Assembly: GCA_016936135.1 (NCBI GenBank)
Contig: JAFGPP010000143.1
Coordinates: 1-44,322, forward strand
Source of the DNA: Thermoplasmatota archaeon
GTDB lineage: Archaea > Thermoplasmatota > E2 > DHVEG-1
DNA: 44,322 nucleotides
Direction of reading: 5' to 3'
The notes under the pieces were generated by a model. The model had not been told where the DNA came from, ran no database searches, and saw only the letters and a program-made list of their open reading frames with translations. How positions within the stretch are numbered: the first letter of the stretch is position 1; each line of letters starts with the position of its first letter. The translations under genes were made by a program, and so were the position numbers. Shown here piece after piece: positions 1 through 44,322 of the stretch.

Positions 1-386
1 ATGAAAAAACAGCTGATTCAATATGGGATGTTGCACCTGGTGTACCTGGATTAGAAACTACATTGTCTATTCTTTTAGATCAAGTAAGCAAAGGAAAAAT
101 GTCTCTGCCAGAAGTTGTTCAAAGTACATCTGAGCGTCCTGCGTTGCTTTATAATTTATTTGATAGAGGATCTTTAGCCGAGAAAAACTGGGCCGATCTT
201 GTAGTAGTAGATATGAATAAAAAAAATATTATAGATTCTTCCTTGTTTTTTTCAAAAGCAAAATATTCTCCTTTTGATAAGATGACGCTTAAAGGTAAAC
301 CCATAAAGACTTTTGTGAATGGAACCTTAGTTATTGATGATGGAAAAATGGTTTCGAGTACCCCCTCTGGACAATTATTACTGTAA
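1..386 (+). CDS. pyrC: Dihydroorotase, C-terminal part (5' end outside window)
   Basis: The frame is open from base 3, with no stop before the TAA at 384-386, so this is the tail of a gene that starts upstream. The first visible residues read TADSIWDVAPGVPGLETTL, which matches the PGxPGLET segment of class I dihydroorotases. Further on come SERPALLYNL and KNWADLVVVD, the usual C-terminal amidohydrolase segment in which the beta-sandwich domain re-forms, and a closing VNGTLVIDDGKM. The family hydrolyses dihydroorotate and carbamoyl-aspartate into each other in pyrimidine synthesis, in the cytosol. The metal-binding HxH motif and the carboxylated lysine lie outside the window, so activity cannot be judged. 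An allantoinase or hydantoinase is less likely. The gene has no evident link to the glycan genes and marks the left border of the island. Confidence 0.85.
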   Translation, partial: EKTADSIWDVAPGVPGLETTLSILLDQVSKGKMSLPEVVQSTSERPALLYNLFDRGSLAEKNWADLVVVDMNKKNIIDSSLFFSKAKYSPFDKMTLKGKPIKTFVNGTLVIDDGKMVSSTPSGQLLL

Positions 387-634
387 TCTGCCGCCTAAAT
401 ATTGTGTGCCATAGAGTTTAATTCTGTATTTTTTTTCTATAAAATCATTTCCTTATTGTTTATATATTTATCATGCAATATCCTGTTAAAAGATGAAACC
501 CCTTAAAATGTGATTCTTATCTGCTCCAATCAGGAGAGATTTGTCAGTGGGTGGCATAATCTAATTTTTTAAAGTCCTATAATTAATACTTTGAATATTT
601 TTTCGTTTTATTGAATCGTTTTTGTGTGACCAAA

Positions 635-991
635 ATGGGTAAACATAGAAGTCGTCTAAAAATATTAGCAAAAATTCTTTCTGTAGTTAATGATAATGAG
701 GGTGCCAAAAAAACTCAGATTATGTATCAAGCGTATTTGAGTTATAAACTTTTGACTCAATATTTGAATGACGTTCTTGATGCAGGATTACTTGTAAGCA
801 AAAATGGAAGTAATTATGAACTTACCCCAAAAGGCAAATTATTTTTGGTTAAATTTGAAGAATATGTCACTTCTTCTAAGCGCATAAGCAAACATTTAGA
901 TCACATTAAAGAACAGCGTCTAAAATTGAATGAAATGTGTCCTAATAATCAAATATTAAAGTCTACTGTTGATATCCAAAAAAATATCTAA
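635..991 (+). CDS. Archaeal winged-helix DNA-binding protein (small regulator)
   Basis: This protein has about 118 residues. It carries a winged-helix fold typical of small archaeal regulators (HTH_45-like): a helix-rich first half (SRLKILAKILSVV), a recognition-helix region (QIMYQAYLSYKLLTQYL) and a wing ending in YELTPKGKLFL. A charged, probably helical tail follows. I chose the ATG at 635 because family members usually begin with a short basic stretch before this helix. In-frame TTG (611) and GTG (626) codons would add up to eight residues, and none of the three has a convincing ribosome binding site. Targets are unknown. Its place at the edge of the island makes it a possible regulator of surface genes, but proteins like this are abundant and that role is only a guess. 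Confidence 0.75.
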   Translation: MGKHRSRLKILAKILSVVNDNEGAKKTQIMYQAYLSYKLLTQYLNDVLDAGLLVSKNGSNYELTPKGKLFLVKFEEYVTSSKRISKHLDHIKEQRLKLNEMCPNNQILKSTVDIQKNI

Positions 992-1079
992 AGCTGAAGT
1001 AAAAAATTTTGTTATTAAAGTCGAAATTGTTTGCATTTTTGTTTTTTGTCTTTTATACCTATTAATGCATCACGTTTAG

Positions 1080-1232
1080 ATGTACTTGATTTTTCCATTG
1101 CTGACTCAAGAGGATGTATTAGTTTCTGCTTATGAAACTGTTTTGGATGTTGAGCGAGTATCCGTGAATGTTTCAGTTTTGTTGCAGAATTTGAATGTTG
1201 CTAGTAATTATTTAGCTGATGTCGCAAATTAA
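1080..1232 (+). pseudogene. 50-residue remnant of an archaeal helical secreted/membrane protein family
   Basis: A short frame opens at ATG 1080 with a hydrophobic start (MYLIFPLL) and continues with SAYETVLDVERVSVNVSVLL and LNVASNYLADVAN before TAA. The pattern AYExVxxAExxGANVSxLLxxLNxAxxxLA is one I associate with a family of archaeal proteins carrying a signal peptide and a helical region. Such proteins are normally much longer, so this looks like the N-terminal stump of a deleted gene. No ribosome binding site is evident. The family link is from memory and not secure; a chance ORF is possible, although the match is spread over more than 30 residues. Confidence 0.35.
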
Positions 1233-1235
1233 ATT

Positions 1236-1379
1236 AACTGTGCAGATGTTTGTGTAGTTCTTAGGACCCATGGGTTTCCTACACATTTTTATAATGATAA
1301 GGATTCGACAAAGATTTCTGAATATGCTGCATTAAAAAAGCCTATAGTAGCTACCGGTTATTCTTTGTCTAATTATTGA
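1236..1379 (+). pseudogene. GT4-family glycosyltransferase remnant (C-terminal fragment)
   Basis: There is no start codon, but the 47-residue frame up to TGA at 1377-1379 reads as the donor-binding part of a GT4 glycosyltransferase: CADVCVVLR, then STFY-like THFYNDKDSTKISEYAALKKP, then IVATGY. The core KISEYAALKKPIVATG is the typical segment in which a conserved acidic residue holds the nucleotide-sugar and the loop recommends a fixed 'KP(V/I)IAT' motif. The rest of the donor domain and the whole acceptor domain are missing. It lies directly before the oxidoreductase at 1401. I read it as the scar of an older glycosyltransferase gene, and so as evidence of turnover at the left edge of the island. 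Confidence 0.6.
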
Positions 1380-1400
1380 GCCTATTTGGAGAGTTTGAGT

Positions 1401-2381
1401 ATGCCCCGTCTTAGAGTTGCTGTTATTGGATTAGGAAAAATGGGTTTGCTTCATGCAAGTATCTTGAATATGATGCCCAATGTACAGGTTGTAGCTTTGT
1501 GTGACAAAAGCTCTTTACTTCTAAAATTTGTTAAGAAACTGTTTAAAGAATCTAGAACAGTACAAAATGTTGAGGACCTCTTAGGGCTGGATTTTGATTG
1601 TGCTTATATAACAACACCGATACCTGCGCATTATCCTGTTGTCCGTTCTATATACTTGAACAAAATTACTAGAAATCTGTTTGTGGAAAAAACGCTTGCT
1701 GACAATTGGGACAAAGCGAAAGCGTTGAGTGAGCTTGCAGAGGATTCTGGAGGCGTCAATATGGTCGGTTACATGAGGCGGTTTGCTGTAACTTTTCAGA
1801 AAGCCAAAAATTTGCTTGACAAAGAAACATTAGGTGAGATATCGTCTTTTTATGCATGTGCTTACTCATCTGATTTTGTAGATCTCAAAAGAGGCTCCAA
1901 AGTGTCAGGTTCAAGAGGAGGGGTACTCAACGATTTGGGTTCTCACGTCATTGATTTGGCATTTTTTTTCTTTGGCAACTTTGAAGTGACTTCAGCAAAG
2001 ACTGAATCGTATGGTGAAGGAGGTTCTGAGGATTCTGCACATTTCACAGTTAAACAATCTGATTTAGCTGGTCGATTCGATGTTTCGTGGTGCATGGATA
2101 ATTATCGTATGCCACATTTTGGAATAGAAATCAGAGGAGAAAAGGGAACCATCAACGTGAATGATGATAAAGTCGAGTTAACGCTCAATGGAAAATCAAA
2201 AAAGTGGTATCGGCATGACCTTTCTGACAACGTCGATTTCATGCTTGGGCTACCCGAATTTTATCGCGAAGACGAATATTTTGTTAATTCCGTTTTATCC
2301 GGCAACAAAACAGAACTCAATTTTCTAACTGCTTCCAAAGTTGACTATATTATTGATCAAGTCCAGAAGAAGGCGATGTAA
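1401..2381 (+). CDS. Gfo/Idh/MocA-family NAD(P)-dependent oxidoreductase
   Basis: This 326-residue protein is a normal length for the family. Residues 3-14 (LRVAVIGLGKMG) form the Rossmann dinucleotide-binding loop. FVEKTLADN near residue 94-102 is the EKP-type motif with Thr in place of Pro; its Lys is part of the active site. GGVLNDLGSHVIDL carries the conserved Asp-x-x-x-His pair of the C-terminal alpha/beta domain. Family members oxidise or reduce a sugar carbon, often on nucleotide sugars. I chose ATG 1401 because GGAG sits 10 bases upstream; the earlier in-frame TTG at 1386 would place the motif inside the gene. The stop touches the start of the next gene, so the two are probably translated together. 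The substrate cannot be read from the sequence; a UDP- or CDP-sugar is likely from context. Confidence 0.88.
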   Translation: MPRLRVAVIGLGKMGLLHASILNMMPNVQVVALCDKSSLLLKFVKKLFKESRTVQNVEDLLGLDFDCAYITTPIPAHYPVVRSIYLNKITRNLFVEKTLADNWDKAKALSELAEDSGGVNMVGYMRRFAVTFQKAKNLLDKETLGEISSFYACAYSSDFVDLKRGSKVSGSRGGVLNDLGSHVIDLAFFFFGNFEVTSAKTESYGEGGSEDSAHFTVKQSDLAGRFDVSWCMDNYRMPHFGIEIRGEKGTINVNDDKVELTLNGKSKKWYRHDLSDNVDFMLGLPEFYREDEYFVNSVLSGNKTELNFLTASKVDYIIDQVQKKAM

Positions 2382-3281
2382 ATGGTTGAAAATATTGAAC
2401 GATTACTGCTTGTCGGCGACAACCCCTTTCATGGTATAAGTCACCTATCACAGGATAGAGCAAGAGCAAGAGCTGAACAGATACGCTTCACAGAACATGC
2501 TACTAAGTTAGTTGTGTCTTCGATTTCTAATGGAGCTAACGGTTTCATGTTTTCAGTCAGTGAGACAACTCTCGCAACTCTAAAAATGATGGCTGAGAAA
2601 TTAGGAGACAAGCCTATAGAGCTTTACGCTATTGTCCCATATGCTTACGAATATGTCCGGCTTGCCACACAATTAGGAGTTGTTGGTTTAGTTAAAAAAT
2701 TAGGCAAAAAGATAGTGCTATTAGGAAACTCGGGAGCCATTTTTAATGGTCTAAAAGGTATCTTACGTGTGGACCCAGAATGCTTGATGAAGACTTATTT
2801 GCTTTACGAACTTTCCAGAATCAAATCGTCAGCTGGAAAACAAATGAATATTGCATCACTTATGCTTCACGAAGTAGTAACTGATATGCTTCTATCTATG
2901 AATGCAGACTGGCTAGTCAAATCATATATTAACTTCCTTTCTAAACGCAAAATAAAACCAGGTTTTGAAACGCGCAATTTCGAATATTTAGTAAACAAAT
3001 TCAAAGAGTGGAATATCGATTTTAGCAAAATTGTGATTGCTGCACCCTTCAACAAAGTAGGGTTTCAAATGGTTCCGTCAAAAGAAAAATGCGAAAAAAC
3101 ATTGGCTGAAATTCCAGAATCTACTATAATTGCATTCAGCATTTTAGCGGCTGGCTACCTCAAACTTGACGAAGCAGTTGATTACATGAAAACTTTGCCT
3201 AATCTGAAAGGCGTTGCAGTGGGTGTATCAAAGGAGCATCAATCCCGAGAAACATTCAAATTTCTTCACAAAAAGTTTTAA
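2382..3281 (+). CDS. Uncharacterised TIM-barrel-like protein coupled to the oxidoreductase
   Basis: The protein has 299 residues and no signal peptide or membrane segment. It starts at the ATG directly after the TAA of the oxidoreductase, with no gap, so translation is almost certainly coupled. I do not recognise the family with certainty. Alternating strand/helix segments suggest a TIM barrel: LLLVGDNPFHG near the start, then VVSSISNGANGFMFSVSE, IELYAIVPYAYEYV, IASLMLHEVV, VIAAPFNKVGF, TIIAFSILAAGYL and GVAVGVSKEHQ. The closing VAVGVSK resembles the phosphate-binding end of aldolase or aldo-keto-reductase-like barrels. The early DNPFHG is a candidate active-site loop. By position it should act on the same sugar as the Gfo/Idh partner, perhaps as isomerase, aldolase or reductase; this is inference only. 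Confidence 0.75.
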   Translation: MVENIERLLLVGDNPFHGISHLSQDRARARAEQIRFTEHATKLVVSSISNGANGFMFSVSETTLATLKMMAEKLGDKPIELYAIVPYAYEYVRLATQLGVVGLVKKLGKKIVLLGNSGAIFNGLKGILRVDPECLMKTYLLYELSRIKSSAGKQMNIASLMLHEVVTDMLLSMNADWLVKSYINFLSKRKIKPGFETRNFEYLVNKFKEWNIDFSKIVIAAPFNKVGFQMVPSKEKCEKTLAEIPESTIIAFSILAAGYLKLDEAVDYMKTLPNLKGVAVGVSKEHQSRETFKFLHKKF

Positions 3282-3360
3282 CTAGTTAAAGATGAACTAG
3301 GCACAGAACATTTGATTATTTTACGTTTCTATTCGGTATTTTCCCACGAAAATTTGTAAG

Positions 3361-4518
3361 GTGACAAAATTGATAGAAATACTGCACACTTTGTTATTTT
3401 TTTCTCTGGCAATCCCTGTTATTATCTTCGGATCATATGGATTAATTTTGCTTTACTATCATAGGCAACAGAAGAAAGACGGAACAGGTACGGACACTGC
3501 AATCCAGCCTCTTGTATCCGTTGTAATTGCAACACATGATGAAGAGAAGGTGATAAGCAAAAAAATTGAAAATGTTCTCGCATCTAACTATCCCTCAGAT
3601 AAACTTGAGTTGATATTCGTTGACGACTCCAAAGATTCAACTCCACAAAAAATCCGAGAATATGCCCAAAAATATCCTAACATACATTTGATTAGATTCA
3701 AAGAACGTATGGGCTATAGCCCCTCTATGATTAGGGGCTGTCAAGAAGCAAATGGCGAAATAATCGTCCTGAATGACGCTGGCTCATTTCTTGATACAGA
3801 AGCAATACCCAATCTCATTTCTCACTTTAGTGACCCAAAAGTTGGTGTCGTAACCGGAAATGATGTCCTCATGAACAAAAACGAAAGTGGAGGCAAGTCG
3901 GAAGGTTTATACCTTAAATTTTTGGACTTTCAACGAACCGCAGAAACTAAGATGGACTCAACATTCTTCATAAAGGGAGAAGCAACTGCCACAAGAAAAA
4001 ACTTGATTAGCGACATAAAAAATTGTGGCGAAACCTTCGATAGCACTGTAGGCTTGTTTGTGAGACAAAAGGGCTACAAGGTTGTATACGATCCAAACGT
4101 AAAATTTTATGAGTATGCTCCATCCACGCACAATGGGTTAGTTAAACAGAAGACAATCAGAGCCGCAAACTTAATCAAAGTTCTGTGGCGGTTCAAGCAT
4201 TTGATGTTCAAGCCTGAACTTGGAAAATATGGCTCCATAATATTGCCCATGAATTTTGCTATGCTAATAGTAACCCCTGTAGCAATAATGCTGGCATTCA
4301 TGATTTTGGCAATAATGCCCTTCTTTGATTTGTTTCTTTCTAGTATTCTCTGGGCAGCGGGCGGCTCAATTTTTCTGTTCATTTTGGTGATCCGGAGGAA
4401 TCTTGCTATTACGTTTCTTGGACTTGAATACAGCTTGCTTAAGGCTTTATACCAGACCATTTTTATAAAGAAGACGCATGATAAGATAGATAAAGTTGCG
4501 TCAACCCGAAGATGCTAA
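3361..4518 (+). CDS. Membrane-anchored GT2 glycosyltransferase
   Basis: The protein has 385 residues. A membrane segment lies at about residues 7-33, followed by a GT2 catalytic domain: VSVVIATHDEE near 51, the VDD pair near 89 (IFVDDSKDST), and VLNDAGSF in the place where most members have DxD. Two to three membrane helices follow from about residue 292. The layout resembles hyaluronan- or cellulose-synthase-like enzymes, in which the C-terminal helices hold or translocate the chain, but there is no clear QxxRW motif, so it may be non-processive. It starts at GTG 3361 with an AAGG just before it. The second Asp of the usual DAD is replaced by Gly in DAG; metal binding could still use the first Asp. 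It lies 79 bases after the TIM-barrel gene. Confidence 0.85.
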   Translation: MTKLIEILHTLLFFSLAIPVIIFGSYGLILLYYHRQQKKDGTGTDTAIQPLVSVVIATHDEEKVISKKIENVLASNYPSDKLELIFVDDSKDSTPQKIREYAQKYPNIHLIRFKERMGYSPSMIRGCQEANGEIIVLNDAGSFLDTEAIPNLISHFSDPKVGVVTGNDVLMNKNESGGKSEGLYLKFLDFQRTAETKMDSTFFIKGEATATRKNLISDIKNCGETFDSTVGLFVRQKGYKVVYDPNVKFYEYAPSTHNGLVKQKTIRAANLIKVLWRFKHLMFKPELGKYGSIILPMNFAMLIVTPVAIMLAFMILAIMPFFDLFLSSILWAAGGSIFLFILVIRRNLAITFLGLEYSLLKALYQTIFIKKTHDKIDKVASTRRC

Positions 4519-4550
4519 AAATTATTATAAAAATTAAGGTGATGTGAAAT

Positions 4551-5498
4551 ATGAAAGTTGTTGTAACTGGTGCTGGTGGCTTTATTGGTTCCCATCTTTG
4601 TCGGTATCTGCAGGATAAAGGCTATTGGGTTAGAGCCGTAGACATCAAATGGGACAATTACATGTCAAATTATGCAGATGAATATATTACTACCGATCTT
4701 AGAAACGCTGACTCTTGCTACGAGATTACAAAAGGAATGAACAGAGTCTACAACTTGGCAGCAAATATGGGCGGAATAGGCTACATAACAGAAGTAAAAG
4801 CGGAAATTGTCAGGGACAACGTGCTAATAAACGTGAACATGCTGGAAGCTGCAAGAAAAAGCAATGTCGACAGATTCTTTTTCAGTTCCTCAGCATGTGC
4901 CTATCCAACGTATAAACAAGAATCCGCTGCAATTATTCCGTTGAAAGAAGATGATGCTTACCCCGCAGATCCAGACAATGAGTATGGCTGGGAAAAGCTC
5001 TTTTCTGAACGGCTATGTTTGGACTATGCAGAAGATTTTGGTTTAACGACTAGAATAGCAAGATTCCATAATATCTATGGACCTGAAGGAACATACATGG
5101 GAGGAAGGGAAAAAGCTCCCGCCGCTTTATGTAGAAAAGTAGCTGAGGTGTCTAGCCCTGGGAAATTAGAGATCTGGGGTGATGGAAAGCAGACGAGGTC
5201 TTTTTGTTATGTAGATGACTGTGTTAGAGGAATCGAACAACTAATAGAATCTGACTATCCTAACCCCCTTAATATTGGATCTGATAGATTAGTGACTATC
5301 AACGAACTTGCTGATATTATAATAGACCTATCTGGAAAAAAAATTGAAAAAATCCATGATCCCACTAAGCCTCAAGGTGTTAGAGGCAGAAATGCAGATC
5401 TCACATTAATTACAAAAGTTTTAGGCTGGAAACCAATTGTTTCACTAGAAGAAGGTCTCGATAAAACCTACAAATGGATAGAAAATCAATTGCGCTAG
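4551..5498 (+). CDS. GDP-mannose 3,5-epimerase-like extended SDR
   Basis: This 315-residue NAD-dependent epimerase is strikingly similar to plant-type GDP-mannose 3,5-epimerase. GAGGFIGS (residues 7-14) binds NAD. SSSACAYP holds the catalytic Cys, YGWEK gives the Tyr-x-x-x-Lys pair, and FHNIYGPEGTYMGGREKAPA contains the catalytic Lys region. WGDGKQTRSF and GVRGRNAD complete the family signature. Plant GME makes GDP-L-galactose and GDP-L-gulose from GDP-mannose. In archaea the same fold may serve a related epimerisation for cell-surface sugars. A good ribosome binding site, AAGGTGATG, ends 6-7 bases before ATG 4551. The alternative is a UDP-sugar epimerase, but the Cys/Lys pair argues for GME-type chemistry. 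Confidence 0.85.
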   Translation: MKVVVTGAGGFIGSHLCRYLQDKGYWVRAVDIKWDNYMSNYADEYITTDLRNADSCYEITKGMNRVYNLAANMGGIGYITEVKAEIVRDNVLINVNMLEAARKSNVDRFFFSSSACAYPTYKQESAAIIPLKEDDAYPADPDNEYGWEKLFSERLCLDYAEDFGLTTRIARFHNIYGPEGTYMGGREKAPAALCRKVAEVSSPGKLEIWGDGKQTRSFCYVDDCVRGIEQLIESDYPNPLNIGSDRLVTINELADIIIDLSGKKIEKIHDPTKPQGVRGRNADLTLITKVLGWKPIVSLEEGLDKTYKWIENQLR

Positions 5499-5642
5499 GA
5501 CAAACTAACAAATCATCATATAACTTAATGGGTGTTAGGCTAGCGCTCCTATGTATTAATTCTCCAGCAATAGCACATATAATTAATTTTTATGCATAAA
5601 AAAGCAACATTAAATGTTTACAAATATTTAAGGTGAAAGTTT

Positions 5643-6416
5643 ATGAAAGTTGCAATTCTTGCGGGAGGGTTAGGCACACGTCTTACCGAGGAAACTATCA
5701 TTAAACCAAAACCTATGGTAGAAATCGGAGGGCGCCCAATTCTTTGGCATATTATGACTCATTATTCCTATTTTGGTTTTAATGAATTCATAATAGCATT
5801 AGGCTATAAAGGCGAATACATAAAGTCTTGGATGAATGATTACTTCAATTTGAAAAAAAATATAGTAGTTGAAAAGAATAAAAAAGAATTTTTTATTCGT
5901 GATATGAATAAAGATGGTTGGGCCGTCCATTTAGTTGACACTGGACAAAAAACGCAAACTGGTGGTCGCATCAAGCGGCTAGCTCCATGGTTAGACGATC
6001 ACACTTTCATGTTAACATGGTGCGACGCTGTTGCAAATATTAATCTGCAGGATTTGCTCAACTTTCATTTTTCACATGGAAAACTGGCAACAGTTACTGC
6101 AGTCAGACCAAAACCTAGGTTCGGTCACCTTGTTATAAAAAAAGATGCAGTAACAAAATTTAAAGAGAAATCGCTAGCGGATGAAGCTTGGATAAATGGT
6201 GCTTTTTTCGTCTTAGAACCTGAAATTTTTGATTATATTGATGGCGATGATACTCAATGGGAAAAAGAACCTTTAGAGAACTTGGCAAAAAATGGGCAAC
6301 TTATGGCATTTAAGCACAAAGGTTTCTGGCAGTGTATGGATACAATTCATGAAAAAAATGAATTAGAAAAAATGTGGGATAGAAGCTGTGCCCCATGGAA
6401 ATTATGGAAAGGTTAG
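5643..6416 (+). CDS. rfbF: Glucose-1-phosphate cytidylyltransferase
   Basis: The protein has 257 residues, the standard length. AGGLGTRL (residues 7-14) is the nucleotide-binding P-loop of sugar-phosphate nucleotidyltransferases, KPKPMVEIGGRPILWHIM follows, and RPKPRFGHLV and GFWQCMDTIHEK match the CDP-glucose pyrophosphorylase subfamily. It joins CTP and glucose-1-phosphate to CDP-glucose, the entry to 3,6-dideoxy and branched CDP-sugars. AAGGTGA lies 9 bases before the ATG. The partner CDP-glucose 4,6-dehydratase (RfbG) is not present in the window, so the CDP-sugar branch is incomplete here. The C-methyltransferase and SDR at 17157-19447 are frequent companions of this enzyme in other genomes. 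Confidence 0.92.
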   Translation: MKVAILAGGLGTRLTEETIIKPKPMVEIGGRPILWHIMTHYSYFGFNEFIIALGYKGEYIKSWMNDYFNLKKNIVVEKNKKEFFIRDMNKDGWAVHLVDTGQKTQTGGRIKRLAPWLDDHTFMLTWCDAVANINLQDLLNFHFSHGKLATVTAVRPKPRFGHLVIKKDAVTKFKEKSLADEAWINGAFFVLEPEIFDYIDGDDTQWEKEPLENLAKNGQLMAFKHKGFWQCMDTIHEKNELEKMWDRSCAPWKLWKG

Positions 6417-6462
6417 AATCTAAATTATTTTTATTGTTAGAAAATTAAATTGAGGAGATAAA

Positions 6463-7077
6463 TTGCGCTTTAAGACATACAAGCCATTTATTATTATACT
6501 TGCGTTTATTTTGTGCCTGACACTTACTGTAGCGCTAATTGCTAGCTTTTGGCCAAAATATGAGGATCAGTTCTTCGAATTTGGTCTCCTGGGGAAAGAT
6601 AAACGAGCTGAAGCATATTATCCAAACGACAACTCTACTTTAATCCTAGGTTCCCAACTTAATTGGTATATCTTTATTCACAACCATATGGGAAGTGATC
6701 AAAATGTTGTTGTCAAAGTTAAACTTGTTAATTCCAGTGTAGGTCTGGAAATTGATCAACATAATGAGGCCCTTATTTTTGACTCTTTAGTTGAATTTCC
6801 TTTGCTACTTCCGGTTAATAATACTTTATTAGTGCCATTTTCATGGACTGTTGTCGATGCAAGTCCACAAGAAAATTCAATAATTCTTAAACAATTAATT
6901 ATTAACGATCAGGTATTTGATGTAGATATTCCTGCTGTATCCAACTCATTCTTTCGGATGGTTTTTGAACTGTGGGTATATGATTCATCTTCCGAATCAT
7001 ATACTTTTGGATGGACTTCGCAGGGTGAATTCCATTCCGCTCAATTTTATGTTGGGTTTAGGATAAGCCAAACATAA
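6463..7077 (+). CDS. DUF1616-like membrane-anchored surface protein
   Basis: The protein has 204 residues and starts at TTG 6463, supported by GAGGAGA six bases before it. Residues 8-30 (PFIIILAFILCLTLTVALIA) form a signal anchor. The remainder is a predicted outside beta-sandwich: EFGLLGKDKRAEAYYP, NWYIFIHNHMGSDQNVVVKV and FRMVFELWVYD. These segments resemble the extracellular half of DUF1616 proteins, which in archaea usually also carry four N-terminal helices; those are missing here. DUF1616 and DUF2206 proteins often sit in archaeal surface-glycan loci. Function is unknown; a structural or assembly role at the cell surface is possible. A candidate terminator follows at 7082. Confidence 0.7.
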   Translation: MRFKTYKPFIIILAFILCLTLTVALIASFWPKYEDQFFEFGLLGKDKRAEAYYPNDNSTLILGSQLNWYIFIHNHMGSDQNVVVKVKLVNSSVGLEIDQHNEALIFDSLVEFPLLLPVNNTLLVPFSWTVVDASPQENSIILKQLIINDQVFDVDIPAVSNSFFRMVFELWVYDSSSESYTFGWTSQGEFHSAQFYVGFRISQT

Positions 7078-7081
7078 GATT

Positions 7082-7107
7082 GTTGATTTTAACATGAATC
7101 AACTTTT
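7082..7107 (+). terminator. Candidate hairpin terminator after the DUF1616-like gene
   Basis: A perfect 7-base inverted repeat (GTTGATT / AATCAAC) with an 8-base loop starts 5 bases after the stop codon at 7077 and is followed by TTTT. A further T-run lies at 7118-7122. Archaeal termination depends mainly on T-runs, so the hairpin may be incidental, but its position is right. Confidence 0.4.
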
Positions 7108-7350
7108 GCCTGCCCACTTTTTTAAAAAATTAATGTGATTATCTGGATAAATGCATTTTTCCTTTTAATTTTATAAATCCCATTGCTTAAAGAGTTATTT
7201 TTTGGGAAAAAATTCATTTTGTTTGGTTTTTGACCTAGTGAGAAACTACACAAAACTAAATACGCTTTGTACCATTGAAAAAACATAGCAATATTGCCAA
7301 ACAGCTACCTTTTAATTGAAGTATATAACACTCTTGGGATGTTTTTTACT

Positions 7351-8292
7351 ATGGAAAAAAGATTAGATGGTAAAATCAGTAATTTTCTTGACACGTCTTT
7401 AGTAATAACCACAATTAAAGAAAGAAGACAATATTTAGTTGATTTGTTGCAATGCATACTCAATCAAACAATAAAACCTCTTGAAATAATAGTGGTGTGT
7501 GATAGTAAGATAAAGATGCCACTTGAAATCTTAGGCAGATATGAGGCATTGGGGATACCCATTGCATTTATTGAGGTGTCCCCAGAACTAACCTTGGGCG
7601 AAACTAGAAATATCGGTCTAAGGAATACTCATAATCAATACATCTTCTTCTTGGATGATGACACTTTTCCAAACTCAAATTGGTTTGTTGAAATGAGTAA
7701 AAGTTTGGAAAAAGGAGCCGATGTTGTAGGCGGGGTATCTAGGCCATTTTTTAACAAAGGATTCAAGGAACCAATTTGGTGGGACGAAGTTCTGATGGGG
7801 CCTTATGTTGCTGTAGGTAATCAATTCCTAAATTTTTATGACAAAATATGGGGCTGCAATTTTGCCATTAGAAAAGATGTTGTGAATAAGATTGGATATT
7901 TTGACAAGAATCTCGGAATGAGAAGGGCCTCTCCAAAGCTACTTGCTGAAGACTCAGAATTCGTAGATAGAGCAGTACGTAGTGGTTTGGTAGTTCGGTT
8001 TAATTCACGTGCTGTTGTTCAACATAGATTAAATGCAGACAGAATTAATCTGTTGAATTTCAAGAAGCGTGCTTGGCAAGAAGGTGAGACCTTTAAGAAA
8101 TTAAATGTGAAACGTAAATCATATTCCACTTCTGAATTTATTAGAGTCATATCATTGAAGTATTTACGCGGTTTTTATTTTGTGATTAAGAGAAAAAGTA
8201 CTGTTGTTGCATTACCCATACATATGTTGTTATTGGTTTATGAACTAATGGGGTGGTTAGGTATAAATGATAGTAGTACACTATCGGTTTAA
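7351..8292 (+). CDS. GT2 glycosyltransferase
   Basis: The protein has 313 residues from ATG 7351. SLVITTIKERRQYL opens the GT-A fold, EIIVVCDS is the first nucleotide-binding strand, FFLDDDTFP is the DxD metal site, and AEDSEFVDRAVRSG carries the ED pair near the acceptor base. A hydrophobic C-terminal helix (ALPIHMLLLVYEL) probably touches the membrane. It transfers one sugar from a nucleotide donor; the linkage is unknown. In-frame starts at TTG 7294 and ATG 7339 would only add residues ahead of the fold. I prefer 7351, which has GGGATG 9 bases upstream. The 216 bases before TTG 7294 hold no gene. Confidence 0.85.
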   Translation: MEKRLDGKISNFLDTSLVITTIKERRQYLVDLLQCILNQTIKPLEIIVVCDSKIKMPLEILGRYEALGIPIAFIEVSPELTLGETRNIGLRNTHNQYIFFLDDDTFPNSNWFVEMSKSLEKGADVVGGVSRPFFNKGFKEPIWWDEVLMGPYVAVGNQFLNFYDKIWGCNFAIRKDVVNKIGYFDKNLGMRRASPKLLAEDSEFVDRAVRSGLVVRFNSRAVVQHRLNADRINLLNFKKRAWQEGETFKKLNVKRKSYSTSEFIRVISLKYLRGFYFVIKRKSTVVALPIHMLLLVYELMGWLGINDSSTLSV

Positions 8293-8360
8293 TGGCTTTT
8301 TGAAAATTTTTGTTTTTGTAGGCGTTTAGTTAAAAAAAACTATCCTGCTATTTGTTGTTT

Positions 8361-8450
8361 TTATGTTTCTAATATTTGATGAACTTCCTTACCTGAGACT
8401 AAAGACCAGTTATATTCATCCTTTTGCATGCTTGTCAATTGGTTTTTTTA
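8361..8450 (-). pseudogene. Possible minus-strand gene scar
   Basis: Read on the minus strand, a frame of about 28 residues ends at TAA (8361-8363) and includes LTSMQKDEYNW and SLVSGKEVHQILET. The W-x-x-V-S pattern followed by a helical tail resembles the last residues of GT4 glycosyltransferases. There is no start codon, and the piece is too short to be sure; chance is a real possibility. It lies in the 295-base gap between two plus-strand glycosyltransferases, where I see nothing else. Confidence 0.2.
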
Positions 8451-8587
8451 TATCATGGTTTAATTTAATTTGAAATTTTTTCATCTTACTAACTGGGACT
8501 GAAATGACCCCTCTTAATTTGAATATTAAAAAGATCATTTTTCAAAAAACTATAAAATTTTATTATATTTAAAGCGTGTGTGATTAA

Positions 8588-9760
8588 GTGAAAACCAAGA
8601 CAAAAAATCAGTTAAAAATAGCTTTTGTGTTTTATGCATATCTTGGATACCGTATTCCTCTTTTTGAGAAGCTATCTTCCGAATATAACATGCATTTTTT
8701 TTTCGAATATTTTGATTCGTCGTTTAAAAGAGATACAAAGCATGCAAGCAAAATAAGGTTAAATTTTTTAAAAAGAATTAAACTTACAAGTAAATATTTT
8801 TTTTCTCCATCATTGTTCTTATACCTTATAAAAGGAAGATATGATGTGTTTATTGGTGGAAATATAGGAGAAATAAATACTTATATAACCTGTCTAGTAG
8901 CGCGTTTGCTTCGAAAACCATTCGTATTTTGGGATGAAAATTGGTATTGGCCTTCAAAGAAATGGCGGCGTTTTGCGTGGCCTATTATTCTTTGGGCTAT
9001 CAACAATTCGCAAGCGATTGTTGTTTCAGGTTCAAAATCAAAAGAATTCTACTGTGCAATAAATTATTCCATACGACGTAAAACGTTTGTTGAACCTAAT
9101 GTGAGCTTATTGCCAAAAAGCAAAGAAATTTCTTCCCACACAAAAGTATTGAGAAAGTCTTTGAAGCTGAATAAGAAGAAAATTATTGTATATTATGGTA
9201 GGTTAATAAAAGTAAAAGGTTTCGAATATCTATTCGAAGCATTTTCTAAAATACAGAAACATTTCCCTGATGCCTTTCTTTTAGTTATCGGTGGAGTATA
9301 TGGTACAGGAGAAAAATATAGTTATGAAAAATTAGATAATATGCGAAAAGTGTACGGGAATGACAAAGTCCATTTTACAGGTACATTGGTTGATCCAAAT
9401 CAAAAAGCTGCTTATTTGTTGCTAGCTGATGTAGTAGTAGTTCCCTCAATCTTTGCTGGTGATGAATATGAAGTTTGGGGATTTGTACTTAATGAATCCA
9501 TGTCTATGGGTAAGCCTGTGATTGCTACAAAAGCTGTAGGAGCAGCTTATGACCTTATCCAAAATGGAATTAATGGCTTTATCGTACCTGAAAAGGACCC
9601 TGAATCTTTGTTTGTAGCGATTAAAAATATACTTGAGGATCCTCTTAAACAACAGACCATGGGTGTGAACTCTTTGAAATTATTGGAAACGAATTTTTCT
9701 TATGAACATATTTCGATGGGTTTTAAGAATGCAATAGAGTTTCTTTTGAGCAAGAGTTAG
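8588..9760 (+). CDS. GT4 glycosyltransferase
   Basis: The protein has 390 residues and is full length for a GT-B enzyme. The N-terminal acceptor half starts with LKIAFVFYAYLGYRIPLF. The donor half starts with IVYYGRLIKVKGFEYLFEAF, the K-rich phosphate-binding strand, and has EVWGFVLNESMSMGKPVIAT, the E-x7-E motif that binds the nucleotide-sugar. NGFIVPEKDPESL completes the site. No membrane helix is visible; such enzymes sit on the inner membrane face. The start is GTG 8588, preceded by GTGTGTGAT, which can pair with the 16S rRNA tail. Donor and acceptor cannot be inferred. Confidence 0.9.
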   Translation: MKTKTKNQLKIAFVFYAYLGYRIPLFEKLSSEYNMHFFFEYFDSSFKRDTKHASKIRLNFLKRIKLTSKYFFSPSLFLYLIKGRYDVFIGGNIGEINTYITCLVARLLRKPFVFWDENWYWPSKKWRRFAWPIILWAINNSQAIVVSGSKSKEFYCAINYSIRRKTFVEPNVSLLPKSKEISSHTKVLRKSLKLNKKKIIVYYGRLIKVKGFEYLFEAFSKIQKHFPDAFLLVIGGVYGTGEKYSYEKLDNMRKVYGNDKVHFTGTLVDPNQKAAYLLLADVVVVPSIFAGDEYEVWGFVLNESMSMGKPVIATKAVGAAYDLIQNGINGFIVPEKDPESLFVAIKNILEDPLKQQTMGVNSLKLLETNFSYEHISMGFKNAIEFLLSKS

Positions 9761-9798
9761 TTGTAAAATTTATTGTACATAATGTATACTAATCAGCA

Positions 9799-10947
9799 TC
9801 AATCTAAATAATTGGATGCAATTAGACCTTCAGTACACCACGTTTTTTTGCCAAAGAATGACCATACCTGAATCCCTAATTCTCTCTCAAGACATTCATC
9901 TATTAGGTTTGACAGCCAACGTACTTGCAAGTCCCTTGTTTTTCCAACCCATGCAAAAGTTTCTCCAATCCAGCATCTCTCAGCACCCAACCTTGTGATG
10001 TATTTGTCTATTTGATTTGTCATAAGATTCTGAACAGCTTGTTCTGGACTAATTCCCGCTCCTAAGTCCCATTCATTTTCCCAGTAATATGGATGAGAAA
10101 TGTCCATCACGATGTTTCCTAGTCCTAAAATACCCGTTGATTCAAGGTCGTCACAGACTTCGTTGGGGTCATCGTAGCCAATTCCCATGCCTGCAACAGT
10201 TGGGAAAAATATTTTTCTTGAAGGGTCTATTTTTCGGATTTCAACAATACATTCCTTACATGCTTGCATGAACTGTTCTTTGGTGGTTACAGATGAATGC
10301 CAAGTGTATTTTGCTGGTTCATTAAAAATGTTGAAACCTGCAATTCGTGAATCTCCTTTGTAGTGTAGTGCAATTGACTTCCAGTTTTCAATCCAGTTTT
10401 GGCTTCCAAGATAGTTATAATGGTCACCAACATTGTGAAGGTCAAGTATTACTTTGACGTCTATACTATCAAATATTTCGATTACTCTATCCATCTTTTC
10501 TTCGTCATAGAGGCTATGGTGTCCGGGACTCCAATCTCCATCGTAAGCATCTGAGAATCCGAAGCCCAATCGCGCCGCATTACATTCCCACCGTGTAAAC
10601 TGATCTAAAATGCCATCACCCAACCACACGTCAGCATCATCATTTCTATAATAAATCAAGTAATCCTCACCAATAATACTAAACGGAAGAATGCCGTTTG
10701 TGGTTGGTTCGGGTTCGCTTGGTGGGGGCGAACTGGGTACGGTCGGTTCTTCAGGTTCGGGTTCGCTTGGTGGGGGCGAACTGGGTACGGTCGGTTCGGT
10801 ATATGTGATTAAACCTGAACTGGATAACGTGACTTGGTCAGTTGATTGTGAACTTACTCTGGTAGCTTGGACAAAGAAAGTAAAAAATAGCAGAACTAGT
10901 AGGCTAGTAATCTTGAAGCGTTTAGCTGTGCTTGATTTTTTTCTCAC
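9799..10947 (-). CDS. Secreted GH5-family glycosidase with Pro/Ser/Glu linker
   Basis: The protein has 382 residues. A basic start and hydrophobic stretch at 12-27 form a signal peptide or anchor. Residues 51-82 are a linker made of two copies of a 16-residue unit (EPTVPSSPPPSEPEPE), and the catalytic domain runs from about 88 to the end. FNIFNEP places the acid/base Glu at 210, CWIGETF the nucleophile Glu at 329, and ARLGF (Arg126), DLHN (His171) and HPYYWEN (His285) the other conserved GH5 residues. All key residues are present, so it is probably active outside the cell on beta-glucan or beta-mannan-type chains, or as a trimming enzyme for the glycan made here. It starts at GTG 10947 with GGTGA in front. 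It is the only minus-strand gene between 1,401 and 31,703. Confidence 0.85.
   Translation of the reverse strand: MRKKSSTAKRFKITSLLVLLFFTFFVQATRVSSQSTDQVTLSSSGLITYTEPTVPSSPPPSEPEPEEPTVPSSPPPSEPEPTTNGILPFSIIGEDYLIYYRNDDADVWLGDGILDQFTRWECNAARLGFGFSDAYDGDWSPGHHSLYDEEKMDRVIEIFDSIDVKVILDLHNVGDHYNYLGSQNWIENWKSIALHYKGDSRIAGFNIFNEPAKYTWHSSVTTKEQFMQACKECIVEIRKIDPSRKIFFPTVAGMGIGYDDPNEVCDDLESTGILGLGNIVMDISHPYYWENEWDLGAGISPEQAVQNLMTNQIDKYITRLGAERCWIGETFAWVGKTRDLQVRWLSNLIDECLERELGIQVWSFFGKKTWCTEGLIASNYLD
10706..10797. repeat. Two-copy 48-bp tandem repeat inside the GH5 linker
   Basis: Bases 10706-10749 and 10754-10797 are identical over 44 positions, a period of 48 bases that encodes one 16-residue Pro/Ser/Glu unit. 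The unit is GC-rich compared with the AT-rich surroundings. The identity at third codon positions points to recent duplication, and the copy number may vary between strains. Confidence 0.9.
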
Positions 10948-11230
10948 TTTGTCACCATCAACTGTGTATGCTTCGAAATATTGGTATCGTAATATCTCAT
11001 AAACCTTTCTGACTAGTTGTAGAACACATATACAAATCGTTATTGAGTTACAACTAGTATTTAGGGTTATTTAAGTGATCTAAAATTATTATACAGCATA
11101 AATATTAAAACTTATTTAAAAAAGATAATTGCTATACATGTCTATGAATTAAAATTAAAATGCTAATTTATCAGTGTTCAAATAACAATAAATATTTCTG
11201 ACCATTAAATGACTGTCCTTTGGGTTCTAC
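10948..11230. promoter_or_regulatory. Divergent promoter region between GH5 gene and DUF2206-like gene
   Basis: These 283 bases separate two genes that point away from each other, so both promoters should lie here. They are very AT-rich and hold no readable gene. The stretch 11098-11122, including CTTATTTAAAAAAG, is the best TATA-box-like sequence for the plus-strand gene. I could not fix a transcription start. Confidence 0.35.
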
Positions 11231-13411
11231 ATGCAAGTAATTAGACTTAATTCGAAAACTTTTCTATTGTTAGCTACTGTACTACAGTTAGTGCTAGCTG
11301 TTGCTATGTTTATAGACCTTCCTTTTGTTAGACAGGTTTTTGGTTTTATATATCTCTGTTTCATACCGGGATTCGCATTTCTAAGAGTGTTTATTTCTGG
11401 AAAGCTAAATTTTGTAGACATAATCCTTTTTTCCGTAGGGTTAAGTCTCACTTTCTTGATGGTGGTGGGACTATTTCTGAATTATTTAGGTTCAATAGTA
11501 ATGTCTTCACCGTTATCAACCGACCCTATAATTTTAGTTGTTAGCGTGAGTGTCTTTGTTATTTGTGTTATTAGCTACTTTAAGAACAAAGAAAGTACCT
11601 GTATATCTGCTCCAAAAAATCAAAAATTGCGCCATCTAGTGCCATATTTTATTATTCCGATATTGGCCATAATTGGATTAATACAGGGCACCGCTGTTGA
11701 AAATAATTTTCTGCTCATGGCTATAATGATACTTGTTCCACTATTGTTTATGGTAATTTTGTTTTCCAAATCGTCTTCTCTTCATTATCCTCTCTTTTTG
11801 TTTTCTATATCATTTACTCTTTTACTCATTACATTTCTTACATCTAATTATATCCAAGGATTTGACATTCATAGAGATTTCTACGTATTCAGCTCCACAA
11901 TGAAAAGCTCATATTGGGATTTATCGCTTGGTCAAGCCCTGTACTATCGTAACTATAATACGATTCATTTGTATAATTCAATGTTAACTGTTACAATATT
12001 ACCGACAATTATTTCGAATTATTTAAACATATCAGGGACTTGGGTATTCAAAATCATTTACCCGCTAATCTTTTCATTAGTACCTTTAGGTCTTTTTCAA
12101 CTTCTAAAAGGAACTTGGGGAAAAAAAATTGCTTTTGCATCGGTTTTTTTCTTCATCTCGAATGAAGTTTTTTTTAATTTTCAAAACACTGTAAAGGCAA
12201 TGGTGGCCGAATTCTTTTTTATTTTACTGTTTTTGGTTCTTTTCAAAAAAGATATTAATTCTATGAGTAAATGGATTTTTCTGGCAGCTTTTGGTTTTTC
12301 ATTGATAGTCTCTTATTATACAATGAGTTATATTTTCCTACTCATAATTTTATCAATATGGGTTTTTGCCAAGATTTTTAAAACAACTGAAAATAGACAC
12401 ATATTGCAGTTAGCTTTGGTTTTTTTCTCTGTTCTTACCTTTTCATGGTACATGTTTACGACTGTTGCACCATACATGCAGTTAGAATTGGTTTTTCGGA
12501 AAGCTTTTCAGGGGTTCTTTGAGGAACTTTTTATTCTTTCCTCAAGAGGAAGTTTAGTATCGTCTGCTATTGGGATAACTGCTCCGCCGAGTATTCTTCA
12601 TCAGGTGGCCAGAATTCTTTTTAATCTGAATTCGGGTCTGATTTTTTTGGGCTTTTTAACATTGATACTAACAAGAGGGAATGGATTTAAAAAGCGGTTT
12701 GATTCTCAATTTTTATACCTTACTAGCATTGCTATGGTGTTTTTGTTAATTTCCATAATAGTTCCCAATTTTTCTGAACTTCTTCAGATGGGTAGAATAT
12801 ATCATGTCGCATTATTGTTTTTGTCTCCCCTTTTGATTTTAGGCATTAAAACAGTCTCAAGTTTGCTTTTTGGTACTTTACATGCAAAAAGTAAACATAA
12901 AAAAGAAATCTTTAGCACGATACTGACTGCACTATTGCTTGTGTCCTTCTTTTTATTCCAAACTGGTTTCCTTTATGAAGTTGCAGGAGATCCCGTTCCA
13001 TCTTCAATTCCTCTAAGTAAATATAGAATTGACGATCGTGTTATAGTAGAGTCTGGAATGGTTAATGAACACGACTTTTTTGGTGGAACATGGTTATCTA
13101 ACTTCATAAATGCCGCTGATAAACAAGTATATTCAGATACAAGAGCTAAACTTCAGGACCTGACCATTACCATGGTCAATATAGATGATAAAGTAAACAT
13201 AATCTCTAATATTACACAGTTTTCGTCCCAGTCATATGTTTTCTTGAGTCACTACAATACTCAGAGTGGCGTATTAATTTACAACACAGTTTACCCGAAT
13301 AACATAACATTCTCGGTCAGTAGTTTTCCAATTTTTAATTCCACAACAGAAATAAACAATAAAATATATTCAAATGGTGGCTGTGAAATCTATCAATATT
13401 ATGGACCTTAA
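11231..13411 (+). CDS. DUF2206-like polytopic membrane protein (probable GT-C fold)
   Basis: The protein has 726 residues. The first four helices (about residues 10-115) match the membrane half of DUF1616, including FIYLCFIPGFAFLRVF and LFSVGLSLTFLMVVGLF. A larger set of about ten helices follows, and the last 140 residues are soluble. YIQGFDIHRDFYVF near residue 215 sits in an outside loop after a helix; in GT-C enzymes this is where the catalytic acidic residue lies. Known DUF2206 proteins are predicted membrane proteins of archaeal glycan loci without a proven activity. A lipid-linked sugar transferase acting outside the membrane is a fair inference. The start is ATG 11231 with a weak ribosome binding site, so translation may be from a short leader. 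Confidence 0.75.
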   Translation: MQVIRLNSKTFLLLATVLQLVLAVAMFIDLPFVRQVFGFIYLCFIPGFAFLRVFISGKLNFVDIILFSVGLSLTFLMVVGLFLNYLGSIVMSSPLSTDPIILVVSVSVFVICVISYFKNKESTCISAPKNQKLRHLVPYFIIPILAIIGLIQGTAVENNFLLMAIMILVPLLFMVILFSKSSSLHYPLFLFSISFTLLLITFLTSNYIQGFDIHRDFYVFSSTMKSSYWDLSLGQALYYRNYNTIHLYNSMLTVTILPTIISNYLNISGTWVFKIIYPLIFSLVPLGLFQLLKGTWGKKIAFASVFFFISNEVFFNFQNTVKAMVAEFFFILLFLVLFKKDINSMSKWIFLAAFGFSLIVSYYTMSYIFLLIILSIWVFAKIFKTTENRHILQLALVFFSVLTFSWYMFTTVAPYMQLELVFRKAFQGFFEELFILSSRGSLVSSAIGITAPPSILHQVARILFNLNSGLIFLGFLTLILTRGNGFKKRFDSQFLYLTSIAMVFLLISIIVPNFSELLQMGRIYHVALLFLSPLLILGIKTVSSLLFGTLHAKSKHKKEIFSTILTALLLVSFFLFQTGFLYEVAGDPVPSSIPLSKYRIDDRVIVESGMVNEHDFFGGTWLSNFINAADKQVYSDTRAKLQDLTITMVNIDDKVNIISNITQFSSQSYVFLSHYNTQSGVLIYNTVYPNNITFSVSSFPIFNSTTEINNKIYSNGGCEIYQYYGP

Positions 13412-13453
13412 TTAACAGATGTTTTAAATAACTCATCAGGAGCGTAATATTAA

Positions 13454-13570
13454 ATGCCTAACGTTGTAATTAGCCCTCCTCAATCTGGTCTTTGAACTCA
13501 AACTATTTTCAGTAAGTGTAAACAAAATTTGAATATTAATGGAGTAGATTTATGTGAAAATTGGTGTTTT
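13454..13570 (+). pseudogene. Short N-terminal stump of an unknown protein
   Basis: ATG 13454 has AGGAGCG eleven bases upstream and begins MPNVVISPPQSGL, then TGA. The same frame continues with TQTIFSKCKQNLNINGVDL, which has the look of the first strand-loop-helix of a GT-B glycosyltransferase. It is a likely decayed start region that lost the rest of its gene; the following GT4 begins in another frame at 13554. Too short to be sure. Confidence 0.25.
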
Positions 13571-14654
13571 TCATCCAGGTATAAACAATTGTGGGGGATC
13601 TGACTGGGTTGCAATTAAGACCATTCAATCTTTAAATGAACATGGTCATCAAGTAATAATATTGACTGACTCTAAATTGAACCCGAACCGCTTTAGCCAA
13701 ATATTTAATACTGAAGTAAAAGTGGATCGTGAGATAATTTTTCCATTACCCTTTTCACCATTTTCTCCAGGAGACTGGCATAATGTCTATTTCGATTATA
13801 TTCGTACCAAAATGTTGAAATCAAAATGTGACGTTTTGATTGATACTTATTCAAACTCTATATTATCTGAAAATTATATTGTATATTTCCATTATCCGAT
13901 TTTACGAGCATTAAAAGAAGATTTTCCATACATAAAAAACAGCATATATTATTCTTTACATAGACAACTAATAAAATCTTCAAAAGAAAAGGCAACTGAT
14001 CAACTTTTATTTGCCAATAGTGAATTCACAAAAAAAGCAATAGAAAAAGAATTCAATGTAACTCCCCATGTTTTATATCCCCCTGTCTCGAATTATCTGT
14101 TGGATCGTAATAGAATACAATCTAACCCCGAAAGAAAAAACACGGTTCTTACAATCAGTAGGTTTGACCCCGATAAGAATCTAGAAATTATTCCACATAT
14201 AGCTAAACGCAGTCACAATTCTACCTCTTTTATTATTGCAGGTCTTCTTAACTCAAAAAAGACGTTAATGTCACTTCGTAGATTGATAAAGGATCTAGAT
14301 GTAGAGTCCAAAGTTACGCTTATTCCCGATATCTCAAGAACTAGTCTAAGAAATATCTTGTTTGATTGTAAAGTGTATTTGCACACCAAAGTTAACGAGC
14401 ATTTTGGCATAGCAATAATTGAAGCTATGGCTTCTGGTTGTTTGCCGATCGTACATAATTCAGGAGGGCCGAAAGAATTTGTCCCCAGTAAATTCCGATT
14501 TGATACAATTGAAGAAGCCGCTAATAAAATCGATGGGGCCATAGAAAGCTGGTCTCTAACTGAATCAAAAAGAACTTCAGAATCAACAGAGAAGTTCAGT
14601 GAGAGTAACTTTTCTAAACATTTTTTTGAAATTTTTAACTCATATTATGGGTAG
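13554..14654 (+). CDS. GT4 glycosyltransferase (ALG2/ALG11-like)
   Basis: The protein has 366 residues from GTG 13554, with GGAG about 10 bases upstream. It starts MKIGVFHPGINNCGGSDWVA, where the Gly-Gly loop of the acceptor domain contacts the donor phosphate, and has TISRFDPDKNLEII, the R/K phosphate-binding strand. EHFGIAIIEAMASGCLPIV is the E-x7-E motif, followed by NSGGPKEFV. The 'GG.E.V...IxxL..HGH' start and 'GGPxE' motif resemble the ALG2/ALG11 mannosyltransferase branch of GT4, which extends lipid-linked oligosaccharides on the cytosolic side. The substrate here is unknown. No membrane helix is seen. Confidence 0.9.
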   Translation: MKIGVFHPGINNCGGSDWVAIKTIQSLNEHGHQVIILTDSKLNPNRFSQIFNTEVKVDREIIFPLPFSPFSPGDWHNVYFDYIRTKMLKSKCDVLIDTYSNSILSENYIVYFHYPILRALKEDFPYIKNSIYYSLHRQLIKSSKEKATDQLLFANSEFTKKAIEKEFNVTPHVLYPPVSNYLLDRNRIQSNPERKNTVLTISRFDPDKNLEIIPHIAKRSHNSTSFIIAGLLNSKKTLMSLRRLIKDLDVESKVTLIPDISRTSLRNILFDCKVYLHTKVNEHFGIAIIEAMASGCLPIVHNSGGPKEFVPSKFRFDTIEEAANKIDGAIESWSLTESKRTSESTEKFSESNFSKHFFEIFNSYYG

Positions 14655-14740
14655 TAATTGTTTTTTGATAAATATTTAGCTCAATCATTTGTACCACAGT
14701 AAATGTGTTTCATAATCGACGACTTAAATGAGAGATTGAA

Positions 14741-15628
14741 TTGGACTCAAATTTTTCCGATAACGCACCAATACCTTTTGTATCTATTGTTGTTCTAACA
14801 TTCAATAGAAAGAAGTTACTTAAGAATTGTCTAAAATCTTTGACCAAACTAAATTACCCGAAATCAAATTTCGAAATTATTGTTGTCGATGGAGATTCAA
14901 AAGATGGAACTATCGAAATGATTAAAACAAAGTATCCAAATGTCCGCCTTATTTTAGAAAAAAGAAAAGGACGACCGATCGCCAGAAATACTGGTTGGAA
15001 AAGTGCTAGAGGTCAAATAGTTGCTTACACTGATGATGATTGCACTGTCAATGCTAATTGGTTAAAAATACTTCTATCCGGATTTGATTCATGTGACACT
15101 GGTGCGGTTGGGGGACCATTGCTTTTAGTAAATCAACCAAATTCAATTCGTGAAAAATTCAAAGGAACACCAGTAGGCGATTTTTATTTAGGGAACAAAC
15201 GACTCAATACCAAAGAATTAGTTACAGCCAATGTTGCTGTTAGCCGTGAGGTTTTTAAAAAAAATGGATTTGATGAATCTCTGGTGTATGATATGGAGGA
15301 CATCGACTTTTCCCAAAGCCTTATTGAGGCAGGATATAAATGCAAATATTTTCCTCAAGCCGAGGTGTATCATCACATAAATCCTATGAGACTAACTGTT
15401 AATTCAGTTTTGAAAAAAGCTTTGTTTGCTGGCATTAGTTTGTATATTTTTGAGCGAAAAAGAACTAATGGATTTTTAACTGGCTGGCTATTTAGGAAAT
15501 CTTTGGCTGGATATTATAATTTTCTTTTGAAAAGAAAACTTGGAAACCTTTTTTGGTTTCTTAAATGTTTTGTCGCGTTTTTGACTTCCATTTTTTGTTT
15601 GCCATATTATTATAGAGAATGTCATTGA
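14741..15628 (+). CDS. GT2 glycosyltransferase
   Basis: The protein has 295 residues from TTG 14741, which has GAGAG about 8 bases upstream. The GT-A fold is clear: FVSIVVLTFNRKKLL, EIIVVDGDSKDGT, RGRPIARNTGW-type donor loop, and the DxD site AYTDDDCTV. YDMEDIDFSQ carries the catalytic ED. The end is basic and hydrophobic (FLTGWLFRKSL, FLKCFVAFLTSIF) and probably associates with the membrane. It resembles rhamnosyl- or glucosyl-transferases of polysaccharide loci, but specificity cannot be read. Confidence 0.88.
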   Translation: MDSNFSDNAPIPFVSIVVLTFNRKKLLKNCLKSLTKLNYPKSNFEIIVVDGDSKDGTIEMIKTKYPNVRLILEKRKGRPIARNTGWKSARGQIVAYTDDDCTVNANWLKILLSGFDSCDTGAVGGPLLLVNQPNSIREKFKGTPVGDFYLGNKRLNTKELVTANVAVSREVFKKNGFDESLVYDMEDIDFSQSLIEAGYKCKYFPQAEVYHHINPMRLTVNSVLKKALFAGISLYIFERKRTNGFLTGWLFRKSLAGYYNFLLKRKLGNLFWFLKCFVAFLTSIFCLPYYYRECH

Positions 15629-15983
15629 CAGACTGAAAGTTGATAAATTTGTAACGCATAAAATCTTACCAAAAGCTATAGGTGAATTAGAGCGAGTCGC
15701 AAAATCTACAGCGGTGTTTATTATTACTGAAGGGCAACTACGGGCTTATATGCAAACGTAATGCTTTCATGCTATAGAACATAATTTAAAATGTTCCATT
15801 CTTAAATTAACAAAAATCTTTTGACAGAACTTTAGAAGAAATTGATGCTAAAATCAAGGCGAAGTCATGAGATTTGAGCAAAATGTTAAGTAACGTTCAA
15901 GAAATTGAAATTATTCAAGCTCTATTGTGTATTAAATTAAGATTAGTTGTCGTATCTCGTTTAAGGAAATGTGGGTACTCATA
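15629..15983. other. Gap with a weak coding remnant
   Basis: From about 15624 to the TAA at 15759-15761 a frame reads VIDRLKVDKFVTHKILPKAI, then GELERVAKSTAVFII and a short tail. The piece KVDKFVTHKI resembles the last domain of zinc-dependent alcohol dehydrogenases, so a scar is possible, but there is no start codon and the match is short. The rest of the 355 bases is AT-rich with no gene that I can support. Confidence 0.3.
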
Positions 15984-16922
15984 ATGGTTACTAAAAAACC
16001 GCGTTTAAGCATTGGCTTGCCTGTGTATAATGGTGAGTCTCATATACAAGAAGCGATAGCTTCTATATTGGATCAAGCTTATGAAGATTTTGAACTTATC
16101 ATTTCTGATAATGGTTCAATAGATAAAACTCAACAGATATGCAGTGAATATGCGGAAAAAGATAGTCGTGTGAAATATTTTCGAAATGAAAAAAATTTTG
16201 GGGCTGCATGGAATTTTAATCATGTTTTTGAGTTATCCTCGGGGGAATTTTTTAAGTGGGCTGCTAGCGATGATGTTATTGCTCCAGAGTTTTTAACTCG
16301 ATGTATAAATGTTCTTGAGCAAACTCCATCGATATTGTTATGTCATTCTAAAACAGGGAAGATAAATCAATTTGGTGAAGTTGTTGGGGAGTACAATTTT
16401 GAATTAATCAATGATTCCGAGAAACCTCATGAACGTTTTAGAGAGATGTTAAACAGGAAAGGTTTTCCTTGGATAATTTTTGGGGTCTTCCGAACAAATG
16501 CGTTAAAAAAGACAACTGTTTTTGGAGATTATATCGGGTCGGACTGGAATCTGCTTGTAGAAATAAGCCTTCTGGGGCGAATAGTTCAAATTCCTGAATG
16601 TTATTTTTTTCGTAGAGATCATTCAGGCTCATACACAACTAAACATTATGGAAAATTTATTGATGTAATCGATTATCGTTCGGAATCAAGATGGTGGACT
16701 GGAAATGAGGCAAGCAATCTAATTGTGTTGCCGTATTGGAAACATTGTTTTGAATTTTTCAGGTCCATCAATAAGGCTGAAATGAGTTGGGTTGAGAAAA
16801 AATTGTGTTACGACGAAATTTTAAGATGGGTTCTTATGGATGGTAAAAATTTAATGAAATGGGACATAGCCAATGAATTACAGCTTTGCCGTATCGCTAT
16901 AAATAAGAGAGCATCTAAATAA
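15984..16922 (+). CDS. GT2 glycosyltransferase
   Basis: The protein has 312 residues from ATG 15984. RLSIGLPVYNGESHI and LIISDNGSIDKT are the opening GT2 strands, FKWAASDDV the DxD-type metal site, and GSDWNLLVEISL the acceptor side. These 'YNGE...SDNxSxDxT...ASDD' proteins form a frequent soluble GT2 group in surface-glycan loci. An ATG at 15969 would add five residues (MWVLI), but its AAGGAA motif sits only one base away, so the later start fits better. No membrane helix. Confidence 0.87.
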   Translation: MVTKKPRLSIGLPVYNGESHIQEAIASILDQAYEDFELIISDNGSIDKTQQICSEYAEKDSRVKYFRNEKNFGAAWNFNHVFELSSGEFFKWAASDDVIAPEFLTRCINVLEQTPSILLCHSKTGKINQFGEVVGEYNFELINDSEKPHERFREMLNRKGFPWIIFGVFRTNALKKTTVFGDYIGSDWNLLVEISLLGRIVQIPECYFFRRDHSGSYTTKHYGKFIDVIDYRSESRWWTGNEASNLIVLPYWKHCFEFFRSINKAEMSWVEKKLCYDEILRWVLMDGKNLMKWDIANELQLCRIAINKRASK

Positions 16923-17156
16923 CAGGATTAACTAAAAAATTAATTTAATAAAATAATTTCGATTAAGATATGATAATTTATGCTGAGTTATTTTAAAATA
17001 TTGGTTTAAAATAAATGGCTTTACATGTGAGATTTTGGAATTATTTACAATTTTTTTTAGCGTATTAAAGTTTAAAATTCGATATATTTCGAGGCCAGAG
17101 TGAAACCTTAATATCTCATACGTACCGAAAGGATGTCAGAAGGAGAGCTATGACTA

Positions 17157-18203
17157 ATGCGTGTTTTAATAACGGGGCATAAGGGCTACATCGGAAGCGT
17201 TATGGTGCCTATGTTCCAAGCTGAAGGGTATGATGTTGTTGGACTTGATAGTGATCTCTTTGATGGTTGCATTTTTGGTGATTCATCCATCTGTAATGGT
17301 ATCCCAAATATTCCATATATGCGAAAAGACATTCGTGATGTAAAGCTTTCTGATCTAAAAAATATTGATGCAGTTGTTCATCTTTGTGCTTTATCAAATG
17401 ATCCGCTTGGAAATTTTAATCCAGAAGTGACTTTTGAGATAAATTATAAAGCTTCAGTTAAACTAGCTAAACTAGCGAAAAAGGCTGGAGTGCACCGATA
17501 TCTTTACACTTCATCTTGCAGTGTCTATGGAGCTGCTGGTACGGAAATTGTTGATGAAACTTCTAAACCAAATCCTGTTACTCCTTATGGATCATCTAAA
17601 GCAAAATCCGAAAAAGAGATTTCAAAATTAGCTGATAATGATTTTAGCCCAACGTTTTTCCGTCCGGCAACAGCCTACGGAGTATCTCCGATGCTAAGAT
17701 TTGATTTGGTTCTCAACAATCTAGTTGCATGGGCATATACTACTGGAATTGTTTTACTGAAAAGTGATGGTACAGCTTGGCGACCAATTGTTCATATTGA
17801 AGATATATCTAGAGCTTTTTTGGCTGCACTTGACAGTCCCCCTGATTTAATTCATAATCAGATTTTTAATGTTGGGATCACTGAGGAGAATTATAGAGTT
17901 CGAGAGCTTGCAAATATCGCAAAAGAAACTGTTCCTAATTCCAAAATTAACTTTGCTAAAGATGCCGACGCTGATAAGCGGTCTTATAGGGTTGATTTCA
18001 GCAAAATAGCCACTAAGTTGCCAAATTATAAACCGAAATGGAACGCACATCTAGGAGCAAAACAACTGTATGAGACATATAAAAAAGTTGGTTTCAATCT
18101 TAATGATTTTGAAGGGCCTAGATATAGACGGATTTCATATCTTGAAAACGCTGTTAGTAATGGTTCTTTTGATAACAAGTTACGTAGATCAAGGGAGTCG
18201 TAG
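17157..18203 (+). CDS. Extended SDR sugar epimerase/reductase
   Basis: The protein has 348 residues. It opens [14 protein letters not shown], the GxxGxxG NAD(P) loop, and holds [20 protein letters not shown] and the YGSSK active-site pair (Tyr-x-x-x-Lys). [14 protein letters not shown] and [12 protein letters not shown] are typical of nucleotide-sugar epimerases. A strong ribosome binding site (AAGGAGAG) precedes the ATG by 9 bases; the gap in front (16923-17156) is very AT-rich without a gene. The stop is 2 bases from the next gene, a C-methyltransferase, so the two should act on the same sugar. In other genomes this SDR and the methyltransferase accompany glucose-1-phosphate cytidylyltransferase. 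A 4-keto-reduction or epimerisation step of a branched CDP- or dTDP-sugar is my inference. Confidence 0.88.
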
Positions 18204-18205
18204 CG

Positions 18206-19447
18206 ATGAAAACAAAAAATTATGAAAAAATTTCGAGATGCCGATCGTGTGGAAATGTTGATATTAAATCCATCATGTGTTTCGGAAAAACTCCGTTAGC
18301 TGATGCATTGTTAACGCGAGATCAACTTGAAAAGCCAGAAATATTAGTGCCATTAACTCTTGCCTTCTGTCCAGAATGTAGCCTTGTTCAAATACTCGAA
18401 ACTGTAGATCCTGAAATTCTCTTCTGTCGAGATTATCCATATTTTTCCTCTACATCACAGGCATATCTATCTCATTCAAGAGAAAATGCTCAAGAATTAA
18501 TTGAGTTACGGAATTTGGATTCTACAAGCTTAGTAATTGAGCCAGCTTGCAATGACGGATACATGCTTAAAAATTTTGTCCAGCATGGGATTTCAGCTAT
18601 AGGAATTGATCCTGCTAGTGAGCCCCTAAAGGAGGCAAAAAAAGCAGGTATTAAAACTCTTAATGCGTTCTTTTCTAAAGAACTTTCTAATGAGCTTCGG
18701 AAAAAAGGAGTTCAGGCTGATGTTTTGATTGCGAATAATGTTTTAGCACATGTTGCAGATCTTAATGGTTTTGTAGAAGCTATTCAAAAGATTTTGAAGG
18801 TTGATGGAGTAGCTGTTATAGAAGTTCCTTATGTAGTTGACTTAATAACTAACCTTGAGTTTGATACAATCTATCATCAACATCTTTGTTATTTCTCGCT
18901 AAAAGCTCTTGACCATTTGTTTAGAAGCCACTCTTTGTACATTAATGATGTCAAGCATTTGCCTATTCATGGAGGTTCATTAAGAATATACGTTGAACCG
19001 AAGGAGAATGTTGGAGATTCGGTAAAATCAATGTTGAAAAATGAAGAATCTAAAGGAGTTGACAAGTTCATTTATTATAAAGACTTTGCCACACATATTC
19101 GCGAATTGCGAGAATCGATAATGGCTATTCTTCATGATTTTAAGCAGCAAGGAAGGAACATTGCTGCCTACGGAGCGGCGGCTAAAGCAACGACCTTCCT
19201 GAGTTATTTTGGAATTGACAAGAAAATTGTTGATTATATTGTTGACTTAAATCCTTTCAAACACGGTCGTTATATGGGTGGAAATCATTTGCCAATATTT
19301 TCTACAACAAGACTTTTGGATGAAATGCCTGATTATGTTTTATTGCTTACTTGGAATTTTGCGGAGGAAATATTAAGCCAACAGCAATCTTATCGCCAAA
19401 ATGGAGGCAAATTCATAATCCCCATTCCGAAACCTAAGATTGTATAA
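18206..19447 (+). CDS. Sugar C-methyltransferase of the TylC3/NovU type
   Basis: The protein has 413 residues with the three parts of this family. First comes a zinc-binding N-terminal domain (CRSCG near residue 11 and CPECS near residue 57). Second is a SAM-binding domain ([12 protein letters not shown], and NNVLAHVAD as the post-I motif). Third is the C-terminal domain with [13 protein letters not shown] and [23 protein letters not shown] contains the Tyr and His that act on the keto-sugar in TcaB9-type enzymes, with Gln where that enzyme has Glu. The family adds a methyl group to C3 of an NDP-4-keto-6-deoxy sugar and so makes a branched sugar. GGGAG lies just before the ATG; the gene is 2 bases from the SDR. 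Confidence 0.9.
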
Positions 19448-19508
19448 TATTCTCCATCATCTTTCTATTTTCTGTCTATTTTTGTCCTCCTTTGGAACGG
19501 TAATATAC

Positions 19509-20855
19509 TTGAAAATTGCGATAGTGAATCAGCCTTTTGGTACTATACCGTTGCCGTGGACTGGAAGTGGCGGTTCAATTGATATTTGGACATATGAAGT
19601 GGCGCGGCGATTAGCTAAATCTTGTGAAGTAGTTGTTTATACGAGAAAGGACAAAGGACAGAAAGAATTAGAATCAGACCAAAATGTACGTTATCGACGG
19701 ATATCAACTACTTTGGATGAATGGTATCCCAGAATCTCGTACATTCTGGATAAGCTGAAAAAAATTTCAGTTACGAGTTCACTTGCCCGAACTATGGAAC
19801 ATTTATTTTTTTTCCGGGACACTAAACGTCCATTTTTTGCTTCTCCTCTCTACTACTTAAATTATGCTTTACAAGTTGCAAAAGACTTAAAAAAGGAAAA
19901 TTGTGATGTTGTACATCTCTTTAATTTTTCTCATTTTGCTCCTATAATCAGAGCTTTTAATCCAAGAGCAAAAATTGTTCTAAACATGCGTTGTGAGTGG
20001 TTAACGGTTCTTGACCAACGCATGATAAAAAAAAGGCTTAGATACATAAATTTAGTAATTGGCTGTAGTAAATATATTATTAACAGCATCAGACATCATT
20101 TCCCAGAATTTAGAGGAAAATGTACCTTACCAATCGAGACAAACGGGGTTGATGTTGATGTTTTTTCGAGTAAAGTTGATCAAGATAACATGAAACATAG
20201 TAAAGAAAAACAGCTATTGTTTGTTGGAAGAATATCGCCTGAAAAAGGGTTACATGTGCTAATTGATGCCTTACAGAAAGTAGTCGAACAATATCCTGAA
20301 GTAAGGCTTAAAATCGTTGGTCCCATAAAAGGCGGTTCATTGTCTCGTGATTTTCTTCTTACTTTGAGCGACACTAAACTCGTCCAAAAATTATCTTCGT
20401 TTTATGACAAAAATGATACTAGCTACATATCATACCTGCAAAATCAAATTCATTCACTTGGTATAGAAGATAATGTGGCCTTCACGGGTTTTGTACCCAA
20501 TTCTCAAGTGCTTGACTACTACCAGGCTGCAGATATCTTGGTTAATCCTTCGTTTAGTGAATCTTTTGGTAGAAGTCTGATTGAGGCCATGGCTTGTGAA
20601 GTGCCTGTTGTTGCAACTAGAATAGGTGGCATGCTAGAAATTGTTGAAAATGGTAAAACTGGACTTTTGGTTGAACCTGGAGACGCTTCTATTTTGTCTG
20701 AGGCAATCCTTTGCCTTTTTAATGATGAAGAATTGAGGAAATCAATGGGAAAAGCTGCGCGAAAGCGTGTCATTAAATTCTTTTCTTGGGAAAAAGTTGT
20801 TGAAAACTTGTTATGTGAGTACAAGAATATTCGTGATTTCAATGTATGTAGATAA
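19509..20855 (+). CDS. GT4 glycosyltransferase
   Basis: The protein has 448 residues from TTG 19509. LKIAIVNQPFGTIPLPWTGSGG is the acceptor-domain start with the Gly loop; KQLLFVGRISPEKGLHVLIDAL is the donor start, and ESFGRSLIEAMACEVPVVAT the E-x7-E motif. NGKTGLLVEPGD and VIKFFSWEKVVENLL complete it. An earlier TTG at 19440 would overlap the methyltransferase by 8 bases and add a hydrophobic 23-residue leader, which is unusual for GT4, so I prefer the start next to the first beta strand, even though its GGAACGG is only a weak ribosome binding site. The insert at about residues 290-320 is longer than average. Confidence 0.88.
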   Translation: MKIAIVNQPFGTIPLPWTGSGGSIDIWTYEVARRLAKSCEVVVYTRKDKGQKELESDQNVRYRRISTTLDEWYPRISYILDKLKKISVTSSLARTMEHLFFFRDTKRPFFASPLYYLNYALQVAKDLKKENCDVVHLFNFSHFAPIIRAFNPRAKIVLNMRCEWLTVLDQRMIKKRLRYINLVIGCSKYIINSIRHHFPEFRGKCTLPIETNGVDVDVFSSKVDQDNMKHSKEKQLLFVGRISPEKGLHVLIDALQKVVEQYPEVRLKIVGPIKGGSLSRDFLLTLSDTKLVQKLSSFYDKNDTSYISYLQNQIHSLGIEDNVAFTGFVPNSQVLDYYQAADILVNPSFSESFGRSLIEAMACEVPVVATRIGGMLEIVENGKTGLLVEPGDASILSEAILCLFNDEELRKSMGKAARKRVIKFFSWEKVVENLLCEYKNIRDFNVCR

Positions 20856-21693
20856 TTTGAATGAGTATTGTCGTCGAATTTTCAAGTCTTCAATGAATAA
20901 TTTTATGTGTGAAATTGGCGAGAATGATTTACGTAAATCTGCGATTATTTTTTCACCTCATCCAGATGATGAGACGCTTGGTTGTGGCGGAACTATTATT
21001 AAGAAAAAAAGATTTGATGCAGATGTATCAATAGTAATTTTGACTGATGGGAGTCAATCGCATTCAGCTTTTATTTCTAGGGACGAGCTAAAATTTATGC
21101 GTGCACGGAATGCATTGGCTGCTACTCATGTATTAGGTGTCGATGAAAATGATGTCTTTTTTTTAGAGTTCGAAAATCGGAAATTATATGAAAATTTTAA
21201 TTCAGCTGTTCAAAAAGTGAAAGAGATTCTTATGGATTTGCAACCTGAAGAAATCTTTATCCCTTATTATAAGGAGCCCCTCTTTTGGTCAACAGACCAC
21301 CTTGCCACTACTAAAGTGGTACTTTCTGCACTTGCTCTTTCTGGGCTAAATACTGTAATAAATGAATATCCCATTGGATTTTGGGGTCATTGGCCATGGA
21401 CGTCAACCTTGCTGCAGGATGTGTGGAAAAAGAGTTTGTATGCTTGGACAAGTTATCTTTTTTCAGGCTTGTATATGTTGAAGGATTTTAGGTTTTTTGT
21501 TCAGATTAACGATGTTTTAGAGATTAAACGTGCTGCCTTGTTTAAGTATAAGACTCAGATGACGCGACTTTTTTCAAATCTTAATTGGCCTATCCTTGAA
21601 GATGTGTCTAATGGTGAATTTTTGAAGTGTTTCTTTCAAGATCGCGAAGTTTTTCGTCGTTATTCTTTTGTTAAACCAGCTTTCATTAATTGA
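20842..21693 (+). CDS. PIG-L/LmbE-family deacetylase
   Basis: The protein has 283 residues. IIFSPHPDDETLGCGGTI carries the zinc motif HPDDE at 40-44, and STDHLATTKVV holds the second zinc His region. Members remove the acetyl group from GlcNAc or similar N-acetyl sugars on lipids or small molecules. It overlaps the preceding GT4 by 14 bases at ATG 20842, which suggests translational coupling and action on the product or acceptor of that enzyme. A later ATG at 20893 is also possible. The free amine it would leave is a natural target for the N-acyltransferases in the next block; that link is inferred from position. Confidence 0.85.
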   Translation: MYVDNLNEYCRRIFKSSMNNFMCEIGENDLRKSAIIFSPHPDDETLGCGGTIIKKKRFDADVSIVILTDGSQSHSAFISRDELKFMRARNALAATHVLGVDENDVFFLEFENRKLYENFNSAVQKVKEILMDLQPEEIFIPYYKEPLFWSTDHLATTKVVLSALALSGLNTVINEYPIGFWGHWPWTSTLLQDVWKKSLYAWTSYLFSGLYMLKDFRFFVQINDVLEIKRAALFKYKTQMTRLFSNLNWPILEDVSNGEFLKCFFQDREVFRRYSFVKPAFIN

Positions 21694-21846
21694 ATAGACT
21701 ACTTATTGTCTGATTAAAATTTGTGGAATCTGTTGATCCAACCAAGGATTTAGAAAGATTTTTTGATATTGTGGCAGATATTTAGGGTTCAGAATTCTTA
21801 TTAACTTAATTTAGACCTATAATGGATTAATGTTTGAGGAATAGTT

Positions 21847-22698
21847 ATGGTGAACCCTTCTTTTCTTGCAAATACTTTGAATATGAACCCTAAGAATTTG
21901 TCGATTTGTGTTCTTGGTTTGGGTGAAATTGGTTCGTCTGCCCTAGATTACATTCGAGATAAGCAACTAAATGTGTTTGGTTATGATATTAACCCTGAAG
22001 TTGTCCAGAAAACTAAGGAGAAAGGAATATTAGCTTTTTCAGAGTGGAATGACGTTCCTGATGCAAATATATACATAATATGTGTAGCTACATGGAACAA
22101 GAATGGAGAGCCTGATTTAACACCTGTTTTTGATGTTTCCAAGAAGATCGCACAAAAAGCAAATAATGGTATCTTGGTTTCAATTGAGAGTACTATTGTT
22201 CCTGGGACTTCAAGAAAGGTTCATAGTTCTATTCTGAAGGGAGTTGAACTTGTGCATGTTCCCCACAGATTCTGGAATGAGGCTCCTGTTGAACATGGAG
22301 TTAGACAGCTTCGAGTAATTGGGAGCGTAGACGCAGAGAGTATGGAATCAGGAAGAATATTTTATGGAGACATTCTTGGTATTCCATTAAGTGAAACAGC
22401 TTCGATAGAGATAGCAGAAATTTGTAAAGTATCTGAAAATGCTTATCGTTATGTTCAGATTGCCTTTGCAGAAGAGCTTAGGATGATATGTGAGGATTTG
22501 GGATTGAATTTTCAAGAAGTTCGAAAGGCTTGCAATACAAAATGGAATGTAGAAATTTTGGATGCTAGGGATGGAATAGGTGGTAAATGCCTTCCAAAAG
22601 ACAGGCGTAATCTTGCGTCTTTATCAAAATATAACACTTTATTAACGGCTTCAAAAACGGTTGATACGCTGTATCGTGAATGGCTAAAAAAGAAGTAA
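21847..22698 (+). CDS. Short nucleotide-sugar dehydrogenase-like protein
   Basis: The protein has 283 residues. SICVLGLGEIGSSAL is an NAD-binding loop of the UDP-glucose/GDP-mannose dehydrogenase family, SIESTIVPGTSRKV its conserved middle part, CKVSENAYRYVQIAFAEEL the central dimer helix, and DGIGGKCLPKDRRNL the active-site Cys motif (GGxCxPKD). The usual C-terminal UDP-binding domain (about 130 further residues) is absent, and the stop is clean. With Cys and Lys present it may be a dedicated short form with its own substrate and not a broken gene. GAGGA stands about 7 bases before the ATG. Oxidation of an activated sugar to an uronic acid is the usual family reaction; without the UDP-binding part the substrate is open. 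Confidence 0.82.
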   Translation: MVNPSFLANTLNMNPKNLSICVLGLGEIGSSALDYIRDKQLNVFGYDINPEVVQKTKEKGILAFSEWNDVPDANIYIICVATWNKNGEPDLTPVFDVSKKIAQKANNGILVSIESTIVPGTSRKVHSSILKGVELVHVPHRFWNEAPVEHGVRQLRVIGSVDAESMESGRIFYGDILGIPLSETASIEIAEICKVSENAYRYVQIAFAEELRMICEDLGLNFQEVRKACNTKWNVEILDARDGIGGKCLPKDRRNLASLSKYNTLLTASKTVDTLYREWLKKK

Positions 22699-22868
22699 AC
22701 GATTAGCTGAACTTATTTTCAGCCATCTTTACAATTTCTTTAACAAAATTGGGAACCATTTTACTCTTTTATTTTCTATCTTAATAATGCAGAACTTTAT
22801 TTTAATAGATTATTGAAGTAGAATTAGAGAATTAGTAACTTTTTAATAATTTTTTTTGGAGAAATCTA

Positions 22869-23777
22869 ATGATTTATAGACTTGAAAAAGAAAAACGCAA
22901 GAATGTGCTTTCTTTATACGAAGGATTGCATTTCACTGTTGCTGTTAATGCAATAATTGAAGAGAATCGATCCGGAGAGATATATGTAGATAATGTGGAA
23001 AAGCCCAGATCTGCTTTCACTGTAGATATAAAAGGTCGCGAATGCTACCTAGTTGGATTCTCAGAAAATGATGAATTCAATTCTTCAGTTCAAAAATTAA
23101 TAGTGGAGAAAATTATTCCAACGTTAAATAGTGAATTCTCTGTTTTGCACTTTTTTCCGGATATATGGGCGGAAAAAATTCATGTTTTTTTAAGGAATGA
23201 GCGACCTTGGAAACGTTACATGTTGTGGTTTAAGAATTTTAAGTGGTTAAAAATTAATTGGCAGGCGCTAATGCCTGCTGGTTTTTCTGTTGAGCGGATC
23301 GATGAAGCATTCTTACGAAGAGTTGGTTTAAAGAACCTTGATAATGTGTTAAAGGTTGTTCTGAATTGGAATTCTTTTAATGATTTCTTGATGAACGGGT
23401 ATGGTCTTTGTTTAATTCATGGGAATGTGATTGTTAGTTGGTGTGTGTTTAACAGACGTGCGGGAAATAAATGCGAGATTGTTATTATGACTGATGAAAA
23501 ACATAGGAATGCTGGGTTAGCTACACTCATGAGTGCTGCTCTTTTAGATTATTGTCATTCAAAGAATTTAACCCCTTTTTGGCATTGTTCTAGGGAAAAT
23601 TTTTCTTCGATTGTGGTGGCTAAAAAAATAGGCTTTAAACAAGCATCAGTTTATCCAGTCTATTACTGGATTCCTCGATGGTATACTTATTTACGTTGGA
23701 TTTTGGAAAAAAATCCCGGAGCATTTGTTTCTCTGGCACATCGTGGAATACAACGTTTGTTGTTCAAACATAAATAA
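22869..23777 (+). CDS. GNAT-family N-acetyltransferase (GNAT_acetyltran type)
   Basis: The protein has 302 residues. The C-terminal half is a GNAT fold: IVIMTDEKHRNAGLATLM contains the R-x-x-G-x-A acetyl-CoA loop, followed by the FWHCSRENFSSIVVAKKIGF helix that is typical for the acceptor side. The N-terminal half (1-150) is an alpha/beta region without clear match, as in the PF12746 group. GGAGAA lies 7 bases before the ATG. It opens a run of three acyltransferase-like genes and probably acylates an amino group on a sugar or a small precursor. Confidence 0.8.
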   Translation: MIYRLEKEKRKNVLSLYEGLHFTVAVNAIIEENRSGEIYVDNVEKPRSAFTVDIKGRECYLVGFSENDEFNSSVQKLIVEKIIPTLNSEFSVLHFFPDIWAEKIHVFLRNERPWKRYMLWFKNFKWLKINWQALMPAGFSVERIDEAFLRRVGLKNLDNVLKVVLNWNSFNDFLMNGYGLCLIHGNVIVSWCVFNRRAGNKCEIVIMTDEKHRNAGLATLMSAALLDYCHSKNLTPFWHCSRENFSSIVVAKKIGFKQASVYPVYYWIPRWYTYLRWILEKNPGAFVSLAHRGIQRLLFKHK

Positions 23778-23805
23778 AATTTTGAGTTTAGTTGGAGATT
23801 TTAAA

Positions 23806-25005
23806 ATGAACCTTTCAATTAATGCAATTACTGATATGTCAGAGTTTCAGAGAATTGAAAAACAGTTTGACTCTTTTGTTGCTGAATGGAGTGAGAACCC
23901 ATTCGTCTCTAGCGTTTTCATAAAGAATGGTGCCCAACTCAGCAACTTCAGAGGATGGAAGCCACTGTTATTGATCGTTTATGACTCAGATAAAATTGTG
24001 GGCATGGCTCCTTTGGCTTTTCGAAAAAGACTCGGGATTCTTTTTGTGCAGTTTCTTTACGGTCCAAATTTTTTAATGGATTTTGTGGTTCATAAAAAAT
24101 ATCGTGAAGTTTGTGTTAAGAAAATATTGCATACTTTGATAAGCTTTTATAAGTGTAGGTTTGTGGATCTGACCTTTTCGGAAGAATCATCCACTTTAAA
24201 ACTGTTAAAAAAAGTTTGTACTGAATTTCATATATATTTTAAAACTATGGACTCATCATTTGGCGGACACCGAGTTATTTCCCTCACTGGCACATGGGAT
24301 GATTTTGTAAATGCTAGTGATGGTAAAGTTAGACGTAAACTTAATCGAATTGAGAGAAAATTCAGAATGCTTGGTGATTGTCGGATAACTTGTGTGGAAA
24401 GACTTGACGATGATCCAATGGTTTGTGAGAAAATCATAAAACTTGATGGGCTTAGTTGGAAAAAAAATTGGATGGACTCTAGGGGAATTGCGTACGATCC
24501 AGAATTGTCGATAACTCTTAATGCAGTACGTGAAACGGATAATGCTGCTTCTATCTTTACATGGAAGACATATTTTCTTGAGTTGAATGGCAAGGTTATC
24601 GCTTATCTTTTAATTTTTAGAGAAAGGGGTTCAGTAATTTTCAAACGGGCATCATATGACAATGCTTACAAGAAGTTTTCACCTGGTATCTTTTTGTTCA
24701 ATGATGTGATTCGTGAAATTTTTGATGAAGAAAATGTTAAAGTGATAGATTGGTGTGCAGACCATCGTTATCAGAAACTATGGGCTTCAATTTTATTGTC
24801 CAATACTGTAATAAGTATTAGAAATGGATTTTTGCTGAATAGTCTAGAGCGACTTCTGGAATTTCCTATTGTTAAACGTGTCGCGTTTCCTTTGTATTGC
24901 CTAAAATGTTTGTTGTTGACGCATAGGGCTAATCCTTTAGTAACGGATTATAAAAGTGATCAAAACGAATTTAAATTCACTGATTGCGGAGAAAATTTAT
25001 CGTAG
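23806..25005 (+). CDS. FemAB/BioF2-like acyltransferase (Acetyltransf_6 type)
   Basis: The protein has 399 residues. It has two tandem GNAT-like halves: WKPLLLIVYDSDKIVGMAPLA in the first and LELNGKVIAYLLIFRERGS followed by SYDNAYKKFSPGIFLFNDVI in the second, the usual BioF2/FemAB order. WADH-type CADHRYQKLWAS closes the fold. GGAGAT lies 9 bases before ATG 23806, so I reject an upstream in-frame ATG at 23725 that would overlap the GNAT gene. Family members add an acyl group or, in Fem proteins, an amino acid from tRNA to cell-wall precursors. Nothing here decides between the two. Confidence 0.82.
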   Translation: MNLSINAITDMSEFQRIEKQFDSFVAEWSENPFVSSVFIKNGAQLSNFRGWKPLLLIVYDSDKIVGMAPLAFRKRLGILFVQFLYGPNFLMDFVVHKKYREVCVKKILHTLISFYKCRFVDLTFSEESSTLKLLKKVCTEFHIYFKTMDSSFGGHRVISLTGTWDDFVNASDGKVRRKLNRIERKFRMLGDCRITCVERLDDDPMVCEKIIKLDGLSWKKNWMDSRGIAYDPELSITLNAVRETDNAASIFTWKTYFLELNGKVIAYLLIFRERGSVIFKRASYDNAYKKFSPGIFLFNDVIREIFDEENVKVIDWCADHRYQKLWASILLSNTVISIRNGFLLNSLERLLEFPIVKRVAFPLYCLKCLLLTHRANPLVTDYKSDQNEFKFTDCGENLS

Positions 25006-25094
25006 CAATTATTATCTCTCAATTTTTGATGTTTATGAATATTTTTTGACTTTAATAATTTTTATTTTAGGCAAACTCGTTAGAGTGTGAGTCC

Positions 25095-26167
25095 ATGAAA
25101 ATAGTTGAAGTTAGGAATTATAGGGATTTTATGGCTCTGGAAGAGTTTTGGAAAGACCTGCTTAATTATTGTTCTCATACAATTTTTTCTACTTGGGAAT
25201 GGGTTTCGACATGGTGGAAATATTTTGGAAAGGAACGCGATCTCAGAATATTGCTTGCGAAGGAAAAAGAACATCTGATTGGTATTGCTCCACTTATGCT
25301 ATCTCGTTATCCTTTTCTGTATAATCGAACTAAACTTCGCAAAATAGAGTTCATTGGAAGAGGTAATGCAGATTACAACCAGTTTCTTTTCAGAAAGGGA
25401 ATGAATGAACATCCGAATTTTTTTATTAACCATCTTCTAAAAGCCTCTGATTGGGATATTATCGAACTAGTAGATGTAAGTGAAGAAAGTTCTTCAGTTG
25501 ATATTTTGCGATCAATAAATAAATTCTCCGAGCTAAACGTTTGCAATTTTTGTCCGTATATTACTTTGCCTTCTTCACTTCAAGATTACACAAAAAGTTT
25601 AAGTCGAAATTTGAGGAAAAATTTGAGTAAAAGAATGAAAAGACTTGAAAAAGATTATAGAGTTGAGTTTAAAACTCAACATGATTTTGGTTCATTAAGA
25701 GAAGCTATGGAACTGTTTTTTGATTTGCACGATAAAAGGTGGGCATAAAGGAAGGACAGAGTGCCTTTATTTATGGGCTAAATCGCGATTTTCATTTTGA
25801 TTTGGCTCAAGTTTTTGATGAAAAAAACTGGTTAGATCTCAATTTTTTGGTAGTAGATGATAATCCCATCGCGGCAATGTATTCTTTTGATTATGCATCA
25901 AAAAAATATGGATATAATACTGGGTTTGACCCGGAATTTGCTAAGTATGGAATAGGTAACATGCTAAAAAATTATTCGATTGAAGAATCTATAAAAAAGG
26001 GGTTAAGGGAGTATGATCTGCTTAGGGGTCGTGAGTCTTATAAATCGAATTGGGCTACAGGGTTTAGAGAAAATTTTGTTGCACGAATGGCTAATAGAAG
26101 CTGGCGTGGATCATTGTTTTTGCAAATAAACAAAGTCAAACAACATTTTAAAAGTGATAGTAACTAA
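25095..26167 (+). pseudogene. FemAB/BioF2-like acyltransferase split by a -1 frameshift
   Basis: The first half (25095-25748) reads MKIVEVRNYRDFM, WVSTWWKYFGKERDL and LRKNLSKRMKRLEK and ends ...LHDKRWA-stop. The second half is open from 25739 in the other frame as GIKEGQSAFIYGL and contains NFLVVDDNPIAAMYSF, TGFDPEFAKYGIGNML and YDLLRGRESYKSNW. These are the two halves of one Acetyltransf_6 protein of about 357 residues. One extra G in the GGG run at 25741-25743 would join them as DLHDKRW-GIKEG. There is no classical slippery heptamer at the junction, so this looks like a base lost from a G-run: either a real mutation or an assembly error. The second part has no good start of its own. If repaired it would be a paralogue of the protein before it. 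Confidence 0.8.
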
Positions 26168-26232
26168 TTATCCTATTGTCTAAAGCAAATGACGTTTGAA
26201 TATTCACATATTATAAAAGGTTAGTGAGAGAA

Positions 26233-27414
26233 ATGCCGATGAAAAATACTTGTCCCAGCTGTGGGTCGCAGAATGTTTCAGATTTTTACGAGGTAAAAAA
26301 TGTTCCTGTAAATAGTTGCGTGTTATTATCTAGCGAGCAAAAGGCACTTGATTTTCCTAAAGGAGATGTTATTCTAGGTTTTTGTGAAAATTGTGGTTTC
26401 ATTTTCAACAGAGTTTTTGATCAATCTAAGGTAAATTATTCTGCAGTCTATGAGGATCAACAATCTTTTTCACCGACGTTTAACGTTTTTGCAAGGGGCT
26501 TAGTAACTAGGCTAATAGAAAAACACGATCTGCAAGATAAAAGAATTTTAGAAATTGGTTGTGGGAAAGGCGATTTTCTGTCTCTTATTTGTGAGTTGGG
26601 CCTGAATTATGGTATAGGAATAGATCCTGCATTTGAAAAGAATCGTGTCAAGAGTGAAGTTTCAGAACGGATGACTTTTATTCGTGATTATTACTCCGAA
26701 CGTTACTCTGGGTATGATGCAGATTTTGTGTGTTGTCGTCATACTCTTGAGCACATACCCAATACAGCTGAATTTGTTACTACTGTAAGACGCGCAGTAG
26801 ATGATCATCTAAATAGCATTGTGTTTTTTGAGTTGCCTGATATGATCCGTGTGTTGAATGAATTAGCGTTCTGGGATATTTACTATGAACATTGTTCCTA
26901 TTTCAGTCTGGGATCACTTGCTAGACTGTTTCGTAGTTGTATGTTTGAGATTGTTGATCTTTCCAAGGATTTTGATGACCAGTACCTCTTACTTGATGCA
27001 AAACCAGTGAATGAGCGATCAGTTAAGAAACATGATTTGGAGGAAAGTGTCAAAGAAACTATGGATTGTGTAAACTATTTTGAGGCTCACTGTAATGAAA
27101 AAATAAAAATGTGGAAAGATCGTTTGCACCAGTTTCAGGATGCTGGTAAAAAAGTAGTTATTTGGGGTTCAGGTTCGAAATGTGTTTCTTTCCTTACTAC
27201 TTTGGATGTAAGGAATGAGATTGATTTTGTAGTTGATATTAATCCATATCGTGAGGGTATGTTTATTCCTGGTGCTGCAAAGAAAATTATGCTACCCGAT
27301 TTTCTTAAGGATTACGATCCTGACTATACTATTGTTATGAATGCGGCGTATGTCAATGAAATTCGACGATCAATTGATGATATGGGTGTAACTACAGAGA
27401 TTCTTACCATTTAG
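26233..27414 (+). CDS. Zinc-finger methyltransferase-like protein, C-methyltransferase architecture (copy 1)
   Basis: The protein has 393 residues. CPSCG near residue 8 and CENCG near 52 form the zinc-binding start, ILEIGCGKGDFL the SAM loop, RHTLEHIPN the post-I motif, and WGSGSKCVSFL with VDINPYREGMF the C-terminal domain. IYYEHCSYFS keeps a Tyr-x-Glu-His arrangement like that of TcaB9-type C3-methyltransferases, more faithfully than the gene at 18206. It is a close paralogue of the gene at 28842, and both starts share GAGAGAAATG. It may methylate carbon, nitrogen or oxygen of an NDP-sugar; C-methylation is the first guess. I chose ATG 26233; GTG 26224 and ATG 26242 are alternatives. Confidence 0.85.
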   Translation: MPMKNTCPSCGSQNVSDFYEVKNVPVNSCVLLSSEQKALDFPKGDVILGFCENCGFIFNRVFDQSKVNYSAVYEDQQSFSPTFNVFARGLVTRLIEKHDLQDKRILEIGCGKGDFLSLICELGLNYGIGIDPAFEKNRVKSEVSERMTFIRDYYSERYSGYDADFVCCRHTLEHIPNTAEFVTTVRRAVDDHLNSIVFFELPDMIRVLNELAFWDIYYEHCSYFSLGSLARLFRSCMFEIVDLSKDFDDQYLLLDAKPVNERSVKKHDLEESVKETMDCVNYFEAHCNEKIKMWKDRLHQFQDAGKKVVIWGSGSKCVSFLTTLDVRNEIDFVVDINPYREGMFIPGAAKKIMLPDFLKDYDPDYTIVMNAAYVNEIRRSIDDMGVTTEILTI

Positions 27415-27469
27415 TATCGAGTTATGTGAATTTACAATTCTTTTAAATTGTGAATATTGAAAAGGTAGT

Positions 27470-28750
27470 TTGGATACAGGTGTGCAGAAACTTTGCGGGT
27501 TGAAACTCTTGGAAGGCACTTTTGGGCAGTCAGCGTTTAGGGATTCAGCATTGAAATGTTTTGAAAAACGGGTAGCAGCTTATGCAGGAACGCGGAATGC
27601 GATTTTGTGTTCTTCTGGTCGAACAGCCATTTTGTTTTCTTTATTGGCTTTAGATACAAAACCAGGCAACAGGGTTATAATTCCTGATTACTCTTGCCAA
27701 ATATTACCTATCGCGGTTTTTTGTACAGGAGGTATCGCAAATTTTTGTGATATGGACAAGAAAACACTTGGATTATCTTATGGTCATCTCGAGAAACTAA
27801 TTCAATCGGATACTAAAGCAGTAATACTTGTACATCCATATGGCATTCCGGTTGATCCTTCCCCTGTTTTGGAGCTCACTCAAGATAATGATGTTTTCCT
27901 TATTAGTGATGCGGCACAAGCGATTACAGCTAGAATACATGGGAAAAATGTGGCTTCATTTGGTGATGTTGGAATCTTTTCTTTTAACAAGTTTCTAAAC
28001 GTAAATTTAGGGGCTGTTGTAGTTACTAATAATGATGAAATTGCAGAAAAGATAGAGTTAATTCGAAATCAATTTGAAGTTAATTCCTATGCTGCTTTAA
28101 TCGGTAACAAGTGTCCTGCTCCAAAAGTCAAAAAAATTAAGATGAAAATGTTTTCTAGTATCAATTATTTGCATAGGTTTTTGTTGTCGTTTTCAGAAAG
28201 AAAGCATTTCAGCGTTGTTAATGGATGGGTAAACATAGATGAGTATCTGTGGAATAAATATCAAAATAATACTTTAACTCGTCCTTTAATCGGACATCTA
28301 ATGGCTTACAATACGTTAGATAAATACTCGGCAATGCGAAAAATGGAAGAATCTGAAGTTTTAGATCTGGATTTAAAATTTTCTGATATACAAAAACTGC
28401 ATGAAAAACGTACAATGATAGGCAAAAGATATGAACAGTTTCTTAAAGAAGACGTTGCTAGCAAATTCTCTTTATCCACTGATGCAACTCCTTCTTTCTT
28501 TCGCTATCCTGTTCTTTTTTCTGATGAAAATATACGAAATAGTTGCATTGACAATCTTTCGAAAGCTGGATACTTGGTTAATTATCTCTATAAACCCTTA
28601 CATAAATCGCCGCTTTTTAGATATGAAAACGTCGATGCAACTTTTGGTAACTCAGTCTGTTTATCAAAACACCTTTTGCCTTTACCGATTAACCCCCATT
28701 TGAGTCTTGATGATGTCGATAATATAATTGAAATTGTAAACTTGGCTTAA
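27470..28750 (+). CDS. DegT/DnrJ/EryC1/StrS-family PLP-dependent aminotransferase
   Basis: The protein has 426 residues, a little longer than the usual 370-400. LCSSGRTAILFSLLAL binds the PLP phosphate, LISDAAQ gives the PLP-ring Asp at 147, and FSFNKFLN the PLP Lys at 174. VHPYGIPVDP matches the family. The C-terminal part (RYPVLFSD, YLYKPLHKSPLF) is the substrate side. Members transfer an amino group from Glu or Gln to an NDP-keto-sugar. TTG 27470 follows AAAGGT by a few bases. The gene lies between two methyltransferase-like paralogues. The insert at about 215-290 is longer than I expect and may shape the acceptor site. Confidence 0.88.
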   Translation: MDTGVQKLCGLKLLEGTFGQSAFRDSALKCFEKRVAAYAGTRNAILCSSGRTAILFSLLALDTKPGNRVIIPDYSCQILPIAVFCTGGIANFCDMDKKTLGLSYGHLEKLIQSDTKAVILVHPYGIPVDPSPVLELTQDNDVFLISDAAQAITARIHGKNVASFGDVGIFSFNKFLNVNLGAVVVTNNDEIAEKIELIRNQFEVNSYAALIGNKCPAPKVKKIKMKMFSSINYLHRFLLSFSERKHFSVVNGWVNIDEYLWNKYQNNTLTRPLIGHLMAYNTLDKYSAMRKMEESEVLDLDLKFSDIQKLHEKRTMIGKRYEQFLKEDVASKFSLSTDATPSFFRYPVLFSDENIRNSCIDNLSKAGYLVNYLYKPLHKSPLFRYENVDATFGNSVCLSKHLLPLPINPHLSLDDVDNIIEIVNLA

Positions 28751-28841
28751 TTAAATCACCTCGTTTGCTGAATAAATTGTGCCTAGTTTCGGAGTATATT
28801 TAATATTTGAGTATATTCGATATGTCGTAGGCCTGAGAGAA

Positions 28842-30074
28842 ATGGTAAAACATGACTGTTCTTCGGTTCATCAACGGGATGCTGAGATGGCTTGCCCAGT
28901 ATGTAATTGTAAACCATTGCATGTTTTTTGGGAGTTATCTGATGTTCCCATTTTCTGTAATCTTTTATGGACTAACCAAAATGAAGCGCGGAACTGCCAA
29001 AAAGGGGAAGTTAGACTAGCCTTTTGTGGTACCTGTGGTCACATAGTGAATGTGGCTTTCGACCCTGATCTAGTCGATTATTCGCAAATCTATGAAAATC
29101 CTTTAGATTTTTCACCTAGATTTCAAGTGTATACCCAGTCATTAGCTAACTTGCTGATTGAGCGATATGAGCTTCACGATAAAGATATTATTTCTATTGG
29201 ATGCGGAAATGGTCATTTTCTATCAACATTATGCGAAATTGGAAACAACAGGGGTGTAGGTTTTGACCCCTCACTCCATGAAAGAACAGAACAATTGGAT
29301 GTCACCAATAAAATCAAGTTGATTAAGGACTATTATTCTGAGCAGTATTCAGCTTATCCGTGTGATCTGGTTGTTTGTAGGCATGTTTTAGAACATATAC
29401 ACAATCCGAAAAATTTTCTAATGACGTTACGTCATACACTCGATAAATTTCAGAATACAGTAATATTTTTTGAAGTGCCAAACGCGGTGAATATCTTTCG
29501 AAATCTTTTTGTCTGGGATATTATTTATGAGCATTATTCATATTTCACACCAACTTCTTTGGCATGTCTTTTTTTAGTATCTGGTTTCAATGTCAGTGAT
29601 CTTTCTGAGAGTTACGAGAGTCAATTTCTTGGCATTAATGCTACATTGAGTGACAAAGCTGTTTCAGATTTTTCTAAGCAAGCAAGAGGAATTGATCATA
29701 TAGCGCGTGGTGTAGCACGATTTGCATCAAGCTATAATGATTTAGTTAATGAATGGAGACAAAAACTAGAACAGAGAAAAGATGATGGACAACGTGTTGT
29801 TATTTGGGGTACGGGATCTAAAGGTGTTACTTTCCTGAATGCTTTCAAGAATTCTCCTATAGAATATGCTGTAGATATTAATCCTAAGAAACAAGGCAAA
29901 TTTGTTGCAGGGACGGGCCAACTGATTGTATCGCCTCAATTTTTACGTGATTATAAGCCAGACTTTGTTGTGGTTATGAACCCGATTTATGGACGCGAAA
30001 TCCAAAATTTTCTTGATACTCTTGGGGTTTCGGCTACTATTGAATATCCTTTACCATCTGTTTATGGAAAATAG
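28842..30074 (+). CDS. Zinc-finger methyltransferase-like protein, C-methyltransferase architecture (copy 2)
   Basis: The protein has 410 residues. CPVCN and CGTCG are the zinc pairs, ISIGCGNGHFL the SAM loop, CRHVLEHIHNP the post-I motif, and VVIWGTGSKGVTFL and VDINPKKQGKF the C-terminal domain. IIYEHYSYFT keeps the Tyr-x-His region. It is collinear with the gene at 26233 over the whole length and clearly arose by duplication, although the two differ at many positions. The start at ATG 28842 follows GAGAGA exactly as in the other copy; earlier TTG codons would add a hydrophobic stretch not found in copy 1. The two copies may act on different positions or sugars. Confidence 0.85.
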   Translation: MVKHDCSSVHQRDAEMACPVCNCKPLHVFWELSDVPIFCNLLWTNQNEARNCQKGEVRLAFCGTCGHIVNVAFDPDLVDYSQIYENPLDFSPRFQVYTQSLANLLIERYELHDKDIISIGCGNGHFLSTLCEIGNNRGVGFDPSLHERTEQLDVTNKIKLIKDYYSEQYSAYPCDLVVCRHVLEHIHNPKNFLMTLRHTLDKFQNTVIFFEVPNAVNIFRNLFVWDIIYEHYSYFTPTSLACLFLVSGFNVSDLSESYESQFLGINATLSDKAVSDFSKQARGIDHIARGVARFASSYNDLVNEWRQKLEQRKDDGQRVVIWGTGSKGVTFLNAFKNSPIEYAVDINPKKQGKFVAGTGQLIVSPQFLRDYKPDFVVVMNPIYGREIQNFLDTLGVSATIEYPLPSVYGK

Positions 30075-30110
30075 ACCAAGTGATTGTAGAATATTTTTTT
30101 AGTGATAAAT

Positions 30111-31703
30111 ATGGACAGAGCTTTAAAAACGGGTAAAGATGTAGTAAAAGGCAGTTTCTGGCTATTCACTGGAAGAACAATCTCCACTGTTCTCCTAGCT
30201 GTTGGAACTATAATTTTGGGATTTTACATTGACGAACTGGACTATGGATTATACACTATAGCATTGATTCTTCCAGTCACGCTTCTTTTATTTCAGGATT
30301 GGGGGGTCTCTTCTGCCATGACGAAATATTGTTCTCAGTATAAAAGTGAAAAAAGAGAGGGAGACTTGAGAAAGCTCATTAAAGTTGCATTAATCTTTGG
30401 GATTGTAACCGCTAGTGTATTAACAATATTTTCATTATTGGTGTCCAACTTTGTAGCTACATTACTTTTTAGTAATGAAAATGCATTTCCTTATATAACA
30501 ATTGCATCAATATCGATTTTGCCTTCTTCGTTCTTAGCTCTCATTCAGTCAATTCTTATTGGATTTGAAAGAATGAGGCTTAACAGTGTATTAATTATTT
30601 GTCAAGCTGCTATTCAATCTGTTTTATCAATATTACTGGTGTATCTAAACTTTGGTGCATTGGGGGCAACCGTTGGTTATAGCTTTTCATTTGTAGGTGC
30701 ATCTATTTTAGCCCTTTTTATATTATACTTTAAAATTTTAAAGGGTCTTCCCAGCGAGTCTGAATCTTCTATTTCGATAACGAAAGGTCAAATATTGAAG
30801 CTGTTATTATCGTTTGGGGTTCCTCTTGGTGTAGCGACCATTCTAGGGGGAATCTTGCCACAGTTCACTTCTTTTATTATGGCTTCTTCTGTAGATGAAG
30901 TACTCATTGGGAATTATAAGATCGCGCATAATTTTGCGACAATGTTAACTTTCGTTACATTTCCCATTTTTACTGTTTTATTTCCTGCTTATTCAAAATT
31001 TGATCCGGATCGTGAACTTCACCTTCTTAAATCAATTTTTTCTTCTTCGGTGAAATATGTTACTTTTCTATTAGTTCCTGTAACTTTGGCGTTGATGGTT
31101 CTAGCAGAACCGCTTATTAGCACATTATATGCTGACAAGTGGTCTTATGCACCACTTTTCTTGTCTGTTGGAGTAATAGGAAATCTGTTGATAGTTTTTG
31201 GAAATGTTAATGTGAATAGTCTTCTTACAGGTTTGGGAAAAACAAAAGTTCTAATGAAATTGAAAATATTGACTATTATTATTGGTATTCCTTCATCATT
31301 TGTACTAATTCCTCAATTTAATATAATTGGGTTAATTATTACTGGGCTACTGGCAAACACACCCTCTATGGCTATTAGCCTTTACTACATATGGAAACAT
31401 TACAGAATTAAGGCAGAATTTAGAACTTCCGCAAAAATATTTCTTGCCTCCAGCATATCCGCTTTATGCACTTGGATATTTTTGAGAACTGTTACTGAGG
31501 CGGCGTGGGTTATGCTATCTTGTGGTACTGTAATTTTTCTGGTGACATATGTTATTTTTTCACCTTTAGTAGAAGCAGTAACTCAAGATGATATACGCAA
31601 CCTTAGAGTCATGTTTTCCAGTTTAGGAATTGTGTCTCGGCTGGTCAACATTCCATTATTGTTAATGAACAAGATCCTAAAACTGAAGAATAAAAACCCA
31701 TGA
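30111..31703 (+). CDS. Wzx-like polysaccharide flippase (MATE/PST superfamily)
   Basis: The protein has about 530 residues and around 14 predicted membrane helices in the order typical of lipid-linked oligosaccharide flippases. The start GKDVVKGSFWLFTGRTISTV is the amphipathic entry helix with the first membrane segment, followed by DYGLYTIALILP, the conserved loop after helix 2. FGVPLGVATILG and GNYKIAHNFATML are the start of the second half. It should move undecaprenyl- or dolichyl-linked glycan across the membrane. It comes directly after the sugar-modification block, so it probably exports the product of this locus. ATG 30111 is preferred; GTG 30102 would add three residues. Confidence 0.88.
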   Translation: MDRALKTGKDVVKGSFWLFTGRTISTVLLAVGTIILGFYIDELDYGLYTIALILPVTLLLFQDWGVSSAMTKYCSQYKSEKREGDLRKLIKVALIFGIVTASVLTIFSLLVSNFVATLLFSNENAFPYITIASISILPSSFLALIQSILIGFERMRLNSVLIICQAAIQSVLSILLVYLNFGALGATVGYSFSFVGASILALFILYFKILKGLPSESESSISITKGQILKLLLSFGVPLGVATILGGILPQFTSFIMASSVDEVLIGNYKIAHNFATMLTFVTFPIFTVLFPAYSKFDPDRELHLLKSIFSSSVKYVTFLLVPVTLALMVLAEPLISTLYADKWSYAPLFLSVGVIGNLLIVFGNVNVNSLLTGLGKTKVLMKLKILTIIIGIPSSFVLIPQFNIIGLIITGLLANTPSMAISLYYIWKHYRIKAEFRTSAKIFLASSISALCTWIFLRTVTEAAWVMLSCGTVIFLVTYVIFSPLVEAVTQDDIRNLRVMFSSLGIVSRLVNIPLLLMNKILKLKNKNP

Positions 31704-31965
31704 CGTTGTCAATCTATCTGAGAATTAGACCCTACCTATTTGCAGTGAACTTATTGTCTAACAATAGTAGAGAGCGCAATGAAGGTTCTGGCTAATTTTT
31801 CTGTTCTTAGGCTTGAACTTGATAGATAAACTGTAGACCGTTAGATCTAACACTCGATTTTATCATTTTTGTTTCTTGAAAATATTGGGTGCTGAAAACT
31901 TAGGAAAAATTAATAATTGATTAGCTCAGCATCATTGTATGATGGGACAAGTGAAGGATAGTTTC

Positions 31966-32172
31966 ATGATGTTTCCCCTAGATTTTTGGGATTTAAGTTC
32001 TTTTTTTGCGTTTATGGCTTTGATACTTATTGTCACTTATGGACTGCTTTCACAAAATCAAGGCGAAGCAAAAGTTTTGATTAACCTGAAAAGATTAGAA
32101 AGAATTGCAATAGTGTTTTCGTTACTTTTTTTGGCAACTGTAATTTTTAGATTATTACTGTCGTTTTTTTAA
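31966..32172 (+). CDS. Small two-helix membrane protein
   Basis: The protein has 68 residues from ATG 31966, with AAGGA 8-9 bases upstream; an ATG at 31939 lacks such a motif. Two hydrophobic helices (SSFFAFMALILIVTYGLL and IAIVFSLLFLATVIFRLLL) are joined by a short polar loop with NLKRLERI. Similar small proteins stand next to flippases and glycosyltransferases in other archaeal genomes, in my memory, but the function is unknown. It could be a partner of the flippase. The gap before it (31704-31965) holds no other gene. Confidence 0.6.
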   Translation: MMFPLDFWDLSSFFAFMALILIVTYGLLSQNQGEAKVLINLKRLERIAIVFSLLFLATVIFRLLLSFF

Positions 32173-32198
32173 ATATGAATTATTTTTTTGTTACTGTG

Positions 32199-32417
32199 TT
32201 ATGTTCTGGTATTTTTTTGTTTTCCCCATTTAAGCTTATTCCAGAATCGTTCGTGGAAATAATACAGTATCATTGTAATTGCGTTGTATGTTGTTCCAAT
32301 TGCTACAGATACATCAATTTTTCCCGTTAATAGGTATGCAGTAACGATACTTACAATTATGCATATGACTCTCCAGGTGACTGATTTAACTATTGATCTT
32401 TTTTTTGAGTCAAACAT
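32199..32417 (-). CDS. DUF2061-family small membrane protein
   Basis: The protein has 72 residues on the minus strand, tail to tail with the previous small gene. KRSIVKSVTWRVICIIVS and ILYYFHERFWNKLKWG match DUF2061, including the conserved HER-W-N-WG end, with two membrane helices. The family's role is unknown; it sits in many bacterial and archaeal genomes near cysteine, sulfate or surface-sugar genes. It starts at ATG 32417. Confidence 0.82.
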   Translation of the reverse strand: MFDSKKRSIVKSVTWRVICIIVSIVTAYLLTGKIDVSVAIGTTYNAITMILYYFHERFWNKLKWGKQKNTRT

Positions 32418-32526
32418 GACATTACCTTTTATGGATGGATTTATAAAGTTTAGATGTGCTTTCAGATAAAATTGATTGTTTTTATGGATTGGTCTTGGCT
32501 ATTTTGTATTCTTGAGTTGTTAATGC

Positions 32527-32553
32527 TTTATCAAATAATGTTTATCAAATAAT
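32527..32553. promoter_or_regulatory. Direct repeat beside a TATA-like box before the BKACE gene
   Basis: The 13-base sequence TTTATCAAATAAT occurs twice in a row (32527-32539 and 32541-32553), one base apart. It runs into AATAATATAATATTG, a good archaeal TATA-box candidate about 65 bases before ATG 32619. A repeat with a 14-base period beside the promoter is a plausible regulator site for the two-gene unit that follows. In such AT-rich DNA a chance duplication cannot be excluded. Confidence 0.4.
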
Positions 32554-32618
32554 AATATAATATTGTGACGGGACATTTGTTCTGTCTTTATATTTGTGAA
32601 ATACTAAAAGAGGAAAAA

Positions 32619-33476
32619 ATGATGTATATTGAAAAAGGGTATTCATATGAGCCTGCAAGCAAATTGATTATTACTTTAGCTCCTACGGGAATGATACCTA
32701 CAAAAGAAGACACAAAGAATGTTCCTTTAACGCCCGATGAAATTGTTAAAGACGCGTATGAGGGTTATAAATTAGGGGTTTCTATAGTCCATATCCATGC
32801 GCGAGATGAGCAAGGTAAGCCGACTCATAAAAAAGCGTATTTTGAAGAGATTTTTGAAGGCATAAAAAGAAAGTGTCCGGATGTGATTATTTGTGCTACA
32901 ACTAGCGGTCGAGTGGATCCACAAGTTGAACATCGCTCAGAAGTTTTGGATCTTTATCCCGAAATGGCGAGCTTAACTATGGGTTCTTTGAATTTTCCTC
33001 GTCATCCAAGCGTTAATTCTTTAGAAACAATTATGAAATTGGCGAAAATGATGACTGAAAGAAGCATTTGTCCTGAACTTGAAATATTTGAGCCCGGGTT
33101 TATTAATACAGCCAAGTATTTGGTGCACATAGGCATTCTAAGGGAGCCTTTGCATTTTAATCTGTTATTGGGTTCTTTAGGGTCAATGTCTGCGAGTTTA
33201 CGTGATTTGTCTTTTCTTGTTGATTCACTTCCTTCTGGGAGTACATGGTCGGCAACGGGAATTGGTAGATTTCAAACACAAATAAATGCTGCAGCAATAT
33301 TGATGGGGGGGCATGTACGTGTTGGAATTGAGGACAGTATATATTATAGTTATCCAAAGAAAGAGTTGGCAACCAATACTGATTTGGTGAAAAGGATAGT
33401 AAGGTTAGCAACTGAATTAGGTAGAGATGTTGCCACTCCTTCAGAAGCAAGAAACATTTTAGGGCTTTCTATATGA
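32619..33476 (+). CDS. Beta-keto acid cleavage enzyme (BKACE, DUF849; Kce-like)
   Basis: The protein has 285 residues. SIVHIHARDEQGKP is the zinc His-x-His with the following Arg-Asp, ATTSGR the substrate loop, WSATGIGRFQ the conserved Gly-Arg region, and GGHVRVGIEDS the last signature. Known BKACEs cleave a beta-keto acid with acetyl-CoA to give acetoacetate plus a new acyl-CoA; the founding member Kce works on 3-keto-5-aminohexanoate. The specificity residues cannot be fully read here. GAGGA stands before ATG 32619. The gene overlaps the N-acyltransferase start as ATGA, so a new acyl-CoA and its user would be made together, an attractive but unproven link. No lysine-fermentation gene is nearby. 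Confidence 0.88.
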   Translation: MMYIEKGYSYEPASKLIITLAPTGMIPTKEDTKNVPLTPDEIVKDAYEGYKLGVSIVHIHARDEQGKPTHKKAYFEEIFEGIKRKCPDVIICATTSGRVDPQVEHRSEVLDLYPEMASLTMGSLNFPRHPSVNSLETIMKLAKMMTERSICPELEIFEPGFINTAKYLVHIGILREPLHFNLLLGSLGSMSASLRDLSFLVDSLPSGSTWSATGIGRFQTQINAAAILMGGHVRVGIEDSIYYSYPKKELATNTDLVKRIVRLATELGRDVATPSEARNILGLSI

Positions 33477-34501
33477 ATGAAACTGCTAATCTGCTTAAAT
33501 CTGTATGTCAGAGTGTTTCAAAAGAGCGTCTTGTTAACGATTTTAAAAGACTCGGTTTAAAGATTGGAGACCATATTGCAGTTTCGTTATCCTTTAAGAG
33601 TATTGGATATGTTGAGGGTGGAGCTGAAGCATTTTTAGATGCATTGCTTGAGGTGGTTGGTCCAAAGGGAACAATAATGATGAATACGTATACTTTCTCT
33701 TTTTATTTGTGCAAAATTCCCAATGACTATATTTTTGAAATTGAAAAGACTATGCCTTATACTGGTCTTGTACCTTATACGCTAACTAATCGTGAAGGGT
33801 CAATTAGGAGTCGGCATCCTACAAATTCGGTTGTATGTATAGGTCAAATGGCTAGGTATCTTACTGATGGTCATGATGAAAATTCACAACCCTTTTTACC
33901 GTATGAGAAACTTGCGAAAATTAATGGGAAATATTTGGCTATTGGGATAGGGAACAGGCTTGTAGGGTTACGTCATGAAGCGCAGAGGAAAGCTGGACTT
34001 TTTGTTGTTCCTATTATTCAGGGGGTAAAGTTTAGAGATTCTAAAGGAAAAATTAAATTGTTTGTCCGGTTAGGAACTCCATGTGTTAAAAATCTGCCTG
34101 TATTAGTTCCTAGGCTTGAGTGTTTGGGGGCTTTGAAGCGTGGAAACATTGGGATGGCTAGTGCAATCTTTGGGTCTGTAGACAAATTGGTCAATCTTAT
34201 GGCGTCCATGTTAAAGGATGATCCGACACTCAATTTGTGTGATGACTGGTTTTGTTACAAGTGTCGAGAACTGGAAAGAAGGTTAGATCTTTATAATAGA
34301 ATTGTTTCTCCTAAGCTTTTTCAGAGGAATAGATTTCTAAGAACTGTTCTAAGTTGGAGAAACAATCTTTTTCTTTTAGAAATGAACTGTGGAGATACTT
34401 TGAATGTACCGAATTGGTTAATGCCAATTTCACGAATTTTTGGTGTTTTTCAACGATTTATTGCTAAGATGCCTATCTTTAGGGGTTTGCATTATATTTG
34501 A
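33473..34501 (+). CDS. AAC(3)-family aminoglycoside-type N-acyltransferase
   Basis: The protein has 342 residues. GLKIGDHIAVSLSFKSIGYVEGG is the start shared by AAC(3) enzymes, then LLEVVGPKGTIMMNTYTF, TGLVPYTLTNREG, RSRHPTNSVV and, near 145, ENSQPFLPYEKLAKINGKYLAIGIG. The conserved HPTNS His is the likely base. The last 80 residues (CRELERRLDLYNRIV and on) go beyond most AAC(3) proteins, which end near 270. Members move an acetyl or other acyl group from CoA to an amino sugar. In glycan loci they N-acylate nucleotide sugars and are not resistance genes. It overlaps BKACE by 4 bases (ATGA). Confidence 0.85.
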   Translation: MNETANLLKSVCQSVSKERLVNDFKRLGLKIGDHIAVSLSFKSIGYVEGGAEAFLDALLEVVGPKGTIMMNTYTFSFYLCKIPNDYIFEIEKTMPYTGLVPYTLTNREGSIRSRHPTNSVVCIGQMARYLTDGHDENSQPFLPYEKLAKINGKYLAIGIGNRLVGLRHEAQRKAGLFVVPIIQGVKFRDSKGKIKLFVRLGTPCVKNLPVLVPRLECLGALKRGNIGMASAIFGSVDKLVNLMASMLKDDPTLNLCDDWFCYKCRELERRLDLYNRIVSPKLFQRNRFLRTVLSWRNNLFLLEMNCGDTLNVPNWLMPISRIFGVFQRFIAKMPIFRGLHYI

Positions 34502-34511
34502 TTCTGCTATC

Positions 34512-34528
34512 AACTTGTTGAGCAAGTT
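34512..34528 (+). terminator. Weak candidate hairpin after the N-acyltransferase
   Basis: A perfect 6-base inverted repeat (AACTTG / CAAGTT, 5-base loop) starts 11 bases after the stop at 34501. No long T-run follows directly, so termination is uncertain. The rest of the 218-base gap before the next gene holds nothing else that I can support. Confidence 0.25.
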
Positions 34529-34719
34529 CGAAAGTGTTTGTCAGTTGTCAAAATTTATCTTTTTTAGATTCTGGGTTTATGTGGATTAGTTTGACGATGA
34601 AAGGAGTATGAAACGACTATCTTTTCTGTGTCTTATTTCATAAAAGTAGAAGTTATTAGGTAGTTCTGCAGCTTTTCGAGTACCTTGTTTAAATTTTTAA
34701 TTGAAGTGAGGGTTTTATC

Positions 34720-37029
34720 ATGAAGGTGCGTGGACTTTTCGTTCCTCTTTCTTTGGTATTGGTTTGCGTTATGTTAATTGGGTTAATGCAGTTTCCGCTA
34801 ATAGCAAAAGGACAAGGTGAAAACTGGCTGAGTGGATGGGACTACCGCAAGAGCGTCATAGTAAAAAGTGGCCTGCATGTGATTTCTGTTCATTATGGAT
34901 CTGGAAGCGATGTTTTGGGGCATACGTATCTGAATGGATTGTGTCAGACAGATTTTGATGATATACGCTTCACTAATTCAGATGGTGTGACATTGATTGA
35001 TTCTGTGACTGTTCGTATACGCGTGATTGGTGATTATGCCGAGTTTAAGGTGGATGTTGTAGAATCGCCAATCTATGTTTATTATGGTAACTCTGAAGTA
35101 TCTGGCTTTTATGAGAACGCAGTTTTAACTTCTGGTTCTATAGGAGATACGGATGATTTAACCCAAAGCTATACTCCTCCTAGTGATGGGGGACAAATTT
35201 CGGGAATTGCCAGAGCCTCACCAGTTACGGGTTTTGCCCTTTCGTTGGAAGCTGTGATAAGTAGTGAAGATGGTGGCTCTGCCCAAATGGCATTGTTACT
35301 TATGAGTACGTCCTATGAACAAATTAACTATAATCAGGTTTACGGTAGAAGAATAGTTGCTCTCACAGATGTAAAAAATATTCCTTCCTCGGATAAGCAT
35401 CGGGAGGTGTTCACGTTTAATACGCCTGTTCCAATTTTTAGAGGCACAGTATATGGAATAGCGTTATGGGCTAGTAATGAGATAACAGTTTGGTATGAGT
35501 CTGGTGCAGGTGAAGGTTCATTCTTTCTTCCCGGAGGTTTTAGCGGTGATATGGTTCTTCATACAAGTTCGCTTGGAACTCAAGCGCTTGGTCGCTTTAT
35601 GAACTATGAACAGGTAGATGAGGATGAGCAGAATATCTTGTTTAGAGATAATGCTGATTATACGAAATCCCGTAGCATGTGGCACCATCACTATGAAACA
35701 AATGGTGAAATAGGTGCAGAAGCAGGTCAAGGAATAGGCGGCTCATATGCTTTTAACTCGACCGTTACTGCCACTAGCGGCATCGGATATGGTGAATTAT
35801 CAGTCAAAAACCCATTTGAGGATGGAGACAAGAGATTCTGGTCCGGTGTTGTCCGATTATCAACATTACCTAGGTTGGATTCTCATATTGAACTTATGGC
35901 TGTAACGCATTTTGAACCATTTTACGGAATTAACGGTTTCGGTGTTGACAGAACTGACGACGGAGTCCAATGGAGACTATCTGCAAGAAACATAAATTAT
36001 CAGTGGTCACATACACTTTTTGGCGAAGTTGAGGCAGATACAGATTATTTTGTTATACTAAGCTATGAACTAGATGGCTCTGACGCGATAACTAAAGTCT
36101 GGATAACAGAACTTGACGAACAGCAATTGCTTGAGGAAACATCCCCTACAGAAACGTTAACGGTAACAAATGATGTTATTGGAGACTGCTTTTTTATAGG
36201 AGCAGCTAATTATCCATTTGAAGATGTGACAGCAACATCAGCATTTTTCGATGAAATGACATTAACAGAAACTTTCCCCAAAACCTTTGGCACATGGGGA
36301 AACGAAGAAATCTTCACAGAGTCACCAAAATTTACATCTGATGGAGTTGTGTCTGGGGCAAGTTATTCAACTGATCCAATATCACCCGGATCGATTTCCT
36401 CAATTTTTGGTGAATATCTTGCGCTTGAAATTGATTCAGCAGAAGTATTGCCTTTACCTAAAACGCTAGGTGGAACCACAGTCTATCTGGATGATATTGA
36501 ATGTCCGTTGTATTACGTTTCACCTGAACAGATTAATTTTCAGGTGCCCTATGAGCTTGAGGGAGAGAATGTTGCGTTAATGGTAATTGAATGCGATGGA
36601 ATATCAAGTATACCTGTTTCAATTGCTATCGCTTCCGTGAATCCGGGAATCTTTACAACAAACATGCAGGGGACAGGAGCTGGTTGTGTGTTGCATAATT
36701 CTGACTCGTCTTTAGTAACATCAATCAATCCAGCGACTAGGGGCGAATACCTCCAGATTTACTGTACAGGGTTAGGTTTAGTTAATCCAGATGTTGAGAC
36801 TGGAGCGGCTGCTTCATCGGATCCGTTGTGTCATACGTTGGTAACTCCTGTCGTGATTATTGGTGGAGTGGAAGCAGATGTGTTGTATTCAGGATTAGCT
36901 CCAGGTTTTGTAGGGTTGTATCAGGTTAATGTCCAAGTGCCGGAAACTGCGCCTTTAGGTGAAGACGTCTCTTTGTTGATATCTGTTGTAGGGATTGAGA
37001 GTAATGTGGTCACTCTTGCTATCCAATGA
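34720..37029 (+). CDS. Secreted multidomain protein: DUF2341 plus Acidobacteria-type C-terminal domain
   Basis: The protein has 769 residues. A signal peptide at 1-30 is followed by a DUF2341 domain at about 40-135 (WDYRKSVIV, FDDIRFTNSDG, IYVYYGNSEVSG), then two beta-rich segments of jelly-roll or lamin-G type (about 140-530). The last 225 residues match the TIGR03437 'Solibacter C-terminal' domain: GSISSIFGEYLA, LPKTLGGTTVYLDD, YYVSPEQINFQVPYEL, NPATRGEYLQIYCTGLG, and LAPGFVGLYQVNVQVP. That domain is typical of Acidobacteria and is rare elsewhere, so transfer from bacteria is likely. GAGG precedes ATG 34720. It is probably a surface adhesin or carbohydrate-binding protein; no catalytic motif is visible. 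Confidence 0.82.
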   Translation: MKVRGLFVPLSLVLVCVMLIGLMQFPLIAKGQGENWLSGWDYRKSVIVKSGLHVISVHYGSGSDVLGHTYLNGLCQTDFDDIRFTNSDGVTLIDSVTVRIRVIGDYAEFKVDVVESPIYVYYGNSEVSGFYENAVLTSGSIGDTDDLTQSYTPPSDGGQISGIARASPVTGFALSLEAVISSEDGGSAQMALLLMSTSYEQINYNQVYGRRIVALTDVKNIPSSDKHREVFTFNTPVPIFRGTVYGIALWASNEITVWYESGAGEGSFFLPGGFSGDMVLHTSSLGTQALGRFMNYEQVDEDEQNILFRDNADYTKSRSMWHHHYETNGEIGAEAGQGIGGSYAFNSTVTATSGIGYGELSVKNPFEDGDKRFWSGVVRLSTLPRLDSHIELMAVTHFEPFYGINGFGVDRTDDGVQWRLSARNINYQWSHTLFGEVEADTDYFVILSYELDGSDAITKVWITELDEQQLLEETSPTETLTVTNDVIGDCFFIGAANYPFEDVTATSAFFDEMTLTETFPKTFGTWGNEEIFTESPKFTSDGVVSGASYSTDPISPGSISSIFGEYLALEIDSAEVLPLPKTLGGTTVYLDDIECPLYYVSPEQINFQVPYELEGENVALMVIECDGISSIPVSIAIASVNPGIFTTNMQGTGAGCVLHNSDSSLVTSINPATRGEYLQIYCTGLGLVNPDVETGAAASSDPLCHTLVTPVVIIGGVEADVLYSGLAPGFVGLYQVNVQVPETAPLGEDVSLLISVVGIESNVVTLAIQ

Positions 37030-37084
37030 TAATCTGTCGAGATATAATGATTTCTTTGTAAAATGGGTTACATATTATGGATAG

Positions 37085-38539
37085 CTAGTTTTGTAGACGG
37101 CTTAAATATGTGGAGATGAGATTTATTTCATGTGAGATGCTGGCTAATGCCAGAAGTAAGCAAAAAATGGTTAACGTTATTACTTTGATTTTTGTCGAGA
37201 GGCTAATTGTTTGCCATCCATATATAAAATAACCTACCGCCAGACCCGTAATGACCATAATGTATCTCTCAGATATGTCGATAGCTATTGTCATCATAAA
37301 TTGAATAGATGCTAAAGCAATAGAGATTGCCATGGTGAATAGCATAATTGTTAATGTTATGTTTTTCTTAGGATATGTTATCTTGTTCTGAAAGAATCTG
37401 AAAAATATTTTCTGCGGCAATATATCTAAAAAAATACGAATTATGATAATAGCAGGTACAATCCACCAAATAGTTGTTATAATTTGATATATTATTTGAT
37501 TGTGTGCGTTAGGATATGGTAAGAATGCAGAATTAAAAACTACATTAAGAAAGTGCTGAAATGCATGGATTATGTTATTCGGCATGGTGAGATCTTCTAG
37601 ATAAATTGCCTGGATAATAGCTTGGGTACCCGTGAAGTCGCTATATAACGCATAATTTCTTGCGAAAAACCATAGACATAGGACCGCTGAAATGGAATAA
37701 ATAATGATAAGGTGTTTCAATTTGATCGCGATTGATTTTTTCTTCACAAGAACTAAGTAGCATGCTGAAATGGTTGGGATAAGAATTATCAATGCTGTCA
37801 ACTTGGTGAGGCCTGCCAATCCAATTAATATCCCAAGAATTATAGTGATCTTGGTGCTGGTCTCAATTTTCTTTTCATATGCCTGGTAGAAGACGAGAAG
37901 AGTTGCCGCCACAAGAAATTGTGCTGCTATGTCGTTACTTATTCTAATGGCTTGAAAAGCCCATGATGGTAATGTAATAATTACTGACAACGATCCTAGA
38001 GCTATGAATTCACTATGTGTAATTTTTTTAAGCAAATAATAGTACGCTAGTAGAGTTAATGTTGAGAATATGATGCTTACTCCTCGAGCAATATATGCTT
38101 TTGAAATCATAGAATCGGTTAAATTAATGAAAAAAGCGCAGAATGCATAATAAATTGGAGGTTGAACCCCTTCATATGACGATCCGCCAGTGATATCGAA
38201 AGCGTACCATCCCCATGCATGTACTGAGTCAATTATCTCTGGAGTTATTGCACCAATCGCTTCAGGGGTTATAATATTTTCCTTCTCCCAATGTCCTACC
38301 GATTTAGCTAGTTCGAATACTTGATTAGAAATTGAATCCTCATAGATGTTTATCAGCCAGTTTCCATTACTGACCTTTATTACATAATCAAAGTGAAATA
38401 GTTCATCTGACATATCAAATAATGGATAATTATATGCTAAATTTACGCTCCAAATAAGATGTATTGAAAGGATCAGAAGTAAGATTATTGTATATTTTCG
38501 ATTTGAAATGATAGAAATTGTTTGCTTTATTAAATAAAT
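37085..38539 (-). CDS. GT-C membrane glycosyltransferase (ArnT/PMT-like), likely with non-standard start
   Basis: From ATG 38413 the protein would start inside the first outside loop: MSDELFHFDYV. This carries the DE/H pair that holds the catalytic Asp of GT-C enzymes. The same frame, however, is open upstream to a stop at 38540-38542 and encodes YLIKQTISIISNRKY followed by a perfect first membrane helix (TIILLLILSIHLIWSVNLAY). The upstream part has no ATG, GTG or TTG, so translation may begin at ATT 38539, behind GGGG, or at CTG. The total of about 484 residues with roughly eleven helices suits a lipid-phosphate-sugar dependent transferase that acts outside the membrane. If only ATG 38413 is used, the first helix is lost and the protein could hardly insert correctly. 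Confidence 0.78.
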   Translation of the reverse strand: MYLIKQTISIISNRKYTIILLLILSIHLIWSVNLAYNYPLFDMSDELFHFDYVIKVSNGNWLINIYEDSISNQVFELAKSVGHWEKENIITPEAIGAITPEIIDSVHAWGWYAFDITGGSSYEGVQPPIYYAFCAFFINLTDSMISKAYIARGVSIIFSTLTLLAYYYLLKKITHSEFIALGSLSVIITLPSWAFQAIRISNDIAAQFLVAATLLVFYQAYEKKIETSTKITIILGILIGLAGLTKLTALIILIPTISACYLVLVKKKSIAIKLKHLIIIYSISAVLCLWFFARNYALYSDFTGTQAIIQAIYLEDLTMPNNIIHAFQHFLNVVFNSAFLPYPNAHNQIIYQIITTIWWIVPAIIIIRIFLDILPQKIFFRFFQNKITYPKKNITLTIMLFTMAISIALASIQFMMTIAIDISERYIMVITGLAVGYFIYGWQTISLSTKIKVITLTIFCLLLALASISHEINLISTYLSRLQN

Positions 38540-38625
38540 CTACCCCTTCAGATCTTTTATCTTATTTTTATAACTTTATAATTTTTGTTTTAAACTTATG
38601 CATTATTCATGACTTATTGTTGATT

Positions 38626-39348
38626 TTAGTAGTTGATTAGCTCGTTCAATATTAACTTGAAAATGGAAAATCCGTCATGCAAAGTACGAAGTTTAGAGTC
38701 ACCATTAAGTCGCTTTAATTCTATGCTGGGTGCCTCCACAATGGTTAGATCAAGTTTCTTTGCCTTGATAATGATTTCTGTTTCAATTTCAAAGTATTTT
38801 GATTTTAGTAGAGGGGTCAATTTCTTAATTGCTTTGTTGTTCATAGCAATATATCCATAACAAAGGTCGCTAAATTTTTCAGAAAAGAAAAAATTTATCA
38901 ATCCCACAAAAAAACGGTTACCTAGGTAGCGAAAAAAGCTCATGTCTTCTGAATATCCTCCTTTCAAAAACCGTGATCCTTTAACTAAATCTGCTCCATC
39001 ATCTATCCTTTTTAAGAAGATTGGAATCTCTATAGGTCTCATTGAACCGTCAGCATCAAGTATAATAACTGGATCTCCATCCGCTTCTTTAAATGCTTGA
39101 CAAACGGCTGCTCCTTTTCCCTTTTCCGTTTGTTGAATAACGGATGCTCCATATTCCTCAGCGATTGTGACCGTTCCATCTATGGAACCTCCATCAATTA
39201 CAATGACCTTTTCAGTATATTGTTTTAACTCTTTTAAGAGGAAAGGAAGTGTATCACATTCGTTTAAAGTAGGAATAATAATTTGAAGCTTATCAGCTTT
39301 CTTAGAGTTAAAGGTCTCTTTTGGTGAATCTTCTTTTGTCATATTCAT
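38626..39348 (-). CDS. GT2 of the dolichyl-phosphate mannose/glucose synthase type
   Basis: The protein has 240 residues. LQIIIPTLNECDTLPFLL, KVIVIDGGSIDGT, GKGAAVCQAFKEADGDPV and ILDADGSM are the standard DPM1-like sequence, with DAD as metal site. It has no C-terminal helices, as in the soluble DPM1 branch. It should load mannose or glucose on polyprenyl phosphate, which would serve as donor for the GT-C protein next to it (same strand, 87 bases downstream of this gene). ATG 39348 or ATG 39342 are both possible starts. Confidence 0.87.
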   Translation of the reverse strand: MNMTKEDSPKETFNSKKADKLQIIIPTLNECDTLPFLLKELKQYTEKVIVIDGGSIDGTVTIAEEYGASVIQQTEKGKGAAVCQAFKEADGDPVIILDADGSMRPIEIPIFLKRIDDGADLVKGSRFLKGGYSEDMSFFRYLGNRFFVGLINFFFSEKFSDLCYGYIAMNNKAIKKLTPLLKSKYFEIETEIIIKAKKLDLTIVEAPSIELKRLNGDSKLRTLHDGFSIFKLILNELINY

Positions 39349-39491
39349 TACCGAAGGAGTGTGATGGATTGTAATGCTCTTATATGGAACTCAGTTTAAT
39401 AATCCTATTTGATAATGAGGTATAATAGCAATCGAAACTTCTATCTAAAGAATCTATATGTTGATTTAAATAGTTAAGTTGGATCTGAAAA
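39349..39491. promoter_or_regulatory. Divergent promoter region
   Basis: These 143 AT-rich bases separate the DPM1-like gene on the minus strand from the methyltransferase on the plus strand, so both promoters should be here. The stretch GTTGATTTAAATAG at about 39458-39473 is TATA-like for the plus-strand gene. No coding sequence is seen. Confidence 0.3.
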
Positions 39492-40367
39492 ATGTCAAAA
39501 ATTCTCGATGATTGTGAATGTCCTGTATGTTCAAATCATAATGTTCAATTATGGAATACGATCTCTCATTTAGAGTTTGATTTGCTTCTATGTCCTCAAT
39601 GCTCATTTGTTTTTCAACCCGAACCAACTGAAATGTTCAACTATGATATAGAATATTATGATTTCTGGGATCTTGGGACACACTCTAAAGAAATTCGACA
39701 AATGAAATTGCGGTCAGCTTATGCATATCTGGATATGATTAAAGAACGATCAGGTATAAATCATGGTCGTTTGCTTGATGTAGGTTGTGCCTACGGTTTT
39801 TTGTTGGAAGCAGCACGAAATCGGGGATATCAAGCATATGGTGTTGATGTATCTTCGGCTATTCAATTTGCGAAGAAAAAGGGTTTTGATGTTTATGAAA
39901 CGGATTTTATGAATATGTCCATTAAAGACAACTTTTTTGATGTTATTACTTTAGTTGATATGATTGAGCACATTTCTAGACCTAAAGATTTGTTTCGACG
40001 TATTAATAGATCACTAAAAGTAGGAGGAGCAGTTTTTATAATTACCCCAGATGTATTCTCACTATCTCGAAAGATGCTTAATAACTATTGGTTTCATTTC
40101 AAACATGAGCATGTATCATATTTTTGTCCAAATTCGTTAAGCACTCTATTAAGTGAAACTGGGTTTGAGCTTCGCTACATTGGTCTAGGCTATAAACATT
40201 TAAGTTATCAATATATAGTCAACCACTTTTTGAAATATAATAGAGGTTTAGTGGCAAAAGGTCTCCAATTTATTGGCAAATTACTTCCATCTGAGCTTGC
40301 GTTATTACCCATTCGGTACCCAACGGAAATGTTGTGTATAGCAACCAAGTCTTTTGTGCATGCTTAA
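39492..40367 (+). CDS. Zinc-finger class I SAM-dependent methyltransferase
   Basis: The protein has 291 residues. CPVCS and CPQCS near residues 10 and 36 make a zinc-binding start, RLLDVGCAYGFLLEAA the SAM loop, and VDMIEHISRPKDLF the post-I motif. The fold ends after this domain; the C-terminal C-methyltransferase domain of the 18206, 26233 and 28842 proteins is missing, so this is the shorter Methyltransf_23 type seen in many polysaccharide loci. It probably methylates a sugar hydroxyl on a lipid-linked or finished glycan. It is transcribed alone, between genes on the other strand. Confidence 0.85.
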   Translation: MSKILDDCECPVCSNHNVQLWNTISHLEFDLLLCPQCSFVFQPEPTEMFNYDIEYYDFWDLGTHSKEIRQMKLRSAYAYLDMIKERSGINHGRLLDVGCAYGFLLEAARNRGYQAYGVDVSSAIQFAKKKGFDVYETDFMNMSIKDNFFDVITLVDMIEHISRPKDLFRRINRSLKVGGAVFIITPDVFSLSRKMLNNYWFHFKHEHVSYFCPNSLSTLLSETGFELRYIGLGYKHLSYQYIVNHFLKYNRGLVAKGLQFIGKLLPSELALLPIRYPTEMLCIATKSFVHA

Positions 40368-40387
40368 TCTTATAATGAATCAATTGC

Positions 40388-41632
40388 TTATCTTTTTGTA
40401 ATTTTTCCTGTTTTGTATGTTCGGTTGAATTTTCCTGATTTTGTTACTAGTCCTTTTAGTGCTGAGTATGCTATGAATGGAACTAGTAAGAAATTTAGTA
40501 CCCATGCGTAGGTTATTTTTTTGTAATCTTCTGTTGTTTTTTCCAGATACAATGCGATTATTGAAGAAGAAATTGCAGCGGGAATGCTAGCTAAAATAAG
40601 TATATTTTGTAATTGGGTAAGATAATTTGGGAATGTTGAGGAGGGAAACACTGCAACTATGACTATGGCACTCATTAGAATGGTTACCATAACTGAGTGA
40701 AGAAAACAATATCCTGTGACAAGAAAATCAAATTTTTGTTTTAAACTCAAATATTTGCTTGTTAGTATTTTCCCAAAGTGTTCTCTAAATGTTCTTGTAT
40801 GACCTTCGGCCCATCGGCATTGTTGTTTGATAAATTTTTTGAAGGTGTTAGGGGATTCACCTGAAACCGCTAAACTGGAATCATATTTTATTTTGTACCC
40901 TTTTTCATATAGACGAACCGTTAAATTCCAATCTTCATCTGTGACTTCTTCAAAATTAACTTCTTTGAGAACATCGGTATAAATCATAAAGATGCCTCCG
41001 GTTAAGGGCACAAATAATTTCAATTTCTCTTTTCCAGTTAGTTCAACCATATTGTACATACTGTGCCAAACCCGAACTCCTTTGGTTACCCAATTTTCTT
41101 CTTTGTTTAAATCATGCCTTTGGTAACCTTGAACAGCAACTATATCCTTGTCTCCTTGGAAACTCTCAATAAATTTACTTACAAGATCACTTGGTGGAAC
41201 AAAATCAGCATCAAAAATCAACACATGTGTACTCTGGGGATCTATGTGTTCTAAACCAACATTTAATGCTCCCCCCTTCCAACCTGTTCGTGAATTCCGA
41301 TGAATAACCTTGACTTTTGGGTGACCTTGCCAAGCCTCTAACTTCTCAGTTGTAACGCCATCATTAGAGTCGTCAACTACAACTACCTCGAAAGTTACCG
41401 ATGTGAATGCGGTGCATGCCTTAAGCAACCTATCCACAACATTTGGTTCATTATAGGTAGGAAGCAAAACACTCACAAAGCAAGAATCCGAATTATCGTT
41501 ATGTGCATCTAGGATTTTTACTGGACGCGATTTCATCACAACAAAAGCGAAAATATACCACCGAATCGCATACAAAAAGAGAATTACACATTCCATAAAA
41601 CCAAAAACAAAGACTAGCTCAACAAGATTCAA
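40388..41632 (-). CDS. Processive cellulose-synthase-like GT2
   Basis: The protein has 414 residues from TTG 41632, supported by AGAGGTA nine bases upstream. A membrane helix at about 6-32 is followed by the GT2 domain: VSVLLPTYNEPNVV, VVVVDDSNDGV, LIFDADFVPP, TDEDW (catalytic Asp) and QQCRW (the QxxRW of chain-extending enzymes). Three to four helices lie at the end (from about 300). The full D, DxD, TED/QxxRW set indicates a processive enzyme like cellulose, hyaluronan or glucomannan synthase that builds and threads a homopolymer through the membrane. No BcsB- or PilZ-like partner is found in the window. Confidence 0.88.
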   Translation of the reverse strand: MNLVELVFVFGFMECVILFLYAIRWYIFAFVVMKSRPVKILDAHNDNSDSCFVSVLLPTYNEPNVVDRLLKACTAFTSVTFEVVVVDDSNDGVTTEKLEAWQGHPKVKVIHRNSRTGWKGGALNVGLEHIDPQSTHVLIFDADFVPPSDLVSKFIESFQGDKDIVAVQGYQRHDLNKEENWVTKGVRVWHSMYNMVELTGKEKLKLFVPLTGGIFMIYTDVLKEVNFEEVTDEDWNLTVRLYEKGYKIKYDSSLAVSGESPNTFKKFIKQQCRWAEGHTRTFREHFGKILTSKYLSLKQKFDFLVTGYCFLHSVMVTILMSAIVIVAVFPSSTFPNYLTQLQNILILASIPAAISSSIIALYLEKTTEDYKKITYAWVLNFLLVPFIAYSALKGLVTKSGKFNRTYKTGKITKR

Positions 41633-42353
41633 AAGTTAACTACCTCTTTATTGCCGCCCGACTCTCGGCCGATTTATATGTAACAGTTTTACAGCCTCGA
41701 GAGGTTTTTGGGAAACAACTGAGGTGTATTCACTAAATCATTGTCCCCTTTTCATAATCGATTAAATCTGATTGGTCTGTTACGTCTGCATTATTTCCCT
41801 TATTTTTTACTAAATAATATGGTGTACACGTTTTCTCATTTTCATTAAAAACTGGTATGCTGTATGTCCATAACAATAAACGCTCCTCCTTAAACATTCA
41901 TCAAACTATTTTTGTCATTCAAAAATTATTTAAGTGTTCAGTAAGAATTCAATTTTGTTTTTGAGGGTAATTTATGCTAACTCTAGATTTGGGTTGCGGT
42001 GATAGACCCAATGGTGATGTGAATTTAGATAGATATTATTTTGGGATATGAAACAAATATTAGGTGAAGTTAAACAAAATAAACACGTTATAGAAAGCTC
42101 TAAATCACTTGTATTTTCATTAGTTCAAATGTTTGAAGTGACCCAATGAAATTGGTTTGATTGTAATGTTTTCCCTCTTTTCATCTTTAAAAAATCCTTT
42201 TAGAATCTAATGAATTTTATTAATGGAAATAGTTTATACGAAATCAATGAATAATAGAACAACAAAATATAATTGAGCTCAGATGCTAACCCAATGATTC
42301 ATACAAACACGGAAAAATATGTGCTGAATGAAAATAATACGGGGAAATAATAC
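41633..42353. other. 721-base gap between island and right flank
   Basis: Apart from the methyltransferase stump at 41974-42051, described separately, I see no gene. The promoter of the processive GT2 on the minus strand must lie at its left end. The rest is AT-rich with stops in all frames. A GGGGAAA at 42339-42345 is the likely ribosome binding site for the gene at 42354. Confidence 0.5.
41974..42051 (+). pseudogene. N-terminal stump of a SAM-dependent methyltransferase
   Basis: ATG 41974, with GAGGG about 8 bases upstream, opens a 25-residue frame that begins MLTLDLGCGDRPNGDVNLD and stops at TGA. LDLGCGDxPxGDVNxD is the SAM-binding motif I and following acidic strand of a methyltransferase family common in glycan loci. 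The rest of the gene is absent. It keeps its ribosome binding site, so the loss looks recent, or the short peptide is still translated. Confidence 0.55.
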
Positions 42354-43484
42354 ATGTCTTTTTTAACGACCAAAAAGAGGAGAAATTTTTTTAAAACAAA
42401 AATTAATTTAACAACTATCATTACATTAGTTTTTCTTTGTTTTGGTGTTGTCTTTTTATTAAGTTCTGTTCTTTTTTCTGTTACCTCACTTGCCTTTATT
42501 GGAATAACCTTGTTATTTTGGGCTATAATTTTCCTTTACATCCAACCTGAAAAACATATTAAAAAATCTCTAATGGATGCCGTATTGGCACCACAATCTC
42601 TTACGATAAATCAACTAATTCGGGAATTAGGTTACAAAGGTAAACCAATTTATTTGCCATCTGGATATTTCAAAACTATTAATACAAATAAATTATTCTT
42701 AAGTAAAGACGATAAGACGAATCTTCCTCCCCCTGGGAATTCGTTGAATTTAGAAAACGAAATATTGTTAACCAACTCAAAAAGCCTTCTCTTGAATCCT
42801 TCTGGTTTACAATTAAGTCATATTTTCCAACGACGTTTTGATAAAACCTTCTCAAAATCGGATTTAACCTATATTCAGCAAAAACTGCAAGAAATTATTA
42901 CACAAGATCTCGAGCTAGCAAGAAAATTCGAATTAGCAATAACAAAAAACCAAGTTTCCCTAAAAATTAATCAATCAATTTTTACGGGTTTGCAAAACTA
43001 TGAAAAGTCAATTATGCCTAACATAATGGGATGCCCTATTTGTAGTGCCGTTGCGTGCATCTTGACTAACTTCACTGGAAAACCTTTAGTCGTTGAAGCT
43101 ATAGAAAACTTGGAAAATGGAAAAGTATTACAGGTCACCCTTCGATTCTTGGATAACGTGAAAATTGACCCCATTCCAATATCTGAACCTCAATTAATGG
43201 TATCCCAAAAATCGTCACGTTCTTTACGACTGTTACCAAAGATGGTTGCATTAATACAAACGACAATTGGTTCGCTATTATTGGTTCTGGTCGCTTTCAT
43301 AACCTTGAACGATTTTGTAAATTGGGGCAAAGATATTCCAACAATATTTTTTGGTTCTAGGTCTGGTGAACTTTTGAGTCTAGGAATAGACATGACGTTG
43401 ATTTATTATCTTCTGATAGGATTGATTTTAGTTATTTTCGGATTCTTTACCTACTTCTTAAAAGAAAGGATTTTTGATTACTAA
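42354..43484 (+). CDS. Conserved archaeal membrane protein with CPxC motif, function unknown
   Basis: The protein has 376 residues. Two membrane helices lie at about 20-65, a soluble domain at about 70-290, and two more helices at about 305-325 and 345-370. The soluble part has SKSLLLNPSGLQLSHIF, and MGCPICSAVACILTNFTGKP, a CPxC pair followed by a third Cys, which could bind metal or work as a thiol pair. I recall similar proteins in many archaeal genomes without a known role. It is not a typical glycan gene and probably marks the end of the island. Confidence 0.7.
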   Translation: MSFLTTKKRRNFFKTKINLTTIITLVFLCFGVVFLLSSVLFSVTSLAFIGITLLFWAIIFLYIQPEKHIKKSLMDAVLAPQSLTINQLIRELGYKGKPIYLPSGYFKTINTNKLFLSKDDKTNLPPPGNSLNLENEILLTNSKSLLLNPSGLQLSHIFQRRFDKTFSKSDLTYIQQKLQEIITQDLELARKFELAITKNQVSLKINQSIFTGLQNYEKSIMPNIMGCPICSAVACILTNFTGKPLVVEAIENLENGKVLQVTLRFLDNVKIDPIPISEPQLMVSQKSSRSLRLLPKMVALIQTTIGSLLLVLVAFITLNDFVNWGKDIPTIFFGSRSGELLSLGIDMTLIYYLLIGLILVIFGFFTYFLKERIFDY

Positions 43485-43605
43485 TTTACTTTCAGGATGA
43501 TGATATGTTGAGCTAACTAACTCAACTAATTCCTCAAAGGTATTTGGCTCATTTTTGTTCATAACATCAAGTATGTGATTTTTAATTGTTTCAGCATATT
43601 TTTTT
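43458..43605 (-). pseudogene. Short remnant of an archaeal helical protein
   Basis: On the minus strand a frame reads KYAETIKNHILDVM and NKNEPNTFEELVELVSSTYH, then a short tail to TAA at 43458-43460, inside the end of the previous gene. The phrase ILDxMxKxEPxTFEELVELV is the type of helix-turn-helix-like N-terminal region seen at the start of larger archaeal proteins. Only one ATG (43562) is available and the C-terminal part is missing. I consider it a truncated gene. Confidence 0.4.
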
Positions 43606-43632
43606 TAATTTTTATTCTTTATTGACTATTTT

Positions 43633-44100
43633 TTATAAATTTCCAATTATTGTAATGTCAAAGTTGAATGTTGTTATTCCAGTAATTTCTGATGCTACGT
43701 TTAGCGTAAATGTAATTTCGACAATCTCATTTGGATTAACAGCTTGTCCGTCGTAATCCCAATTGAGAGTTATGTAATCTGCGGCGTTTGAAGGTTCCCA
43801 ATCAGATGTTTGCATAGCAAATACTGTTTCTGAGTTTCCCTCATTTTTGATGTAACATATTACGCTTTGATTGCCTCCGGGTTCTAGCGTTCCCCATGTT
43901 ATGGATAATTTTTCTGTAGAGCACTGTTGATTAGAGTATATTCCGATTCCTTGTGTTGTTTGGATTTGTATTGTGCCTGAATTGGATAAGGTTGTGCTTG
44001 TTTGCTCTGCAGAAAATGCTTGACTTACTATTGATAAGGACATTGTGTATGTGATTAGTATGAGCATTGCGCCCGTAATCATATATTCTTTGCTTTTCAT
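43633..44100 (-). CDS. Small secreted beta-sandwich protein
   Basis: The protein has 155 residues. MKSKEYMITGAMLILITYTM-type N-terminus and SIVSQAFSAEQ form a signal peptide with likely cleavage near residue 30. The mature part is beta-rich with WGTLEPGGNQSVICYIKNEG and VNPNEIVEITFTLNV, the pattern of an Ig-like or CARDB-like domain with two Cys that may pair. The sequence TTLSNSGTIQ right after the signal matches the QVTLSSSGLITY of the GH5 protein, so both may share a surface signal or processing region. Function unknown. Confidence 0.65.
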   Translation of the reverse strand: MKSKEYMITGAMLILITYTMSLSIVSQAFSAEQTSTTLSNSGTIQIQTTQGIGIYSNQQCSTEKLSITWGTLEPGGNQSVICYIKNEGNSETVFAMQTSDWEPSNAADYITLNWDYDGQAVNPNEIVEITFTLNVASEITGITTFNFDITIIGNL

Positions 44101-44237
44101 GTCACATCAAAGTATATTGTGTATTAAGAATTAATAAACATTTTCGTTTAAATGGACTACACAAATACATTTAATAAAAAAAACCTCCAAAAAGTATTGT
44201 ATAATACGAAAAATAATTCCAAATGACTAATATAGAT

Positions 44238-44322
44238 TTAATTACTTTTTACTGTTTCACTGTATGTATAACAATCCATTATTTTGTAGCAACCTAAACA
44301 CCGATCGGAGATTTCTCCTTCA
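44238..44322 (-). CDS. Possible C-terminal end of a zinc-motif protein (continues beyond window)
   Basis: A minus-strand frame comes in from the right end and reads GEISDRCLGCYKIMDCYTYS, then a short tail to TAA at 44238-44240. The C-x-x-C-x4-C spacing suggests a metal site near a C-terminus. Only about 27 residues are visible, so no family can be named. Confidence 0.4.
   Translation of the reverse strand, partial: EGEISDRCLGCYKIMDCYTYSETVKSN

Follow-up and report, generated by a model that had tools for sequence, protein, structure and literature searches.

Introduction

The chemistry established for enzymes of the BKACE family is the reaction of a beta-keto acid with acetyl-CoA to give an acyl-CoA and acetoacetate (PMC12871164, PMC4922564). 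In a catabolic operon for deoxyribonate, a short-chain dehydrogenase (SDR) is accompanied by a BKACE that has been proposed to give glyceryl-CoA (PMC6365646). A BKACE can thus plausibly supply an acyl-CoA derived from a sugar acid, as we consider here, although that operon breaks the acyl-CoA down instead of transferring it. BsfD of the flavophos cluster is a BKACE-family enzyme that functions in biosynthesis; it has Phe at the site of the catalytic Tyr and acetylates its substrate without retro-Claisen cleavage (PMC12871164). The window BKACE described below shares this Phe, whereas BsfD belongs to a phosphonate pathway, has no acyltransferase partner and omits the cleavage step.

Amino-sugar N-acyltransferases of the PglD/NeuD and WecD types follow a logic that recurs in the present system, in that a DegT aminotransferase and a CoA-dependent N-acyltransferase are combined in a glycan gene set. 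To our knowledge, these systems use acetyl-CoA and have no dedicated partner that forms an acyl-CoA. In the system described here, by contrast, a BKACE is coupled to the acyltransferase, and the archaeal acyltransferase has the AAC(3) fold. Aminoglycoside N-acetyltransferases of the AAC(3) type and FrbF belong to the Antibiotic_NAT fold family and have a conserved His, as does our archaeal protein. The AAC(3), hexapeptide and GNAT folds, all three of which we found as partners of BKACEs, include CoA-dependent acyltransferases.

Results

Gene pair in the window

The window, which is the whole stretch of 44,322 nucleotides that was analyzed, comes from contig C8 of a 1.71-Mb, 86%-complete archaeal genome. 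The features discussed here are the following.

27470..28750, + strand: DegT/DnrJ/EryC1 aminotransferase of the glycan locus
30102..31703, + strand: polysaccharide flippase (Polysacc_synt), the last glycan-locus gene before the pair
32619..33476, + strand: BKACE-family protein of 285 amino acids, PTG-motif clade, predicted to form an acyl-CoA (Pfam, alignment)
33473..33476, + strand: ATGA in which the BKACE stop and the AAC(3) start overlap (counterpart at L002:7870-7873)
33473..34501, + strand: AAC(3)-fold (Antibiotic_NAT) acyltransferase of 342 amino acids (Pfam, conserved His168)

The BKACE reading frame extends from an ATG at 32619 to a TGA ending at 33476 and is preceded by a ribosome-binding-like AGAGG motif just 5' of it; that of the AAC(3)-like protein extends from an ATG at 33473 to a stop at 34501. 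The open reading frames, Pfam matches and motif residues confirmed the first-pass annotation of a complete BKACE and an AAC(3)-type protein that share an ATGA. No second BKACE was found in the 86%-complete genome.

Active-site residues of the window BKACE

The window protein matched the Pfam BKACE model (PF05853) over its full length (positions 1-274 of 274) with a score of 313.5 bits, the cut-off being 24.8. Its specificity residues had earlier been proposed for comparison with those of Kce, the 3-keto-5-aminohexanoate cleavage enzyme, and our alignment gave a mixed result. The Zn ligands of the HxH...E site (H58-x-H60 and E238) are kept, as are R234, D239 and E155, and the predicted products are an acyl-CoA and acetoacetate, as for Kce. 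However, Ile26 stands at the position of CaKce Glu14, which we take to contact the amino group of the substrate, and Phe157 replaces Tyr145. The score against the equivalog for Kce of lysine fermentation (NF052387) was 307.7 bits, below the cut-off of 382, and a search of the 86%-complete genome for lysine 5,6-aminomutase, run without a positive control, gave no match. The missed NF052387 cut-off and the change of Glu14 to Ile disfavor 3-aminobutyryl-CoA, which had been suggested as an example of the acyl donor. The window BKACE also differs from lysine-fermentation Kce in having a clade-specific pocket and in being linked to an acyltransferase rather than to catabolic genes.

The catalytic Tyr (CaKce Tyr145) has been called universal in the BKACE family (PMC12871164). 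Phe is present at this site in a Fusobacterium KCE-like protein (L082), a BKACE of a pca cluster (L083) and PDB entries 3fa5, 3no5 and 3chv, so that Phe or Tyr at this position does not define the family. For the same reason, we discarded Phe as a sign of BsfD-like chemistry.

The AAC(3)-fold partner

The partner protein scored 97.4 bits against Pfam Antibiotic_NAT (PF02522; cut-off of 25), and its His168, in the sequence GLRHEAQ, was invariant across six aligned homologues; the motif is HxAQ in this protein and HxAE in typical AAC(3)s. A unique tail follows about residue 281. The extra COOH-terminal region noted earlier is therefore present, but it comprises approximately 60 residues (282-342) rather than 70. 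An AlphaFold model of the protein, based on a two-row alignment, had a mean pLDDT of 34.6, too low for the model to be used.

Its Pfam family and weak matches to AAC(3) models would be compatible with an aminoglycoside-resistance enzyme for which the BKACE is a passenger. We regard this explanation as very improbable: the best score against the NCBIfam AAC(3) resistance models was 87.9 bits with a cut-off of 270, and the protein fell far under every curated cut-off; its closest relatives outside L002 are uncharacterized archaeal proteins with 33-36% identity; and the same BKACE clade pairs with other acyltransferases in phage contigs. The COOH-terminal tail and a presumed non-acetyl donor further distinguish the window protein from resistance enzymes.

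A Cys motif, C256-x4-C261-x2-C264, was considered as a pair-specific feature and rejected, given that it is common to haloarchaeal AAC(3)s and that of L010, which are without a BKACE. The haloarchaeal proteins (L011-L013) are encoded by plasmids, are 33-36% identical to the window protein, contain the Cys motif, and stand among sulfatase, PIG-L and sugar-isomerase genes with no BKACE there.

The pair in other archaea

A scan of contigs of GTDB-type genomes yielded one relative of the pair, in a Bathyarchaeota MAG (L002), with a BKACE 72-77% identical and an AAC(3) protein 47% identical to those of the window. The first-pass annotation had set conservation of the pair elsewhere as its test; L002 carries both genes with the identical 4-bp overlap (7870-7873), and the pairing therefore goes beyond chance. 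The genes around the L002 pair, named by eye, encode an MFS transporter, an ATPase, a beta-helix protein and PQQ-repeat proteins, including a fusion with a GT39-like membrane domain, and the 14.8-kb contig was found to carry no glycan-synthesis gene. Among 80 genomes of the window's class there was no further relative of the AAC(3) protein, and among 390 genomes of the phylum there was only L010, which has no adjoining BKACE. Given that only L002 (the pair) and L010 (AAC(3) alone) turned up, the pair is rare in the archaea searched, and it is a unit found in two different surroundings. The AAC(3) version of the arrangement thus comes from few genomes, the two archaeal ones of the window and L002.

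The phylum search also yielded two more archaeal-binned BKACEs of the clade defined below, L079 (on a contig binned in genome G112) and L078 (G360). Either contig may be misbinned, and that of L078 is phage-like in appearance. The genes of L079 are arranged in the order epimerase, DegT, PglD-like protein, BKACE and glycosyltransferases.

The adjoining glycan locus

Glycan genes are located upstream of the pair, at about 1.4-31.7 kb of the window, and encode epimerases, a nucleotidyltransferase, sugar C-methyltransferases, a PIG-L deacetylase, a UDP-sugar dehydrogenase, a DegT aminotransferase, glycosyltransferases and a flippase. A gap of some 0.9 kb separates the end of the flippase gene (31703) from the pair, which therefore borders the glycan locus rather than sharing an operon with it. 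The DegT gene, about 4 kb upstream and not adjacent, is a possible source of an amino sugar to be acylated. Placement of the pair in a glycan locus, as first annotated, accordingly holds in the bordering sense for the window, and it holds for L079 and several phage contigs, but not for L002, which has no sugar-synthesis neighbors.

The 0.9-kb gap and the lack of glycan genes at L002 would fit a pair whose N-acylated product is not a glycan but derives, for example, from a lipid or cofactor amine, with the glycan locus being incidental. Glycan genes and DegT are, however, found in or near the module in the window, in L079 and in many phage contigs, and we consider such a product rather unlikely.

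At 25095-26167 of the window, two overlapping open reading frames (217 and 142 amino acids) look like a frameshift-split FemAB/GNAT-like protein.

A BKACE clade with mostly phage-type members

A scan of viral contigs with two archaeal BKACEs as queries revealed BKACEs of 41-52% identity on phage-type contigs, some of which carry terminase genes as judged by eye. INPHARED phage records contained no match to two of the phage BKACEs, and PHROGs contained none for a BKACE. In a maximum-likelihood tree of 44 BKACEs, those of the window, L002, L079 and L078 formed a clade of 23 rows (99/96) with phage proteins, and most of its members came from phage-type contigs. It did not include SDR-linked viral BKACEs, the pca-cluster BKACE or the Fusobacterium KCE-like protein. 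The Zn ligands, Arg226, Asp231 and Glu143 (CaKce numbering) are kept in 23/23 members, and the clade has a specific pocket consisting of Ser/Thr84, Arg86 and Thr108, a combination present in no other aligned BKACE.

Two members, L029 and L030, are in riboflavin-precursor clusters without an acyltransferase, and coupling of the clade to acyltransferases is therefore not exclusive. These clusters, at L029:9486-15853 (Salmonella pRSE21) and L030:9290-13688 (a Streptomyces camelliae plasmid), contain genes for gamma-glutamyltransferase, RibA, a methyltransferase and riboflavin synthase, together with a RibD-like deaminase in L029; the Streptomyces cluster adjoins rosB and ribX. They possibly make an undescribed flavin or pyrimidine natural product.

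The presence of the clade in such small-molecule clusters bears on a further explanation, according to which the window BKACE acylates carbon without cleavage, as BsfD does, to give a diketone-type small molecule whose amine, rather than a glycan, is acylated by the AAC(3) protein. The Phe at the catalytic-Tyr site, shared with BsfD, and the isolated position of the L002 pair would also be in keeping with this scheme. Phe is so common at this site, however, that it is no mark of altered chemistry, and phage contigs and L079 frequently have glycan neighbors and DegT; we judge BsfD-like chemistry to be unlikely.

Coupling to acyltransferases and aminotransferases

We surveyed 57 non-redundant viral contigs of the 99/96 clade with HMMs of the partner families. 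An acyltransferase was the same-strand neighbor of the BKACE in 55 of the 57, and L121, whose partner lies beyond the gap limit and was confirmed with Pfam, brings the number of coupled contigs to 56/57, leaving L160 (= L049) as the only one without a partner. Among the 55 pairs scored, 47 have BKACE and acyltransferase reading frames that overlap. The viral partners are of the hexapeptide/PglD-like type (51, with a conserved GHD/GHE His, as for PglD/NeuD) or the GNAT type (5), with no AAC(3) partner found in the viral contigs. Given that viral contigs share ancestry, the 56/57 do not represent 56 independent events; it carries more weight that acyltransferases of three folds are coupled to these BKACEs and that both gene orders occur.

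As controls, 15 loci from a different viral BKACE clade, in most cases with a short-chain dehydrogenase gene upstream instead, and 18 other BKACE loci were screened with the same HMMs. No partner-family acyltransferase adjoined the BKACE in any of them; one unlinked match, in L017, was about 4 kb away. Members of other acyltransferase families could escape such a screen.

Of 52 viral contigs, 30 have a DegT aminotransferase of about 209 amino acids in the flanks that were fetched, usually directly 3' of the acyltransferase gene; the protein retains a Lys where the PLP lysine would be expected. An aminotransferase and an N-acyltransferase thus stand in one gene set in these phage contigs and in L079. 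At L150:6434-7063 and in 29 other phage contigs, the DegT/DnrJ/EryC1 protein is only about 209 amino acids long (compared with the usual 370 or so) with the PLP-lysine region kept.

BKACEs are mostly known from catabolism, and some (L031 and L083) are in pca-type clusters, so that the window enzyme might be an ordinary catabolic one (for lysine, carnitine, 3-oxoadipate or the like) with the AAC(3) gene a coincidental neighbor. This explanation is in part already refuted by L002, with its identical overlap, and by the phage contigs, with acyltransferase coupling across the clade. The missed KCE cut-off and the loss of Glu14 also argue against it, as does the failure to find a CoA-transferase of the acetoacetate-recovery type in the 86%-complete genome, for which control genomes gave matches. 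We thus consider it quite improbable.

Discussion

We think it probable, though by no means assured, that the window pair is a biosynthetic module for acyl-donor formation and acyl transfer, in which an acyl-CoA produced by the BKACE is passed to an amino sugar by the coupled AAC(3)-fold enzyme. The BKACE would cleave a beta-keto acid with acetyl-CoA (retro-Claisen) to give acetoacetate and a new acyl-CoA, and its AAC(3)-fold partner, coupled to it in translation, would transfer the acyl group from CoA to the amino group of an amino sugar. The likeliest acceptor would be an NDP-amino sugar or a lipid-linked intermediate of the adjoining surface glycan. For this module we infer the direction of the reaction, CoA as the carrier, a non-acetyl acyl group and an amino sugar acceptor. 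A non-acetyl group is suggested because a dedicated supplier would be superfluous for acetyl-CoA, and an amino sugar because an aminotransferase is present in many copies of the module. Glyceryl-CoA is a conceivable product of the BKACE here, given that a BKACE has been proposed to make it from ketodeoxyribonate (PMC6365646). Against the module stands the finding of no gene for a source of the beta-keto acid near the pair.

The earlier proposal of a two-enzyme module in which the BKACE serves the acyltransferase is supported by the L002 pair, the 56/57 viral contigs and the frequent aminotransferase. The literature searched, with most subscription journals outside its range, contained no paper that joins BKACE with O-antigen, glycan or phage auxiliary genes or with the acylation of glycans or by phages, in agreement with the statement that no such system has been described. 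Since the coupling has persisted through changes of acyltransferase fold, the supply of the acyl group looks like the constant part. We lean slightly towards a wider route, borne by phages and archaea, in which this BKACE clade provides an unusual acyl-CoA for amino sugars by way of a translationally coupled AAC(3), hexapeptide or GNAT enzyme. If so, it would represent an undescribed N-acyl modification of glycans, and BKACEs would have a role outside catabolism. Most of what is known of BKACEs concerns catabolism, and the specificities of many are orphan. A clade tied to acyltransferases offers a way to find new activities and leads us to expect acyl groups not yet seen on glycans that archaea or phages encode. 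Two or three purified proteins would allow a direct test of the idea, for which the small phage gene sets are convenient systems.

Related BKACE loci

BKACEs of the f64 family (L087-L101) were considered as candidates and rejected, with scores well under those of the clade and a different context at L099, the one locus read. A BKACE with an APTGSVPRKK motif is present in 12 genomes of one archaeal genus (L099:6085-6915 and 11 related genomes). Its neighbors in L099 encode an ABC transporter and a class-III aminotransferase, and a catabolic role is likely. Another BKACE clade in viral contigs (L061-L074) is 28-34% identical, and in most of its loci the gene for a short-chain dehydrogenase, located upstream, extends over the BKACE start, an arrangement that recalls the SDR-BKACE pair of deoxyribonate catabolism.

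Among the surveyed contigs, a WbqC-family protein is encoded between the BKACE and the hexapeptide acyltransferase at L119:5788-6480, and five of the contigs encode similar proteins. Genes for a PfkB kinase, a cytidylyltransferase-like protein and an epimerase, which resemble an ADP-heptose set, lie downstream of the module at L121:7012-10112 on a phage-type contig.
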